Part shown: positions 1-64,000 of the stretch, piece by piece
Layout of the letters: each line of letters begins with the position of its first letter
How positions within the stretch are numbered: position 1 is the stretch's first letter
Assembly (NCBI GenBank): GCA_903893975.1
Contig: CAITOL010000046.1
Location: 1-64,000, forward strand
DNA from: an uncultured Rhodospirillales bacterium
GTDB taxonomy: Bacteria; Pseudomonadota; Alphaproteobacteria; Acetobacterales; Acetobacteraceae
Length of the DNA stretch: 64,000 nt
Direction of reading: 5' to 3'
Notes under the pieces: generated by a model
What the model was told of the DNA's origin: nothing
Seen by the model: only the letters and a program-made list of their open reading frames with translations
Database searches by the model: none
Program-made: the position numbers and the translations under genes

Positions 1-753
1 ATCGGGGGTGATGACGCGCATGGCGGAGGGATCGACGCCGAAGACCATGCCGGCCATGACGTTGCGGACGGTCCAGCTGCCTTGGGTGTTGGTGCGGATG
101 GTCCAGGTGCCGGCCGCGGTATCGTAATCGGCCAGACAGGCACGGGCTTCCATCGAATTGACCACGATGCGGTTGTTGACCACGGTCAGGCTGGTGACAT
201 GGGCGGCGGAGGCGAACAGCGCCTCGGTTTCCGCTTTCGGGCCGACTTCCCAGTCGAAGCACAGATTGCCGGGTGCCTGCGGCCACACCTGCACCGCATC
301 CGGCGCAACCGCCGTGGCGAGGTCGGAGATGGAGGGCAGCAGGTCGTACTCCACCACGATGGCTTCCAGCGCATCGCGCCCGGCCTGCACGGTTTCGGCC
401 ACCACGAAGGCGACGGGTTCGCCGACATGGCGCACCTCGCCCTCGGCCAGGGTGTGGCGCGGCGGGCTGACCTGCTTGCTGCCGTCGCGATTTTCCAATT
501 CCACCAGCACCGGCAACAGGCCGATCTTGTCGGCCTTCAGATCGGCGTTGGTGTAGATCGCGCGCACGCCGGGAAGCGCGGCGGCGGCGGTGGTATCAAT
601 GCTGAGAATGCGCGCCGCGGCGTGCGGGCTGCGCAGCACCAGGCCATGCAGCATGCCCGGCAGGTTATAGTCTGCGGTGTAGCTGCCATGGCCTTTCAGT
701 AGGCGAGGGTCTTCGACGCGACGCACAGGCTGGGCAACACCGAACTTGGTCAT
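1..753 (-). CDS. Xanthine dehydrogenase/CO dehydrogenase-family molybdopterin-binding subunit (N-terminal part)
   Basis: The gene runs off the left edge; only the first 251 residues are present, with no stop inside the window. The reverse-strand translation from the ATG at 753 begins MTKFGVAQPVRRVEDPRLL, followed by GHGSYTADYNLPGMLHG and SPHAAARILSIDT. This is the typical entry of the aldehyde oxidase/xanthine dehydrogenase a/b hammerhead domain in CoxL-like large subunits. Known members bind the molybdenum-cytosine-dinucleotide cofactor and hydroxylate aldehydes, purines, aromatic compounds or CO. The active-site loop that separates true CO dehydrogenase from other members lies outside the window, so the substrate cannot be named. 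Its FAD and 2Fe-2S partner subunits are not visible here. Confidence 0.88.
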   Translation of the reverse strand, partial: MTKFGVAQPVRRVEDPRLLKGHGSYTADYNLPGMLHGLVLRSPHAAARILSIDTTAAAALPGVRAIYTNADLKADKIGLLPVLVELENRDGSKQVSPPRHTLAEGEVRHVGEPVAFVVAETVQAGRDALEAIVVEYDLLPSISDLATAVAPDAVQVWPQAPGNLCFDWEVGPKAETEALFASAAHVTSLTVVNNRIVVNSMEARACLADYDTAAGTWTIRTNTQGSWTVRNVMAGMVFGVDPSAMRVITPD

Positions 754-842
754 GGACGCATTCTCTCCGACAAACTGTTTTACGTTGACCGGACAATGCA
801 CGCATCGCCGTCCGGCTGGGAAGGGTTAGGTTCTGGGAAGGC

Positions 843-1280
843 TTAGGTTTGCGCCGCGCCTTCACGAATTTTGCGCGCCATGGCGGCGATGCCGTTGCCG
901 CGATTGGTCGATAGGGCTTCTAGCAGGCCGAGATCCTTGAGGAAGACCGGATCGGTGGCGGCAATCTCCGCGCGGTCGCGGCCGGAATAGACCCGCAGCA
1001 GCAGGGCGACGAGGCCGGCGACGATGGCGGCATCTGAGGCGCCGGCGAAATAGAGTTTGCCGTCGCGTTCGATCAGCTCCATCCACACCTTGCTCTGACA
1101 GCCTGGCACGCGATGCGCATCATCGGCCCAGTCATCCGGGAAGGCCGGCAGGTTGCGGCCCAGTTCGATGATGTATTGGTAGCGCTCCATCCAATCATCG
1201 AACAAAGCGAGGTCTTCGCCGATCGCGGCAATCGCGTCGGCGGCGGTCGGGTCTGCGGGCTGGACGAATGGGTCGGTCAT
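843..1280 (-). CDS. sufE: SufE family cysteine desulfurase sulfur acceptor
   Basis: A protein of 145 residues with the full SufE fold: an N-terminal helix, the IELGRNLPAFPD segment, then HRVPGCQSKVW with the sulfur-accepting Cys61, and a C-terminal GNGIAAMARKIRE tail. SufE takes persulfide sulfur from the desulfurase SufS and passes it on for iron-sulfur cluster assembly in the cytoplasm. Length matches the family (about 140 residues). No sufS or sufBCD gene lies nearby, so it is a stand-alone gene here. It follows the VOC gene on the same strand after a gap of 45 bases. Confidence 0.9.
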   Translation of the reverse strand: MTDPFVQPADPTAADAIAAIGEDLALFDDWMERYQYIIELGRNLPAFPDDWADDAHRVPGCQSKVWMELIERDGKLYFAGASDAAIVAGLVALLLRVYSGRDRAEIAATDPVFLKDLGLLEALSTNRGNGIAAMARKIREGAAQT

Positions 1281-1325
1281 GCTGCCGATGTGCGGGCGGT
1301 GCGGCGATGCGTCAAGTGGGCGGGA

Positions 1326-1691
1326 TCAGGCAGGGCGTTGCTGCCCGAACACGATGCGGTGGCCATCGAGGGTGGTGACCATGATTTCCCGCATGCCGTA
1401 TGGCTGATCGAGCGGCGCGGTGCAGTGCGCGCCGCGCTGGGTGAATTCGGCATGCAGTGCGGCGACGTCATCGGTGTCGATATAGCCGAACCAGCTATGC
1501 GATCCGATTTCGGGCGGCCGTGGCTCATTTGGGCAGTGGCCGGGCATGAGGCGCACACCATCCCGCTCGGCCAGTCGCCAGTCTTCCCCCTCCTCCCATA
1601 GCAGGCGGAAGCCCAGCACGTCGCGGAACCAGGCGGCGGAGGCGTGCAGGTTGGGCACCGCGAGCACGAAGGCGTAGGGGCGGAGGGTCAT
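1326..1691 (-). CDS. VOC (glyoxalase/bleomycin resistance) superfamily protein
   Basis: A protein of 121 residues with the paired beta-alpha-beta-beta-beta arrangement of the vicinal oxygen chelate fold: [19 protein letters not shown] at the N-terminus and [17 protein letters not shown] plus [10 protein letters not shown] in the second half. Such proteins include glyoxalases, dioxygenases and antibiotic-binding proteins. The sequence does not tell which, and no resistance role should be assumed. Its ATG overlaps the hslU stop by four bases, so it is probably translated with hslVU in one operon. Confidence 0.8.
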
Positions 1692-3007
1692 AGGATGAAG
1701 CGGCTGAGATCGCCCTTGGCCGCGAGCGGGGCGACGCGTTCGTGCACGTAGTCCGCATCCACGCGGACGCTTTCACCGCCACGGTCCGAGGCGGAGAAGC
1801 TGATCTCCTCCAGCAGCCGTTCCAGCACCGTGTGCAGCCGGCGGGCGCCGATGTTTTCCACCCGGTCGTTAATCGCCGCTGCGAGGTCGGCCAGGGCTTC
1901 GACCGCATCCGGTGCGAAGGACAGGTCCATCCCCTCGGTGCCGATCAGGGCGGTATATTGCTTGAGCAGGGAGTGTTCGGGCTCGGTGAGGATGCGGCGC
2001 AGATCGTCGCGGGACAGCGGCTGCAACTCCACCCGGATCGGCAGCCTGCCTTGCAGTTCCGGCAGCAGGTCGGACGGCTTGGACAGGTGGAAGGCGCCGG
2101 AGGCGATGAACAGGATATGGTCGGTTTTGACCGGGCCGTGCTTGGTGTTGACGGTGGTGCCTTCGATCAGCGGCAGCAGGTCGCGCTGCACGCCTTCGCG
2201 CGACACATCGCCGCCACGCACACCGTTTTCGCTACCGCGGGCGATTTTATCGACCTCGTCCAGGAACACGATGCCGTGGTTTTCGGCATGCGCCACGGCG
2301 TCTTTGTTGAGTTGTTCGTCGTCCAGCAGCTTGTCCGCTTCTTCACGCTGCAGCGCGGCGCGGGCGGCGGCGACCGACATTTTGCGCGGGCTGGCCTGCT
2401 TGCCGCCCATCATGTTCTTCATCATGTCCGACAGGTTGACCATCTGCCCCGGCGGCATGCCGGGCACATCGAACTGACCGATCGGGCTGGCGGGCGCATC
2501 GAACAGGCTGACCTCGATCTCGCGGTCCTCCAACTCGCCGCTGCGCAACATCTGGCGGAAGCGGCTGCGGGTGTCGGCGGCCGCATGTTCGCCAACCAGG
2601 GCGGTGATCAGCCGCTCCTCCGCATTGGCTTCGGCCTTGACCTGCACGGCGCGGCGGCGGGTTTCGCGCAGCATGGTGATGGAGATTTCCACCAGGTCGC
2701 GGATGATGCTTTCCACGTCGCGGCCGACATAGCCGACTTCGGTGAATTTGGTCGCCTCAACCTTGATGAACGGCGCCTGGGCGAGCTTGGCGAGGCGGCG
2801 GGCGATTTCGGTTTTGCCGCAGCCGGTCGGGCCGATCATCAGGATGTTCTTGGGTACCACCTCCTCGCGCATGGCCGCCGAGAGTTGCTGGCGGCGCCAG
2901 CGATTGCGCAGGGCGATGGCCACCGCGCGTTTGGCGTCGTGCTGGCCGACGATGAAGCGGTCGAGTTCGGAGACGATTTCACGCGGGGAAAAGGTTGGCA
3001 GGTCCAT
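1688..3007 (-). CDS. hslU: HslU, ATPase subunit of the HslVU protease
   Basis: The product has 439 residues, close to the 443 of E. coli HslU. It starts with the [20 protein letters not shown] signature, has Walker A GPTGCGKT at residues 59-66, the pore-loop region GYVGRD at 92-97, an acidic and variable I domain (about 110-235), and Walker B with D250-E251 in FLDEVDKI. The C-terminus LSRFIL fits insertion between HslV subunits, as in known HslU tails. It unfolds substrate proteins with ATP and feeds them to HslV in the cytoplasm. It lies three bases downstream of hslV in the same direction. Confidence 0.97.
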
Positions 3008-3010
3008 GGT

Positions 3011-3589
3011 TCAGCCTTCGCCCACGATCGTTTCAACGATCACGTTGTAGTTGGTGTAGACGCAGATATCGCCGGCGATTTTCATTGCCCGGCGGGCGAT
3101 GTCCTCGGCTTGCAGGTCTGGCAGGCCGATCAGGGCGCGGGCGGCGGACAGGGCATAATTGCCGCCGGAGCCGATGGCGATCAGCCCGTCTTCCGGTTCC
3201 AGCACGTCGCCATTGCCGGTCAGGGTGAAGGACCGGTCTTTGTCGGCGACCGCCATCATGGCTTCCAGCCGGCGCAGGTAGCGATCGGTCCGCCAGTCTT
3301 TCGCCAGTTCGACGCAGGCGCGTTCCAACTGGTTGGGGAAGCGTTCGAGCTTGGCTTCCAGCCGTTCGAGCAGGGTGAAGGCGTCTGCCGTGGCGCCGGC
3401 GAAGCCGGCCAAAACGGTGCCGCCGGCGCCGATGCGGCGCACCTTGCGGGCATTGCCTTTGATGACGGTGGCGCCGAGGGTCACCTGGCCGTCGCCGGCC
3501 ATCGCGACCGTGCCGAAGCGGCGGACACACAGGATGGTCGTGCCGTGCCAGCCGACCGGGTCATGGGGGGAGGAGGATGTGGTTTGCAT
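3011..3589 (-). CDS. hslV: HslV, peptidase subunit of the HslVU protease
   Basis: I chose the ATG at 3589, which gives 192 residues. Residues 15-24 read [10 protein letters not shown], so removal of a 16-residue propeptide would expose the catalytic N-terminal Thr17 of this proteasome-like threonine peptidase. [10 protein letters not shown] and [17 protein letters not shown] follow as in the family. A longer reading frame extends upstream towards hisB but has no family similarity. No clear Shine-Dalgarno sequence precedes the ATG, and a heat-shock-like promoter sits very close, so the message may have a very short leader. The gene is divergent from hisB. Confidence 0.95.
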
Positions 3590-3597
3590 GATGCGGC

Positions 3598-3627
3598 AAC
3601 ATGGGCACCGCGCCGCCCGCGAACAAG
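3598..3627 (-). promoter_or_regulatory. Possible sigma-32-like promoter of hslVU
   Basis: Read on the minus strand there is CTTG, an 18-base spacer, then CCCATGT just before hslV. Alphaproteobacterial heat-shock promoters are described as CTTG, 17-18 bases, CYTATNT; this site differs at one position of the -10 element. It lies so close to the ATG that the transcript would be nearly leaderless. Only the motif is seen; activity is inferred. Confidence 0.35.
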
Positions 3628-3725
3628 CCCGAGCGCGATGATGGCTCACATGTTTACTGATCCTGGTTTGCGGAGATGGGGGATTTTCGGCTAGAGCGGG
3701 CGCGCCAGAGGCCAGGAGCCAGCCG

Positions 3726-4316
3726 ATGTCCCGCATTGCCCAGATTACCCGCACCACGTCCGAAACCGATATCACCCTGGCGCTGAACCTCGACGGGTCT
3801 GGCAAGGCGGAAATCGCCACCGGGATCGGCTTTCTCGACCATATGTTGACGGCTTTGGCGCGGCATTCGCTGATCGACCTGCGCGTGCAGGCCAAGGGCG
3901 ATCTGCACATCGATTTCCACCACACGACCGAGGATATCGGCATTGTGCTGGGCCAGGCGATCTTGCAGGCGTTGGGCGATAAGCGCGGCATTGCGCGCTA
4001 TGGCCATGCGGTGGTGCCGATGGATGAGGCGCTGGTGGAAGCGGCGATTGATCTGTCTGGCCGTGCGGTGGTGGGCTGGCAGGTGAGCTTTGCCCGCGAC
4101 AAGGTGGGCGAGATGGATACTGAGCTGTTCGAGGAGTTTTTCCGCGCGCTGGCTGGCAATGCGCTGATGAATTTGCATGTCATCCAGAAAGCGGGGACCA
4201 ACGCGCATCATATCGCCGAAGGGTGCTTCAAGGCGGTGGCGCGCGCGTTGCGGCAGGCGGTGACGCATGATCCGCGCATTGGCCAGGCCATCCCGTCCAC
4301 CAAAGGGGCATTGTGA
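3726..4316 (+). CDS. hisB: Imidazoleglycerol-phosphate dehydratase
   Basis: A protein of 196 residues, the size of monofunctional HisB. It has [16 protein letters not shown] (about residues 33-48), the metal-binding FHHTTED around His65-His66, and the second histidine motif [14 protein letters not shown] near residue 158. It catalyses step six of histidine biosynthesis, dehydrating imidazole glycerol phosphate. It is first in a plus-strand cluster with a DUF2628 gene and hisH, divergent from hslVU, an arrangement common in Rhodospirillales. No phosphatase domain is fused. Confidence 0.97.
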
Positions 4317-4326
4317 GGGGGCGGTG

Positions 4327-4689
4327 ATGAAAACCTGGACTGTGCATACCAAAGCAGGGCGCACGCCGGAATTGCTGCCGGAAGGCTTTAGCCTGACCGC
4401 GATGGTGTTGGGGCCGGTTTGGCTGCTGGCGCAGCGTGCCTGGGTGCCGGCGGTGCTGCTGGGCTGTGCTCAGGTGGCCGGCCATCTGCTGGTGCCCGGG
4501 GCTTATGGCCTTGTGGTCAGCCTGGGGCTGGCGTGGATTTGTGGGGTGTTTGGCCGCGACTGGGTGCGCTGGTCGCTGGAGCGGCGCGGCTATGCGCTGA
4601 GCGATGTGGTGGCGGCGAGTTCGCTGGATCTGGCGTTCGGGCGTATTTTGACCGCGCGTCCGGGGCTGATTGAAGGATTTCCGACATGA
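4327..4689 (+). CDS. DUF2628 domain membrane protein
   Basis: Starting at the ATG at 4327 (ten bases after hisB) gives 120 residues; an upstream in-frame ATG lies inside hisB and is less likely. The sequence WTVHTKAGRTPELLPEGFS is followed by FSLTAMVLGPVWLLAQRAW and two to three hydrophobic segments, the pattern of DUF2628 inner-membrane proteins. No function is established for the family. It overlaps hisH by four bases (ATGA), so it is co-translated with histidine genes, but nothing in it suggests an enzymatic histidine step. Confidence 0.78.
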   Translation: MKTWTVHTKAGRTPELLPEGFSLTAMVLGPVWLLAQRAWVPAVLLGCAQVAGHLLVPGAYGLVVSLGLAWICGVFGRDWVRWSLERRGYALSDVVAASSLDLAFGRILTARPGLIEGFPT

Positions 4690-5327
4690 AGGTCGTGGTG
4701 GTCGATTACGGCAGCGGCAATCTGGCCTCCGCGGCCAGGGGGCTGCAACTGGCTGCGGCGCGGCTGGGGCTGGTGGCCGAGGTGGCGATTACCGCTGACC
4801 CGGCAGAGGTGGCGGCGGCGGACCGGATTGTGCTGCCGGGGCAGGGGGCGTTTGCGGATTGCGCCCGTGGCGTGCGGGCTGTGGCCGGGCTGGAGCAGGC
4901 GATGCTGCGCGAGACCGAGGCAGGCAAGCCGTTTCTGGGCATTTGCGTCGGCATGCAGTTAATGGCCGCGCGCGGGCTGGAGCATGAAGTGACCCAGGGG
5001 TTCGGCTGGGTGCAGGGCGATATCGCCGCGATGACGCCGCCGGCCACGCTGCGCCTGCCACAGATGGGCTGGAACGGGCTGAATTTTGCGCCGGGCGTGC
5101 ATCCGCTGCTGGAAGGTTTGCAGCCGGATGACCATGTCTACTTCGTGCACAGCTACGCGCTGGTGGGGGGCGACCCTGCCGAGTGCATCGCCACCACCGA
5201 GTATGGCGGCCCGGTTGTCGCCATGGTTGCCAAACGCAACTGGGCCGGGACGCAGTTTCACGTTGAGAAAAGCCAGGAGGTTGGTTTGCGTATTCTCGCC
5301 AATTTTCTGCGTTGGGACCCGCAATGA
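4686..5327 (+). CDS. hisH: Imidazole glycerol phosphate synthase, glutaminase subunit
   Basis: The product has 213 residues and is a class I glutamine amidotransferase. VVDYGSGNL is at the N-terminus, the oxyanion region LPGQGAF is at 50-56, the nucleophile Cys87 is in FLGICVGMQLM, and the FHVEKSQ motif near residue 191 supplies the catalytic His and Glu. HisH releases ammonia from glutamine and channels it to HisF. Its partner hisF, and hisA, are not in this window: a GNAT gene follows directly. Confidence 0.96.
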   Translation: MKVVVVDYGSGNLASAARGLQLAAARLGLVAEVAITADPAEVAAADRIVLPGQGAFADCARGVRAVAGLEQAMLRETEAGKPFLGICVGMQLMAARGLEHEVTQGFGWVQGDIAAMTPPATLRLPQMGWNGLNFAPGVHPLLEGLQPDDHVYFVHSYALVGGDPAECIATTEYGGPVVAMVAKRNWAGTQFHVEKSQEVGLRILANFLRWDPQ

Positions 5328-5908
5328 TGGCCGAAGATATCGCCGATACCGAGACCGCTCAGGCGCATGCTGACTACCTGCATACCGTCGAGCGTGTGAC
5401 GGATTTCAAGGACGACGATCTGGAGGCGCTGTGTGAAGCGACCGATGCGGCGATTATCGAAGGCGGCGGCTTCGGCTGGGTGAACCCGCCGGGGCGGCAG
5501 GCGCTGGAACGTTATTATCGCGGCGTGCTGTTGGTGCCGGAGCGTGAGCTGTTCGTTGCCCGGCAGGACGGGGTGGCGGTGGGGTCGGCACAACTGGTGC
5601 GCCCGCCGCGCAATAACGAGGCGCAGGCGTTTTCTGCCCAGCTGATGCATTCGTTCATTGCCCCGTATGCACGTGGGCAAGGCCTGGCGAAGCTGCTGAC
5701 CACGCGGGTGGAGGAGGGGGCGCGGGCGCTCGGCTATCACATCCTCAATCTCGACGTGCGGGAAACCCAGACGGCGGCGATCCGGATGTACGAATCGCTC
5801 GGCTATATCCGCTGGGGCACCCATCCGGCCTATGCCCGGGTGCAAGGGGCGACGGTGAAGGGGATGTTCTTCTACAAGGTGTTGCAGCCCGGGAGCCGCA
5901 TCGCATGA
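5324..5908 (+). CDS. GNAT family N-acetyltransferase
   Basis: I chose the ATG at 5324, which overlaps the hisH stop; the next codon is also ATG, so the start could be one residue later. The product has 194 residues. The acetyl-CoA binding region is visible as SFIAPYARGQGLAKLLTTRV (motif A), followed by GYHILNLDVRETQTAAIRMY and YESLGYIRWGTHPAYA (motif B). The substrate is unknown. Its tight coupling to hisH occurs in related genomes, but no histidine role is shown by the sequence. Confidence 0.85.
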   Translation: MMAEDIADTETAQAHADYLHTVERVTDFKDDDLEALCEATDAAIIEGGGFGWVNPPGRQALERYYRGVLLVPERELFVARQDGVAVGSAQLVRPPRNNEAQAFSAQLMHSFIAPYARGQGLAKLLTTRVEEGARALGYHILNLDVRETQTAAIRMYESLGYIRWGTHPAYARVQGATVKGMFFYKVLQPGSRIA

Positions 5909-6171
5909 GCATGGGCTGGCCGACGCTGATCGCCGGATATTTCGTGGTCTGGTGGTTGATGTTGTTCGCGGTGCTGCCGTTTGGCACCCGACCGGCGCCG
6001 CAGCCGGATGCTTTGACCGGGTGGCGTGGCACGCCGGTGGCGCCACGCTTCTGGCGCACGGTGCTGGCGACGACGATTGTGGCGGCGGTGGTTTGGGGCG
6101 GCACGGTGGCGTTGATCGAATCGAATTGGATCAGCTTCCGCAGCGGGCCGTGGGCGATGCAGGAAAAGTAA
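5905..6171 (+). CDS. DUF1467 family membrane protein
   Basis: A protein of 88 residues with two transmembrane segments (about 7-24 and 49-70) separated by the conserved LPFGTRPAPQPDAL and GTPVAPRFWRT segment that marks DUF1467. The family is nearly confined to alphaproteobacteria and commonly lies upstream of proS, as here; its function is unknown. It overlaps the GNAT gene by four bases. Its TAA stop overlaps the first base of a long hairpin at 6171-6230, which may end the his-cluster message. Confidence 0.82.
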   Translation: MSMGWPTLIAGYFVVWWLMLFAVLPFGTRPAPQPDALTGWRGTPVAPRFWRTVLATTIVAAVVWGGTVALIESNWISFRSGPWAMQEK

Positions 6172-6230
6172 TGCCCGAAAATTAGGCGATTTGCTGAGGT
6201 CGTAGGCAAATCAGCTTAACTCTCGGGCAT
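6171..6230. repeat. Long imperfect hairpin directly after the DUF1467 gene
   Basis: Outer arms ATGCCCGA (6171-6178) and TCGGGCAT (6223-6230) are perfect complements, and inner arms GATTTGC (6188-6194) and GCAAATC (6206-6212) are too. The intermediate bases also pair mostly, giving a stem of about 24 base pairs with an 11-base loop. There is no T-tract after it, so it is not a classical terminator. It could protect the 3' end of the message or be a palindromic intergenic repeat unit. Confidence 0.6.
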
Positions 6231-6269
6231 AACGCGTCTTAAAGGCCAATTTTTCGGCATTTTCAGTGC

Positions 6270-6408
6270 GAAATTTGCTGGACGTCGCTGGGACTTCCGC
6301 GCATTCTCGCGACTGAGGACGAGGCGTTGCCTCCTCCTGCCGTGTGACTGGCGTTTCCTCCCTAAACTTGGCCCGCGGTGCCTTTCGGCACGCGGGCCTC
6401 TTTTTTTC
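6270..6408 (+). ncRNA. Candidate small RNA ending in an intrinsic terminator, upstream of proS
   Basis: The 430 bases between the DUF1467 gene and proS hold no convincing protein. They end in a strong intrinsic terminator at 6370-6407 that points along the plus strand but is about 140 bases after the long hairpin, so a separate short transcript is likely. The transcript would carry two pyrimidine-rich anti-Shine-Dalgarno stretches, CCTCCTCC (6330-6337) and CCTCCCT (6357-6363), the first beside a GAGGC-GTT-GCCTC hairpin. Small RNAs with CCUCC loops are known in alphaproteobacteria. The 5' end is a guess. Confidence 0.4.
6370..6407 (+). terminator. Intrinsic terminator
   Basis: Stem GGCCCGCGGTGCC / GGCACGCGGGCC with one bulged G and a TTTC loop, followed by TCTTTTTTT. 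It is 195 bases upstream of proS and would stop transcription coming from the his cluster or from the small RNA proposed above. Confidence 0.85.
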
Positions 6409-6601
6409 TGTCTATATGAATTTGTAGGGATGTGTCGAGCAATTTCCTGCGTCCAAACGCGGATTTTGGGGAATTTCTTGCGCAAATGGATTGTGCGGCG
6501 CAGCATTATTCCAATCCCAGCGATCAAATCGGCCAAGCTGGCGAAGAACGGCAACACGGAGTAGGTTCCGCGTCCCTGAACCTTCTGGACCCGACCGACC
6601 C

Positions 6602-7906
6602 ATGCGTCTTTCCCGCAGCCTGGTGCCCACTCTGAAAGAAACCCCTGCCGAGGCGCAGATCGCGTCGCACCGGCTGATGTTGCGGGCCGGTTTGGTGCGC
6701 CAGACATCGGCTGGGATTTATGCGTGGCTGCCGGCGGGCTATCGGGTGCTGCAGAACATCGCCCAGATTGTGCGCGAGGAGCAGGACGCGTCTGGCGCGC
6801 AGGAAGTGCTGATGCCGACGCTGCAATCCGCCGATTTGTGGCGCCAGTCCGGCCGCTACGACGGCTATGGCGCGGAAATGCTGCGCATCAAGGATCGCCA
6901 CGACCGCGAAATGCTGTACGGCCCGACCAATGAGGAAATGATCACCGACCTGTTCCGCCAGTCGGCCAAATCCTACCGCCAGCTGCCGCAGAACCTCTAC
7001 CACATCCAGTGGAAGTTCCGTGACGAGGTGCGGCCGCGGTTTGGCGTGATGCGCGGGCGCGAGTTCCTGATGAAGGACGCCTATAGCTTCGATCTGGATC
7101 AGGCCGGCGCCGTGATCGCCTATCGTAAGATGATGCTGGCCTATATGCGCACTTTCCGTCGCCTCGGCGTGCAGGCCATTCCGATGGCGGCCGATACCGG
7201 GCCGATTGGCGGCGATTTGAGCCATGAGTTCATCATTCTGGCGCCCACCGGTGAAAGCCAAGTGTATTACGACGCGGCGTTCGAAACGATCGACACCTCG
7301 CCGTCCGCGTTCTCGTTCAACTCCGAAGCCGATCTGGAACGCTTCGCGGCGTTGATGACCACGCCCTATGCGGCGACCGACGAGAAGCACGATGAAGCGG
7401 CCTGGGCGAAAGTGGCGAACAAGCGCGAAGGCCGTGGTATCGAGGTCGGGCATATCTTCTACTTCGGCACCAAATATTCCGAGCCCATGGGGCTGAAGGT
7501 CGCCGGACCGGATGGCAGCCTGGTGGTGCCGCATATGGGTAGCTACGGCATTGGCGTCTCCCGCCTGGTCGGCGCGCTGATCGAGGCCAACCATGATGAC
7601 GCCGGCATTATTTGGGCGGATGCGGTCGCACCGTGGAAGGCCACCATCCTGAACCTCAAGATGGGTGACGCGACTTGCGACGGTATGTGCGAGGACATCT
7701 ACGCCAAACTGAAGGGCAATGCGCTTTATGACGACCGCGACGAGCGCGGCGGGGTGAAGTTCAACGACGCCGATCTGATGGGCCATCCCTGGCAGATCAT
7801 CGTCGGCCCGCGCGGTGCGGCGAAGGGCATGGTCGAGTTGAAGCGCCGTGCAACCGGGGAGCGGGTGGAACTGTCGGTTGAGGACGCGCTGTCGCGCATC
7901 GGGTGA
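6602..7906 (+). CDS. proS: Prolyl-tRNA synthetase (short alphaproteobacterial type)
   Basis: Starting at the ATG at 6602 ([20 protein letters not shown]) gives 434 residues. Class II motif 2 is seen in [20 protein letters not shown] and motif 3 in [13 protein letters not shown]. The length matches alphaproteobacterial ProRS, which lacks the large editing insertion found in E. coli (about 570 residues), so cis-editing of mischarged Ala-tRNA(Pro) is not expected here. Upstream in-frame sequence looks non-coding. It is followed without a gap by lolC/E and lolD. Confidence 0.96.
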
Positions 7907-9159
7907 TGTTCGGCCCGTTCGAGCGTATGGTCGCTGGCCGCTATTTGCGGGCGCGGAAGGGTGAGCGCTTCGTGTCGATCATCGCGATCTTCTCGCTGGT
8001 CGGCATCGCGCTCGGGGTGGCGACGCTGATCGTGGTCTACTCGGTCATGACGGGTTTCCAGCGCGAACTGGTCTCCCGCATCCTTGGCGTGAACGGGCAT
8101 ATTTCGCTGGATGCCTATGCCGGCGACAAGATCACCGATTATGAGGCACTGACCGCCCGCATTGCCGCGTTGCCGGGGGTAGAGGCGGCTTTGCCGGTGC
8201 TGGACGGGCAGGTGTTTCTAACCACCGACCGGCCGGGCGGCACTGGTGGCCTGGTGCGCGGGATTACCGCCGACTCCCTGCGGAAAATCCCGCAGATCGG
8301 CGGCCATATCGTCGCCGGCTCGCTGGACGATTTTCAGGGCGAGGACGCCATCGCGATCGGTGTGGGGCTGGCGGCGGTGAACCGGCTGGGTGTTGGTGGC
8401 ACGATCACCCTGGTATCCCCCAATGGGGCGGTGACGGCGTTCGGCACCATGCCGCGCATCAAGGCCTATCGCGTGGTGGCGATTTTCGATTCTGGGCTGT
8501 CCACCTTTAACAACAGCGTCGCCTATCTGTCGCTGCCGGCAGCGCAGATCTATTTCATGAAGGATGCGGCCGTCACCGGCATCGACATTCGCCTGGCGGA
8601 TGCCGAGGGCACGGCGGAGGTGCTGGCGCGCATCCAGCCACTGCTGGGCAACCGCCAGCTGCTGCTGCGCGATTGGCGGCAGGCGAATAACGGCATTATC
8701 GGCGTGTTGCAGATCCAGAAAGACACGATGTTCATAGTGCTTGGCATGATCATCCTGGTGGCGGCGTTCAACGTCATCTCCTCACTGATCATGCTGGTGA
8801 AGGACAAGCGGCGCGATATCGCGGTGATGCGCACCATGGGGGCGCAAAGCGGCGCGATCCTCAGGATTTTCATCATGTGCGGCGCCTTTGTCGGCGTGGC
8901 TGGCACCGCATTGGGCACGGCGATCGGGGTGCTGGTGTGCCGCAACATCGTCGCCATTCAGCATGCGATTGAAGCAATGACCGGCGGGCAGGTGTTCGAC
9001 CGCAACGTGTTCATGCTGACCGATCTGCCGCAGGGGGTGGAATGGCCGGATGTGGCCAAGGTGGTGGCGCTGGGGTTGGTGCTGTCGCTGCTGGCGACCA
9101 TCTACCCGAGTTGGCGTGCCGCGAGCACGGACCCGGTGGAGGTGCTGCGCAATGAGTGA
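7906..9159 (+). CDS. lolC: Lipoprotein-releasing ABC transporter permease (LolC/LolE family)
   Basis: The ATG at 7906 overlaps the proS stop by one base; the preceding GTG is also possible. The product has 417 residues: an N-terminal transmembrane helix after [20 protein letters not shown], a large periplasmic domain (about 45-265), and three C-terminal helices with [20 protein letters not shown], the FtsX/MacB-type permease region. With LolD it extracts lipoproteins from the inner membrane for LolA. Alphaproteobacteria usually have one LolC/E-type permease acting as a homodimer; LolC versus LolE cannot be separated here. Confidence 0.93.
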
Positions 9160-9832
9160 AGCCCTGCGCCTGCGCGCGGTGGAGCGCGTCTACCGCACCG
9201 AGGCCGGCGCCTTGCCGGTGCTGCGTGGTGTGGATTTGGCCTTACAGGCTGGGGAGATTGTGGCGCTGGTGGCGCCGTCCGGCACCGGCAAATCCACGTT
9301 GCTGCATCTGGCCGGGCTGCTGGAAAAGCCGGATGCGGGGCAGGTGCTGATCGACGGGCGTGACGCCGGCGCGCTGTCGGACGCCGAACGGACGGCCTTG
9401 CGCCGCGACCGCATCGGCTTCGTCTATCAGTTTCATCATTTGCTCGGCGATTTCTCGGCGTTGGAGAATGTGGTGCTGCCGCAGATGATTGCCGGCGTGC
9501 CGCGCAAGGCTGCCGAAAGCCGCGCGCGCGGGCTGTTGCAGGGGCTGGGGCTGGCCGGCCGGGTTGAGCATCTGCCGGGCAAATTATCCGGAGGCGAGCA
9601 GCAACGGGTCGCCATCGCCCGCGCTTTGGCCAATGGCCCGGCGCTGCTGCTGGCGGATGAGCCGACCGGGAACCTGGATGTGCAAACGGCGGCGGCGGTG
9701 TTTGATGAATTGCTGGCCAGCGTGCGCGGGCAGGGCCTGGCGGCGCTGATTGCGACGCATAATCCAGACCTCGCCGCACGGATGGACCGGACGGTCACGC
9801 TGCGTGACGGACGACTCGTGGATTTGGCATAG
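9152..9832 (+). CDS. lolD: Lipoprotein-releasing system ATP-binding protein LolD
   Basis: The ATG at 9152 overlaps the permease stop by eight bases and gives 226 residues. Walker A is APSGTGKS at 41-48 (the first residue is Ala rather than the usual Gly), the signature [15 protein letters not shown] is intact and Walker B reads [12 protein letters not shown]. The [13 protein letters not shown] stretch is the Q-loop and is typical of LolD. It powers lipoprotein release with the upstream permease. All catalytic motifs are complete, in contrast to the ABC genes at 41-42.6 kb. Confidence 0.95.
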
Positions 9833-9841
9833 GCTCTGCTG

Positions 9842-12800
9842 ATGTCCTACGCCGATTTCGTTCATCTCCGCGTCCACTCCAGCTATTCGCTCAGCGAAGG
9901 CGCCATCAAGGCCGACAAAATTCCGGCTTTGGCGCGCGATGCCGGTATGCCGGCGGTGGCGATTACCGATAGCGGCAATCTGTTCGGCGCGTTGGAATTC
10001 AGCCAGGCCTGCACCGGCAAGGGCGTGCAGCCGATCATTGGCTGCCAGATCGGGCTGACCCGGGATGATAATCCGCGTCTGGCGCCCGATCCGGTGGTGC
10101 TGCTGGCGATGAACCCGGCCGGGCTGGCCAATTTGCAACGCCTGTCCTCGGCCGGGTTCATGGAAACCGATGCCGGGGCCAAGCCGCAGGTGGTGTTGGA
10201 GCGCCTCTGTGCGTTGTCAGACGGGTTGTTCCTGCTCACCGGCGGCACGGTCGGGCCGATCTCCCGCCGGTTGGGTGAAGGCCAGGCTGCCGATGCCGAG
10301 CGGGTGCTGGAACGCTTGATGCTGGCATTTCCGGACCGGATCGGCGTGGAATTGCATCGCCACGGCCTGCCGATTGAACGGGCGATTGAACCGGGGCTGA
10401 TCGCCTTGGCCGACCGGCTTGGTCTGCCACTGGTCGCCACCAACGAATGCTTCTTCGCCAAGCCGGAAATGCATGAGGCGCACGACGCGCTGCTGTGTAT
10501 TGCCGAGGGGCGCACCCTGGCCGAAGCCGACCGGCGGCATGTTACGCGCGAGCACTACTTCAAATCTGCCGCCACCATGCGGGCGCTGTTCGCGGATCTG
10601 CCGGAGGCCTGCGACAACACGCTGGCGATTGCGCAGCGCTGCGCGGTGATGGCGGAGGCGCGCAAACCGCTGCTGCCGGTGTGCCCCAAGGTGCGCGAAG
10701 GCCAGACCGAGGAAGAAACCGTTCGGGCGATGGCGCATGAGGGCCTGGCGCGCCGCCTGGCTGGGCGCGACCTCGATGCCGCCGGACGCAAGGTCTACGA
10801 AGACCGGCTGGCCTTTGAACTCGACGTGATCGCCCGGATGGGCTTCCCCGGCTACTTCCTGATCGTGGCCGACTTCATCCAGTGGGCCAAAGGGCAGGGC
10901 ATTCCAGTGGGCCCCGGCCGTGGTTCGGGCGCGGGGTCCGTCGTGGCCTGGGCGTTGACCATCACCGATCTGGACCCGCTGCAATTCGGCCTGCTGTTTG
11001 AGCGCTTCCTGAACCCCGAGCGCGTGTCGATGCCGGATTTCGACATCGATTTCTGTCAGGATCGGCGTGACGAGGTGATCGCCTATGTGCGCCGGGACTA
11101 TGGCGCCGACCGGGTGGCGCAGATCATCACCTTCGGCAAGTTGCAGGCGCGCGCCGCGGTGCGCGACGTGGGCCGCGTGCTCGGGATGTCTTTCGGCCAT
11201 GTCAACAAAGTCGCCGAACTGATCCCCAATAATCCGGCCAAACCGGTCACGTTGCAGCAAGCGGTCGATGGCGAGCCGAAATTGCAGCAGATGCGGGTGG
11301 ATGACGAGGCGGTGAACCGCCTGCTGGAAATCGCGCTACAGCTAGAAGGACTGTACCGCCACGCCAGCACCCATGCCGCCGGCGTGGTGATCGGCGACCG
11401 AACGCTGACCGAACTGGTGCCGATTTATCGCGATCCGCGGTCCGAATTTCTGGTCACCCAGTATTCGATGAAATATGTCGAGCAGGCCGGGTTGGTGAAG
11501 TTCGACTTCCTCGGCCTGACCACGCTGACCATTTTGCAGCGCGCGGTGGGGTATCTGAAAAAGGACCGCATAAGCGTCGATCTCGATCATCTGCCGCTCG
11601 ATGACAGTAAGACCTATGAAATGCTGGCGAAGGGCGATGCGGGCGGGGTGTTCCAGTTCGAAGGCCAGGGCATGCGCGACGTGCTGCGGCAGATGCGCCC
11701 GGACCGGTTTGAGGATCTGATCGCGGCGGTGGCGCTGTATCGCCCCGGCCCGATGGCCAACATTCCCGCCTATTGCCAACGCAAGCAGGGCGAGGCGTGG
11801 GAAGCGCCGCATCCCGATATTCATGAGATCCTGGCTGAGACCTATGGGATTATGGTCTACCAGGAACAGGTGATGCAGATCGCGCAGAAGATGGCCGGCT
11901 TCGGGCTGGGCGCGGCCGATTTGCTGCGCCGTGCGATGGGTAAAAAGAACCCGGTGGAAATGCAGGCGCAGCGCACCATCTTCGTCGATGGCGCCGCCGC
12001 CCGCGGTGTGCCCGCGGCCAAGGCAGAGGAAGTGTTCGACCTGATGGCGAAGTTCGCCGATTACGGGTTCAACAAATCCCACGCTGCTGCCTATGCGCTC
12101 GTTGCCTATCAAACCGCCTGGATGAAGGCCAACCACCCCGAAGCGTTCATCGCAGCCTGCATGAGCCTGGGGCTGAACAATACCGACCGGCTGGCCGCCT
12201 TGCGCCAGGAAGCCAGCCGCATGGGCATTAAATTGCTGCCGCCGGATATCAATAAATCCGACGCCGACTTCAAGCTGGAGCGGGAGCCGGATGGCAAAGT
12301 CGCCATTCGCTACGCGCTGGCCGCCGTCAAACGCGTTGGCATGGCGGCGATGCAGGCGGTTGTGGCGTCACGCGGCATGTCCAGCTTCGAGGACCTCGCC
12401 GATTTCGCTGCCCGCGTCGATCCGAAGCAGATCAACAAGGCCCAGGTGGAAAACCTGGTGCGCGCCGGTGCGTTCGACCGGCTGGAGCCGAACCGCGCCC
12501 GCGCGTTCACCGGGGCCGAAACCATATTGCGCCGGGCGCAGGCGACGGCCGAGGAAAGCAATAGCGGCCAGATCGGGCTATTCGGCAAATCCAACCAGGC
12601 CGAACCGCTCCGCCTGCCGGATATCCCGGATTGGGCGCCGATGGATCGGCTGAGCTTTGAGGCCGAGGCGGTTGGCTTCCATCTGACCGCCCATCCTTTG
12701 GATGCCTATGCGACGGTGCTGCGCCGGATGCAGGTCGTGTCCAGCACCTCGCTAGAAGCACGCGCGCAGGGGGGCGATGCCCGGGTGAAACTGGCGGGCA

Positions 12801-13261
12801 GCGTCATCAACAGCAAGGAACGCATCACCCGAACCGGCAGCCGCATGGCCTGGGTGCGCATGTCCGATGCCGTCGGCACGTTCGAGGTCACGTTCTTCAG
12901 TGAAACCTTGGGCAAATGCCGCGACCTGCTGGTGGCCGGCAGTTCGATCATGGTGACGGTCGACCTGCGGATGGAAGGCGAGTCGCTGCGGGTGACCGCG
13001 GTCGATGCGGTCTCGCTCGATGCTGCCGCCCAGCAATCCGGCGGTGGCATCCGCATCTGGCTGGCGCGCACTGAGGCAGTGGACCATATCCGCAACCTGC
13101 TGCACCGCGAGGGCAAAGGGCGTGGCAAGGTCGTACTGATCCCGCGTATCGAGGCGGAGCAGGAGGTGGAGATCACCTTGCCCGGCAGCTTCAACATTTC
13201 CCCACGTTTGGCGCAGGCGATGAAGGCGTTGCCCGGGGTAGAACGGATTGAAGACGTTTAG
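9842..13261 (+). CDS. dnaE: DNA polymerase III alpha subunit
   Basis: The product has 1139 residues, the replicative polymerase. The N-terminal PHP domain opens with FVHLRVHSSYSLSEG; the catalytic acidic motif PDFDIDFCQDRR starts near residue 397; the RDVGRVLGM and HAAGVVIGD fingers/palm segments and the tail with a helix-hairpin-helix and OB-fold (about 960-1050) follow. The sequence resembles DnaE1 rather than DnaE2 or PolC. It starts ten bases after lolD, so proS-lolCD-dnaE may share a transcript. It ends in the AT-rich island at 13262. Confidence 0.97.
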   Translation: MSYADFVHLRVHSSYSLSEGAIKADKIPALARDAGMPAVAITDSGNLFGALEFSQACTGKGVQPIIGCQIGLTRDDNPRLAPDPVVLLAMNPAGLANLQRLSSAGFMETDAGAKPQVVLERLCALSDGLFLLTGGTVGPISRRLGEGQAADAERVLERLMLAFPDRIGVELHRHGLPIERAIEPGLIALADRLGLPLVATNECFFAKPEMHEAHDALLCIAEGRTLAEADRRHVTREHYFKSAATMRALFADLPEACDNTLAIAQRCAVMAEARKPLLPVCPKVREGQTEEETVRAMAHEGLARRLAGRDLDAAGRKVYEDRLAFELDVIARMGFPGYFLIVADFIQWAKGQGIPVGPGRGSGAGSVVAWALTITDLDPLQFGLLFERFLNPERVSMPDFDIDFCQDRRDEVIAYVRRDYGADRVAQIITFGKLQARAAVRDVGRVLGMSFGHVNKVAELIPNNPAKPVTLQQAVDGEPKLQQMRVDDEAVNRLLEIALQLEGLYRHASTHAAGVVIGDRTLTELVPIYRDPRSEFLVTQYSMKYVEQAGLVKFDFLGLTTLTILQRAVGYLKKDRISVDLDHLPLDDSKTYEMLAKGDAGGVFQFEGQGMRDVLRQMRPDRFEDLIAAVALYRPGPMANIPAYCQRKQGEAWEAPHPDIHEILAETYGIMVYQEQVMQIAQKMAGFGLGAADLLRRAMGKKNPVEMQAQRTIFVDGAAARGVPAAKAEEVFDLMAKFADYGFNKSHAAAYALVAYQTAWMKANHPEAFIAACMSLGLNNTDRLAALRQEASRMGIKLLPPDINKSDADFKLEREPDGKVAIRYALAAVKRVGMAAMQAVVASRGMSSFEDLADFAARVDPKQINKAQVENLVRAGAFDRLEPNRARAFTGAETILRRAQATAEESNSGQIGLFGKSNQAEPLRLPDIPDWAPMDRLSFEAEAVGFHLTAHPLDAYATVLRRMQVVSSTSLEARAQGGDARVKLAGSVINSKERITRTGSRMAWVRMSDAVGTFEVTFFSETLGKCRDLLVAGSSIMVTVDLRMEGESLRVTAVDAVSLDAAAQQSGGGIRIWLARTEAVDHIRNLLHREGKGRGKVVLIPRIEAEQEVEITLPGSFNISPRLAQAMKALPGVERIEDV

Positions 13262-13535
13262 TGTCTGATTTTGTATGTAAAAAGCATAGGTATTTACTTA
13301 CTCAGTCACTTTAATACCTAAATTGTAAATTGCATTGCATGCGAATGGAAATGGGTATTTATTATCGTCATACCGAGTGAGCGAATTTCATCGAAAAAAT
13401 TCAAAAGAAGATATGTAATATTAAGTAGGATATTTTTTAAACATAATGGCGTGATGAAAATTTCATTTGTTGAATTGACTACATTCAGAGTGACGGCTGC
13501 CAAAATAAAGTGCGGTGGCTTGCGATTTTAGGCCT
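13262..13535. other. AT-rich non-coding island after dnaE
   Basis: This stretch is strikingly AT-rich compared with everything around it and holds no convincing gene. A reverse-strand open frame of 61 codons (13318-13503) has no family features and an amino-acid content that simply reflects AT-richness. The contrast in composition suggests inserted or relic DNA. It contains the element listed at 13366-13496. Confidence 0.6.
13366..13496. repeat. Possible small palindromic element with CGTCA ends
   Basis: The left end CGTCATACCGAG and the reverse complement of the right end (CGTCACTCTGAA) agree at 8 of 12 positions. The left side runs on into GAGTGAGCGAATTTCATCGA. Such outward TGTCAT/CGTCA ends with a GAGYGA continuation are common in dispersed bacterial palindromic repeats. 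Only one copy is seen in the window, so membership in a repeat family is inferred. Confidence 0.35.
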
Positions 13536-13579
13536 GACTGACGGTCGCAACATTATGGTCGCGACCGTCAGTCCTTTTT
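13536..13579 (+). terminator. Strong intrinsic terminator downstream of dnaE
   Basis: A perfect 13-bp stem, GACTGACGGTCGC (13536-13548) and GCGACCGTCAGTC (13561-13573), with a 12-base loop, is followed by CTTTTTC. It points along the plus strand and probably ends the proS-lolCD-dnaE transcript. Confidence 0.88.
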
Positions 13580-13599
13580 CACCTGAACCGAACTGGCGC

Positions 13600-13745
13600 G
13601 ATGGCGTGTCACCGTGTGGATTCGGCTTTGGGGAACACCCGCCCAACCGGCGTTCGTGGATATAAGGTCTGTGGGCTTTGCTCGAGGTGGCACCCGACTT
13701 CACACCATCCTTCCCAAGTCTGGTAAGGCCGCGTACCAAGTTTTT
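13600..13745 (+). ncRNA. Candidate rod-shaped structured RNA (6S-like shape)
   Basis: Between the terminator and DUF2177 a series of collinear complementary segments forms one long rod: GATGG/CCATC, GTGTG/CACAC, TCGG/CCGA, CACC/GGTG, GCCCA/TGGGC and ACC/GGT, spanning 13600-13710 and separated by internal bubbles. A weaker hairpin TGGTA/TACCA followed by TTTTT (13721-13745) could end it. A single rod with a large internal loop is the shape of 6S RNA, but I cannot confirm the family, and the strand is inferred from the T-tract. An overlapping reverse-strand open frame looks spurious. Confidence 0.4.
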
Positions 13746-13762
13746 CGCCTATCAGGGGTCGC

Positions 13763-14170
13763 CTAACGCGACTGAAACCAGGTGCCGGCAATGCTCGCAA
13801 CCGTCGCGGTGGCACCGGTGAGCAAGGTGCCCCAAACCATGTCCACCACCGTGAGCTCCCACGACCATCCCTTTAGCGTCGCCATATTGGTTAAATCATA
13901 GGTTCCATACGCCACGAGGCCGAGGATCGCGCCGCGCCATAAGGCGTCCGTCCAGTCGCCGCTTTGCATCGCCGGCCAGATCGCCAGCGCCACCACTCCA
14001 GCGCAGTAGAGCAGATAGAACAGCACGGCGGCGGTCAGGTTTGGTGTCTCTAGCAGCAGCGCACCGATGCGCGGCTTATAGAATGCTGGTGTCATCGTGA
14101 TCAGCCAGCCGAAATCGATGACGAATAAGCCAATCACGGTCATGGCGTAGGCAAAGAAGAGACGGCGCAT
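13763..14170 (-). CDS. DUF2177 family membrane protein
   Basis: I chose the ATG at 14170, which gives 135 residues beginning MRRLFFAYAMTVIGLFVIDF; a longer frame upstream has no membrane-protein character. Four hydrophobic segments are visible, with the conserved region GAILGLVAYGTYDLTNMATL followed by GWSWELTVVDMVWGT, which marks DUF2177. The family is an uncharacterised inner-membrane protein. It stands alone, divergent from the epoxide-hydrolase-like gene 64 bases away. Confidence 0.85.
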   Translation of the reverse strand: MRRLFFAYAMTVIGLFVIDFGWLITMTPAFYKPRIGALLLETPNLTAAVLFYLLYCAGVVALAIWPAMQSGDWTDALWRGAILGLVAYGTYDLTNMATLKGWSWELTVVDMVWGTLLTGATATVASIAGTWFQSR

Positions 14171-14234
14171 TTTCGGCTTCCTATCTGCGATGCTACGGAT
14201 ATGGGCCCAGCTTGTGGATGTGCTATGAGGGAAC

Positions 14235-15338
14235 ATGGAAGCGCTGCCCCCAAATGTTCTGCCCGCCGGCATTCGTGCCCGCATGGTGCCAACTGGTACC
14301 GGATTGACCATGCATATTTTGGAGGCAGGGTTTGAGAGCCCTGGTCGGCCCTGCCTGTTGCTGCTGCATGGATTTCCCGAACTGGCCTATAGCTGGCGCA
14401 AAGTGATGCCGGCCCTCGCAGCGTCGGGCTACCACGTGATCGCGCCGGACCAGCGCGGTTATGGTCACACGCTCGGTTGGGATGCGGCCGATCTGCCGAG
14501 CTTCCGCTTCATCAATCTCGTGCGTGACGTGTTGGGCTTGCTCGCTGCGCTCGGGCAAACGCGGGTCGCCGCAGTGGTCGGGCATGATTTCGGCGCGTCC
14601 ATCGCCGCCTGGGCGGCGTTGCTGCGCCCGGACATCTTCCGCAGCACGGTGCTGATGAGCGCCCCGTTCGCCGGGCCGCCGCCCTTGGCGATCGGCAAGC
14701 CCGGCCCCGACCTCCATGCGGCGCTGGCCGCGCTGGACCGCCCGCGCAAGCACTATCAATGGTACTACTCCACCGACGCCGCCAATCCGGACATGCATGG
14801 CGCCCCGCAGGGGGTTCACGCATTCCTGCGTGCCTATTATCACCACAAATCCGCCGACTGGCCGGGCAACCAGCCATTCCCGCTCACCGGATGGACGGCG
14901 GAGGAGTTGGCCAAGCTGCCAACCTATTACGTGATGAACCGGGACCTCGGCATGGCCGCGACGGTCGCAGCGGAGATGCCGCAGACCATCCCCGCCTGGC
15001 TGCCAGAGGAAGAGTTGGCTGTCTATGCTGATGCCTTTCGCCGCACCAGCTTCCAAGGCGGACTGAACTGGTATCGCTGCCGTACCACGCCGGAGATTGC
15101 CAGCGAGTTAGAGGTCTTCGCCGATCGCGCCATTGAGGTGCCGGCCTGCTTTATCGCCGGGGCGCAGGATTGGGGGATCCACCAATCGCCAGGGGCGTTG
15201 GAGGCGATGCAGGCCAAAGCCTGTCGCCGCTTCTTGGGGGTGCATCTGATTGAAGGGGCTGGCCACTGGGTGCAACAAGAACAACCGGATGCGGTGATCC
15301 GCCTGCTGCTGGCGTTCCTGGCTCAGGCCCGAGTCTGA
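14235..15338 (+). CDS. Alpha/beta hydrolase, probably epoxide hydrolase type
   Basis: The product has 367 residues with an alpha/beta hydrolase fold: the oxyanion motif HGFPE near residue 44, PDQRGYG near 78, and the nucleophile elbow GHDFGASIAAW with Asp rather than Ser, as in soluble epoxide hydrolases and haloalkane dehalogenases. A cap region rich in Tyr (KHYQWYYSTDA) and the C-terminal catalytic His in GAGHWVQQEQPD support epoxide hydrolase. The natural substrate is unknown. Its 3' end overlaps the convergent PEP-CTERM gene by 16 bases. Confidence 0.82.
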   Translation: MEALPPNVLPAGIRARMVPTGTGLTMHILEAGFESPGRPCLLLLHGFPELAYSWRKVMPALAASGYHVIAPDQRGYGHTLGWDAADLPSFRFINLVRDVLGLLAALGQTRVAAVVGHDFGASIAAWAALLRPDIFRSTVLMSAPFAGPPPLAIGKPGPDLHAALAALDRPRKHYQWYYSTDAANPDMHGAPQGVHAFLRAYYHHKSADWPGNQPFPLTGWTAEELAKLPTYYVMNRDLGMAATVAAEMPQTIPAWLPEEELAVYADAFRRTSFQGGLNWYRCRTTPEIASELEVFADRAIEVPACFIAGAQDWGIHQSPGALEAMQAKACRRFLGVHLIEGAGHWVQQEQPDAVIRLLLAFLAQARV

Positions 15339-16273
15339 CGCCGCCGCCAGGCGAGGGTGACGATACCGAGCGACAGCAATACGAGGCTGCCAACTTCTGG
15401 CACGGCGGTCGTGAAGCTGTTGAGGAAGGCGGCCTGCCCGGCGAACGGGTAATAGTGGATCTCTCCGGTGCCGACATAATTGGCCGCGACCAGCGTGCCC
15501 TCGATGGGGTTGCTGTTGGTCACGGTGGCGTTGAGGGCCAGCACGGTTCCCTCAATGCCGTAGGAGCCGAGGTTGACGCTGGTCGCGTCGACAAAGTTCC
15601 AGATCACGTTGGATCGGTAGTTACTGCCGTTTTGAAAATTTGGGTTGCCAGTGAAATTGCCGGTCACGTTGATGATGACCGTATCGGCGCCGTTCAACGC
15701 CACTGAGACGCCGGTGTAGGATTGCAGCAGGCTGGCGCTGATATCGATCACGCCAATCTTGCCATAGCCTTTCACCGTTGCCGCGGTCGCCGACAGTACC
15801 GCGTTGTTGGCGCCCGCACTGGGCAATGCGGCCGCACTGGTGGGGGATAGGGTGCTCATCCCGGCAGAAAGTGCGGTCAGCGGGGCCCAGAGGCTGCTGA
15901 AGCTGATCGGGTAACTCACGCCGTAGCGCACGGCGCTGGCCCCGGAAAAGGTCGCGTTGCTGCCGGTTCCGCCAACATCGACCACAATCATGTTGGCGTT
16001 GTAGGTGGCGTTGCTGGCATTGCCGTAAACGTTCACCGAGCCAAAGCCGCTGAACGCAGCGCCCATCGGCAGACCTTGATTGAAGAATGTGCCGGTGCCG
16101 CTGATGGTGCCGCCGATCGCCACCGGCCCAGCGACATCGCTGCTGGTGCTGAAATTGCCCTGCACGACGGCATTAAAGTTAGACAAAATATCGGCGACGC
16201 CAAACGGCACCGCGCCTGCGGCGGTCGGTAGAACGAGAAGAAGCCAAGCCAATATGTAGGCGCAGCGTCGCAT
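15323..16273 (-). CDS. Choice-of-anchor A family protein with PEP-CTERM sorting signal
   Basis: Starting at the ATG at 16273 gives 316 residues: a signal peptide (MRRCAYILAWLLLVLPTAAG), a beta-rich, Gly/Ser/Asn/Thr-rich extracellular body with FNAVVQGNFSTSSDVAGPVA and later EGTVLALNATVTNSNPIEGT typical of choice-of-anchor A domains, then VPEVGSLVLLSLG, a hydrophobic helix and an RRRQTRA tail. That C-terminus is a PEP-CTERM signal (VPE variant) for processing by an exosortase. It is predicted to be exported and surface- or matrix-associated. No exosortase is in the window, but a XrtA-type sugar transferase is at 54.4 kb. Confidence 0.85.
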   Translation of the reverse strand: MRRCAYILAWLLLVLPTAAGAVPFGVADILSNFNAVVQGNFSTSSDVAGPVAIGGTISGTGTFFNQGLPMGAAFSGFGSVNVYGNASNATYNANMIVVDVGGTGSNATFSGASAVRYGVSYPISFSSLWAPLTALSAGMSTLSPTSAAALPSAGANNAVLSATAATVKGYGKIGVIDISASLLQSYTGVSVALNGADTVIINVTGNFTGNPNFQNGSNYRSNVIWNFVDATSVNLGSYGIEGTVLALNATVTNSNPIEGTLVAANYVGTGEIHYYPFAGQAAFLNSFTTAVPEVGSLVLLSLGIVTLAWRRRQTRA

Positions 16274-16568
16274 GAAATACCTGTTCCGGTAAGGCAGTGA
16301 GACGGCCATCTTAAAGAGCCGCGGTTAACATATCCTCTCAGCCCGAAGCGTCATTTATTGTCGCACCGCCGGTGGTGGGGCTGGGGCGGCATGCGTGTAG
16401 CGACTTGCCTTCACCGCCGTTCTGCGCCATATGGCCGGCGCTGGCGGCACGTGCCGTCGGTAATTCACACGCGGGGCGCCTTTCCGGTCCTATTCAGGGC
16501 CAGAATCCGGTGCCGCAAGGCCACAGCCCCGCGGAGGATCAACCGGTAACAGGAAAGGAGCACGCCCG

Positions 16569-17351
16569 ATGGCGATGCCCGAATTCACTCTGCGCGGCTT
16601 GCTCGAGGCCGGCGTTCACTTTGGCCACCATACCCGCCGCTGGAATCCGCGGATGAAGCCGTACATCTTCGGCATCCGCAACCAGGTCCACATCCTCGAT
16701 CTGCAGCAGACCGTTCCGATGCTCGATCGCGCTTTGCGCGCCGTGCGTGATGTGACCGCTGCTGGCGGGCGCGTGTTGTTCGTCGGCACCAAGCGCGCTG
16801 CGGCTGACTACGTCGCCGACAGCGCCAAGCGCTGCGGCCAGTATTACGTCAACCATCGCTGGCTCGGCGGCATGCTGACCAACTGGAAGACCATCACCGG
16901 CTCCATCAAGCGTCTGCGCCAGATCGACGAAATGCTCGCCGGCAACGTCGAAGGCCTGACCAAGAAGGAAGTGCTGGACATTACCCGCGACCGCGAGAAG
17001 CTGGAACGCGCGCTCGGTGGCATCAAGGACATGGGTGGCCTGCCGGACATCCTGTTCATCATCGACACCAACAAGGAAAAGCTGGCGGTTGAAGAAGCCA
17101 ACAAGCTCGGCATTCCCGTGATTGCCGTGCTCGACAGCAACTCCGATCCGGCTGGCGTTACCTTCCCGATCCCGGGCAATGACGACGCGATCCGCGCCAT
17201 CACCTTGTATTGCGACCTGATCGCCGGTGCGGTGCTCGATGGCATCAGCGCCGAAATGCAGGCCTCGGGCCAGGACATCGGCGCCGCCGAGGACATGCCG
17301 GCAGAGATCATGCCGCAGGTTGCGATCCAGGACGCCGCGTCCGCGGGCTAA
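16569..17351 (+). CDS. rpsB: 30S ribosomal protein S2
   Basis: A protein of 260 residues with the S2 signature [20 protein letters not shown], then [30 protein letters not shown] and [14 protein letters not shown]. An AAGGAG ribosome binding site lies about eight bases upstream of the ATG. The 295 bases upstream hold no gene but include GC-rich inverted segments, fitting a leader where S2 could control its own synthesis, as known in other bacteria. It begins the translation-factor cluster with tsf, pyrH and frr. Confidence 0.98.
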
Positions 17352-17377
17352 CCGCAGATCGGCGCTGCTGACTCGGG

Positions 17378-17411
17378 GCGGGATGCGTGATGCTAATGTC
17401 ACGTATCCCGC
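17378..17411 (+). terminator. Hairpin between rpsB and tsf, terminator or attenuator
   Basis: A 13-bp stem, GCGGGATGCGTGA (17378-17390) and TCACGTATCCCGC (17399-17411), contains one G-T pair and has an eight-base loop. The bases after it are pyrimidine-rich (TCTTGCTCTTTG) but not a pure T-tract. It may partially terminate and set the ratio of rpsB to tsf transcripts. Confidence 0.55.
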
Positions 17412-17495
17412 TCTTGCTCTTTGTTTTATCGCGTGTGCAATGCGTTCGGGCGACATCGCCGCACGTCATCACGCTCTAGCTAAAGGAGAGCCGCT

Positions 17496-18407
17496 ATGGC
17501 TGCCATTACCGCTGCATTGGTGAAGGATCTGCGCGAGCGGACCGGCGCCGGCATGAACGACTGCAAAAAGGCGCTGGTCGAAAGCGACGCCGACATCGAA
17601 GCTGCTGTCGACTGGCTGCGCAAGAAGGGCCTGTCGGCCGCTGCGAAGAAGTCCGGCCGGGTGGCCGCCGAAGGTCTGGTGGCGGTTGCCTCCGTCCCCG
17701 GCCGTGCTGCGATGGTTGAAGTGAACGCCGAAACCGACTTCGTCGCCCGCAACGACACCTTCCAGGCCTATGTCGCCGCGGTCGCGCAGGTCGCGCTGCA
17801 GGTCGGGGATGACATCGAAGTGATAAAGGCGGCGCCCTTTCCTGGCACCGGCCGCACGGTGGGTGAAGAACTTGGCCACCTGATCGCCACGATCGGCGAG
17901 AACATGAACCTGCGTCGCGCCAAGGTGCTGAAGGTCGGGCACGGCGTGGTTGCCAGCTACATGCACCAGGCCGTGAAGCCCGGCCTCGGCAAGATCGGCG
18001 TGTTGGTGGCGGTGGAGAGCACCGGCGACCAGTCTGCGCTCGAAATTCTCGGTCGCCAGATTGGCATGCACGTGGCCGCTACCGCGCCGACGGCGCTGGA
18101 TATCACTGCCGTCGATCCGGCTGAGCTGGAACGTGAAAAGGCGGTGCTGTCCGAACAGGCGCGCGCGTCTGGCAAGCCGGAAGCCATCATCGAGAAGATG
18201 GTCGAAGGCCGCATTCGCAAATACTATGAAGAAGTGGTGCTGCTGGAGCAGGTCTGGGTGCATGACGGTGAAAGCCGGGTGGCCAAGATTGTCGAAAAGG
18301 CCGGCGCCGTGCTGGGCGGCTTCGCCCGCTTCAAGCTGGGCGAAGGCATCGAGAAACAAACCGGCGACTTTGCCGCCGAAGTCGCGGCGGCGGCAGGCGT
18401 CGGCTAA
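17496..18407 (+). CDS. tsf: Elongation factor Ts
   Basis: The product has 303 residues. The N-terminal UBA-like helix bundle reads [20 protein letters not shown], followed by the conserved TDFVARND motif that contacts EF-Tu and the dimerisation domain in the C-terminal half. It exchanges GDP for GTP on EF-Tu. A good Shine-Dalgarno sequence (AAAGGAG) precedes the start. A strong terminator follows 30 bases after the stop, so tsf and pyrH are partly uncoupled. Confidence 0.98.
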
Positions 18408-18437
18408 GCCCGGCGCAGCATCGCTCTTGTGACACAC

Positions 18438-18467
18438 GGGAGGCACCGTTACGGTGCCTCCCGTTTT
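18438..18467 (+). terminator. Intrinsic terminator between tsf and pyrH
   Basis: A perfect 11-bp stem, GGGAGGCACCG and CGGTGCCTCCC, with a TTA loop is followed by GTTTT. It closes the rpsB-tsf unit; pyrH starts 49 bases further on and so probably has its own promoter or depends on readthrough. Confidence 0.88.
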
Positions 18468-18515
18468 GATGTGGACGCCCCACATCCAACCAATGCCAGC
18501 AGACGACGGAACATC

Positions 18516-19241
18516 ATGAGCCAGCCCCTCGCCTACAAACGCGTCCTGCTCAAGGTTTCGGGCGAGGCCCTGATGGGCAAGCAGGAGTATGGCCTGGACA
18601 CCGAGACGGTTGCCGCCATCGCGTCGGATATCGGCGATGTGGTGGAAATGGGCGCCGAGGTGTGTCTGGTCATCGGCGGCGGCAATATCTTCCGTGGCAT
18701 TTCGGGGGCGGCGGCCGGCATGGATCGCGCCCAGGCCGACTATATGGGCATGCTGGCCACGGTGATGAACGCTTTGGGGATGCAAGGCGCGTTGGAAAAG
18801 TGCGGCATTCAAACCCGGGTGCAATCGGCGATCCCGATGGCCAGCGTTTGCGAACCGTATATTCGTCGCCGTGCGGAGCGGCATATGGAAAAAGGCCGAG
18901 TGGTGATTTTCGCCGCCGGCACCGGCAACCCGTTCTTCACCACCGACACGGCGGCCGCCTTGCGCGCGGCGGAAATGAAATGTGATGCCTTGCTAAAAGG
19001 CACGCAGGTCGATGGCGTCTATTCCGCCGACCCGCGCAAGGTCGCTGATGCGACCCGCTTCGAGGAACTCACCTATCACGACGTGCTTTCCCGCGACCTG
19101 GCGGTGATGGATGCGTCCGCGATCAGCCTTGCACGGGAAAACCGGGTGCCCATTTTGGTGTTCAACATCCGCGCGCCGGGCGCCTTCGCCCAGTTGATGC
19201 GCGGCGAAGGACGCTTCACCACGATTATCGAGCGGCGCTGA
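18516..19241 (+). CDS. pyrH: UMP kinase
   Basis: I chose the ATG at 18516 ([20 protein letters not shown]), which gives 241 residues; upstream in-frame codons would run through the tsf terminator. The amino-acid kinase fold is shown by the LKVSGEAL start, [10 protein letters not shown], the [19 protein letters not shown] nucleotide-binding stretch and [14 protein letters not shown]. It phosphorylates UMP to UDP with ATP in pyrimidine synthesis. frr follows in the same direction. Confidence 0.96.
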
Positions 19242-19272
19242 CGCCGGCATATTTACTGAGGAGGATCCGGCA

Positions 19273-19839
19273 ATGTCGACCGATCTGCCAAGCATCAAAA
19301 CCGACCTGACCCGCCGTATGGACGGCGCAATCGAAACCCTGAAGCGCGAATTTGGTGGCCTGCGTACCGGCCGTGCCAGCCCGGCGCTGCTCGATCCGGT
19401 GCGGGTGGAAGCGTACGGCTCCGAGGTTCCGCTGAGCCAGGTGGGCACGGTCGGCGTGTCGGAAGCCCGTATGCTGACCGTCCAGGTTTGGGACCGCACA
19501 CTGGTGAACGTCACGGTCAAGGCGATCCGCGATTGTGGCTTGGGCCTGAACCCGGCAGCCGATGGCCAGATTATCCGGGTGCCGATCCCGACCCTCACCG
19601 GCGAACGCCGAGCGGAGTTGGCCAAAGCAGCCAACCGTTATGCCGAAGGGGCCAAGATCGCGGTGCGTGGTGTCCGCCGCGACGGCATGGAACAGATCAA
19701 GGCGCTGGAGAAGAAAAGCATCATCAGCCAGGACGACGAAAAGCGCTGGTCTGAGGAAGTGCAGAAACTCACCGACCAATATGTCAAAAAGCTCGACGAA
19801 ATGGCCGCCGAGAAGGACAAAGAAATCAAAACGGTTTAG
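19273..19839 (+). CDS. frr: Ribosome recycling factor
   Basis: A protein of 188 residues with the RRF pattern: LKREFGGLRTGRASPALLDP near the N-terminus, then VPIPTLTGERRAELAKAAN and a long C-terminal helix with VRRDGMEQIKALEKK and a highly charged tail. With EF-G it splits post-termination ribosomes. A GAGGAGG ribosome binding site precedes the ATG. Its stop codon touches the possible GTG start of uppS. Confidence 0.97.
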   Translation: MSTDLPSIKTDLTRRMDGAIETLKREFGGLRTGRASPALLDPVRVEAYGSEVPLSQVGTVGVSEARMLTVQVWDRTLVNVTVKAIRDCGLGLNPAADGQIIRVPIPTLTGERRAELAKAANRYAEGAKIAVRGVRRDGMEQIKALEKKSIISQDDEKRWSEEVQKLTDQYVKKLDEMAAEKDKEIKTV

Positions 19840-19850
19840 TGTCAGTTCTT

Positions 19851-20615
19851 ATGGCACCCCGCGCGTCGACCCAAAACCTGCCCGAAGGCGATCCGGCGAC
19901 CGCTGCGGCGCCGCCCCCGCCCGTCCATGTCGCGATCATCATGGATGGCAATGGCCGTTGGGCGACGGCGCGTGGCCTGCCCAGGGTGGCCGGCCATCGC
20001 GCTGGCGTCGAAGCAGTGCGGCGCGCGGTGCGGACGGCGGCGGAACTGGGCGTGCAGTGGCTGACGCTCTATGCATTCAGTTCGGAAAATTGGCGCCGCC
20101 CGCTGTCGGAAATTATCGATCTGACCGGGTTGCTGCGGCATTTTTTGCGCATGGAAATTGCCGACCTGCATTCCAAAGGCGTCCGGCTTCACTTCATCGG
20201 GGATCGCACCAAGTTCGACCCCGGCATCCAAAGCGACATTGCCGAAGCGGTGCGGAAAACTGCGGACAACCAGGGCCTGAACCTGGTTATTGCGCTGTCC
20301 TACGGCGGTCGGGCGGAGATCGTGGAGGCAGCGCGCCAAGTAGCGGCGGATGTGGCGGCCGGTCGATTTAACCCCGTCGACCTAACCGAGGACCTGTTTG
20401 CCGCCCGCCTGTCCACCGCCAGCATTCCCGACCCTGATCTGGTGATCCGCACCTCGGGCGAGAAGCGTTTATCCAACTTCCTGCTCTGGCAGTCGGCCTA
20501 TGCGGAGTTGATCTTCGTCGATGCGCTATGGCCGGACTTCGGCCCCGCGAATTTCGCCGAGGCGCTGGCCGAATTCGCCCGCCGCGATCGTCGGTTCGGC
20601 GCGCGGCCGGCGTGA
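19851..20615 (+). CDS. uppS: Isoprenyl (undecaprenyl diphosphate) synthase
   Basis: The ATG at 19851 gives 254 residues; a GTG at 19839 overlapping the frr stop is an alternative. The cis-prenyltransferase signature VAIIMDGNGRWA contains the catalytic Asp, followed by GHRAGVEAVRRAV, LYAFSSENWRRP and the C-terminal PDPDLVIRTSGEKRLSNFLL. It condenses isopentenyl diphosphate units into the C55 lipid carrier for peptidoglycan and polysaccharide synthesis. A Pro/Ala-rich N-terminal extension of about 25 residues is unusual but harmless. Confidence 0.95.
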   Translation: MAPRASTQNLPEGDPATAAAPPPPVHVAIIMDGNGRWATARGLPRVAGHRAGVEAVRRAVRTAAELGVQWLTLYAFSSENWRRPLSEIIDLTGLLRHFLRMEIADLHSKGVRLHFIGDRTKFDPGIQSDIAEAVRKTADNQGLNLVIALSYGGRAEIVEAARQVAADVAAGRFNPVDLTEDLFAARLSTASIPDPDLVIRTSGEKRLSNFLLWQSAYAELIFVDALWPDFGPANFAEALAEFARRDRRFGARPA

Positions 20616-20625
20616 TCGGTCAAAC

Positions 20626-21297
20626 ATGAGCGGTGATCCGGCGCGTTGGCGAGATTTGCGGTTGCGGGTGATGTCGGCGGCCGTGCTGGCGCCGGCGGCT
20701 TTGCTGTGTGTCTGGCTTGGCGGCTACTGGTTTCTGGGGTTGATCGTGGTCGGCTTGGCGGCGATGGGCTGGGAGTGGCGCGGCATGTGCGGGCCACGCC
20801 GCGGCCTGCGGCTGCTGGGGGTGCTGTATATTCTCCCCGGCGGGCTCGCCTTGCTGTGGTTGCGCAGCGACCCCGTCGCCGGCCTGGGCAATGTGATGTT
20901 CGTGCTGCTGGTGGTTTGGGGTAGCGATATCGGCGCCTATCTGCTCGGCCGCCTGCTCGGGGGGCCGAAGCTGGCGCCAATGATTTCGCCCGGCAAAACC
21001 TGGTCCGGGGCCGTTGGTGGGTTAATCGCGGTGCTGCTGATCGGCTGGGCCGCGACAGTGCTGGCGGGCGGTGCGGCGCCACGGGCGATGCTGATCGCGC
21101 TGGTGCTCGGTGTGGCAGCGCAACTCGGCGATCTACTTGAAAGCGCCATCAAGCGCGGCTTTGGAGTGAAGGATTCGGGCTGGTTGATCCCCGGCCATGG
21201 CGGGGTGCTGGATCGGGTTGACGCCATTCTGACCGCCGCCCCGGTGGCAGCGTTGATTGGCATGACGATGACGTACGGAGGTGCGGTGTGGCGGTGA
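20626..21297 (+). CDS. cdsA: Phosphatidate cytidylyltransferase
   Basis: Starting at the ATG at 20626 gives 223 residues, somewhat shorter than the E. coli protein (285). Several transmembrane segments are visible, and the C-terminal CDP-diglyceride synthase signature is intact: the SAIKRGFGVKDSGW stretch, then PGHGGVLDRVD with the metal-binding Asp residues. It makes CDP-diacylglycerol for phospholipid synthesis in the inner membrane. It overlaps dxr by ten bases. Confidence 0.94.
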   Translation: MSGDPARWRDLRLRVMSAAVLAPAALLCVWLGGYWFLGLIVVGLAAMGWEWRGMCGPRRGLRLLGVLYILPGGLALLWLRSDPVAGLGNVMFVLLVVWGSDIGAYLLGRLLGGPKLAPMISPGKTWSGAVGGLIAVLLIGWAATVLAGGAAPRAMLIALVLGVAAQLGDLLESAIKRGFGVKDSGWLIPGHGGVLDRVDAILTAAPVAALIGMTMTYGGAVWR

Positions 21298-22460
21298 AAT
21301 CGGTGTCGGTGTTGGGCAGCACGGGGAGTGTTGGCACTCAGACACTGGAATTACTGACGGCCAATCCAGACCACTACCGCGTCGTTGCCCTGGTCGCCGG
21401 ACGCAATGCGCGCCTGCTCGCCGCCCAAGCCCTGGCCTTGCGCGCCGAAATTGCCGTCATCAACGACCCGGCCGGCTATGATACCCTCCGCACGGCCCTC
21501 GCAGGCAGCGGCATCGAAGCCGCCTGTGGCCCGCAAGCGGTGGTTGAGGCCGCCGCGCGCGGCGCGGATTGGACGATGTGCGCCATCACCGGTGCTGCCG
21601 GCCTAGCATCAACCCTTGCGGCAATCCGGTATGGCAAATCCGTCGCCCTGGCCAATAAGGAGGCGCTCGTCTGCGCCGGTGATGTCGTCCTGCGCGCCGT
21701 GCAAACCTATGGCGCCACGCTGTTGCCGGTTGATTCGGAGCATAACGCGATCTTCCAGGCGCTCGCGGACGGCAATCGCCACGCCGTCGATAAGATCGTG
21801 CTGACCGCCTCCGGCGGGCCGTTCCGCACGGCCACCCATGCGGATATGGCGGCCGCGACGCCGGAGATCGCGCTGCGGCACCCGGTTTGGACCATGGGCG
21901 CCAAAATCTCCATCGACAGCGCCACCATGATGAACAAGGGCCTCGAGGTGATTGAGGCCGCACGTTTGTTCAATCTACCCAGCGCGCAGATCGGCGTGCT
22001 GATCCACCCACAATCGGTGGTGCACGGCTTGGTGTACTACGCCGATGGCAGCGTGCTCGCGCAACTCGGCAGCCCGGATATGCGGGTGCCTATCGCCCAC
22101 ACCCTCGCCTGGCCGACCCGCATCGCCACCGCCGCCCCGAAGCTCGATCTGGCCATGGTCGGCCGGCTGGAATTCTCCGAGCCCGACCTGAATCAGTTTC
22201 CCGCGTTGCGCTGGGCGCGCGAGGCCTTGCAAGCCGGTGGCGGCGCCCCCACCATCTTGAATGCGGCCAACGAGGTCGCGGTCGAAGCGTTCTTGCAGCG
22301 GCGGATCGGCTTCCTCGATATCGTCGGCGTGGTGGCCGACGTGGTGGAGGCAATGGGCCCACGCACCGCCGATGATCTCGATCAGGTGATCGATCTGGAC
22401 GGCGAAGCTCGGCGTCGCGCGATTGCGGCTTGTAGCAGGCGGGCGCTGGTGCGGGCATAA
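21288..22460 (+). CDS. dxr: 1-deoxy-D-xylulose 5-phosphate reductoisomerase
   Basis: The product has 390 residues. A GTG start at 21288 lies inside the cdsA end, and the N-terminus KSVSVLGSTGSVGTQTLEL is the NADPH-binding loop, so the start is well fixed. The metal and substrate motifs DSEHNAIFQAL, TASGGPFR and MGAKISIDSATMMNKGLEVI are complete. It catalyses the second step of the MEP isoprenoid pathway, supplying precursors for uppS nearby. Confidence 0.97.
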   Translation: MAVKSVSVLGSTGSVGTQTLELLTANPDHYRVVALVAGRNARLLAAQALALRAEIAVINDPAGYDTLRTALAGSGIEAACGPQAVVEAAARGADWTMCAITGAAGLASTLAAIRYGKSVALANKEALVCAGDVVLRAVQTYGATLLPVDSEHNAIFQALADGNRHAVDKIVLTASGGPFRTATHADMAAATPEIALRHPVWTMGAKISIDSATMMNKGLEVIEAARLFNLPSAQIGVLIHPQSVVHGLVYYADGSVLAQLGSPDMRVPIAHTLAWPTRIATAAPKLDLAMVGRLEFSEPDLNQFPALRWAREALQAGGGAPTILNAANEVAVEAFLQRRIGFLDIVGVVADVVEAMGPRTADDLDQVIDLDGEARRRAIAACSRRALVRA

Positions 22461-22618
22461 CGCCTTGTGCGCTGAAACCGTTCGGCAAGGTCGCTGCCGT
22501 AGTATCGGCCGATGAGGGTTTACCAATGCGCCGCCGCTTACCCGCTCCATTGCACCGCCGCGCCCGCGCGGCAAAGTTGAATTTCCAAAGCGATATTGCC
22601 AGGTCTTAAATCGAAGGA

Positions 22619-23740
22619 ATGTCATCCGTGTTTGATGCGCTGCCGCCGCCGCTGAATAGCATCGTGCCATTCCTGATCGTACTCGGGGTGCTGGTTTTTA
22701 TCCACGAGCTCGGTCACTACCTCGCGGCCCGCTGGCGCGGTGTGCATGTGGAAGTGTTCTCCATCGGCTTCGGTCGCCCGATTGCCAGCTGGACCGACAA
22801 GCGCGGCACTGTCTGGCGGTTGTCCTGGCTGCCGCTGGGTGGCTACGTCAAGCTGCATGGGCTGGAGCGGCCGGAAGATGTCGCGCCGGAAGTGCAAGCC
22901 GCTTGGATTGCCGACAGCACCTTCCACGGCAAATCCGTGCTGTCACGTGCAATCGTCATCGCCGCAGGGCCGATCGCCAACTTCCTGCTGGCCGCAGTGC
23001 TATTCGCCGCCCTGTTCGCGACCATGGGCCGCCCGGTGGCAACGTCGGAACTCGGCGAAGTGGTGGCCGGCTCGGTCGCCGCGCGGTCCGGCCTGTTGAA
23101 GGGAGATGTCATCACCGCCATCGACACGGTGGCGATCACGCGGTTCGACCAGGTGCGGGCGGCCGTCGCCACCCATCCGGGCCAGTCGCTGCAACTCCGG
23201 GTCAGCCGCGATGGCACCACGCTCGACCTTACGGTAGTGCCCGAGGCGCAAATGGTGGATGGCAACCGAATCGGCCTGCTCGGCGTGCGGCCGGGCAAGC
23301 AAATCTTCGAGCCAGTGTCGCTGCCGACAGCGATGGGCGCCGGAGTCGTTCAAACCTGGGACTTCACCGTCCAGACGTTGGACGGAATTTGGAGCATGAT
23401 CACCCGCAAGGTTGGCGTCGATGACCTCGGCGGCCCGGTGCGCATTGCCCAAATGTCCGGCCAGGTTGCCGCAATGGGCTTCCCGAGTCTGGTGACTTTT
23501 ATCGCCATGCTCTCGGTCAATCTCGGCCTGTTCAACCTCTTCCCGATCCCGGTGCTCGATGGCGGGCATCTGGTGTTTTACGCCGTTGAAGCCATTCTGG
23601 GCCGCCCTTTGCCGCCCCGGGCGCAGGAATATGGCTATCGGGCCGGCTTCCTGCTGCTGGTCAGCATGTTCGTCTTCGCCACCTGGAACGACCTCGGCCA
23701 TATCGGCCTGTTCCGCTGGCTCGCGGGATTAGTGAGCTAG
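22619..23740 (+). CDS. rseP: RseP-type site-2 metalloprotease
   Basis: The product has 373 residues. The zinc motif HELGH lies at residues 29-33 within the first transmembrane helix, a single PDZ domain occupies about 115-200, and the C-terminal NLFPIPVLDGGHLVF motif supplies the third metal ligand. Family members cleave anti-sigma factors within the membrane. E. coli RseP has two PDZ domains; one is common in alphaproteobacteria. The 158 bases upstream hold no gene. bamA follows, as in most proteobacteria. Confidence 0.96.
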   Translation: MSSVFDALPPPLNSIVPFLIVLGVLVFIHELGHYLAARWRGVHVEVFSIGFGRPIASWTDKRGTVWRLSWLPLGGYVKLHGLERPEDVAPEVQAAWIADSTFHGKSVLSRAIVIAAGPIANFLLAAVLFAALFATMGRPVATSELGEVVAGSVAARSGLLKGDVITAIDTVAITRFDQVRAAVATHPGQSLQLRVSRDGTTLDLTVVPEAQMVDGNRIGLLGVRPGKQIFEPVSLPTAMGAGVVQTWDFTVQTLDGIWSMITRKVGVDDLGGPVRIAQMSGQVAAMGFPSLVTFIAMLSVNLGLFNLFPIPVLDGGHLVFYAVEAILGRPLPPRAQEYGYRAGFLLLVSMFVFATWNDLGHIGLFRWLAGLVS

Positions 23741-23905
23741 CCACCCGCGCAGACGCGCCACCCTGCCACGCTAAGCCGCCGCCGCGTGCCGCCCCGCTGA
23801 ATGCCGGGGTGGCGCGCCGCGCCGCTGACCGCTATAGGACTCGCTGCCGCGGGTAGCGGCACCGCAGATGTGTTCGCGGCAGATCAGAGTTGGGAGAGTT
23901 TCGGT

Positions 23906-26275
23906 TTGATTCGCACTCGGTTGGCGAAATTCGCCTCGACATTCCTGCTCGTTGTTGTGTTCGGCGTGGCCATTGGCTGGCAGGCGCTGGCGCAATCCAC
24001 CGCCACGCCCGAAGCGCAGACCCGCCAGATCGCCGCAGTTGCCGCCCCTGGTGGGGCCATTGGCGCGATCAAGGTCGTGGGCAACCAGCGGATCGAACAA
24101 TCGACCATCCGCTCCTACATGCTTGTGCAACCCGGTGACGCGTTCGATCCCGACAAATTGGACCGCAGCCTCAAGAGCATCTACGCCACCGGGCTGTTCG
24201 CCGATGTCAGCCTGCGCCGCGATGGCAGCACCTTGGTGGTGACGGTCAAGGAAAACAAAATCGTCAACCGGATTGCCTTTGAAGGCAATCACAAGCTGAC
24301 CGATGAAACCCTGCGGCCAGAACTGCAATTGCGCCCGCGTGGTGTGTTCACGCCCGCCCTGGCGCAGGCCGACCGGCAGCGCATCCTGGACCTCTACGCC
24401 CGTCGCAGCCGCTTCGCGACCAAAGTGGTGCCGAAAGTCATCGATGTCGGCCAGGACCGGGTCGATGTGGTGTTTGAAATTGAAGACGGTGAAAACGCAC
24501 TGATCAGCCGCATCGCCTTCGTTGGCAACAAAGCCTACAGCGAGAGCGCACTGCGTGACGTCGTCAGCAGCCGCGAACAGGCGTGGTGGTTGCTGCTGTC
24601 AACGTCCGACAGCTACGACCCGGATCGCGTGAAATACGACGCCGAGTTGCTGCGCCGCTTTTATATCAGCAAAGGATACGCCGACTTTGAGGTGCTGAGT
24701 TCCACCGCCGAACTCGCCCCCGATCAATCGGCGTTCTTCGTGACCTTCACCGTCAACGAGGGCCCGCGCTACAGCATCGCCAAAATGGATATTAAATCCT
24801 CGCTGAAAGGCGCTGATGCCGATTCGCTGCGCGGCCAACTCGAACTCGCGCCCGGTGACTGGTATGACGGCGCAGCGATCGAACGGATGACGCAGGCGAT
24901 CACCTCAGAGGTGCAAAATAGGGGCCTCCCGTTCGTTCGCGTCGTGCCGGGCGTCAAGCGCGATACCGATAAGCATACTGTCGACGTGATGTTCGACGTA
25001 TCGGAAGGCCCGCGCGTGTTCGTCGAGCGCATCGATGTCGTCGGCAACCTGCGCACCCGTGATAGTGTCGTGCGCCGCGAGTTCCGCTTCGCCGAAGGTG
25101 ACCCGTTCAACAACGTACTTATGCGCCGCACCAAAACACGCTTGACCGACCTGGATTATTTCCGCTCGGTTGATGTGCAGTCGGCCCCCGGTAATGCGCC
25201 AGACCGTGCGGTCGTCAAAACCGAGATCGAGGAGAAGTCCACCGGTGAACTCACGTTCGGTGGCGGTTACTCCACCGATATCGGTCCGCTGGTGACGGCT
25301 GGTATTCGGGAGAAAAACCTCGTCGGTACCGGGATCGACGCCGGCATCAGCGCCACCTTGGCGCAAAAGGAAAGCCAGATTAACCTCTCGGTGACCGAGC
25401 CTTATTTTCTCGACCGCAATCTGGTTGCTGGCTTCGACCTTTATCGGATCCAAAATAACCTGCAGCAGTTGGCGCAATACAATCAGCGCCGCACCGGCGT
25501 CAGCCTGCGCCTTGGCTACGAGTTCACCGAACATCTCCGCCAGCTGTGGACCTACACTGCCGAGCAACGCAGCATTTATGGCGTATCGCCCTCAGCGACG
25601 ATTTATGTGATCGACGCCGCTGGCACGAGCGTGTTGTCGCAGATTGGCCAGACGGTGACGTTGGATTATCGCGACAGCAAGCTCGATCCGCGCTCTGGCT
25701 TCGTCGTCCGCCTCGGTGGGGACTTCGCTGGCTTGGGTGGCGACACCAACTACGCCCGCGGCAAAGTCGATGGTGCCTATTACTATCCGTTGGAGCGCTA
25801 CTTCGGCGATGCCGACTATGTAATCGCCTTGCAAGCCGGGGCCGGCTACCTAGCGCCCCTGAACGGCAGCCGTGAACGCATTATCGACCGCTTCTTCCTC
25901 GGCGGTGACAACCTGCGCGGCTTTGCCGTTGGTGGTGCCGGTCCGCACGACTCGACCACTTCCGACAGCCTCGGCGGCCGTTTGATCTGGACTCAAACCA
26001 CCGAATTCCGCTTCCCGCTGCCAGTCTCTAAAGATCTCGGCCTCACCGGCCGGTTCTTCGCGGATGTCGGGTCGCTGTCTGAGGTATCGCCCATTTTGAA
26101 AAGCGGAACCCCCGTTGCGGTCTACGACAATGCCTCGCCCCGCGTGGGCGTTGGCTTCGGGATTTCCTGGAAGACACCGTTCGGTCTGTTGAACATCGAC
26201 CTCGGCTACCCCGTGGTGCGTAAGAAATTCGATCAGACCCAGCAAGTTCGTTTTGGCTTTGGCACGAGGTTCTAG
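23906..26275 (+). CDS. bamA: Outer membrane protein assembly factor BamA
   Basis: I propose a TTG start at 23906: it is preceded by GGGAGAG and directly starts a signal peptide (LIRTRLAKFASTFLLVVVFG ... ALAQ), whereas the ATG at 23801 would add 35 residues with no signal character. The mature protein of about 760 residues has five POTRA repeats, the first with AIKVVGNQRIEQSTIRSYML, and a C-terminal 16-strand barrel ending in VRFGFGTRF with the terminal Phe. It inserts outer-membrane proteins. The GGDNLRGFAVGGAGP motif is the conserved barrel loop 6 region. Confidence 0.95.
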   Translation: MIRTRLAKFASTFLLVVVFGVAIGWQALAQSTATPEAQTRQIAAVAAPGGAIGAIKVVGNQRIEQSTIRSYMLVQPGDAFDPDKLDRSLKSIYATGLFADVSLRRDGSTLVVTVKENKIVNRIAFEGNHKLTDETLRPELQLRPRGVFTPALAQADRQRILDLYARRSRFATKVVPKVIDVGQDRVDVVFEIEDGENALISRIAFVGNKAYSESALRDVVSSREQAWWLLLSTSDSYDPDRVKYDAELLRRFYISKGYADFEVLSSTAELAPDQSAFFVTFTVNEGPRYSIAKMDIKSSLKGADADSLRGQLELAPGDWYDGAAIERMTQAITSEVQNRGLPFVRVVPGVKRDTDKHTVDVMFDVSEGPRVFVERIDVVGNLRTRDSVVRREFRFAEGDPFNNVLMRRTKTRLTDLDYFRSVDVQSAPGNAPDRAVVKTEIEEKSTGELTFGGGYSTDIGPLVTAGIREKNLVGTGIDAGISATLAQKESQINLSVTEPYFLDRNLVAGFDLYRIQNNLQQLAQYNQRRTGVSLRLGYEFTEHLRQLWTYTAEQRSIYGVSPSATIYVIDAAGTSVLSQIGQTVTLDYRDSKLDPRSGFVVRLGGDFAGLGGDTNYARGKVDGAYYYPLERYFGDADYVIALQAGAGYLAPLNGSRERIIDRFFLGGDNLRGFAVGGAGPHDSTTSDSLGGRLIWTQTTEFRFPLPVSKDLGLTGRFFADVGSLSEVSPILKSGTPVAVYDNASPRVGVGFGISWKTPFGLLNIDLGYPVVRKKFDQTQQVRFGFGTRF

Positions 26276-27084
26276 TGAAATTTATCCAGCCCACGATGCG
26301 CGCGACCCTTCGGTCTGCTTTTCTCGGTCTCGCTGCTGGCGCGACGCTCTTTGGCTCTAGCCTGACGGCGACGCCGGTGCAGGCGCAAGGCTACTTCGTC
26401 CCCGGTCAGCAGCCAGCTGCACGCCCGGCACCGGCGCCAGCGCAGCGGCCCGCTCAAGCGCGCCCCGCGCCGGCTGCCGCGCCGCAAGATGCGGATGGTG
26501 AAGCCCCAATCCAGATCCCGATGCCGCCAATCCCGGAACTGCCCATGCTGCCGCGCAGCGCCAGCCCCCCGGCGGCGGTGATCGCGGTAATCGCGGTGCC
26601 TGAGGTTATGCGTGCCTCGATCGCTGCCCAGCAGATCGACAAGGTCATCGGTGAGCGTCGGCAGAAGCTGAACGCCGATGCTCAGACCGAGCAGCAGGCG
26701 TGGCGGGACATGCAGCAAACCCTGACCAACGACCGCGCCAAGCTGTCGCCGGACCAGATCCGCACCCGCGAGAAGGAACTGCAGGACCGGATCAACAACG
26801 GCTCCAAAAGCCTGCGCGCCCGTGACCGCATCATCCAGGAAGCCACGCAGGTCGCCATCAACTCGGTCAACGCCAACCTGCTGGCGGTTATCCGCCAGGT
26901 GGCCGACAGCCACGGGGTCAATCTGGTGCTGCACCGCCAGGGCACCATCCTCAACGCGCCGGAATTCGACCTCACCGAACAGGTGGCAGCCGAACTCAAC
27001 AAGCTGATGCCGACGGTCGCCATCACGCCCGACGGCGTCTCTCCGCTCGCCGCCCCGGCGGCTGCGGCGCCGGCGAAAAAATAG
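26275..27084 (+). CDS. OmpH/Skp family periplasmic chaperone
   Basis: The product has 269 residues from a GTG start that shares its first base with the bamA stop; an ATG at 26296 is an alternative. A signal peptide ends near VQAQG. A Pro/Ala-rich low-complexity linker (about 40-95) is unusually long, then comes the OmpH domain: VIAVPEVMRASIAAQQIDKV, a charged coiled coil (about 120-190) and VNLVLHRQGTILNAPEFDLT. Skp-like proteins hold unfolded outer-membrane proteins for BamA. The long Pro-rich linker makes it larger than Skp (about 160 residues). Confidence 0.85.
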   Translation: MKFIQPTMRATLRSAFLGLAAGATLFGSSLTATPVQAQGYFVPGQQPAARPAPAPAQRPAQARPAPAAAPQDADGEAPIQIPMPPIPELPMLPRSASPPAAVIAVIAVPEVMRASIAAQQIDKVIGERRQKLNADAQTEQQAWRDMQQTLTNDRAKLSPDQIRTREKELQDRINNGSKSLRARDRIIQEATQVAINSVNANLLAVIRQVADSHGVNLVLHRQGTILNAPEFDLTEQVAAELNKLMPTVAITPDGVSPLAAPAAAAPAKK

Positions 27085-27099
27085 CCGGCGGCCGCAACC

Positions 27100-28206
27100 A
27101 TGGGTGTGGCGCCGAGCAATGCGACCGGTATGGGCGACGCGCGGTTCTTCCTGCGCGCCGGCCCGCATCGCGCAAGCGCGGTGGCCAAAGCTGCCGGCGG
27201 CACTATTGCCGCCGGGCAGGATGATGTGATGCTGAGCGGGGTGGCGCCGCTGCAAAGCGCCGCCCCGCAGCATCTCAGCTTTCTCGATAATCGGCGCTAC
27301 GCCGATGCTCTCGCCGCCACCCACGCCGGCGCCGTGCTGGTTCATCCGGACCTCGTCCACCGCGTCCCCCCCGGCTGCGTGGCGATCATCACCGATGCGC
27401 CCTATCTCGGCTGGGCGCGGGCCACGGCGCTGTTCCATCCCGCGCCGCCGCCTGCCCCCGGCATCCATCCCGCAGCCGTGGTCGATGCCACCGCCCAGAT
27501 CGATCCCACCGCCGAGATCGGTCCCTTCGTCGTCATCGGCACCCATGCGGAAATTGGCGCCGGCTGTCGCATCGGCGCCGGTGCCGTCATTGGCGAGGGC
27601 GTGGTGCTGGGGCCGCACTGCCGCATCGGCACTCATGCCAGCATCAGCCACGCACTGCTTGGCCAACGGGTCTACATCTACCCCGGCGCCCGCATCGGCC
27701 AGGAAGGCTTCGGCTTCGCCACCGGCCCTACCGGCATGGTCAGCGTGCCACAACTCGGCCGCGTGCTGATCGAAGACGATGTCGAGGTCGGCGCCAACAG
27801 CACCATCGACCGTGGCTCCGCCCAAGATAGCGTCATCGGCATGGGCACCCGGATCGACAATCTGGTGCAGATTGGCCACAACGTCCGCATCGGCAAGTTT
27901 TGCGTCATCGTCGCGCAAGTCGGCATCTCCGGCTCCACCACGCTGGAAGACTTTGTCGTCGTCGGCGGCCAGGCTGGCATCGCCGGCCACCTCACCATCG
28001 GCCGCAAGGCTCGGCTGGCGGCCCAATCCGGCGTGATGGCCAACGTGCCGGCTGGTGCGGAAATGGCCGGCAGCCCCGCGCAGCCGGCGCGGAGTTTCTT
28101 TCGTCAGGTGGCGGCGCTAAAACGTCTGGTAGATGGCAAGCGGCCATCCCGGATCGCCACTGGCGAACCCAATCATAGCGCCCAGCAGGGCAGGGAAACG
28201 GATTGA
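27100..28206 (+). CDS. lpxD: UDP-3-O-acylglucosamine N-acyltransferase
   Basis: The product has 368 residues. The N-terminal uridine-binding domain (with GVAPLQSAAPQHLSFLDNRR) is followed by left-handed beta-helix hexapeptide repeats from about residue 125 to 310, including IGQEGFGFA and the VQIGHNVRIGKFCVIVAQ stretch near the catalytic His. It adds the second acyl chain in lipid A synthesis. A short Ala-rich N-terminal extension precedes the domain. It forms a block with fabZ, lpxA and lpxI. Confidence 0.95.
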   Translation: MGVAPSNATGMGDARFFLRAGPHRASAVAKAAGGTIAAGQDDVMLSGVAPLQSAAPQHLSFLDNRRYADALAATHAGAVLVHPDLVHRVPPGCVAIITDAPYLGWARATALFHPAPPPAPGIHPAAVVDATAQIDPTAEIGPFVVIGTHAEIGAGCRIGAGAVIGEGVVLGPHCRIGTHASISHALLGQRVYIYPGARIGQEGFGFATGPTGMVSVPQLGRVLIEDDVEVGANSTIDRGSAQDSVIGMGTRIDNLVQIGHNVRIGKFCVIVAQVGISGSTTLEDFVVVGGQAGIAGHLTIGRKARLAAQSGVMANVPAGAEMAGSPAQPARSFFRQVAALKRLVDGKRPSRIATGEPNHSAQQGRETD

Positions 28207-28212
28207 GAGCGC

Positions 28213-28698
28213 ATGGATAACGCAGCATCGCCCGCCGCACCGGCTGGCGCCACCATCGACCGTATCGACATCGCCGGCATTATGGCCGCCATCCCGCATC
28301 GCTACCCGTTCCTGATGCTGGATCGGGTGGTGGATCTGGTGCTGGGCGAATCCGCCATCGGCATCAAAAACGTCTCCGCCAACGAAAACTTCTTCCAGGG
28401 CCACTTCCCCGGCCACCCGGTCATGCCCGGCGTGCTGATCGTCGAAGCCATGGCGCAGACCGCCGCGATCCTGGTGGTGGAAACCCTCGGCGAGGACGCC
28501 AAGGGCCGGCTGGTTTATTTCATGTCCATCGAAGGCGCGAAGTTCCGCCGCCCCGTCGTCCCCGGCGACCAGCTGCGCATCCACATCAGCAAGCAGCAGC
28601 AGCGCGGCATGGTCTGGAAATTCTACGGTGAGGCCAAGGTCGATGGCGTGGTCGTCGCTGAAGCCACCTACACCGCGATGATCCGCAACCGCGCCTGA
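28213..28698 (+). CDS. fabZ: 3-hydroxyacyl-[acyl-carrier-protein] dehydratase
   Basis: A protein of 161 residues with the hot-dog fold active site: [16 protein letters not shown], then [20 protein letters not shown] containing the catalytic His, and EAMAQTAA. It dehydrates 3-hydroxyacyl-ACP in fatty acid elongation and competes for the same 3-hydroxyacyl-ACP used by LpxA and LpxD on either side. The 136 bases to lpxA hold a small GC-rich hairpin (CTAGGTGC/GCGCCTAG) but no gene. Confidence 0.96.
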
Positions 28699-28834
28699 CC
28701 GCGCGCCGCGATTTCGCCGCAACAGCCGGCAATAATGTTTGACTAGGTGCCGACGCGGCGCCGCGCCTAGGGTGCGCGCGAAGGGGGCCATCCGCCACGC
28801 CCATTCGCCCGCCTTGCAGAGAAAGTAGTGCTTC

Positions 28835-29668
28835 ATGGATGCCGCCTCGTTATCCGCCGTGCAAATCCACCCGCTCGCCGTCGTCTCCCCCGGGGCGCAA
28901 CTCGGGGCCGGGGTGGAAATCGGCCCGTTCTGCACCGTCGGCCCGAATGTGGTGATCCAGGATGGCGCCAAACTCGTCTCCCACGTTGTCGTCGATGGCC
29001 ACACCAACATCGGCCCGCGCGCCACGCTGTTCCCGTTCTGCACCGTGGGCCTCGCCCCGCAGGACCTGAAATACAAGGGTGAACCCACCCGCACCGAAAT
29101 CGGCGCCCGCACCTTGGTGCGCGAACACGTCACCATCCATCGCGGCACCGCCACTGGCGGCGGCCTGACCAAGGTGGGGGACGACTGTATGCTGATGGCC
29201 GTCGTCCACGTCGCGCATGATTGCCTGCTCGGCAACGGCGTCATCGTCGCCAACAACGCCGTCATGGGCGGCCATGTGCAAATCGGCGACAACGCCGTCA
29301 TCGGCGGCGCCGCCGCCATCCACCAATTCGTCCGCATCGGCCGCGCCGCCATGGTCGGCGGCGTCTCTGGTGTGGAGGCCGACGTCATCCCCTTCGGCAG
29401 CGTCATCGGCAATCGCGCCCGCCTCGCCGGGCTCAACATCATCGGCCTGCGCCGCCGTGGGTTTGACCGCGCCGCCATCATGGCCCTGCGCACCGCCTTC
29501 CTTGCCCTCTTCCGCGGCCCCGGCGTCTTCGCCGACCGCCTCGCCGCCATCCGTGCCACCGCGGCCGGGGATCCCCTGGTCAGCGAAATGCTCGCCTTCA
29601 TCGACAGCCCAAGCAAGCGCGGCCTGATCCGCACCAGCGCGATCGTGGACGTCGACGCCGCTGACTAA
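28835..29668 (+). CDS. lpxA: UDP-N-acetylglucosamine acyltransferase
   Basis: The product has 277 residues. Hexapeptide repeats start at IHPLAVVSPGAQLGAGVEIG; HVAHDCLLGNGVIVANN carries the catalytic His region, and GGAAAIHQFVRIGRAAMVGG and the C-terminal helical domain follow. It catalyses the first step of lipid A synthesis. The 3' end overlaps the proposed lpxI start by eight bases. Confidence 0.96.
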   Translation: MDAASLSAVQIHPLAVVSPGAQLGAGVEIGPFCTVGPNVVIQDGAKLVSHVVVDGHTNIGPRATLFPFCTVGLAPQDLKYKGEPTRTEIGARTLVREHVTIHRGTATGGGLTKVGDDCMLMAVVHVAHDCLLGNGVIVANNAVMGGHVQIGDNAVIGGAAAIHQFVRIGRAAMVGGVSGVEADVIPFGSVIGNRARLAGLNIIGLRRRGFDRAAIMALRTAFLALFRGPGVFADRLAAIRATAAGDPLVSEMLAFIDSPSKRGLIRTSAIVDVDAAD

Positions 29669-30500
29669 CGCGCTCGGCATTCTCGCGGGCGGCGGCGTCC
29701 TGCCCGCCCGCGTCGCCGCCGCCGCGCAGGCGGCCGGCCGCCCGGTGTTCATCGTCGGGCTCGAAAGCTTTGCCGACCCCGCCGTGCTCGCCCCCTACCC
29801 ACACGCCATCATCCGCCTCGGCGCCGCCGGCCGCATCCTCAGCCAACTCCGCGCCCATCACTGCCGCGATCTGGTGATGATCGGCCCGGTCCGCCGCCCC
29901 TCCTTGCTCGACCTCCGCCCCGACGCCGAAGGCGCCAAACTCCTCGCCCGCGTCGGTCGCGCCGCCTTCGCCGGGGATGACGGGCTGCTCAAAGCCGTCA
30001 TCCGCATCCTCTCCGAGGAAGGCTTCCACGTCCGCGGCGCGCATGAAATCCTCAGCCAGGCCCTCGGTCCCGCCGGCCTGCTCACCCAAACCGCGCCCGA
30101 CGCCCTCGCCCTTGCCGACATCACCCGCGCCGTCGCCGTCCTGCACCTGCTCGGTGCCGCCGATATCGGCCAGGCCTGCATCGTCCAGCAAGGCCTGGTC
30201 CTCGCCGTCGAAGCCATCGAAGGCACCGACGCCATGCTCGCCCGCGCCGGCACCCTCCGCCGCCCCGGCCCCGGCGGCATCCTGCTCAAGCTGGTCAAAC
30301 CCGGCCAAGACCGCCGGGCAGACCTGCCCACCATCGGCCCCACCACCGTGCAGCACGCCGCCCAGGCCGGGCTGCGCGGCGTGGTCTTTGAAGCCAACGG
30401 CACCCTGCTGGCCGAACGCGCCACCACCATCGCCACCGCCGACCAAGCCGGGCTGTTCCTGCTCGGCATCGACCCCACCACCTACGGAGCCAAGCCATGA
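29661..30500 (+). CDS. lpxI: UDP-2,3-diacylglucosamine pyrophosphatase LpxI
   Basis: Family proteins begin with an LGILAGGGVLP motif, and here LTNALGILAGGGVLPARVAA is encoded in frame from 29661, well before the first conventional start (GTG at 29745, at FIVGLESFA). The only sensible start codon is CTG at 29661, overlapping the lpxA end, which gives 279 residues. The domain continues with MIGPVRRPSLLDLRPD, GDDGLLKAVIRILSEEGF and the C-terminal EANGTLLAER. LpxI replaces LpxH in alphaproteobacteria, hydrolysing UDP-diacylglucosamine. lpxB does not follow; gloA does, with an ATGA overlap. Confidence 0.9.
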   Translation: MTNALGILAGGGVLPARVAAAAQAAGRPVFIVGLESFADPAVLAPYPHAIIRLGAAGRILSQLRAHHCRDLVMIGPVRRPSLLDLRPDAEGAKLLARVGRAAFAGDDGLLKAVIRILSEEGFHVRGAHEILSQALGPAGLLTQTAPDALALADITRAVAVLHLLGAADIGQACIVQQGLVLAVEAIEGTDAMLARAGTLRRPGPGGILLKLVKPGQDRRADLPTIGPTTVQHAAQAGLRGVVFEANGTLLAERATTIATADQAGLFLLGIDPTTYGAKP

Positions 30501-30892
30501 GCGAACCCAACAGCTACCTGCACACCATGCTGCGCGTCGGCAATCTCGAGCGCAGCGTGAAATTCTACACCGAAGCCTTCGGCATGAAAGAACTGCGCCG
30601 CCGCGACGTGCCGGAAGGCCAATACACCCTCGTCTTCCTCGGCTACGGCGAAAACCCGCTGCACACCCAACTCGAACTCACCTATAATTACAGCGTCGAA
30701 AGCTACGAGATCGGCACCGGCTTCGGCCACCTCGCCATCGGCCTGCCCGATGTCTACGCCACCTGCGAACACCTCCGCGCCGCCGGCGCCAAAATCACCC
30801 GCGAACCCGGCCCGGTAAAGTTCGGCACCACCGTCATCGCCTTCGTCGAAGACCCGGACGGCTACAAAATCGAACTGATCCAGCGCGATTAG
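30497..30892 (+). CDS. gloA: Lactoylglutathione lyase (glyoxalase I)
   Basis: A protein of 131 residues with high similarity to the bacterial nickel-type GloA: LHTMLRVGNLERSVKFYTEA with metal ligand His9, YTLVFLGYGEN, QLELTYNYSVESYEIGTGFG with further ligands, GHLAIGLPDVY, and the C-terminal FVEDPDGYKIELIQ with the catalytic Glu. It converts the methylglyoxal-glutathione adduct to lactoylglutathione. It overlaps lpxI by four bases. A nested palindromic element follows. Confidence 0.95.
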   Translation: MSEPNSYLHTMLRVGNLERSVKFYTEAFGMKELRRRDVPEGQYTLVFLGYGENPLHTQLELTYNYSVESYEIGTGFGHLAIGLPDVYATCEHLRAAGAKITREPGPVKFGTTVIAFVEDPDGYKIELIQRD

Positions 30893-30909
30893 GAGCTGGG
30901 TGAGAAAGC

Positions 30910-31115
30910 AAGGCCAGGGCTCTGCCCTGGACCCGCAAGGGGACAGTCGTCCCCTTGACCCCTCTCACTTAAGCATAGTGCCTAAAAGGACGGGGGCTAA
31001 GGCGTGTGATCGTTCACATCCCTCAGCCCCCGTCCTTTTAGGCACTAACTCTAAAAGTCATGGGTCCAGGGGCCGCTGCTCCTGGTGGGGTCGAGGGGCG
31101 AAGCCCCCGCCTGAC
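30910..31115. repeat. Nested palindromic intergenic element
   Basis: The core is a perfect 21-bp inverted repeat (30978-30998 and 31025-31045, beginning GTGCCTAAAAGGACGG) around a 26-base centre that itself holds TGTGA/TCACA. It is flanked by further hairpins: CCAGGGC-TCT-GCCCTGG (30914-30930) and AAGGGGAC-AGTC-GTCCCCTT on the left, and a GGGTCCAGG... CCTGG copy in opposite orientation plus GGGGCGAAGCCCC on the right. It lies between the convergent ends of gloA and amn, so it may also act as a bidirectional terminator. It fits an intergenic repeat family, but a second copy is not in this window. Confidence 0.7.
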
Positions 31116-31130
31116 TTGCCACCCGCCGCG

Positions 31131-32591
31131 TCACCGAAACGGCGGCTCGTCGAAGCTGCGCAGTTTGCGTGAGTGTAACCGACCCAGATCGTCCTGCAAC
31201 AGGTCGAGCGCCGCCAGGCTGATCGCCAGGTGCTCGCTCACCGCGCGCTGATAAAACGCGCTCGCCGCCCCCGGCAGTTTAATCTCCCCATGCAACGGCT
31301 TGTCGGACACGCAGAGCAGCGTGCCATACGGCACCCGCAGCCGGTAGCCTTGCGCCGCGATGGTGCCACTTTCCATATCCACCGCAATCGCGCGCGACAG
31401 GTTGATGCGCCGCCGTTCCTGCGACCAGCGCAGCTCCCAGTTCCGATCGTCGTAGGACACCACCGTCCCCGTGCGCAGCCGCTGCTTCAGGGCTTCGCCA
31501 CGCTCGCCGGTCACCTGCGCCGCGGCCTCCTGCAACGCCATCTGCACCTCGGCCAAAGCCGGGATCGGCACCTCCGGCGGCACCAGATCGTCCAGGATCT
31601 TGTCCCGCCGCAAATAGCCATGCGCCAGCACGTAATCGCCGATCATCTGCGACTGCCGCAGCCCGCCGCAATGCCCCACCATCAGCCAGCAATGCGGCCG
31701 CAGCACCGCCAGATGGTCGGTGATGTTCTTCGCGTTCGCCGGGCCGACGCCGATATTGACAATGGTCTTGCCGCCGCCGCCGTCGGCGCGCAGCACGTGA
31801 TAGGCCGGCATCTGAAAGCGCTGCCAGGGTGCGGCCGCCACCCGGGCTGCGGCATCCGCCTCGCCCCGCCGCACCTCCACCCCGCCCGGCGCCACCAGCC
31901 GATCGTACGGGCTCGCCGGGTCGGCCAGTTGCGCCAGGCCCCAGGCCACGAACTGATCGACGTAACGCTGATAGTTGGTCAGCAAAATCCACGGCTGCAC
32001 CGCCCGCCAGTCGGTGCCGGTGTAATGCACCAGCCGCCGCAGCGAAAAATCCACCCGCACCGCATCGAACAACCCAAGCGGCAACGGCGTCTCCGGCGGT
32101 GCCGCCCACAGTCCATCGGCAATCTCGTCCCCGACGGCTGAAAGCAGCGGGGTCGGGAAGTGGCGCGCCAGTTCGGCCGGGGAGATATCCCCCACCGCCA
32201 GTTCGTCGCCGCCATCCAGCACGTAGGGATAGGGCATTTCCTGCGCGCTCACCGCAACGCGCAACTCGGCCCCGTATTCCGCCACCAGCGGCTGCAACTG
32301 GTCCAGCAGATAGCGTCGAAACGCCGCCGGCTGGGTTACGGTGGTGGCATAGGCGCCGGGCGCGAGCAGCTTGGCCCAGGCGCGCCGCGTCACCGGCACC
32401 GGCCCATCGTCGCGCCAGCGCAAATGCAGCGCCGGGTAGCGAAACCGGGCGCGCTCCTCCGCACTTGGCGGCGGCCCACCGGCGACAAATCGGGCCAGCG
32501 CATCCCGCAACGCTTGCGTCGCGTCGCCGTGCAAATCCTGCAAGCGGTCGCAGGCTTGCGTCGGGGTCAGGGTGGGTTCGCTCGGGGTCAT
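31131..32591 (-). CDS. amn: AMP nucleosidase
   Basis: Starting at the ATG at 32591 (MTPSEPTLTPTQACDRLQDL) gives 486 residues, the size of bacterial Amn. The N-terminal AMN-specific domain is followed by a nucleoside phosphorylase-like domain with NIGVGPANAKNITDHLAVLR, GHCGGLRQSQMIGDYVLAHG, the VDMESGTIAAQGYR active-site region and CVSDKPLHGEIKLP. It hydrolyses AMP to adenine and ribose 5-phosphate. It is convergent with gloA. Confidence 0.95.
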   Translation of the reverse strand: MTPSEPTLTPTQACDRLQDLHGDATQALRDALARFVAGGPPPSAEERARFRYPALHLRWRDDGPVPVTRRAWAKLLAPGAYATTVTQPAAFRRYLLDQLQPLVAEYGAELRVAVSAQEMPYPYVLDGGDELAVGDISPAELARHFPTPLLSAVGDEIADGLWAAPPETPLPLGLFDAVRVDFSLRRLVHYTGTDWRAVQPWILLTNYQRYVDQFVAWGLAQLADPASPYDRLVAPGGVEVRRGEADAAARVAAAPWQRFQMPAYHVLRADGGGGKTIVNIGVGPANAKNITDHLAVLRPHCWLMVGHCGGLRQSQMIGDYVLAHGYLRRDKILDDLVPPEVPIPALAEVQMALQEAAAQVTGERGEALKQRLRTGTVVSYDDRNWELRWSQERRRINLSRAIAVDMESGTIAAQGYRLRVPYGTLLCVSDKPLHGEIKLPGAASAFYQRAVSEHLAISLAALDLLQDDLGRLHSRKLRSFDEPPFR

Positions 32592-32672
32592 AGCCGATCC
32601 TAACACAGCGCCGCGACGTGCGAACAGCAAATAAATTACGATAACGGAACGAAAACGGCACGATAATCCCGC

Positions 32673-33164
32673 TCACCCCGACCGAGATTTTTCCGGCCCC
32701 CGCAGCGCCGCCGGCGGCGGTGCGCCCGGCGGGGCAGGGGCCACCAATTCCGGGCCGAGCATCCACAGCACCGGCCGCAACACCCGCACCATAGCCGGAC
32801 AGGCCAGCATCGCCGCCTGAAATTCCGGCTGGTTGAGCAAATGACATAACTGCGAGGCATAGCCCCCCGCGTCGGGGCCCAGCGCCGCCCGCAGCCAGCC
32901 CCGGCCACGCGGAATCTGCGGCCCGATGGGGGCAGCCCGTGGCGGTGCCGGCGCCCGGCGGCGTGGCCGGCTCGGCCGGGTCAACACCCGCTCCACCCGC
33001 CCGGCAATCCGCCCCAGCCGCTGCCACAGCGGCACAATCAGCGCCACATATTTCGGCTGCCGCAGCAGCACCCGCGCCACCAGCAACGCCATGATCACGC
33101 CAATCCGCCGCGCCAGGTCGGGCGCGGTGGCGATCAGGCTCGCAGGGGCGGGGAGTAAGGACAT
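32673..33164 (-). CDS. Conserved-looking hypothetical protein
   Basis: The ATG at 33164 gives 163 residues (MSLLPAPASLIATAPDLARR); a longer frame upstream is rich in unlikely sequence. It has one possible membrane-associated helix (IGVIMALLVARVLL), a basic Arg/Pro-rich middle, and a helical block GYASQLCHLLNQPEFQAAML followed by CPAMVRVLRPVLWMLG, ending in a Pro/Ala-rich tail. I do not recognise a family. It lies alone upstream of amn on the same strand, 81 bases away. Confidence 0.55.
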   Translation of the reverse strand: MSLLPAPASLIATAPDLARRIGVIMALLVARVLLRQPKYVALIVPLWQRLGRIAGRVERVLTRPSRPRRRAPAPPRAAPIGPQIPRGRGWLRAALGPDAGGYASQLCHLLNQPEFQAAMLACPAMVRVLRPVLWMLGPELVAPAPPGAPPPAALRGPEKSRSG

Positions 33165-33287
33165 GCCATTATAACTAACGTACCGTAGCGCTATTTGCAA
33201 GCCTTGATAACGCCCCGCCACCCCCCGCACAAAAAAAAACGCGGCGGAAGGTCTCCCCTCCGCCGCGCCCATTCCGTCCAACCCGGC

Positions 33288-34430
33288 TTACGCCTCGTTG
33301 GTGAACACAATCGTGCCGCTGGCCGCGAACATGCCGCCCACGCCATGGCAAACCGAGACCTTAGCCCCCTTCACCTGCGCCGGGGCGGTGCCGCGCATCT
33401 GCCGCACCGATTCCTGCAACGCGAACATGCCGTACATCCCGGTATGGGTGTAGGACAGGCCGCCGCCATTGGTGTTCATCGGCAGCTTGCCGCCAGGGGC
33501 GGTGTTGCGCGCTTCAATGAACGCCCCGGCTTCACCCGGCTTGCAGAAGCCCAGATCTTCCAGGCCGTAGATCGGCAGATGCGCGAAGGCATCATAGATC
33601 ATCAGATGGTCCACATCGGCGTGGCTGATGCCCGCCGCCTTCATCGCCGTCGGCCCAGCCACACGGAACGCGGCGGACGAGGTGAAGTCCTTCATCTGGC
33701 TGATCATCGGCGTTTCCACCGATTCGCCCGTGCCGAGGATGTAGACCGGCTTGGTCGGGAAATCCTTCGCCCGCTCGGCGGAGGTCAGGATCAGCGCGCC
33801 GCCGCCATCCGTCACCAGGCAGCATTGCAGAATGCGGAACGGATAGGCGATCATGCGGGAGTTCAGCACGTCCTCAACCGTGATCGGGTCACGGAAGCGG
33901 GCGCGCGGGTTCATCGCCGCCCATTCGCGCTGCACCACCGACACGTTGGCCAGTTGTTCGTGCGTCAGGCCGCGTTCCTTCATATAGCGCAGCACGGGGA
34001 TGGTGAACATCGTCGGCGGGCCGAACGGGCCGTACGGCATTTCGAACTGACCGGCGAGGCTGGCGGGGTTCGGTGCCGGGCGGTTGAGCCCGATGCGCGA
34101 CGAGCCGCTTTCGCCGTGGGTGATCAGTACCGTGGTGCACAGCCCGGCCGAAATGGCGGCGGCGGCATGGCGCACATGGATCATGAACGAGCAGCCGCCG
34201 ACGCCGGTGCCATCAACATATTTCGGCACAATGCCGAGATAATGCGCCAGGTTGGTCGGGCTTTCGCCGGCACAGGCGATGCCGTCGATGTCGGACACTT
34301 TCAGCCCGCAATCCTTCAGCGCGTTCAGCGCGCTATCGGCATGCAGCTGAATGTTGGACATGCCCGGAATCTTGCCCAGGCCAGTGGTTTCAGCCGCGCC
34401 GACGATGGCGATTTCACGAGGTTTCAACAT
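33288..34430 (-). CDS. Thiolase family protein (SCP2/acetyl-CoA acetyltransferase type)
   Basis: Starting at the ATG at 34430 (MLKPREIAIVGAAETTGLGK) gives 380 residues. SCP2-thiolase features include SDIDGIACAGESPTNLAHYL, VGGCSFMIHVRHAAAAISAG, AFRVAGPTAMKAAGISHADV and the C-terminal CHGVGGMFAASGTIVF. These proteins cleave 3-ketoacyl-CoA or act as aldolases together with an OB-fold DUF35 partner, and exactly such a gene lies four bases upstream. The pair, with a CoA ligase, an SDR and two dehydrogenases nearby, suggests side-chain beta-oxidation of an unknown substrate. Confidence 0.88.
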   Translation of the reverse strand: MLKPREIAIVGAAETTGLGKIPGMSNIQLHADSALNALKDCGLKVSDIDGIACAGESPTNLAHYLGIVPKYVDGTGVGGCSFMIHVRHAAAAISAGLCTTVLITHGESGSSRIGLNRPAPNPASLAGQFEMPYGPFGPPTMFTIPVLRYMKERGLTHEQLANVSVVQREWAAMNPRARFRDPITVEDVLNSRMIAYPFRILQCCLVTDGGGALILTSAERAKDFPTKPVYILGTGESVETPMISQMKDFTSSAAFRVAGPTAMKAAGISHADVDHLMIYDAFAHLPIYGLEDLGFCKPGEAGAFIEARNTAPGGKLPMNTNGGGLSYTHTGMYGMFALQESVRQMRGTAPAQVKGAKVSVCHGVGGMFAASGTIVFTNEA

Positions 34431-34434
34431 AATC

Positions 34435-34845
34435 TCAGCCTTTCGCCGGACGGAACAGGGGCAGGGTGATGGTGTCGTCAAGCTCGGTCGGCACCAGCTC
34501 CAACGGCATATCCAGCACCAGCGCTTCCGGGGTCTGCGGGCAATCGACGATGTTGGTCATCATCCGCGGGCCTTCTTCCAGCTGCACCACCGCAATCGCA
34601 TACGGCGGGGTAAAGCCGGGCGCCGGGTTGGCGTGAATGACGTAGCTGTACAGGATCGCTTTGCCAGACGCCTTGAACACTTCGATGTTCGTGCTGCCGG
34701 TACCGGGCACGAACGGGCGCGGCGGGAAATACACTTCGCCGGTGTCCTTGTCGCGTTGCAGCAGCAATTCGCCGCGCTTCATGCCGTCCCAGAAATGCTG
34801 GGTTTCCGGGGTTGGCAACGGCTTGGGTCGTTTGGGGTCGAGCAT
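34435..34845 (-). CDS. OB-fold (DUF35) thiolase partner lacking the zinc-ribbon cysteines
   Basis: A protein of 136 residues with the DUF35 layout: an N-terminal helix (PTPETQHFWDGMKRGELLLQ), a rubredoxin-like ribbon region (30-51) and an OB-fold with PPYAIAVVQLEEGPRMMTNI. The ribbon usually carries two CxxC pairs; here the four positions are Asp32, Thr35, Val46 and Thr49, so zinc cannot bind, although the surrounding FPPRP and GTGS frame is kept. The partner thiolase is the next gene. Such proteins form complexes with SCP2-type thiolases. Confidence 0.85.
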   Translation of the reverse strand: MLDPKRPKPLPTPETQHFWDGMKRGELLLQRDKDTGEVYFPPRPFVPGTGSTNIEVFKASGKAILYSYVIHANPAPGFTPPYAIAVVQLEEGPRMMTNIVDCPQTPEALVLDMPLELVPTELDDTITLPLFRPAKG

Positions 34846-34866
34846 GTTGTTTCCTCCTGTTGAACT

Positions 34867-36420
34867 TTAAGCGGCGTAACGGTCGCGCAACGCCTGTTTG
34901 TACAGCTTGCCGGTCGGCAGGCGCGGCATTTCATCGATGAAGTCGATCGATTTCGGCACCATGTAGCGGGCTACACGCTGGCGCAGAAACTCGGTCAGCT
35001 CCGCCACCAGCGCCGCATCGGCCACCACGCCATCGGCAACCTCGACAATGGCTTTCACCGCCTCACCCAAATCCGGGTCCGGCACGCCGATCACCGCCGC
35101 ATCGCGTAGTTTCGGATGCGTCACCAACGCATCCTCGATCGCCTGCGGGTAGATATTCACCCCGCCTGAGATAATCATGAACGCCTTGCGGTCGGTCAGA
35201 TATAAATACCCGTCCGCATCGACATAGCCGACATCGCCCAGCGCGGACCAGTTTTCGTGCTGCGGATGCTGCGCCCGCCGGGTTTTCTCCGGGTCGTTAT
35301 GATAGGCAAACGGCACCACATCGCGCTCGAAATAAATCAGCCCCGGCTCACCGGTCGGCACCTCGCGGCCTTCATCGTCGCAGATATGCAGCACCCCCAA
35401 TTTGGCCCGACCGACCGATCCGGGATGCGCCAGCCATTCGGCACTGCTGATCGACGTCTGCCCGTTGCCCTCGGTGCCCGCGTAATATTCCTCCAGGATC
35501 GGCCCCCACCAGGCGATCATCTGCTTCTTCACCTCAACCGGGCAGGGGGCGGCGGCATGGATCGCCATGCGGTGGCTGGACAGATCGTGGCGACTGCGTT
35601 CGGCTTCCGGCAGCTTCAGCATGCGCACGAACATCGTCGGCACCCACTGGCTATGCGTCGCCTTATACTGGTCGATATAGGCCAGCGCCGCTTCCGGCTC
35701 GAACCGGCTCATCATAATCACCGTGCCGCCCACCCGATGCGTCGCCAGGTTAAACACCAGCGGGGCGGCATGATACAGCGGCGCCGGCGATAGATACACC
35801 ATCGCATCGGTAAACCCGTACACCGCGGTAAACGCACTCAGCGCGCCCGGATTTTCATAGACTTTGAAATTCTGTAGCGGCCGCTTAATGCCTTTCGGCC
35901 GCCCGGTGGTGCCAGACGAATACAGCATCATCTCGCCCGCCCATTCCTCGTCCAACGGGGCGGCGGGGTATCCGGCAACGGTCGTTTCGTAGGCATCCCA
36001 ACCAGGGATGGTGCCATCCATCATCAAACGGATGGTGCAGCCGGGGATCTGCGGGCTCATCGCCGCGATCACATCCGCCCGCGCAATACTGGTAATCAGC
36101 GCCTTGGTGGTGCTGTCCTGCACGATATAGGCCGCTTCATCGGCGGTCAGATACCGGTTGATCGCGGTCACATACAGCCCAGACCGTAACGCCGCCCACA
36201 CCACCTCGGGGAAATGCAGGTGGTTTTCCATAAACAACGCGATATGGTCGCCCCGCCGCAGCCCCTGCGCATACAGGAACTGGGCGAGGCGATTCGACGC
36301 ATCATCCAACTGTCGATAGGTCAGCACCTCACCGGTTTCGGCCTTGATCATCGCCGGCTTGTCCGGCGTGGTCAGCGCATGCCCGCCCGGATATTGGCTG
36401 CCTCGCCTATCGACAGGCAT
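34867..36420 (-). CDS. Acyl-CoA synthetase (AMP-forming)
   Basis: The product has 517 residues of the ANL superfamily. The ATP loop [16 protein letters not shown], the [13 protein letters not shown] adenylate region, [20 protein letters not shown] and the catalytic Lys in [17 protein letters not shown] are all visible. It activates a carboxylic acid as acyl-CoA; the exact acid is unknown. It lies between the SDR (three bases upstream) and the DUF35/thiolase pair in one minus-strand operon, presumably the entry step of that pathway. Confidence 0.92.
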
Positions 36421-36423
36421 GGA

Positions 36424-37323
36424 TTAGTCGAGGTCCATGCCGTTCATGCCCGCGTTCTTCCGCGCGCGCGCCTGCATGTCCATCATCGACGGGCCAAGCT
36501 TGGACGGGTCCGGGTTCGGCTGCGCCGTCGGGCCACGGTGCCAGCCTTCGGCGATCGCCAGCAGGTCGCCACCGGCTTCGACGATACGGCCGGTAAAGTC
36601 GTCGGCTTCCCGGCTCGCCATCCAGATGATCGGCGGCGACACGCGGCGGGGATGGCGGGCTTCTTTCTGCTCTTCCGTCATCTCGCGCAGGCCTTCGGTC
36701 ATACGGGTCTGCGCCACCGGCGCCACCGCATTCACCGTCACGCCGTAGCGCTTCAGCTCACGCGCCGCGATGATGGTGAAGGCGGCAATGCCGGCCTTCG
36801 CCGCGCCGTAGTTGGTCTGCCCGGTATTGCCATAAATGCCGGACACGGACGACGTGTTGATGATGCGCGCATGCACCGGGCCACCAATGTCCTTGGACTT
36901 GTTGCGCCAGTAAGCGGCGGCATGGCGGCTCGGGCCGAAGGTGCCCTTCAGATGCACCGCGATCACCGCATCCCATTCGGCTTCCATCATGTTGACCAGA
37001 ACGCGGTCCCGCAGAATGCCGGCATTGTTGATCAGCACATCCAGCGTGCCGAACGTGTCGATCGCCTGATCGACCATGCGCTTGGCGCCGAGGAAATCGG
37101 CCACGTTGTCGGTGTTCACCACCGCTTGGCCGCCCATGGCGATAATATCGGCCACCGTCTGCTCGGCCGGGGTCGCGTCAGACCCGGTGCCATCGGCGGA
37201 GCCGCCGAGGTCGTTGACCACCACTTTCGCGCCGTGCTGCGCCAGCAGCAGCGCATGTTCGCGGCCAATCCCACGGCCCGCGCCGGTTACGATCGCCACG
37301 CGGCCTTCGCATAATCTGGTCAT
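36424..37323 (-). CDS. Short-chain dehydrogenase/reductase
   Basis: The product has 299 residues. The Rossmann motif VTGAGRGIGREHALLLAQHG binds the nicotinamide cofactor; NNAGILRD and the active-site residues around SSVSGIYGNTGQTNYGAAKA give the Ser-Tyr-Lys set. The VVVNDLGGSADGTGSDATPA insertion is typical of SDRs related to the peroxisomal multifunctional enzyme type 2 dehydrogenase domain, which oxidise 3-hydroxyacyl-CoA. It is the first gene of the minus-strand acyl-CoA operon, divergent from the dehydrogenase pair. Confidence 0.9.
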   Translation of the reverse strand: MTRLCEGRVAIVTGAGRGIGREHALLLAQHGAKVVVNDLGGSADGTGSDATPAEQTVADIIAMGGQAVVNTDNVADFLGAKRMVDQAIDTFGTLDVLINNAGILRDRVLVNMMEAEWDAVIAVHLKGTFGPSRHAAAYWRNKSKDIGGPVHARIINTSSVSGIYGNTGQTNYGAAKAGIAAFTIIAARELKRYGVTVNAVAPVAQTRMTEGLREMTEEQKEARHPRRVSPPIIWMASREADDFTGRIVEAGGDLLAIAEGWHRGPTAQPNPDPSKLGPSMMDMQARARKNAGMNGMDLD

Positions 37324-37454
37324 TTCTGGTGTTTCCTCATCGGTTTACGAACGCTTTGCGGAACGCCAACCGGCGCTCGTGAAAGCAGTTTGCCGGGCTG
37401 TGCACAATGAGTCTACCCTCTGGCAACGCTGATCTGGGTAGGGTGGAACGAACC

Positions 37455-38570
37455 ATGAATTTCGACTTTTCCGACGAGCTGAAACAGCTGCGCGACCAGG
37501 CGCGCCGCTTCCTGGGCGAACGCAGCGCCCCCAAGCAGGTCCGCCGCGTGCTGGAAGGCCACACCCCCTATGACCGCGCATTGTGGGAAGGCGTGGCCGA
37601 AATGGGCTGGCTCGGCACCGCCATTCCGGAAGAATACGGCGGCGCCGGCATGGGCCATCTCGGCCTGTGCATCCTGGCGGAAGAAATGGGCCGCGCGGTC
37701 GCCGCCATTCCCTTCGGTTCCACCACCTACCTCGCCGCCGAAGCCCTCATCCTCGCCGGCAGCCCGGCGCAAAAGGCGCATTGGCTGCCGAAAATCGCCG
37801 CCGGGGAAACCGTTGGCTGCCTCGCCTGGGCCGAAGGCACCGGCAACCCGACCGCCGCCAAGGTGCAGACCCGCTTCCACGGCGGCCGCCTCTCCGGCCG
37901 CAAATGGCCGGTCGCCGATGGCGGCGTCGCCGACATCGCCATCGTCGTCGCCCGTAACGATGCCGGCCAGATCGTGCTCGCCCTCGCCGATCTGCGCGCC
38001 ACCGGCGTGCACCCGGAAACCCTGCAAACCCTGGACCCGACTCGCGATCAGGCCAAACTCACCTTCGATGACGCGCCGGCCGAACTGCTCACCGCCGGCG
38101 GCGACGGCTGGCTGGTGCTGGAACAGCTCCTCGACCGCGCCGCCATCCTGTTCGCGTTCGAACAGATCGGCGGCGCCGCCGTCTGCCTCGACATGGCCGT
38201 GCAATACGCCCGCGACCGCCACGCCTTCGGCCGCCCCATCGGCTCCTTCCAGGCGATCAAGCACAAACTCGCCGATGTTTACGTCGCCAACGAACTGGCC
38301 CGCTCGAACGCCTATTTCGGCGCCTGGGCGCTCGATACCGGCGCCGCCGAACTGCGCCTCGCCGCCGCCTCCGCCCGCGTCTCGGCGACCGACGCCTACC
38401 ACCTCGCCTCGAAGGAAAACATCCAGACCCATGGCGGCATCGGCTTCACCTGGGAAGCGGACTGCCACCTCTATTACCGCCGCGCCAAAAGCCTGGCCCT
38501 CAGCGTCGGCGCCATCCCGTTCTGGCGCGACCGTGTGGTCAATGAACTCGTCGCGCGCAACGCAGCTTAA
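37455..38570 (+). CDS. Acyl-CoA dehydrogenase, small subunit type
   Basis: The ATG at 37455 (MNFDFSDELKQLRDQARRFL) gives 371 residues; a longer frame starts in the divergent promoter region. Acyl-CoA dehydrogenase features include GMGHLGLCILAEEMGRAVAA, the weaker middle beta domain, YARDRHAFGRPIGSFQAIKH and THGGIGFTWEADCHLYYRRA. Adjacent pairs of such genes often encode the two subunits of a heteromeric dehydrogenase for bulky substrates such as steroid or terpenoid acids. The next gene starts 12 bases later. Confidence 0.9.
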   Translation: MNFDFSDELKQLRDQARRFLGERSAPKQVRRVLEGHTPYDRALWEGVAEMGWLGTAIPEEYGGAGMGHLGLCILAEEMGRAVAAIPFGSTTYLAAEALILAGSPAQKAHWLPKIAAGETVGCLAWAEGTGNPTAAKVQTRFHGGRLSGRKWPVADGGVADIAIVVARNDAGQIVLALADLRATGVHPETLQTLDPTRDQAKLTFDDAPAELLTAGGDGWLVLEQLLDRAAILFAFEQIGGAAVCLDMAVQYARDRHAFGRPIGSFQAIKHKLADVYVANELARSNAYFGAWALDTGAAELRLAAASARVSATDAYHLASKENIQTHGGIGFTWEADCHLYYRRAKSLALSVGAIPFWRDRVVNELVARNAA

Positions 38571-38582
38571 GGAAATCCGGTC

Positions 38583-39815
38583 ATGAATTTCGACGATACC
38601 CCCGCCGAAGCCGCGTTCCGCGCCGAAGTCCGCGCCTTCCTCGCCGCCAACGCCACGCTGAAATCCGCCTCCGTCCAAGGCACCCGCGGCCGCGGCATCG
38701 GCGCCGAGGAAATCAAGCGCGCCAAAGACTGGCAGGCCCGCAAATACGCCGCCGGTTTCGCCGGCCTCACCTGGCCCAAGGAATGGGGCGGCCGCGAGGC
38801 CCCGCAACTGTTCCAGGTCATCTACAACCAGGAAGAAGAAGCCTACGCCGTGCCGCGCGGCGTGTTCGAAATCGGCCTGGGCATGTGTATCCCCACCATG
38901 ATGGCCTACGCCAAGCCCGAACAGCTCCAGCGCTACGTCACCCCCGCGCTCAAGGGCGAGGAAGTGTGGTGCCAGCTCTTCTCCGAACCCTCCGCCGGGT
39001 CCGACGTCGCCGGCCTGCGCACCCGCGCCGAGCGCGACGGCGATGACTGGATCATCAACGGCCAGAAAGTCTGGACCTCCGGCGCGCATTTCTCCGATTT
39101 CGGCATCATCGTCACCCGGTCAGACCCGACGGTCGCCAAGCATGACGGCCTGACCTTCTTCTTCCTGGACATGAAATCCCCCGGCGTCGAGCCGCGCCCG
39201 ATCAAGCAGATCTCCGGCGCCTCGCATTTTAACGAGGTGTTTTTCACAAATGTCCGCGTGCCCGATGCCCAGCGCCTCGGCCCGGTCGGCGCCGGCTGGA
39301 AGGTCTCGCTCACCACGCTGATGAACGAACGCCTCGCGGTGGGCGACGTGCCGCGTCCGGACGTGACCGACCTGCTCAACCTCGCCCGCAGCCTCGACCT
39401 CGATGACGGCCCGGCGATCAACAACGCCGTGGTGCGCGAACGCATCGCGGACTGGCACGTCAAAACCCAGGGGCTGAAATACACCCGCTTCCGCACCATG
39501 ACCGCGCTGAGCAAGGGCGCCACCCCCGGCCCCGAATCCTCCATCGGCAAGCTGGTCAACGCCAGCAAGCTGCAGGACATCGCCAGCTTCGGCATGGACC
39601 TGCTCGGCAGCGCCGGCATCGTCATGAACCCGGACCTCGCCCCCTACCAGGCGCTGTTCCAGGATGCGCTGCTCTCCTCCCCCAGCCTGCGTATCGCCGG
39701 CGGCACGGACGAGATTTTGCGCAACATCATCGCCGAACGCGTGCTCGGCCTGCCGTCTGACATCAGGGTGGACAAAACCCAGCCCTTCAACCAACTGCCC
39801 ACCGGCAGCCGCTAA
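38583..39815 (+). CDS. Acyl-CoA dehydrogenase, second subunit type
   Basis: The product has 410 residues. It has GLTWPKEWGGREAPQLFQVI, the flavin/substrate loop WCQLFSEPSAGSDVAGLRTR, DDWIINGQKVWTSGAHFSDF and a C-terminal RIAGGTDEILRNIIAERVLG. In classical acyl-CoA dehydrogenases the catalytic base is the Glu of a YEGT motif; here that position is Gly (AGGT), so the base must lie elsewhere or in the partner subunit. This supports a heteromer with the preceding gene. A bidirectional terminator follows. Confidence 0.92.
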   Translation: MNFDDTPAEAAFRAEVRAFLAANATLKSASVQGTRGRGIGAEEIKRAKDWQARKYAAGFAGLTWPKEWGGREAPQLFQVIYNQEEEAYAVPRGVFEIGLGMCIPTMMAYAKPEQLQRYVTPALKGEEVWCQLFSEPSAGSDVAGLRTRAERDGDDWIINGQKVWTSGAHFSDFGIIVTRSDPTVAKHDGLTFFFLDMKSPGVEPRPIKQISGASHFNEVFFTNVRVPDAQRLGPVGAGWKVSLTTLMNERLAVGDVPRPDVTDLLNLARSLDLDDGPAINNAVVRERIADWHVKTQGLKYTRFRTMTALSKGATPGPESSIGKLVNASKLQDIASFGMDLLGSAGIVMNPDLAPYQALFQDALLSSPSLRIAGGTDEILRNIIAERVLGLPSDIRVDKTQPFNQLPTGSR

Positions 39816-39825
39816 CCGAAATCAG

Positions 39826-39854
39826 GCCAGGGGGCCGCGCCCCTGGCTTTTTTT
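39826..39854. terminator. Bidirectional-looking terminator
   Basis: Stem GCCAGGGG / CCCCTGGC with a GCCGCG loop is followed on the plus strand by TTTTTTT. It ends the dehydrogenase pair and sits directly at the 3' end of the convergent MFS gene. The T-tract supports plus-strand termination best. Confidence 0.85.
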
Positions 39855-41054
39855 CTACCCAAGCACCACCGCCCGCCACCAACGCCACGTCAACGCCAGC
39901 GCCACCACCCCCTCCGCGCCCACCAGCATCGTCGCCGTCGCGCTCGACGTCGCATCCGCCAGCAGGCCGAGATGCACAAACCCGATCGGCGCCAGCCCGA
40001 TGCACAGCGCCAGCACCCCAAACGCCCGTCCGCGCAACTCCGCCGGCGCGGCGAGGTAGGTCAGCGTCGTCTGCATAATGCCAAACCCGGCCGAGGCCGC
40101 GCCGGACAGCAAAATCGCCAGCCCCGCCGGCACCACGTGATGTGACAGCGCCAGCCCGACCGACAGCACGCCATAGCTGCCCACGCTCACCGCATACACC
40201 ACCCCATGCCAGCGCGCCGTCACCAGCCAGCCCACCAGCATCGCCGCCAGCAGCGCCCCCAGCCCATCCAGGCTCACCAGCAGCCCCGTCGCCTCCGGCC
40301 CCAGCCCGAGTTGCCCCTGCGCCAGCACCGGCACCATCGCCGTCACCGGCCAGCCCCACAGGTTGAAGATCACCGTAATCACCAGCGTGCCCACCAGCCG
40401 CGGGCTCCGCCGCGCCAGCGCAAACCCCTCGATCAGCCGCCCGAGCGTCGATTGCGTCGCCGTCAGGCTGCGCGGATGTTGGTAACGGTAGCCGAGCATC
40501 GCCAGCAGCGAGACCGTATAGAGCGCCATCCCCAGCCCGAACGCCCCGGTAATGCCCACGGTCGCCAGAAACACACCGCCCGCCGTCGGCCCCAGCATCC
40601 GCGCCGCATTGGCGCTGGCCGCATCCAGCGACGTCGCGCGCGGCAGCGCCTCACTGCCCACCAACTCGCCGAGGTTCACCCGGCGCACCGTGTTTTCCGC
40701 CGTCCAGCTCATCCCGTTCACAAACGCGGCCACCGCCAGGTGCCAGATCGCCAGCCGCCCGCTGGCCGAAAGCAACATCAGCCCCGTCGCCATCCCCAGG
40801 TTCAGCCCGATCGCGGCCAGAAACACCGTCCGCCGCTGCACCCGGTCGGCAAACGTCGCCAGCAGCGGCCCGCACAGCCCCATCGGCAACATCCGCAACA
40901 TCGACAGCATGGCAACAATAAACGGGGAGCCGGATTGCTGATAGGCCACCACCGCAAACGCCAGCGTATCCAGCCACCGCCCCAGCGACGACAGCGTTCC
41001 CACCAGCCACAGCCGCCGAAAATCCCGATTGGCTAACACGGCGGCAAAGCTCAT
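39855..41054 (-). CDS. MFS transporter
   Basis: The product has 399 residues with about twelve hydrophobic segments. The N-terminal NRDFRRLWLVGTLSSLGRWL and the loop FADRVQRRTVFLAAIGLNLG match the DHA3/enterobactin-exporter branch of the major facilitator superfamily. Substrate and direction cannot be deduced. Its start is 21 bases downstream of the ABC-operon end on the same strand, so it could be the last gene of that transcription unit. Confidence 0.88.
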   Translation of the reverse strand: MSFAAVLANRDFRRLWLVGTLSSLGRWLDTLAFAVVAYQQSGSPFIVAMLSMLRMLPMGLCGPLLATFADRVQRRTVFLAAIGLNLGMATGLMLLSASGRLAIWHLAVAAFVNGMSWTAENTVRRVNLGELVGSEALPRATSLDAASANAARMLGPTAGGVFLATVGITGAFGLGMALYTVSLLAMLGYRYQHPRSLTATQSTLGRLIEGFALARRSPRLVGTLVITVIFNLWGWPVTAMVPVLAQGQLGLGPEATGLLVSLDGLGALLAAMLVGWLVTARWHGVVYAVSVGSYGVLSVGLALSHHVVPAGLAILLSGAASAGFGIMQTTLTYLAAPAELRGRAFGVLALCIGLAPIGFVHLGLLADATSSATATMLVGAEGVVALALTWRWWRAVVLG

Positions 41055-41075
41055 TCAGCCCGCCCTTGCCCCGGT

Positions 41076-41771
41076 TCAGCCCAAATAGGCGTCCGCGATT
41101 TCATCGCTGTTATTCAGTGCCTCCGGCTTGCCATGCGCGACCAGCGCGCCGTGCCGCATCACATAGCCGTATTCGCAGAGTCCCAGTGCCAGGGCAATGT
41201 TCTGGTCGCTCAACAGCAGTGCGTAGCCGAGGTCGCGGATCTGCGCCAGGCCGGCATAAATCCGCTCACCTTGCGTCCCATCCAGCCCCCGGCAAGGTTG
41301 ATCCACCAGGATCATGGTCGGGCGCGTCATTACCGCCCGCCCCAGCGCCAGCATCAACCGCTGCATCGTGTCCAGGCTGCCAGCCCGGCGGCCGCGCAAC
41401 GCGACCAATTCCGGGAAAATCGCGAACACCTCCTCGCGCCGGCTATCCACCCGCTCCCGCCCGGCCAACGCCGACAGTTCCAGATTTTCCGCCACCGTCA
41501 GCGGCGCCACCACCATCCGCTCCTCCGGCACGAAGGCCAGCCCGCGCTTGACCACGCGATGCAGCGGGTAGGTGGAAATCTCCTCGCCGTTCACTTGAAT
41601 GGACCCGCGCACCGGGCGGATCATCCCGGCGATGGCCTGCAAGGTGGTGGATTTTCCCGCGCCGTTGGCCCCGAGCAGCGCCACCGCCATGCCACTGCCA
41701 ACGGTCAGCCGCAAATCCCGTATCACCCGGGTGGCGCCATACTGCACTGACAGATCCGCCACCGTCAGCAT
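41076..41771 (-). CDS. Branched-chain-type ABC transporter ATPase (LivF-like) with degenerate motifs
   Basis: The ATG at 41771 gives 231 residues with a LivF layout: Walker A GANGAGKS (34-41), GLAFVPEERMVVAPLTVAEN, and a LivF-type QN in place of the H-loop His, which is normal for the family. Two key motifs are broken: the signature LSGGQ is LDTMQ (133-137), and Walker B ends VDQP with Gln158 in place of the catalytic Glu. ATP binding should persist but hydrolysis is expected to be weak or absent. The reading frame is intact and overlaps livG-like by seven bases. Confidence 0.9.
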   Translation of the reverse strand: MLTVADLSVQYGATRVIRDLRLTVGSGMAVALLGANGAGKSTTLQAIAGMIRPVRGSIQVNGEEISTYPLHRVVKRGLAFVPEERMVVAPLTVAENLELSALAGRERVDSRREEVFAIFPELVALRGRRAGSLDTMQRLMLALGRAVMTRPTMILVDQPCRGLDGTQGERIYAGLAQIRDLGYALLLSDQNIALALGLCEYGYVMRHGALVAHGKPEALNNSDEIADAYLG

Positions 41772-42559
41772 GCCGCTATCCCCGCCGCCGTCGCTCCAAA
41801 ATACGCCCGCTGCACCGCCGCAGTGGCGAAGCAATCCGCCGGGCTGCCGGCCGCAATCCGGCGTCCGGCGTTCAGCACCACGACGCTGTCGCAGCAATCG
41901 GCGATCATTTTCATGTTGCGCTCCGCCAACAACACCGTCACCCCGGCCGCCTTCAGCCCAAGAATCAGGTCGGTCAGCAGCGCCACCTCCTCCGCCGCCA
42001 ACCCGTTCGCCGGCCCGTCCAGAATCAGCAATCCAGGGTCGCTCGCCAAGGCCCGCGCAATGCCCACCCGCGCCCGCTCCCCGTGTGACAGCGCATCCGG
42101 CCGCGACTGCGTCCGCGCGCCCAGCCCAACCAGGTTGAGCAACTGCCGGCAATTCTCCAGGCTCTCACGCTGATCGCGCCGCGCCGCGCCCAGACCGAGC
42201 ATGCTGCCGAGGATGGATGCCTGGCGCAGCGTGTAGGCGCCCACCAGCACCTCATCCAGCACGCTCGCCATGCCCAGCAGCCGCACGTCCGCCCAGCATC
42301 GCGCGACCCCCAATCCGGCAATCGTCTCCGCCGGCAGGCCGCCGATCTCCTGGCGGTCGCCCTCGGTCAGCAACTGCACCCGGCCAGCATCCGGCCGGGT
42401 CTGTCCGGTGATAATATCCACCAGCACGGATTTGCCGCTGCCATTCGGCCCCATCAGCCCGGTCACGCTGCCGGCCGGCACCGTCAGCGCCACATCCTCC
42501 AGCGCCCGCTCGCCATCAAAGGCTTTGCTGATGCCGCTGATCTCCAACCCTGCGGTCAT
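41765..42559 (-). CDS. Branched-chain-type ABC transporter ATPase (LivG-like) with degenerate motifs
   Basis: The product has 264 residues in LivG arrangement. Walker A GPNGSGKS (37-44) and signature LSHGE (157-161) are intact. Three other catalytic features are lost: the Q-loop position in RCWADVRLL has Ala90 instead of Gln, Walker B reads LILDGP with Gly182 instead of Glu, and the H-loop EHDM is ERNM with Arg214 instead of His. The C-terminal VQRAYFGA fits the LivG tail. It overlaps the permease gene by four bases, so the operon structure is kept. Confidence 0.9.
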   Translation of the reverse strand: MTAGLEISGISKAFDGERALEDVALTVPAGSVTGLMGPNGSGKSVLVDIITGQTRPDAGRVQLLTEGDRQEIGGLPAETIAGLGVARCWADVRLLGMASVLDEVLVGAYTLRQASILGSMLGLGAARRDQRESLENCRQLLNLVGLGARTQSRPDALSHGERARVGIARALASDPGLLILDGPANGLAAEEVALLTDLILGLKAAGVTVLLAERNMKMIADCCDSVVVLNAGRRIAAGSPADCFATAAVQRAYFGATAAGIAAC

Positions 42560-43539
42560 GCCGGCCCCCCGCCGCGCCGCTTGATCGCCGCATCCAGCCG
42601 GCTGCGATGCGGCCCGCCGCTGCTGCGTCGCCGGCGCGGCCGGTCATCCACCGGCGCCATCGCCGGCACCGCGCTGCGCTGGCGGTGCCGGGCGCGCGCG
42701 GCCCGACGGCTGCTATCGCGCGGGTCCAGCAGCCCGCGCGGCAGGAAGATCACCAGCGCCAGCACCACCAGCGCCACCGCAAAGTCCTGAATGGCGGAGC
42801 CTTCATCCAGCACAAGCGCCGAGGGCAGCACGATCAGCATCGCCCCCAGCCACGGGCCGAGCCAATGATACGCCCCGCCCAGCAACGCTGCGGCCAGCGC
42901 CAGCAGGCCCAGGCTGGTGGAAAACATCCCCGGCGCCACCGCGCCGCGCGTCAGCACCAGCGCCACCCCGCCCCAGCCGCCGAGCAGCCCGGCAAACCCG
43001 TAGGCGAGGCCGAGAATCGCCGGGCGCTGAATGCCCAATCCTGCGGCCACCGCCGCATCCTGCCGCAGCGCAATCGCCGCCCGCCCGAACCAGGACCCTT
43101 CCAGCCGCGCCGCCAGCAGCAACCCCAGCGCCAGCGCTATAAAACTCCACAGCGCCGGCGGCGTGCTGTCCAATGCCAGCCCCTCGCGCCCGCCGGTCCA
43201 GTCCGGCAACAGGCGCGCCAGCGGCAGCACCAGCCCCAACAAAGCGAGGCTCGCCAGCCCCTGCCAGGCCGGCGGCAACCGCGCCGCGCCCCAGGCCAGC
43301 ACCAGCCCGAACCAGAACCCGGCCAGCCCGCCTGCCAGCAACGCCCACGCCACCGAAAGCCCGGCCTGCAGCATATTCGCCGCCAGGTAGCCGGCCAGCG
43401 CCCCGCAGGCGACCCCGGCCACGCTTGGCACCCCCACCGCCCACAGGCACCGCACCGACATCGCCAGCAGCGCCATCGCCGCCGTCAGCCCCAGCGGCGT
43501 GGCCAGATTGGCCGATAAGTCCGTCAGCCACTCCATCAT
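42556..43539 (-). CDS. Branched-chain-type ABC transporter permease (LivM-like)
   Basis: The ATG at 43539 overlaps the upstream permease stop (ATGA) and gives 327 residues. About nine hydrophobic helices are visible, and the cytoplasmic coupling loop reads SWFGRAAIALRQDAAVAAGL then GIQRPAILGLAYGFAGLLGG, the LivM signature region. The C-terminal 50 residues are very basic (RRAARARHRQRS and further Arg-rich sequence), beyond the usual end of LivM. Substrate is unknown; no binding protein gene is adjacent. Confidence 0.87.
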   Translation of the reverse strand: MMEWLTDLSANLATPLGLTAAMALLAMSVRCLWAVGVPSVAGVACGALAGYLAANMLQAGLSVAWALLAGGLAGFWFGLVLAWGAARLPPAWQGLASLALLGLVLPLARLLPDWTGGREGLALDSTPPALWSFIALALGLLLAARLEGSWFGRAAIALRQDAAVAAGLGIQRPAILGLAYGFAGLLGGWGGVALVLTRGAVAPGMFSTSLGLLALAAALLGGAYHWLGPWLGAMLIVLPSALVLDEGSAIQDFAVALVVLALVIFLPRGLLDPRDSSRRAARARHRQRSAVPAMAPVDDRPRRRRSSGGPHRSRLDAAIKRRGGGPA

Positions 43540-44477
43540 GCCGCCCCCTTCGCGCGGGGCCAGACCAACAATCCTTGTGGCCGCGCCACGGCCAGCGCCA
43601 GCAACGCCGCCGCCGCCGCCCCCTGCCACGGGGTAATCGGCATCCATTGCGGCAATACCGCGCCGCACACCGCCTCCACCGCCCCCAGCAATGCCCCCAG
43701 CAGCAGCAGACGGCCGGGGTGCAACGCCGTTTCATGCAGGGCGCAGCCGCTCAGCACCAGCACCGCCAGCGCCTTCCACAGCCCGCTTTGCCCCAACGTC
43801 ACCGTCACCGGCGTGCCGGCCTGGCTCGCCGCCAGCGCCGCCAGAATCCCCGCCAGTCCCGCCAGCGCCCCGGCTCCCAACGCGGCCAGCAACAGCTTCC
43901 GGCGCGGGCTGACCCCGCCGATCGCCGCCGCCTGCGCGTCGTAGCGGATCGCGCGCAGCGCGGTGCCGTACAAGGTCGTTGCCAGCACCCGTCGCACCGC
44001 CAGCACCGCCGCCACCGCCAGCCCTCCGATCAGCCCATCCAGCAGCCGAACCACGGTGTCATCCGTGCCAAACACCGTCGCCGGGTAGCTCTCCGGCGGA
44101 AACAACACCCCGTCCGGCCCGGCGGCGAGGCTCGCCACCGCATCCAGCGCCACCCAGGCCGCCAGCGCCGTCACCAGCGCGGCGAACGGGGTGTGCCGCA
44201 ACACCCCCGGCCGCCCCAGCGGGGCAACCGTCAGCACTTCCACCAGCACCGCCAACCCGCCGCCCAGCGCCATGCCAACCGGCAGCGTCAGCAGCAACGG
44301 CATGTCGTAGCGGTCGGCCAGCCGATACACCGTCAATGCCGCCAGCGTGGCAATCGCCGCCAGCGCCGGGTTTGGCGGCACGTTGCGGCGCGTCAACAAC
44401 CCCAACGCCAGGGCGAACAGCCCATAAAGCGAACCAACGGCAGCGCCGTGAAGGATTTGCAGACCGAGAAAGACCAT
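43536..44477 (-). CDS. Branched-chain-type ABC transporter permease (LivH-like)
   Basis: Starting at the ATG at 44477 (MVFLGLQILHGAAVGSLYGL) gives 313 residues; the first helix matches the LivH start LxxLxxGAxYGLxAxGL. The coupling loop TLYGTALRAIRYDAQAAAIG is followed by GVSPRRKLLLAALGAGALAG, as in LivH. Helices are extremely Ala/Leu/Gly-rich. It is the promoter-proximal gene of the four-gene transporter. A periplasmic binding protein would normally be near but is absent. Confidence 0.87.
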   Translation of the reverse strand: MVFLGLQILHGAAVGSLYGLFALALGLLTRRNVPPNPALAAIATLAALTVYRLADRYDMPLLLTLPVGMALGGGLAVLVEVLTVAPLGRPGVLRHTPFAALVTALAAWVALDAVASLAAGPDGVLFPPESYPATVFGTDDTVVRLLDGLIGGLAVAAVLAVRRVLATTLYGTALRAIRYDAQAAAIGGVSPRRKLLLAALGAGALAGLAGILAALAASQAGTPVTVTLGQSGLWKALAVLVLSGCALHETALHPGRLLLLGALLGAVEAVCGAVLPQWMPITPWQGAAAAALLALAVARPQGLLVWPRAKGAA

Positions 44478-44572
44478 ATGCTGAAACAAATGCGCCGTGC
44501 GAAATGATCGCGCAAATTCGCAGGTTTGCCGCGCGCGGACAATAGCGCCCACCCCAAGCCGCGCCGCGTACA

Positions 44573-44603
44573 TGCAAACAGCCCCACCTATTCGATGGGG
44601 CTG
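44573..44603 (-). terminator. Terminator after the DUF2852 gene
   Basis: Stem CAGCCCCA (44579-44586) and TGGGGCTG (44596-44603) with a nine-base loop. Read on the minus strand it is followed by TTTG, a weak T-tract. It lies between the DUF2852 stop and the ABC operon. Confidence 0.5.
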
Positions 44604-44620
44604 CTTGGCCGGCGACGGCG

Positions 44621-45058
44621 TTAGTGTTGCGGGAACGGGTCCTGCGGCGCGGGCGGGCGGCGCCGATCGGCCATGAACTGGTCGAACTCCGCCTTATCCT
44701 TGGCCTGGCGCAACCGTTCCAGATAATCGACGAATTCCTTCTGCTCCTCCTCCAGGCGGCGCAAGGTCGCGGCGCGATAATCGTCGAAGGCGGCATTGCC
44801 GCTCGGCGGCGGCGCGCTGGGGCCACCGCCCCATTTGCCCCAAACCGGCGGCGGCGGCTCGGTCGGCTGGCCCGTTTGGTCAACATACATCCAGCGCCCA
44901 CGCCCGCGCCGTCGCCAGCCGCAACCGCCGCCCAGATGGCCGCTGCCCAGCATCAGCGCAATGCCCAGGCCAACCGGCCAGAACCACACAAACCCCAGAA
45001 TCATGGCCAAGATCCACAAGGGTTTCGGCACCTCATTCAGCCTCGCCGCAAATTGCAC
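44621..45058 (-). CDS. DUF2852 domain membrane protein
   Basis: I propose a GTG start at 45058, preceded by GGAG at good spacing, which gives 145 residues; an ATG at 45103 would overlap the predicted operator. A single transmembrane segment (KPLWILAMILGFVWFWPVGL) is followed by a Gly/Arg-rich stretch, a Pro-rich linker and the conserved helix FDDYRAATLRRLEEEQKEFV, then ERLRQAKDKAEFDQFMADRR. This is the alphaproteobacterial DUF2852 family, of unknown function. An operator-like palindrome shared with the nearby TetR gene lies upstream. Confidence 0.85.
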   Translation of the reverse strand: MQFAARLNEVPKPLWILAMILGFVWFWPVGLGIALMLGSGHLGGGCGWRRRGRGRWMYVDQTGQPTEPPPPVWGKWGGGPSAPPPSGNAAFDDYRAATLRRLEEEQKEFVDYLERLRQAKDKAEFDQFMADRRRPPAPQDPFPQH

Positions 45059-45089
45059 GACGCGTCTCCGTGATGGGGGTGAAGATGTA

Positions 45090-45110
45090 TATGTGAATAA
45101 CATTTACATA
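45090..45110. promoter_or_regulatory. Predicted TetR operator upstream of DUF2852
   Basis: TATGTGAAT and ATTTACATA form an imperfect inverted repeat with a three-base centre. Written as ATGTGAA-N6-TTACAT (45091-45109) it is identical in form to the site at the tetR start (45972-45990). It lies 32 bases upstream of the proposed DUF2852 start. Confidence 0.55.
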
Positions 45111-45184
45111 GGTAATTCGATACGCGGGCGGAGTCAAGCGGATTACGGCGAATTCATCTGAAGGGGAGGAAGGGGAGGGGAAGT

Positions 45185-45317
45185 GTTCTTTTTGTGAACA
45201 AAAAGAACCAAAAAAACTTCATCAATTCCTGGGCTTCGCCGTACGCCCCCGCGGTTAGGTTCGTGCGCACGGGGCCAAAGGGTGAAAGTTTTTTGCTCCT
45301 TTTTTTCAAAAAAGGAG
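45185..45317. repeat. Dispersed hairpin-ended intergenic repeat, copy 1
   Basis: It begins with hairpin GTTCTTTTTG-TGAA-CAAAAAGAAC, runs through CCAAAAAAACTTCATC and TGGGCTTCGCCGTAC, and ends with CTCCTTTTTT / AAAAAAGGAG. Inner segments AAAAAACTT and AAAGTTTTTT can also pair. A second copy at 62457-62588 shares order, spacing and both end hairpins. It lies between DUF2852 and the 3' end of tetR. Confidence 0.85.
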
Positions 45318-45325
45318 ACCTTCCC

Positions 45326-45973
45326 CTAAACCTTCACCAACCCCAACGACTGCAAATAAATCAACACCCCAGCTTCCAGCAGCTCCTCCGGCGTCATCGG
45401 CATCCGCCGCCGGTTGCCGTCCGCCCGGCCGATGAACAGCGCCGCAATCCCATGGCACAGCGCCCAGATATGCAGCGCCACCATCAGCGGCGGCGGCCGC
45501 ACGCCCTGGCTGCGATGGCTGTCGCACGCCAGTTCCGCCGCCTTGCGCAGCACGCCAAACGCCCGTTCCGACGCTTGCAGCAAATGCGGGTCTTCCTCCA
45601 GCGGAAACCCCGGCTCGAACATCGCCGCATAGGCGGCCGGTTCCCGCCGCGCGAAGCCGAGATAAGCCCGCCCCACCGTTTCAATCGCCCGCACCGGGTC
45701 GGGCCGGCCATCCGCCCAGGCACGCTCCAGTTCTTGCGCAAACCGCTCATAGCCGAGCCGGGCAATCTCAGCGATCAGCGCGTTACGGTCGCGAAAATGC
45801 CGATACGGCGCCGCCGGGCTCACCCCGGCGGCGCGCGCCACCTCGGCAAAGGAAAAGCCGCCCGGCCCGCGCTCGGCAATCAGCCGCAGCGCAGCCTCCA
45901 TCAAAGCCTCCCGCAGGTTGCCGTGATGGTAGCTGTCGCGCGTCGGGCGCGGCGTGTCGGTGGAAAAGCGCAT
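45326..45973 (-). CDS. TetR/AcrR family transcriptional regulator
   Basis: Starting at the ATG at 45973 gives 215 residues. The N-terminal helix-turn-helix is clear: SYHHGNLREALMEAALRLIA, GGFSFAEVARAAGVSPAAPY and YRHFRDRNALIAEIARLGYE. The C-terminal helical ligand domain (RAYLGFARREPAAYAAMFEP) is typical of the TetR_C_33/WHG subgroup. It probably binds its own start region and the DUF2852 promoter, because the same ATGTGAA-N6-TTACAT motif occurs at both. The inducer is unknown. Confidence 0.92.
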   Translation of the reverse strand: MRFSTDTPRPTRDSYHHGNLREALMEAALRLIAERGPGGFSFAEVARAAGVSPAAPYRHFRDRNALIAEIARLGYERFAQELERAWADGRPDPVRAIETVGRAYLGFARREPAAYAAMFEPGFPLEEDPHLLQASERAFGVLRKAAELACDSHRSQGVRPPPLMVALHIWALCHGIAALFIGRADGNRRRMPMTPEELLEAGVLIYLQSLGLVKV

Positions 45974-45990
45974 GTGAAGCGTTGTTACAT
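45972..45990. promoter_or_regulatory. Predicted TetR autoregulatory operator
   Basis: ATGTGAA-GCGTTG-TTACAT overlaps the tetR start codon and extends upstream. The half-sites and six-base spacing equal those of the site at 45091-45109. Binding here would block tetR expression itself. Confidence 0.55.
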
Positions 45991-46025
45991 CAAGCCCGGC
46001 GCCAACGCACGTCCTGCTTTCGCCC

Positions 46026-48005
46026 TCACCGCTGGCGGAAACGCTCGAACCAGCCAATCGTCGCCGAAATCTCCGCCGCGAAATACGATGGCCGCATCAC
46101 CCCGGTGCCGTGGCTCACCCCGGGCATCCGCAGCAACGCCGTCTCCACCCCGGCCAGCTTCAAGGCGGCATACATCTGGATCGCCTCCGCCGGCGGGGTG
46201 CGGCTATCCGCCTCCCCCGCCACCATCAGCGTCGGCGTGCGCGCGAACTGCGCATAAGCCAGCGGCGAGCGCTCGCGATACTTCGCCACATTCTCCCACG
46301 GCTTGTCGTGCCCCATCCACACCAGCCCGCCGGTGCTGCCCATATCGGCGGTCAGCACCCAGCTCTGCCAGTCCGTCACCGGCTTGATCGCCACCGCCGC
46401 GCGGAACCGATGCGTATGCGTCACCGCCCAGCAGGTCAGCACCCCGCCGCCGGATGTGCCGGTGATAAACAGGTTCGCCGCATCAATCTCCGGCCGCGCC
46501 GCCACCGCATCCACCACCCGCATCAGATCCTCATGATCCGGCCCGGGAAAGCGGTCATGCAGCGCATTGGCAAAATCCTCGCCATAGCCGGTGGACCCGG
46601 TGGGGTTGCTGAACAGCACCGCATAGCCCGCCGCCGCCAAGGCCTGCACCTTGATGGAAAACCGCTCGCCGAACTGCGCGAACGGCCCGCCATGGATCAG
46701 CAGCACCAGCGGATGCGGCCCGGCGCCGGCCGGCTGCACCAGCCAGGATTGCACCTGCCGTCCCTCCACCCCCTCGGTCCAGAACATCTCACCAGGCCGA
46801 AACCCGCCCACTTGCTGCGCCAGCCCGGCATTCAGCGCCGTCAGCGTCTGGCACGTGCCATCCGGCGCGATCACCGCCACCTCGCCCGGCACATCAATCG
46901 CCGCGCGCACATAGCCGATGCTGCCATCCCGCGCGGTGGAAAACCCGCCGCCCGAATACGGCATCTCGATCGAGGCCGGCCCCACATCTTCCGCCAGCAG
47001 CGTGTGGCTGCCATCCAGCCCGAACCGCGCCAGCACCCGCCGGCCGGGCACGTCATAGCTGGCGATCAGCGCCGCGCTATCGGCGGACCAGGCGATATCG
47101 TCGATGCTGTGATCCAACTCCGGCGTCAGCAGCCGCGCCGCGCCGCCGGCAAACGGCATCACATACAGCCGGCGCAACTGATGGCTCAGCCCGCGATCCT
47201 GCACCGCCGTATAGGCCAGCCACCGCCCATCCGGCGACGCCGCCGGCCGCGCCGTGGGCCCGGGCTGGTCGGTCAACCGCCGCACCGCGCCATCCGCCAC
47301 CCGAATGGCATGAATATCCAGATTGGCGGCATCCCGGTCCCAATCCGTCCGCTGCGTGCCGGTGATCAGCACCTCCGCCCCATCGGCGGAAAACCCCAGG
47401 CTGCCGGCGACAAAATGCGGCTGCCCATGCCACCAACTGCCGCTGGTCAACGCCCGCGGCGCGCTGGCGCCATCGCTGCCAACCAGGAAAATCTGAAAAC
47501 TGCTTTCCGGCAGATCGCCAATGCCGTCCTGGCGATAAATCAACCGCTCCGTCACCGTCACCGGCGCCGCCCATTGCGCCCCCTCCGGCGCCTGGCTCAG
47601 CCCGAGCCAGTCCGGCAGCGCCGCATCCACCCGCTGCTTGAACGCCAGCCACCGCCCATCGGGCGACCACGCCAACTCCCGCAACGGCGCCGCGCCCTCC
47701 ACCACCACCGTGGCGGCATCGCGGTCGAGGTCGTACACCACCACCGCATGCCGGCCGCCATGATGGCGCAAAAACGCCACCTGCCGGCTATCCGGCGCCC
47801 AACGCGGATGCGCCGCCCCCTCGCTGCCGGCCACCTCCACCCAGGTCTGCCGGTCGCGGCTCAGCATCAGCACCGTCCGCCGCCGATCCGCCTCCAGCAC
47901 CCGCGTGGTCAGCAGATGCACCATCGCGCCACCATCGGGCGCCATCCGCACCTCGGCGGCGTTGCGAAAGGCGAAATTATCGGCCGGTGTCAGCTTGCGG
48001 GGCAT
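46026..48005 (-). CDS. S9 family prolyl oligopeptidase-like serine peptidase
   Basis: The ATG at 48005 (MPRKLTPADNFAFRNAAEVR) gives 659 residues. The N-terminal beta-propeller contains repeated WSPDGRWLAF-like blades (HPRWAPDSRQVAFLR, AASPDGRWLAYT, AWSADSAALIA). The C-terminal hydrolase domain has HGGPFAQFGERF, the nucleophile in GTSGGGVLTCWA near residue 515, GEADSRTPPAEA with Asp, and PGVSHGTG with the catalytic His. It resembles acylaminoacyl peptidases/dipeptidyl peptidases. No signal peptide is visible, so it is probably cytoplasmic. Confidence 0.92.
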   Translation of the reverse strand: MPRKLTPADNFAFRNAAEVRMAPDGGAMVHLLTTRVLEADRRRTVLMLSRDRQTWVEVAGSEGAAHPRWAPDSRQVAFLRHHGGRHAVVVYDLDRDAATVVVEGAAPLRELAWSPDGRWLAFKQRVDAALPDWLGLSQAPEGAQWAAPVTVTERLIYRQDGIGDLPESSFQIFLVGSDGASAPRALTSGSWWHGQPHFVAGSLGFSADGAEVLITGTQRTDWDRDAANLDIHAIRVADGAVRRLTDQPGPTARPAASPDGRWLAYTAVQDRGLSHQLRRLYVMPFAGGAARLLTPELDHSIDDIAWSADSAALIASYDVPGRRVLARFGLDGSHTLLAEDVGPASIEMPYSGGGFSTARDGSIGYVRAAIDVPGEVAVIAPDGTCQTLTALNAGLAQQVGGFRPGEMFWTEGVEGRQVQSWLVQPAGAGPHPLVLLIHGGPFAQFGERFSIKVQALAAAGYAVLFSNPTGSTGYGEDFANALHDRFPGPDHEDLMRVVDAVAARPEIDAANLFITGTSGGGVLTCWAVTHTHRFRAAVAIKPVTDWQSWVLTADMGSTGGLVWMGHDKPWENVAKYRERSPLAYAQFARTPTLMVAGEADSRTPPAEAIQMYAALKLAGVETALLRMPGVSHGTGVMRPSYFAAEISATIGWFERFRQR

Positions 48006-48024
48006 GGGGCAATCCTTGCACGGA

Positions 48025-48048
48025 GTTCTTTCTGTGCCCAAAAAGAAC
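48025..48048. repeat. Half-copy of the dispersed hairpin repeat
   Basis: GTTCTTTCTG-TGCC-CAAAAAGAAC matches the first hairpin of the two full repeats with one stem mismatch and a changed loop; the rest of the repeat is missing. It lies 20 bases upstream of the S9 peptidase start. Confidence 0.6.
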
Positions 48049-48096
48049 CAAGTCGGCCAGTATCGGGGCAGATCGCCCCGGCTGCAACGCCGTTTC

Positions 48097-49770
<1,674 letters not shown>

Positions 49771-49938
49771 GGCGTCCTCCATCTTGTTGCCGCCAATCTG
49801 CGCCAAGCCGGCCCGGCTTCCAAGCCCCGGATGCCGCCCGCCGGCTGCGGAAATTTCCGCCCGCGCGGCGAAAATCCCATTGCGCCGCGCCCCGATTTAC
49901 CCACCTATTTCGCATCCAAGATCAATCAGGAGGACGCC

Positions 49939-50358
49939 ATGGCCGCGCTCAAAGGCAGTAAGACCGAAAATAACCTGAAAGACGCCTTCGCCGGGGAATC
50001 CCAGGCCAATCGCCGCTATCTCTATTTCGCCCAGAAAGCCGATGTTGAAGGCTTTAACGACGTCGCCGCCGTCTTCCGCTCCACCGCGGAAGGGGAAACC
50101 GGCCACGCGCACGGCCATCTGGAATTCCTCGAAGAAGTCGGCGATCCGGCCACCGGCCTGCCCATCGGCAAAACCGCCGACAACCTCGCCGCCGCCGTCG
50201 CCGGGGAAACCCATGAATACACCGACATGTATCCCGGCATGGCCCGCACCGCCCGCGAAGAAGGCTTCGATGAAATCGCGGACTGGTTCGAAACCCTCGC
50301 CAAAGCCGAACGCTCGCATGCCGGCCGCTTCCAGCGCGCGTTGAACGAACTGGCCTGA
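49939..50358 (+). CDS. Rubrerythrin-like di-iron protein
   Basis: Starting at the ATG at 49939, after GGAGG, gives 139 residues. The ferritin-like four-helix bundle carries iron ligands in [15 protein letters not shown] (Glu20), [12 protein letters not shown] (Glu53, His56), [11 protein letters not shown] and [11 protein letters not shown] (the second Glu-x-x-His). No rubredoxin domain or cysteine is present, so electrons must come from a separate partner. The Fe-S protein gene 88 bases downstream is the obvious candidate. Family members reduce peroxide. Confidence 0.92.
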
Positions 50359-50446
50359 TCCAGCCACGGCAGACCAAAACAGGGCCGGGGCAGGGATGGC
50401 AATCCCAACCTCGGCCCTATCTATGTGATACCGAGGGAGAGGCGGC

Positions 50447-51784
50447 ATGCGCGAAGGCAGTCTGGACGCGCCCACACGGCACGCATTGGCATGGCGCGAT
50501 CCGGCGTTTTACGACCCCGCCGCCATCGATGCGGAATTGCGCCGCGTGTTCGACATCTGTCACGGCTGCCGCCGCTGCTTCAACCTCTGCGACAGCTTCC
50601 CCACCTTGTTCGACCTGATCGACGCCGCCAGCAGCGGCGAACTCGATACGGTGGACAGCAAGGATTTCACCCCGGTCATCGACGGCTGCACCCTGTGCGA
50701 CCTCTGCTTCATGACCAAATGCCCCTACGTGCCGCCGCATGCCTTCAACCTGGATTTCCCGCATCTGATGCTGCGCGCCCGCGCCGCCCAGGCGCAGCGG
50801 GGCGAAGTCGCGGCAGTGGATGCGGCGCTGACGGAAACCGACCGCAATGGTGGCCTCGCCGGCCTGGCCGCGCCGCTGGTGAACTGGGCCAACGCCACCG
50901 GCAACAACCTCACCCGGCCGCTGCTGCAACAACTCGCCGGCATCGATGCGCGGGCGGACTTGCCGCCCTTCCATGCCCGCAGCTTCGCCCAGCGCGCCCT
51001 GCAAGCCCCGCCTCTGAACGCCGACGCCCCCGCCTTCGGCCGCAAGGCGGTGCTCTACGCCACCTGCTTCGTCAACCAGAACGACCCCGATGGCGGCCTC
51101 GCCGCCCGCGCGGTGCTGGCGCATAACGGCGTCGCGACAGAGGTCGTCTACCCCGAATGCTGCGGCATGCCGAAGCTGGAACAGGGGCTGATCGGCGATG
51201 TCGCCGGCAAGGCCCAGCGCATCGCCGCCGAACTGCGCCCGTGGATCGACCGCGGCTACGACGTCATCGCCCTGGTGCCGTCCTGCGCGCTGATGCTGAA
51301 ATTCGAATGGCCGCTGATCGAGCCGGACGACGCCAATGTCGCCGCTCTGGCCAAAGCAACCTATGATCTCAGCGAATACATCGTCGATATCGCCCGCAAA
51401 GAAGGCATCACCCCCGGCCTGCAACCCATCGCCGGCGGCGTCACCCTGCACATCGCCTGCCATTCCCGCGCCCAGAACATGGGCCAGAAGGGGGCGGAGA
51501 TGCTGCGCCTGCTGCCCGGCGCCGATGTGCAGGTGATCGAGCGCTGTTCCGGCCATGGCGGCGCCTGGGGCATGAAAACCGGCCATTTCGATACGGCGTT
51601 GAAAGTCGGCCGCCCGGTCGCCAAACAAAGCCTGGACGGCGGCAAAGCCTTCATCGCCTCCGAATGCCCGCTCGCCGGGGTGCATATCCGCCAAGGCATG
51701 GACAAACTCGGCGGCGACCGCCCGCAGCCGGCTTTGCTCAGCCACCCCATCCAATTGCTCGCCCGCGCCTACGGGCTGATTTGA
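50447..51784 (+). CDS. CCG-domain iron-sulfur oxidoreductase (GlpC/HdrD-like)
   Basis: The product has 445 residues. Two ferredoxin-type 4Fe-4S motifs are visible, at Cys38, 41, 44, 48 (CHGCRRCFNLC) and Cys81, 84, 87, 92 (CTLCDLCFMTKCP). The C-terminal half contains cysteine-rich CCG-type motifs, with a clear ECCGMPKLEQG near residue 242 and IACHSRAQNMGQ / ERCSGHGGAWGM later. It resembles the electron-transferring subunit of anaerobic glycerol-3-phosphate dehydrogenase and heterodisulfide reductase, but no dehydrogenase gene is present. It probably passes electrons to the adjacent rubrerythrin. Confidence 0.88.
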   Translation: MREGSLDAPTRHALAWRDPAFYDPAAIDAELRRVFDICHGCRRCFNLCDSFPTLFDLIDAASSGELDTVDSKDFTPVIDGCTLCDLCFMTKCPYVPPHAFNLDFPHLMLRARAAQAQRGEVAAVDAALTETDRNGGLAGLAAPLVNWANATGNNLTRPLLQQLAGIDARADLPPFHARSFAQRALQAPPLNADAPAFGRKAVLYATCFVNQNDPDGGLAARAVLAHNGVATEVVYPECCGMPKLEQGLIGDVAGKAQRIAAELRPWIDRGYDVIALVPSCALMLKFEWPLIEPDDANVAALAKATYDLSEYIVDIARKEGITPGLQPIAGGVTLHIACHSRAQNMGQKGAEMLRLLPGADVQVIERCSGHGGAWGMKTGHFDTALKVGRPVAKQSLDGGKAFIASECPLAGVHIRQGMDKLGGDRPQPALLSHPIQLLARAYGLI

Positions 51785-51798
51785 ACGGAGCCGCCGTC

Positions 51799-52389
51799 AT
51801 GGCCAATAAGCACGCGATCACCCCCGCCGACATCATCCCGGCCACCGAATATGCCGCCGTGCGCGCTGAATGGCGGCGGAAAATGAGCGCGTTGAAGCGG
51901 CACCGCCGGCTAGAGGTCGGGCCGTTCGTGACCTTCTACTTCGAGAGCTACGAGACGATGTGGCACCAGATCCAGGAGATGCTGCACATCGAGGGCGGCG
52001 GCGCGGCGCAACTGCCCGATGAGTTGGAGGCGTATAACCCGCTGGTGCCGAAGGGGCAGAACCTATCGGCCACCTTCATGATCGAAATCGACGATCCGGA
52101 CCGCCGCAAGCGCCTGCTGCTCGGCCTCGGCGGCATCGAGGAAACCGCATTCCTCGAAGTGGGCGGCGCCCATATCGTGGCCGATCCGGAACTGGACCAG
52201 GACCGCACCAGTGCGGAGGGCAAAGCCAGTTCGGTGCAATTCGTGCATTTCCGCCTGACCCCGGCGCAGATCGCCGCCTTCAAACAGCCCGGCGCCCGGG
52301 TGCTGCTCGGCCTCTCGCACCCGAATTACAGCCATATGGCGGTGCTGCCAGAGCCGATGCGCGCGGCGCTGGCAACCGATTTCGACTGA
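51799..52389 (+). CDS. DUF3501 family protein
   Basis: The ATG at 51799 gives 196 residues and follows the Fe-S gene by 14 bases; a longer frame starts inside that gene. Conserved-looking segments are ITPADIIPATEYAAVRAEWR, RRLEVGPFVTFYFESYETMW, HQIQEMLHIEGGG and YNPLVPKGQNLSATFMIEID. The family has no known function but is recurrently linked with rubrerythrin and a CCG iron-sulfur protein. No cysteine or cofactor motif is visible. Confidence 0.85.
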   Translation: MANKHAITPADIIPATEYAAVRAEWRRKMSALKRHRRLEVGPFVTFYFESYETMWHQIQEMLHIEGGGAAQLPDELEAYNPLVPKGQNLSATFMIEIDDPDRRKRLLLGLGGIEETAFLEVGGAHIVADPELDQDRTSAEGKASSVQFVHFRLTPAQIAAFKQPGARVLLGLSHPNYSHMAVLPEPMRAALATDFD

Positions 52390-52412
52390 TCGGCGTTACC
52401 CGAGCACCAGCG

Positions 52413-52769
52413 TTACCCGATCACTGGCGCGCTTTGCTTGAACCACGATTTGGCAATCTTGCCGTCGTCGATCTCGTAAATCGCGACAACCTCAACCGTT
52501 CCGACCCCGTCGGCAAAGTTGCGGGTGACGATCTCGTGATCCACCACCACATTGCCGACCGCGAGGCGATGCAGCAGTTTGCCATGCAGGTTGGGTTCCT
52601 GAAATCGGGCCAGATGGCGGGCACGGATGGCATCCGCGCCCGTCGCCAAAACCTCGGACGGAAAGGCGTGATACGCCGCCTCCGCCGCCCAGCACGCCAT
52701 GAACGCCTCGATGTCACGGGCGTTATAGGCGTCTAACTGCCGGGCGACGATTTCGGTGGGGGACGTCAT
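52413..52769 (-). CDS. SnoaL-like/nuclear transport factor 2 fold protein
   Basis: The ATG at 52769 gives 118 residues beginning MTSPTEIVARQLDAYNARDI. The NTF2 fold is shown by the N-terminal helix with EAFMACWAAEAAYHAFPSEV, then GADAIRARHLARFQEPNLHG and the C-terminal strands VEVVAIYEIDDGKIAKSWF. Such proteins are small isomerases, hydrolases or binding proteins; no specific function can be assigned. It overlaps the FAH-family gene stop by four bases and is in its operon. Confidence 0.85.
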   Translation of the reverse strand: MTSPTEIVARQLDAYNARDIEAFMACWAAEAAYHAFPSEVLATGADAIRARHLARFQEPNLHGKLLHRLAVGNVVVDHEIVTRNFADGVGTVEVVAIYEIDDGKIAKSWFKQSAPVIG

Positions 52770-53704
52770 GATTTGGCGTATTTGCCGCTCAGCTGCGGCG
52801 CGGTGTCCGGGGTCAGCCCCGCCGTGGTGCGTTCCAGCCGGGTCTGCTGCGCCCAGGTCCGGCCCAGCGCATCGGCGACGTTGATCGACAATTTGCCCAG
52901 CCCTTCGACCTGCAAATCCACCTTGTCGCCATGCTGGAACGCGCCGAGGCCACGGTGGTTGGTGCCGGTCGCCAGCACATCCCCCGGCTCCAGCGTGTGG
53001 ATCGAGCTTACCCATTCGATGCAGCGCGGGATTTTGTGCCCCATATCATTGGTGTTGAAGCCCTGCTTCAGCACCCCGTTCACCCAGAGTTCCACTTTCA
53101 GGTTCTGCGGATCGGCGATTTCATCGGCGGTGGTAATCCACGGCCCCATCGGCGCGAAGGTGTCGCGCGACTTCATGGCGAAGAACCCGGCCGAGGTCAG
53201 GCCGCGCGCCGACCCATCGATGAAGTTCAGATAGCCGAACACATGCCCCATCGCCTCGGCCTGCGTCACATTGGCGGTGCGCTTGCCGATCACCAGGCCC
53301 AGCTCGGCCTCGCCCTCAAACACCGTCGCCGGCACATCCGGCAGCACCATCGTGCCGCCCGGCGCCAGCACTGCCGTGGGGGCCTTGTGGAACGCATTGA
53401 TGATCGCCGGCTCGCTGCGGGTGCCATCTTCCATGTAATTCACCGCCATGCAGACGATGTTGCCCGGCTTGGGCAGCGGCGCGCGCAACGTCACACTGCC
53501 CAGCGGCACTCCGGCGGCCTTGGCCGCGGCCTCCAACTTGCCACGGCTGCTGGCCCAGCTGGCAATCACCCCATTGATCAGGTCGTGCGGGCCGACGCGC
53601 GGAATATCCGCCACCGCATCGGTCACATCGACAATGCTGCCGCCACCGGCGCTGTCGATGCTGATGATGCCGAGCCGGTAATCGTTGAAAAAGCCGATCT
53701 TCAT
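52766..53704 (-). CDS. Fumarylacetoacetate hydrolase family protein
   Basis: The product has 312 residues. The FAH C-terminal domain is clear: NIVCMAVNYMEDG, the metal ligand region TVFEGEAELGLVIGKRTANV, GYLNFIDGSARG, MGPWITTADEI and EPGDVLATGTNHRGLGAF. Members hydrolyse or decarboxylate acylpyruvates and related compounds from aromatic degradation. The motif NDVSARD of typical members is FIDGSAR here, so the substrate may differ. It is followed by the overlapping SnoaL-like gene. Confidence 0.88.
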   Translation of the reverse strand: MKIGFFNDYRLGIISIDSAGGGSIVDVTDAVADIPRVGPHDLINGVIASWASSRGKLEAAAKAAGVPLGSVTLRAPLPKPGNIVCMAVNYMEDGTRSEPAIINAFHKAPTAVLAPGGTMVLPDVPATVFEGEAELGLVIGKRTANVTQAEAMGHVFGYLNFIDGSARGLTSAGFFAMKSRDTFAPMGPWITTADEIADPQNLKVELWVNGVLKQGFNTNDMGHKIPRCIEWVSSIHTLEPGDVLATGTNHRGLGAFQHGDKVDLQVEGLGKLSINVADALGRTWAQQTRLERTTAGLTPDTAPQLSGKYAKS

Positions 53705-53800
53705 GGGCTAACCTCCTGTTTCGGCGGAGCTTAAGCGGCTGCCCGCATGCGCGCCAGTAGGGTCGCCGCGTGCGGCGTCAAAGGGTCAGACGACATGACA

Positions 53801-53835
53801 ATTTTGCAACTTGCTGGGGCAATATATTGCAAAAT
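53801..53835. promoter_or_regulatory. Operator-like inverted repeat upstream of a secreted protein gene
   Basis: ATTTTGCAA (53801-53809) and TTGCAAAAT (53827-53835) are perfect inverted repeats, with a second perfect palindrome GCAATATATTGC (53819-53830) inside. The region is AT-rich and lies about 100 bases upstream of the gene at 53933 and on the other side of the FAH gene start. Its regulator is unknown. Confidence 0.4.
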
Positions 53836-53932
53836 ATCTCGGCTCGCTTCATTCCCTTGCTCGCGTTAACGAAAAATCGTCTGTTTCCAGGCATCGTCAG
53901 GCGCGTGTATCTGTTTGTATAAGGACATCGAT

Positions 53933-54298
53933 ATGAAAAAAGCCCTTCTCGCCGCCTGTTTCGCGGTCGCCTTCGCTGGCCCGGCGCTGGCGCAGGATGC
54001 CAAGCAGGATTTCGCCCTGTCGAATAAGACCGGTTACGAACTGAAGGAAGTTTATGTCTCCCCGTCCAACGCCAGCGACTGGCAGGACGATGTCCTCGGC
54101 ACCGGCACTCTGGGCGACGGCGCGACGGTTGAAATTAAATTCCATCGCGCGACCAAGACCTGCAAATGGGATCTGAAGGTGGTCTACACCGTCGATAGCT
54201 CCAACGCGGTGTGGCACGATATCGACCTCTGCTCGGTGGATAAGATCACCATCCGCTACAACAAGAGCACCGACACCACCTCCGCCTCATTCGACTGA
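53933..54298 (+). CDS. Small secreted protein of unknown function
   Basis: Starting at the ATG at 53933 gives 121 residues with a clear signal peptide (MKKALLAACFAVAFAGPALA, cleavage after ALAQ). The mature part is a small beta-rich domain with FALSNKTGYELKEVYVSPSN, WQDDVLGTGTLGDGATVEIK and two cysteines in TCKWDLKVVY and DLCSVDKITI that could form a disulfide in the periplasm. Similar small proteins recur in alphaproteobacteria, but no role is known to me. It stands alone with its own probable regulatory region. Confidence 0.75.
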   Translation: MKKALLAACFAVAFAGPALAQDAKQDFALSNKTGYELKEVYVSPSNASDWQDDVLGTGTLGDGATVEIKFHRATKTCKWDLKVVYTVDSSNAVWHDIDLCSVDKITIRYNKSTDTTSASFD

Positions 54299-54384
54299 TG
54301 ATAGCGCCGGTGCCACGGCGGGGCGGCCCGCCATGGCACCGGGCGACGTAAGGCGGCCCCCATGCGCAGCAGCAGGCGGAACGG

Positions 54385-55779
54385 ATGACCCCCGGCGCGA
54401 TTATGTTTTTGCTCGACGTCGTGTGGGTGCTGTTGGTTTGGCCGGTGGTACTGGCGGGGCTGCTCCCGGCGCGGTTTACCCTGTTGCATGCCAGCGCCAG
54501 CGGGATCGAGGCGGCGTTGCTGTTCCCAGCGGCGCAGCTGCTGTTTTTATACGCGTTGGGTCTCTACCGGCGGGAGGCCATTCTGGACCCCGCCAAGGCG
54601 CTGACCCGCTTGCCGGTCGCCTCGGCCCTGGCGGCGTTTTCCGCCGTCGTGGTCGGCAAGATGCTGGCGCGCCTGGTGGCCGATTGGCCGGAACCGGCCG
54701 ATGGCACGTTGCTGTTCAGTGCCGCCTTCCTCTGCCTCGGCGGCTGTGCCGTCCTGGCCCGGCTGGTGTTCCGCCTGCTGCGCCGCCAGCGGCTGATGCG
54801 CACCCATCTGCTTGTCGTCGGCGCCGGCGCCCGGGCGTGGGACCTGGTGTGGATGCTGCGCAAGGAAGGCCGCAACCTCAGCTACGAAATCACCTGTCTG
54901 CATGATCCGTCCTTCGGTTCGCTCGATCCGCGCTGGGCGGATGACCCACGGGTGCAGGTGGTGCCGCTGACCGACAGCATCCTGGCGGAGGCGCGCCGGC
55001 TGCAAGCCAGCGATATCGTCGTCGCGCCCGATGAACGGCGCGGCATGGCTTTGGAAGCCTTGCTGGACTGCAAAGCGGAAGGCTTTGTGGTTGAACAATA
55101 TCTTAGCTTCGTCGAACGTGAAATTCGTCGGGTCGATATCAAGCGCATGGAACTCAGCTGGTTCCTCTACTCCGATGGCTTCCAGGCCAACGCGTTGGAC
55201 CGGGTGGCCAAGCGCATGCTGGATATCGCGGTCAGCCTGGTCATCCTCACCTTGGCCTCGCCGTTCCTGCTGCTCGCCATCGCCGCCCTGCTGTTCGATG
55301 ACGGCTGGCCGATCCTCTATCGGCAAACCCGTGTCACCGCCGGGCAGCGGCCGTTCCAGATCTTCAAGCTGCGCACCATGCGCCGCAATGCCGAAGCCGG
55401 CGGCGCGGTCTGGGCGGCGGCGGGTGACAGCCGCATCACCCCGGTCGGCCGCTTCCTGCGCCGCAGCCGGCTGGATGAACTGCCGCAGCTGTTCAACGTG
55501 CTGCGCGGCGAAATGGCCCTGGTCGGCCCGCGCCCGGAACGGCCGGAATTCGTCTGCGAACTCGCCGCTCAAATCCCGCTGTACAACCAGCGCCACCGGG
55601 TTAAAGCCGGGCTGACCGGCTGGGCGCAGGTCAACTACCCCTACGGCGCCTCGGTCGATGATGCCCGCTCCAAACTCAGCTACGACCTCTATTACGTGAA
55701 GAACTACTCGATCTGGTTCGACCTGCGGGTGCTGGTGCAAACCCTGCGCGTGGTGCTGTGGCCGAGCGGCGTGCGCTAA
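54385..55779 (+). CDS. Exopolysaccharide sugar transferase, XrtA/PEP-CTERM system type
   Basis: The product has 464 residues. About four N-terminal membrane helices precede a nucleotide-binding-like domain (LLVVGAGARAWDL), then ELSWFLYSDGFQANALDRVA and the bacterial sugar transferase domain with KRMLDIAVSLVI, FKLRTMRRNAEAGG, SRLDELPQLFNVLRGEMALV and GPRPERPEF. It transfers a sugar-phosphate to undecaprenyl phosphate to start a polysaccharide. The SDGF region points to the TIGR03013-type family tied to exosortase XrtA. No other polysaccharide gene is adjacent. Confidence 0.85.
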   Translation: MTPGAIMFLLDVVWVLLVWPVVLAGLLPARFTLLHASASGIEAALLFPAAQLLFLYALGLYRREAILDPAKALTRLPVASALAAFSAVVVGKMLARLVADWPEPADGTLLFSAAFLCLGGCAVLARLVFRLLRRQRLMRTHLLVVGAGARAWDLVWMLRKEGRNLSYEITCLHDPSFGSLDPRWADDPRVQVVPLTDSILAEARRLQASDIVVAPDERRGMALEALLDCKAEGFVVEQYLSFVEREIRRVDIKRMELSWFLYSDGFQANALDRVAKRMLDIAVSLVILTLASPFLLLAIAALLFDDGWPILYRQTRVTAGQRPFQIFKLRTMRRNAEAGGAVWAAAGDSRITPVGRFLRRSRLDELPQLFNVLRGEMALVGPRPERPEFVCELAAQIPLYNQRHRVKAGLTGWAQVNYPYGASVDDARSKLSYDLYYVKNYSIWFDLRVLVQTLRVVLWPSGVR

Positions 55780-55802
55780 CACCAACCCGACGCGAGCGCC
55801 GC

Positions 55803-57134
55803 CTAGCCCAGGCTTTCACCGTGCAGCACCTCGTCCAGCCCCCGGCGCTCGTCCTCCTCGCTCACCCGCAGCCCCACCACCGCATCGACCAGCTTCAGCA
55901 GCGCCCAGGTGCCGCCCGCGCTCCACGCCACCGCCGCGCCAACGCCCAGCGCCTGCACCGCCAGCAAATGCAGCCCGGCGACATAGGCCCCGCCCGGCTG
56001 CGCCGCATCCGCACTCAGCACCCCGGCCGCCAGCACCCCGGTCAGCAGCATGCCCACGCCGCCGCCCACGCCATGCACGCCGAACGCGTCCAGGCTGTCG
56101 TCATAGCCAAAGCGCGGCTTCACCTCGGTCACCATCCAGTAACACACCGCCCCGGCCACCAGCCCGATCAACAACGCTGCGCCGGGCAGCACAAACCCGC
56201 TCGCCGGCGTAATCGCCACCAGCCCGGCCACCGCGCCGGAAATCGCCCCCAGCACCGTCGGCTTGCCAGATCGCACCCATTCCAGCCCCAGCCATACCAA
56301 CGTGGCGCTGCTTGCAGCGGCCTGCGTCGCCACCATCGCCATCGCCGCCCGCCCGCCGGCACTCCCGGCCGAGCCGGCATTGAAGCCCAGCCAGCCCACC
56401 CACAGCAACGCCGCCCCGGTGACGGCATAACCAAGGTTATGCGGCGAAAAATTATCCCGCCCATAGCCCAGCCGCCGGCCCAGCACCAAGGCGCACACCA
56501 GCCCGGCCACGCCGGAATTGACCTCCACCACCGTGCCGCCGGCGAAATCGGCCATGCCCAGCGCGTTCAGCCAGCCCAACGGCGCCCAGGCCCAATGCGC
56601 AATCGGCGCGTAGACCACCAGCGACCACAGCGTCATCAACAGCAGCAGCGCGGAGAACTTCATCCGGTCGGCAAACGCGCCGGTCACCACCGCCGGGGTA
56701 ATGATGGCGAAGGTCATCTGGTAGAACATGAACACCGGTTCCGGCACCGTCATCGCCATCGGCGCGGCGGTCTGCGCCCCCAGGGTAAACGGCCCGGTCC
56801 AGGCCATGCCGGCCAGCATCAGCCGGGAAAAATCGCCGACAAAGCCAGACCCGTCACCAAAGGTCAGCGAATAGCCAACCACGATCCACAGCACCGTCAC
56901 CACCGCGCATAGCACGAAAGACTGCGCCATAATCGCGAGAATGTTCTTCTTCCGCACCATCCCGCCGTAAAACAGCGCCAGGCCGGGAATGGTCATCAGC
57001 AGCACCAGCACCGTGCACAGCAGCATGAACGCGGTGTCGCCGCTATCGACGGTGGCGGGGGTGGATTGTGCGAACGCCGGCGTGGCCAGCAACAGCAGCA
57101 GCGCGGCCAGGCGGCCAGCACGGGCGAGGAGCAT
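55803..57134 (-). CDS. amtB: Ammonium transporter
   Basis: Starting at the ATG at 57134 gives 443 residues. A signal peptide (MLLARAGRLAALLLLLATPA) precedes eleven expected helices. Amt motifs are DTAFMLLCTVLVLLMTIPGL, FYGGMVRKKN, APIAHWAWAPLGWL, DFAGGTVVEVNSGVAGLVCA, and VHGVGGGVGMLLTG with the second pore His. It conducts ammonium across the inner membrane. The usual PII gene glnK is not next to it; instead an EAL-domain gene precedes it on the same strand, with 109 bases between. Confidence 0.95.
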   Translation of the reverse strand: MLLARAGRLAALLLLLATPAFAQSTPATVDSGDTAFMLLCTVLVLLMTIPGLALFYGGMVRKKNILAIMAQSFVLCAVVTVLWIVVGYSLTFGDGSGFVGDFSRLMLAGMAWTGPFTLGAQTAAPMAMTVPEPVFMFYQMTFAIITPAVVTGAFADRMKFSALLLLMTLWSLVVYAPIAHWAWAPLGWLNALGMADFAGGTVVEVNSGVAGLVCALVLGRRLGYGRDNFSPHNLGYAVTGAALLWVGWLGFNAGSAGSAGGRAAMAMVATQAAASSATLVWLGLEWVRSGKPTVLGAISGAVAGLVAITPASGFVLPGAALLIGLVAGAVCYWMVTEVKPRFGYDDSLDAFGVHGVGGGVGMLLTGVLAAGVLSADAAQPGGAYVAGLHLLAVQALGVGAAVAWSAGGTWALLKLVDAVVGLRVSEEDERRGLDEVLHGESLG

Positions 57135-57243
57135 CTTAGGGCGTTTCCCATTCAGCACACCGACTCGGGCCGGCGCTTCTTCTGTCACAATTTGCCACCT
57201 GCCGCCGGCCTTACCAAGCCGGGCACCAGAATGGCAGCCGCCG

Positions 57244-58797
57244 CTAGCCGCGCCCCGGCAGCTTGCCCGGCCGGCCGAACAGCCAACCCTGGCCGAAATC
57301 CACCCCCAAAGCGCGCAACGCCTCGGCTTCCGCCTCCGCCTCCACCCGTTCCGCCACCACCGCCGCGCCAGAGGCACGGGCGATATCCACCATGCCGCTC
57401 ACAAACGCGCGTTCCCGTCCGGGCTGGCCGATGCCGGGGATGTAGGAGCCGTCCAATTTCACCACATCGGTCGGCAGCGCCCGCAAGATCCGCACATCGG
57501 CGGTGCCTGCGCCAAAATCGTCCAGGCAGAATTTCACCCCGATCTTGCGCAGCGCCGTCGCGGTCTGCGCCACGGCGGCGACATCCTCCACCTCCGCCGT
57601 CTCGGTCATTTCCACCATCATCCTCCCGGCTTTGCCCGCCGCATGGGTGGACAGCAGCAGCAGCAGATCATTGCGGAAATAGGCGCTCTGCGCCGATTGG
57701 CCGGAGATATTGAACGCAACCGCCACCCCCGCCGCCTGCGCCGCCGCGCAGGCCAACGTCGCCACCGCCAGATCCAGCCGCTCAATCAGGCCCAGCGTTT
57801 CGGCCAGCAGCACAAAATCCTGCGGGCTATCCAGCGGGCAGCCGGGAATCGGGTGCGGGCGTAGCAGCGCCTCGTAATGATGCACCCGCCCGTCGCGCAG
57901 GCTGACAATCGGCTGATACGCCAGGTCGAACCGGCCGGCCTGGATTGCCGCCCCCAGCGCCGCCACGTGCTGCGTCGCCTGCGCGACATAGCCGGCCAAG
58001 CCCCCGCCGAGCCCGGCCTGCTGCACCCCCGCCAGCCCCTTGCGCGCAAACACGCCCAACGCCTGCCGCAACGCCCGCGCCGCCTGGCTGGTGCTCAGGC
58101 CATGCCCGTCCAACTGGATCGCCTGCGCGCTGACCCCCGCCTGCACCCCTTGGCCGCGCAACGCGTCCTCCAGCGCCTGGGCGATGGCGGCCAGTTCGTT
58201 CGCCGGGCGCCCAAGCTGCAACACGCCATAGCGTCCAGGGGCGATTTCGGTGGTGCAGCCGTCTGGCGCCACCCGTTCCAGCGCAAAACCAATATCATCC
58301 CGGCTGGCGCGCGACCCGGCCTGCGCGACCACTTCCAGCAAGCCGATTTCCCCCGCCGCATTGTCCCGAATGCGCGCATCGGCCGTCCGCGCGAAGCCGA
58401 GCGCGCTGATCAACGTCGGCGTGCTGTCCAGCGGCACCGGCAGCAGCGCAAAGCTCAGGCACAGCCGCGGCGCCACATTGGCCACCGTCAACACCAGCCC
58501 AGCCAGCGCGATCGCGGTGCGCTGCCGGTCCGCCAGCCGGATCGTCATCGGCGCCAGCCGGCCATAATCCTGCAACGTCCGCAGCCCTGCCTCGAGCGCG
58601 AACTGGTCGCCCGGCGCAATCAGGCCGCGAACATCGGTGCCGACATACGCCTCCGCCGCCTGCCCGAACCGGCTGCGAAACGCCCCGGCGGCATAGGTGA
58701 TGTGGCCGTCAACCGTGATCTCGACCAACAATTCGGCCGCCGCAAAGGCGAAGCCCACGAAGCGGTCGCGCGTGTCGCCCTGGAGTGCTTGCGGCAT
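57244..58797 (-). CDS. EAL domain protein, probable cyclic di-GMP phosphodiesterase
   Basis: The product has 517 residues. The N-terminal 240 residues look like a PAS-type sensor (EITVDGHITYAAGAFRSRF) followed by an uncertain middle domain. The C-terminal EAL domain keeps the catalytic set: HHYEALLRPHPIPG (E-x-L-x-R), FNISGQS, MVEMTET, CLDDFGAG, VVKLDGSYI, VAERVEAEAE and FGQGWLFGRP. It should hydrolyse cyclic di-GMP. It starts 45 bases after the hybrid histidine kinase, so the two probably form a signalling operon. Confidence 0.9.
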   Translation of the reverse strand: MPQALQGDTRDRFVGFAFAAAELLVEITVDGHITYAAGAFRSRFGQAAEAYVGTDVRGLIAPGDQFALEAGLRTLQDYGRLAPMTIRLADRQRTAIALAGLVLTVANVAPRLCLSFALLPVPLDSTPTLISALGFARTADARIRDNAAGEIGLLEVVAQAGSRASRDDIGFALERVAPDGCTTEIAPGRYGVLQLGRPANELAAIAQALEDALRGQGVQAGVSAQAIQLDGHGLSTSQAARALRQALGVFARKGLAGVQQAGLGGGLAGYVAQATQHVAALGAAIQAGRFDLAYQPIVSLRDGRVHHYEALLRPHPIPGCPLDSPQDFVLLAETLGLIERLDLAVATLACAAAQAAGVAVAFNISGQSAQSAYFRNDLLLLLSTHAAGKAGRMMVEMTETAEVEDVAAVAQTATALRKIGVKFCLDDFGAGTADVRILRALPTDVVKLDGSYIPGIGQPGRERAFVSGMVDIARASGAAVVAERVEAEAEAEALRALGVDFGQGWLFGRPGKLPGRG

Positions 58798-58842
58798 AGC
58801 GTGCTGTCCCTTTCGGCCCAGGTAAGCGTAGCGACGAAATGT

Positions 58843-60675
<1,833 letters not shown>

Positions 60676-60857
60676 GCGCGGCAGCGATGCTCAGGCGAGG
60701 CTGTTGCATTGGGGTCCTATAGGTCAGCGGATGCGCCCTCGTTTTGTCGGGTAAATGTTAACGGAAAGTAAACCCAGCGCATGACGCACCTCGCTCTGTA
60801 GCCAAGGGCGAAATCTTGCGCCTAGACTGCCTCTCCTGTTTTGTTAGGAGCAAATTC

Positions 60858-62402
60858 ATGGCTTTTGCAAGTTGGTGCGCGCGGGCTCTGTTGGCCGCAA
60901 CGGCTTTGGTGGCGGTTGGCATGCCGGCGCAGGCGCAGAAATCCGCCGATACGTTGCGGGTGGTCTGGTGGGACCAGATCGTGAACGTTAACCCTTACTA
61001 TAACCAGTTGCGCTCCGGCCTGATCGTCGCCCACCAGGCCTTTGACGGGCTGGTGTATCGCGACCCGAATGGCTTTGTCATCAAGCCCGCTCTGGCCACG
61101 TCCTGGAGCTACGCCGACCCGACCACCATCGTCTTCGAACTGCGCCAGGGCGTGAAGTTCCACGACGGCAGCCCCTTTACCGCCGACGACGTGGTCTACA
61201 CCGTCAACTCCATGCTGGTGGATAAGCAGGTTTCCGTGCCGTCCAACTATTCCTGGATGTCCGGCGCGGAAAAGCTGGGCGACTACAAGGTCGCCATCCA
61301 CACCAAAAAAGTCTTCCCCGCGGCGCTGGAATACGTCGCCATGGTGCTGCCCATCCTGCCCAAAGCCTATCGTGAGCGGGTTGGGAGCGACGCCTATGAC
61401 AAACTCCCGGTCGGCACCGGCCCTTACAAAATTACCCGCATCGACGGCGTGAACCAGATCGAGTTCGAACGCTTTGAAGACTATTATAAGGATGCGCCGA
61501 AAACCCGGCCGGCGATCCGCAAGCTGGTCATCCATGAAGTGACCGACGCCACCACCGCGCAGAACGAGATCATCGGTGGCAAGGCGGACTGGACCTGGAA
61601 CGTCATCCCCGACATGGTCGACAAGCTCGGCGCGCTGCCGTTCCTGAAGACCGAGCGCGCGGAAACCATGCGCGTCAATCTACTGAACATGGATGCCGCC
61701 GGCCGGACCGGCGCCGATAACCCGCTGACCAAAGTGAAGGTGCGCCAAGCGATCTTTCACGCCATCGACCGCGAATCGATTGCCAAAAACCTGATGCAAG
61801 GCGGCTCCCGCGTGCCGCCCGCGCCCTGCTTCCCCACCCAGTTCGGCTGCGATGCCGCGGCGGCGGTGCAATATCCGTATGACCCCGCCAAAGCCAAGGC
61901 GCTGCTGGCCGAAGCCGGCTACCCCAACGGCTTCGACACCGAACTCGTCTCCTACCTGCTGCCGCAGTTCGAAGGCGCCATCCAAAACTACCTCAAAGCC
62001 GTCGGCATCAACGCCAAGATCACCCATTTGCAGGTGCAGGCGCTGATCCAGCGGCAGTTGGAAGGCAAAAACCCGCTCGACCTCGGCAACTGGGGCAGCT
62101 ACTCGATCAACGACGCCTCCGCCTTCCTGCCGCAATACTATAGCGGCGCGCAGACCGAAGGCTTCAGCACCTCAGACTTCGCCCACGACGCCGCCGTGCG
62201 CGATGCGGTGATCGCCGGTGGCTCCACCACCGAGAAGGCCGAACGGCAGAAAGCCTACTCGGCCGCGATCAAGCGGATTACCGAACAGGCCTATATCATC
62301 CCGCTGTTCACCAATGTCGGCACGTACGCGTATCGTAAGGAGCTTGATTTCAAGCCCTGGGCGGATGAAATGCCGCGCTTTTATCTGTCTAGCTGGAAGT
62401 AA
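60858..62402 (+). CDS. ABC transporter substrate-binding protein, family 5 (peptide/nickel type)
   Basis: The ATG at 60858 follows AGGAG and gives 514 residues with a signal peptide (MAFASWCARALLAATALVAV, ending at MPAQAQ). Family 5 features include DQIVNVNPYYNQLRSG, AFDGLVYRDPNGFVIKPALA, LRQGVKFHDGSPFTADDVVY and KVRQAIFHAIDRESI. It binds peptides or other small solutes in the periplasm. The ATPases of a matching system are encoded convergently at 62.6-64 kb; permeases would be beyond the right edge. Confidence 0.92.
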   Translation: MAFASWCARALLAATALVAVGMPAQAQKSADTLRVVWWDQIVNVNPYYNQLRSGLIVAHQAFDGLVYRDPNGFVIKPALATSWSYADPTTIVFELRQGVKFHDGSPFTADDVVYTVNSMLVDKQVSVPSNYSWMSGAEKLGDYKVAIHTKKVFPAALEYVAMVLPILPKAYRERVGSDAYDKLPVGTGPYKITRIDGVNQIEFERFEDYYKDAPKTRPAIRKLVIHEVTDATTAQNEIIGGKADWTWNVIPDMVDKLGALPFLKTERAETMRVNLLNMDAAGRTGADNPLTKVKVRQAIFHAIDRESIAKNLMQGGSRVPPAPCFPTQFGCDAAAAVQYPYDPAKAKALLAEAGYPNGFDTELVSYLLPQFEGAIQNYLKAVGINAKITHLQVQALIQRQLEGKNPLDLGNWGSYSINDASAFLPQYYSGAQTEGFSTSDFAHDAAVRDAVIAGGSTTEKAERQKAYSAAIKRITEQAYIIPLFTNVGTYAYRKELDFKPWADEMPRFYLSSWK

Positions 62403-62410
62403 TGGCTTGG

Positions 62411-62437
62411 TGCTGGCGGGTGCATTGCCCGCCAGCA
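62411..62437 (+). terminator. Hairpin after the substrate-binding protein gene
   Basis: GCTGGCGGG (62412-62420) and CCCGCCAGC (62428-62436) with a seven-base loop follow the stop codon by nine bases. There is no T-tract immediately after, so it may stop transcription only partly or stabilise the message. Confidence 0.5.
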
Positions 62438-62456
62438 TCAGACAGGTGAAAAGCTT

Positions 62457-62588
62457 GTTCTTTTTGTGAACAAAAAGAACCAAAAAAACTTCATCTGTTT
62501 TTGGGCTTCGCCGTACTTTCGGCGGTTGGTGCTGGGGCGCCGCAGCCAGGGCTAAACGTTTTTTCCTGCTTTTTTTTCAAAAAAGCAG
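62457..62588. repeat. Dispersed hairpin-ended intergenic repeat, copy 2
   Basis: This copy has the same order as copy 1 at 45185-45317: hairpin GTTCTTTTTG-TGAA-CAAAAAGAAC, CCAAAAAAACTTCATC, TGGGCTTCGCCGTAC, a divergent centre and an end hairpin CTGCTTTTTT / AAAAAAGCAG. In copy 1 the end hairpin is CTCC...GGAG and here CTGC...GCAG: both sides changed so pairing is kept. It lies between convergent genes. Confidence 0.85.
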
Positions 62589-62595
62589 CGCTGCC

Positions 62596-63540
62596 TTAAA
62601 CCAACAAACACTCCACCCGATGCCCCGCCACCTCCCGTGGCACCGGCGCCTCCAACGCGCACCGCGCCTGCGCCAGCTTGCACCTGGGATGGAACCGGCA
62701 GCCCGGCGGCACATTGGCCGGGTCCGGATACAAATCCCCCAGCCCCACATCCGGCACCCCCAACCCCGGCTCCGGCGTCAGCACCGAGGCCAGCAGCGCC
62801 TGGGTATACGGGTGCTTCGGCGCCGCAAACAGCGCATCCGTGCCGGCCTGTTCTACCATGCGGCCGAGATACATCACCGCCACCCGGTCGGAGATATGTT
62901 CCACCACCGCCAGGTTGTGGCTGATGAACACGTAGGTCAGCCCGAGATCGCGGCGCAACTCGTCCAGCAGGTTGAGAATCTGCGCCTGCACCGACACATC
63001 CAGCGCCGAGGTCGGCTCATCACACACCACAATGCGCGGGCGCAGCACCAAGGCGCGCGCGATTGCCACCCGCTGGCGCTGGCCACCGGAAAGCTGCGCC
63101 GGCACCCGGTCGCCAATCGCGCCCGGCAGGCCGACGCGCACCAGCATTTCCTCCACCCGGTCCGCCTGTGCGCGGCCGGTGATGCCCTGCGCCTGCAACG
63201 GCATCGCCACAATATCGCGAATGCGGCGGCGCGGGTTGAGCGAGGAGAACGGGTCCTGAAACACCGGCTGGATCAGCCGCGCGCGCGCCTTGCGGTCCAT
63301 ATCCGCCAGGCGCTGGCCCTCCACCAGTACCTCGCCAGACGTGGTTGGCAGCAGGCCGAGGATCAACCGTGCCAGCGTGGACTTGCCGCAGCCGGATTCG
63401 CCGACAATCCCCAGGCAGCCGCCGCTTTCAACCGAGAACGACACCCCATCCACCGCACGGATCAGCCGGTCGCCGGAAAACACCCCGGTGGATTGGCGGA
63501 ACACCCGCGTGGCGTCGCGGACTTCAATGGCGGCGGTCAT
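62596..63540 (-). CDS. Oligopeptide/dipeptide ABC transporter ATP-binding protein (OppF/DppF)
   Basis: The ATG at 63540 overlaps the upstream ATPase stop (ATGA) and gives 314 residues. Walker [10 protein letters not shown]-loop [14 protein letters not shown], signature [15 protein letters not shown], Walker [15 protein letters not shown] and the H-loop ISHNL are all intact. The C-terminal oligopeptide domain [16 protein letters not shown] and a Cys-containing [16 protein letters not shown] stretch are typical of OppF/DppF. It energises uptake with the OppD-like protein. Confidence 0.93.
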
Positions 63541-64000
63541 GACAGATGGCACAAATGGCGATGGCCGGCGCCGTCATCGCGCTGCGGCACCGATACGGCG
63601 CATTGCGGCATGGCATGGGCGCAGCGGTCACGGAAACCGCAGCCGGTAAAGCCGTCGGCAATGCGCGGCACCGTGCCGGGAATGCTGCCCAACGGGTCGC
63701 CGCGCTTGATTTTGCCGGGGATCGGCACGCAGCCCAGCAAGCCCTGCGTGTACGGATGCCGGGGTGCGGCGAACAGATCGGTCGCACTGGCGGATTCCAC
63801 CACCTCCCCCGCATACATCACGCTCACCTTATGCGCGATGCGGGCGACCACGCCGAGGTCGTGGGTAATCAGCAAAATCGCCAGCCCAAGCTCGGCTTGC
63901 AGGTCGCGCAGCAGCCGCAAAATCTGCGCCTGCACCGTCACATCCAGCGCCGTCGTCGGCTCATCGGCAATCAGCAATTCCGGGTCGCACATCAGCGCCA
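63537..64000 (-). CDS. Oligopeptide/dipeptide ABC transporter ATP-binding protein (OppD/DppD), C-terminal part
   Basis: The gene is cut by the right edge; about 153 C-terminal residues are visible. Walker [21 protein letters not shown] and H-loop [20 protein letters not shown] are intact, followed by the oligopeptide C-terminal domain [20 protein letters not shown] and the cysteine-rich [18 protein letters not shown]. Walker A and the signature motif lie outside the window. It directly precedes the OppF-like gene with a four-base overlap. Confidence 0.92.

What the first reader, a model, noticed from the sequence alone, without database searches (positions are those of the whole stretch)
41076..42559. 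Both ATPases of a branched-chain-type ABC transporter have lost the Walker B glutamate
In the LivG-like protein Walker B reads LILDGP (Gly182 for Glu), the Q-loop Gln is Ala90 and the H-loop His is Arg214. In the LivF-like protein Walker B reads VDQP (Gln158 for Glu) and the LSGGQ signature is LDTMQ. In a heterodimer one ATP site would be fully degenerate, and the other would have an intact signature but the E-to-Q change that is known to trap ABC proteins in the ATP-bound state. Walker A is intact in both and all four frames are open with ATGA-type overlaps, which argues against simple decay. A non-hydrolysing, gating or regulatory use, or a transporter in early decay, are the alternatives.
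Basis: partly seen in the sequence, partly recalled or inferred. Interest (0 to 1): 0.72.

Follow-up and report, generated by a model that had tools for sequence, protein, structure and literature searches.

The report
Importer with two dead ATPase engines
In every available species of one bacterial genus, a four-gene nutrient-importer operon has lost the residues both of its motor proteins need to burn ATP, yet natural selection still preserves all four proteins, so the complex has probably been put to a use that does not need ATP burning.

Summary
LivG-like (41765-42559, -) has Walker B LILDGP, Q-loop Ala90 and H-loop Arg214. LivF-like (41076-41771, -) has VDQP and signature LDTMQ. The operon is found in all 5 held species of the genus, syntenic where contigs allow. 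All 5 lack the Walker B Glu in both ATPases (LivG G/A/A/A/A; LivF Q/Q/Q/Q/H), have H-loop Arg214 and have no LivF signature, so assembly error is excluded. Eleven sister operons in other genera of the family keep the motifs. The degenerate set is one clade (100/99), nested among intact sisters for LivF. After the loss, omega is 0.155 (LivG) and 0.105 (LivF), far below 1 (LRT 121 and 105), about 2-4-fold relaxed against intact paralogues (0.035-0.069). No Liv frame is broken in any of the five. The clade also lacks the binding-protein gene seen beside several sister operons, and gained a conserved basic LivM tail. Simple neutral decay is rejected. The best reading is a retained ABC complex, probably unable to hydrolyse ATP, reused for something other than pumping. 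What it does is not shown. The E-to-Q trap reading is weak: the Gln is His in one species, and LivG Walker A Lys is Arg in four.

The parts
41076..41771 (-). LivF-like ATPase, 231 aa; P-loop GANGAGKS kept, signature LDTMQ, Walker B VDQP
   Evidence: AlphaFold2 pLDDT 91
41765..42559 (-). LivG-like ATPase, 264 aa; Walker B LILDGP, Q-loop Ala90, H-loop Arg214
   Evidence: AlphaFold2 pLDDT 89, nearest solved folds LptB and MJ1267
41298..41300 (-). LivF codon 158, Walker B Glu to Gln
41358..41375 (-). LivF signature region (LDTMQR in place of LSGGEQ)
42014..42016 (-). LivG codon 182, Walker B Glu to Gly
41918..41920 (-). LivG codon 214, H-loop His to Arg (Arg in all five species)
42290..42292 (-). 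LivG codon 90, Q-loop Gln to Ala (this species only)
42556..43539 (-). LivM-like permease (start inferred at the ATGA overlap with LivH)
   Evidence: (PF02653)
42559..42717 (-). clade-specific basic C-terminal tail of LivM (53 aa) with SRLDAAIKRR near its end; absent from the 11 sister LivM
43536..44477 (-). LivH-like permease (start inferred from relatives)
   Evidence: (PF02653)
39855..41054 (-). MFS_3 transporter, just downstream of LivF, conserved neighbour
44621..45103 (-). DUF2852 membrane protein, conserved neighbour
45326..46057 (-). TetR-family regulator, conserved neighbour
46026..48041 (-). S9-family peptidase, conserved neighbour

Best explanation
This is a LivHMGF-type ABC membrane complex, very probably unable to turn over ATP, that has been kept and altered in one genus. 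Shown: orthology, one origin of the degenerate state from intact ancestors as the simplest reading of the trees, loss of both catalytic glutamates, the LivG H-loop His and the LivF signature in all five species, purifying selection on all four proteins, no local binding protein on the contigs searched, and a new conserved LivM tail. Inferred: the LivG-side site is dead; the LivF-side site may still bind a nucleotide through its intact P-loop but cannot hydrolyse it; the complex therefore no longer pumps and acts as a structural, gated or sensing membrane complex, its ATPases serving as folded partners of LivH/LivM. The cargo or signal is unknown.
For: All five genus members share the losses; eleven sister operons keep the motifs. 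Degenerate clade support 100/99 for LivG and 100/100 for LivF, nested in intact sisters for LivF (94/78). Post-loss omega (G001, G002, G004): LivG 0.155 [0.11-0.22], LivF 0.105 [0.07-0.16], LRT against 1 of 121 and 105; LivM 0.160, LivH 0.154 from two taxa (intervals hold the other parameters fixed, so they are somewhat too narrow). Expected nonsense mutations under neutrality on that subtree about 22, none seen. LivF keeps 45-64% of motif positions against 70-91% in intact paralogues, while non-motif positions are kept about equally (66-67% against 47-67%). LivF P-loop G, G, GKS kept in five of five. LivM tail present in five of five and absent from eleven sisters; its last 18 residues are 65-67% identical between this species and the others, against 31-51% for the rest of the tail. 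Both models fold as ABC domains.
Against: No expression, binding or transport data. Omega is about 2-4-fold above intact paralogues, so constraint is reduced. The LivH N-terminal motif is also eroded. The neighbours (peptidases, TetR, MFS) do not point to one role. The LivG contrast is weak (61-69% of motif positions kept against 64-83% in paralogues). The three-taxon post-loss subtree is small.
Confidence: 0.5

Rival explanations
1. A transporter in slow decline: the importer lost its partners and its substrate, selection is weak, and the genes have not yet been broken.
For: Omega about 2-4 times that of intact paralogues; the four Liv proteins are 38-56% identical between this species and the others while neighbours are 62-86%; no local binding protein and no close orthologue of the sister SBP or LeuC-like enzyme; LivH hallmark motif eroded.
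Against: Omega far below 1, LRT 85 or more for each gene after the loss; all Liv frames intact in five species with about 22 nonsense changes expected on one subtree alone; non-motif positions of LivF as conserved as in working paralogues; a gained, conserved LivM tail.
Confidence: 0.22
2. Still an active pump: LivH/LivM borrow working ATPases from one of the intact Liv systems, or hydrolysis uses other residues.
For: The genome holds many other ABC ATPases, including Liv pairs with normal motifs. Cytoplasmic segments of LivH (RA...D..AA..GV) and LivM (D..A...GI) are partly kept.
Against: Borrowing would make the dead ATPases dispensable, yet they are under selection. No cognate binding protein: the best hits to the sister SBP are 21-30% identical, and several of them lie beside other Liv operons (positions). 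His and Glu are both gone from the LivG side.
Confidence: 0.15
3. The dead ATPases act as regulators: they pair with subunits of intact Liv systems and lower their activity.
For: Dead-ATPase alleles can act as dominant negatives: LptB E163Q in E. coli (PMC6703430).
Against: Their own permeases are conserved beside them under similar selection, and LivM gained its own tail, which suits a dedicated complex.
Confidence: 0.08

Closest known systems
LIV-type (HAAT) branched-chain amino acid importers LivHMGF and the urea importer UrtBCDE
   Same: Gene order permease-permease-ATPase-ATPase, PF02653 permeases, best NCBIfam matches LivG, LivF, UrtE
   Different: NCBIfam equivalog cut-offs missed by a wide margin (e.g. 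LivG 160 of 362 bits), no local binding protein found, both catalytic Glu lost
Sister operons of the same family, e.g. G130 with LeuC/LeuD-like and PEP-mutase/isocitrate-lyase-like genes and a Peripla_BP_6 binding protein
   Same: Nearest relatives of all four subunits; one clade with this operon
   Different: All catalytic motifs intact. A binding-protein-like ORF is seen beside LivH in five of the seven loci whose ORFs were listed (G130, confirmed by Pfam; G138, G136, G119, G219 by sequence look only); none in G008a, and G233 could not be read
RbsA and NupO fused ATPases
   Same: Natural loss of motif residues in an importer ATPase (PMC11466899)
   Different: There one of the two sites is degenerate; here both catalytic Glu are gone
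CFTR and heterodimeric exporters with one degenerate site (TM287/288, ABCB11)
   Same: Loss of a Walker B Glu tolerated (PMC7756269, PMC7544095)
   Different: They keep one competent site; exporters or a channel, not LIV-type

Membership tests
LIV-type ABC importer (HAAT) | Two PF02653 permeases with two ABC ATPases in one operon | tested here: met
LIV-type ABC importer (HAAT) | Periplasmic binding protein (Peripla_BP_6) with the operon | tested here: not met
   None on the operon contigs of G000, G001, G003, G004; no close orthologue of the G130 SBP in the genus. The G002 contig is only 4.2 kb and was not
LIV-type ABC importer (HAAT) | Catalytic Walker B Glu in the ATPases | tested here: not met
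LIV-type ABC importer (HAAT) | ATP-driven substrate uptake | not testable with these tools
   needs biochemistry
NCBIfam LivG / LivF equivalogs | Score above curated cut-off | tested here: not met
   160 of 362 and 154 of 441 bits
Heterodimeric ABC protein with one degenerate site (CFTR, TM287/288) | One site keeps Walker B Glu and an intact partner signature | tested here: not met
   Both Glu lost in all five species
ATP-gated ABC channel | Passive flux gated by nucleotide | not testable with these tools
   no functional data
Pseudogene operon | omega near 1 and broken frames | tested here: not met

The most novel reading that the evidence does not exclude
A naturally evolved ABC importer turned into a non-hydrolysing, nucleotide-sensing or passive membrane complex, with both ATP sites disabled genus-wide and a new LivM tail as part of its regulation.
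Probability: 0.3. Interest if true: 0.8.

Novelty: new variant of a known kind. Interest (0 to 1): 0.58.

Why it matters
ABC transporters with one dead ATP site are well known. My limited searches of an open-access library found no bacterial importer in which both sites are dead but the whole complex is conserved by selection; most subscription papers are not in that library. If the complex works without ATP hydrolysis, it offers a natural test of what an ABC core can do when it cannot pump, with an intact sister clade as control.

Tried and rejected
Assembly or sequencing error: rejected, five genomes share the losses. Neutral decay: rejected by codon models and missing nonsense changes. Wider spread of the degenerate state: LivF searches of 397 family genomes and 397 order genomes (overlapping sets) gave strong hits in the genus and in other genera; the family hits outside the genus at E up to 1e-55 keep their motifs. 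Of the ten further order-level LivF hits (L164-L173), the motif script printed rows for only L164, L165, L168, L172 and L173, with a normal Walker B for only some; the other five printed nothing and are unchecked. The genome-contig scan with LivG gave only distant hits. M28 peptidase in this genome: not found with a 300-residue query. Literature searches for doubly dead importers found none. The YN00 method failed on many diverged pairs, so ML codon fits were used. The paralogue pattern script left motif fields empty for several loci; L140, L147 and L148 were then read from printed sequence: L140_LivF has an unusual Walker A (GGNACGKS) but MDEP, and L147_LivG reads LLLLDEV; the rest of the empty fields were not resolved.

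Full report
Observation. Both ATPases were translated from the window; their best NCBIfam matches are LivG (for one) and UrtE and LivF (for the other), and both match PF00005. LivF Gln190 and the LivF Q-loop Glu are normal for LivF proteins, since intact sisters share them.

Relatives. Searches of whole genomes gave orthologues in all four other held species of the genus (G001-G004) and sister operons in G008 (two), G024, G130, G233, G138, G136, G097, G119, G219 and G265. Identities of this species' proteins to the genus orthologues are 46-51% (LivG), 53-56% (LivF), 44-46% (LivM) and 38-39% (LivH, three species), while AMP-ligase, TetR, S9 peptidase, DUF2852 and MFS are 62-86%. The order is AMP-ligase, S9 peptidase, TetR, DUF2852, LivHMGF, M28 peptidase, MFS where the contig is long enough; the G002 contig shows only LivM, LivG, LivF and part of M28. 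In this genome no M28 peptidase was found (a search without a positive control).

Motifs. LivG Walker B Glu182 is G, A, A, A, A (this species, G001, G002, G003, G004), H-loop 214 is Arg in all five, Walker A Lys43 is K, R, R, R, R, and Q-loop Gln90 is lost only here. LivF Glu158 is Q, Q, Q, Q, H; Walker B Asp157 is D, E, E, D, E; the signature is lost in all; the A-loop Tyr11 is kept only here; the P-loop glycines and GKS are kept in all. All eleven sisters have normal motifs. Other Liv pairs of these genomes were scanned by pattern; where the pattern left fields empty, three loci were read by eye. I saw no other pair lacking both glutamates, but the paralogue scan is not complete for every motif.

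Phylogeny. IQ-TREE with 38 rows: degenerate clade 100/99 (LivG) and 100/100 (LivF); genus plus sisters form one clade against the paralogues; in the LivF tree the degenerate clade is nested among the sisters next to G130/G008a at 94/78, while in the LivG tree the sisters form a group of their own at 83/83. One origin from intact ancestors is the simplest reading.

Selection. Pairwise estimates and a self-written GY94 F3x4 codon model. On the subtree where the loss is certainly past (G001, G002, G004), omega is LivG 0.155, LivF 0.105, LivM 0.160, LivH 0.154 (two taxa), against 0.035-0.069 for two intact LivGF sets from the same genomes and 0.029-0.082 for most neighbours (DUF2852 0.165). LRT against omega 1 is 85-157 for the four Liv genes. 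The neutral expectation of nonsense mutations on that subtree is about 22; none occurs. Sites that are invariant in the sisters are kept about equally in motif and non-motif parts of the dead LivF, whereas intact LivF paralogues keep motif sites more often (Fisher p below 0.05 in all but one of twelve). For LivG the contrast is weak. I chose the motif boundaries and the paralogue set myself, and no correction for multiple tests was made.

Context. No Peripla_BP_6 protein lies on the operon contigs of G000, G001, G003 or G004. By the positions, an SBP hit lies within about 4 kb of the LivG gene for the intact paralogue loci C85, C187, C60, C27 and C127 of this genome, G001:C75, G001:C155, G004:C15 and G003:C39; not every paralogue locus was checked. 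For the sisters I printed the ORFs of seven loci. A binding-protein-like ORF directly before LivH is seen in G130, G138, G136, G119 and G219; G130's was confirmed by Pfam, the others only by the look of their N-terminal sequence. G008a shows none, and the G233 listing is dominated by spurious antisense ORFs and cannot be read there. In G130 the preceding genes are LeuC-like, LeuD-like and PEP-mutase/ICL-like; similar ORFs are seen by eye in G138, G136 and G219, and in part in G119. The genus has no close match to the G130 SBP (21-30% identity) or to its LeuC-like protein.

Gained tail. LivM of all five species has an extra basic C-terminal stretch of about 53-57 residues containing SRL-x-(A/S)AIKRR near its end; eleven sister LivM lack it. 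Its last 18 residues are 65-67% identical between this species and the others, the rest of the tail 31-51%; between G001 and G004 all 18 residues match while five codons differ synonymously. The end lies just before the LivG start, so part of the constraint could be on the ribosome-binding site. A search of the genus with the tail found strong matches only at LivM.

Structure. AlphaFold2 models: LivF pLDDT 91, LivG 89. LivG's nearest solved folds are LptB, including ATP-bound LptB E163Q, and MJ1267 is also near.

Mechanism. Shown: loss of both catalytic glutamates, orthology, retention under selection. Inferred: no hydrolysis, possible nucleotide binding at the LivF side only, loss of pumping. 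Precedents for loss of one site: RbsA/NupO (PMC11466899), exporters and CFTR (PMC7756269), ABCB11-like ABCB1 (PMC7544095). In LptB, a structural relative, E163Q abolishes ATP hydrolysis and does not complement (PMC6703430), which argues that this complex cannot pump in the usual way.

Limits. The genomes are draft assemblies without names; matches of a neighbouring gene are to alphaproteobacteria, but the family was not identified. All statements about function are inference.

Noticed in passing
window 42559-42717 (-): Clade-specific basic LivM tail with SRLxAAIKRR near its end, conserved in five species and absent from eleven sisters.
   Followed up: partly
L120:1909-5724: Sister operon carries aconitase/LeuC-like, LeuD-like and PEP-mutase/ICL-like genes plus a Peripla_BP_6 protein before LivH; resembles a dicarboxylate catabolic cluster.
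   Followed up: partly
L140 (G000:C127): Another Liv pair with unusual motifs: LivF Walker A GGNACGKS and LivG signature SYANRR; Walker B Glu kept in both.
   Followed up: no
L092:7004-8656; no counterpart between 41054 and 41076 of the window: An M28-family peptidase gene follows LivF in G001, G003 and G004 (partial in G002) but is missing here.
   Followed up: partly
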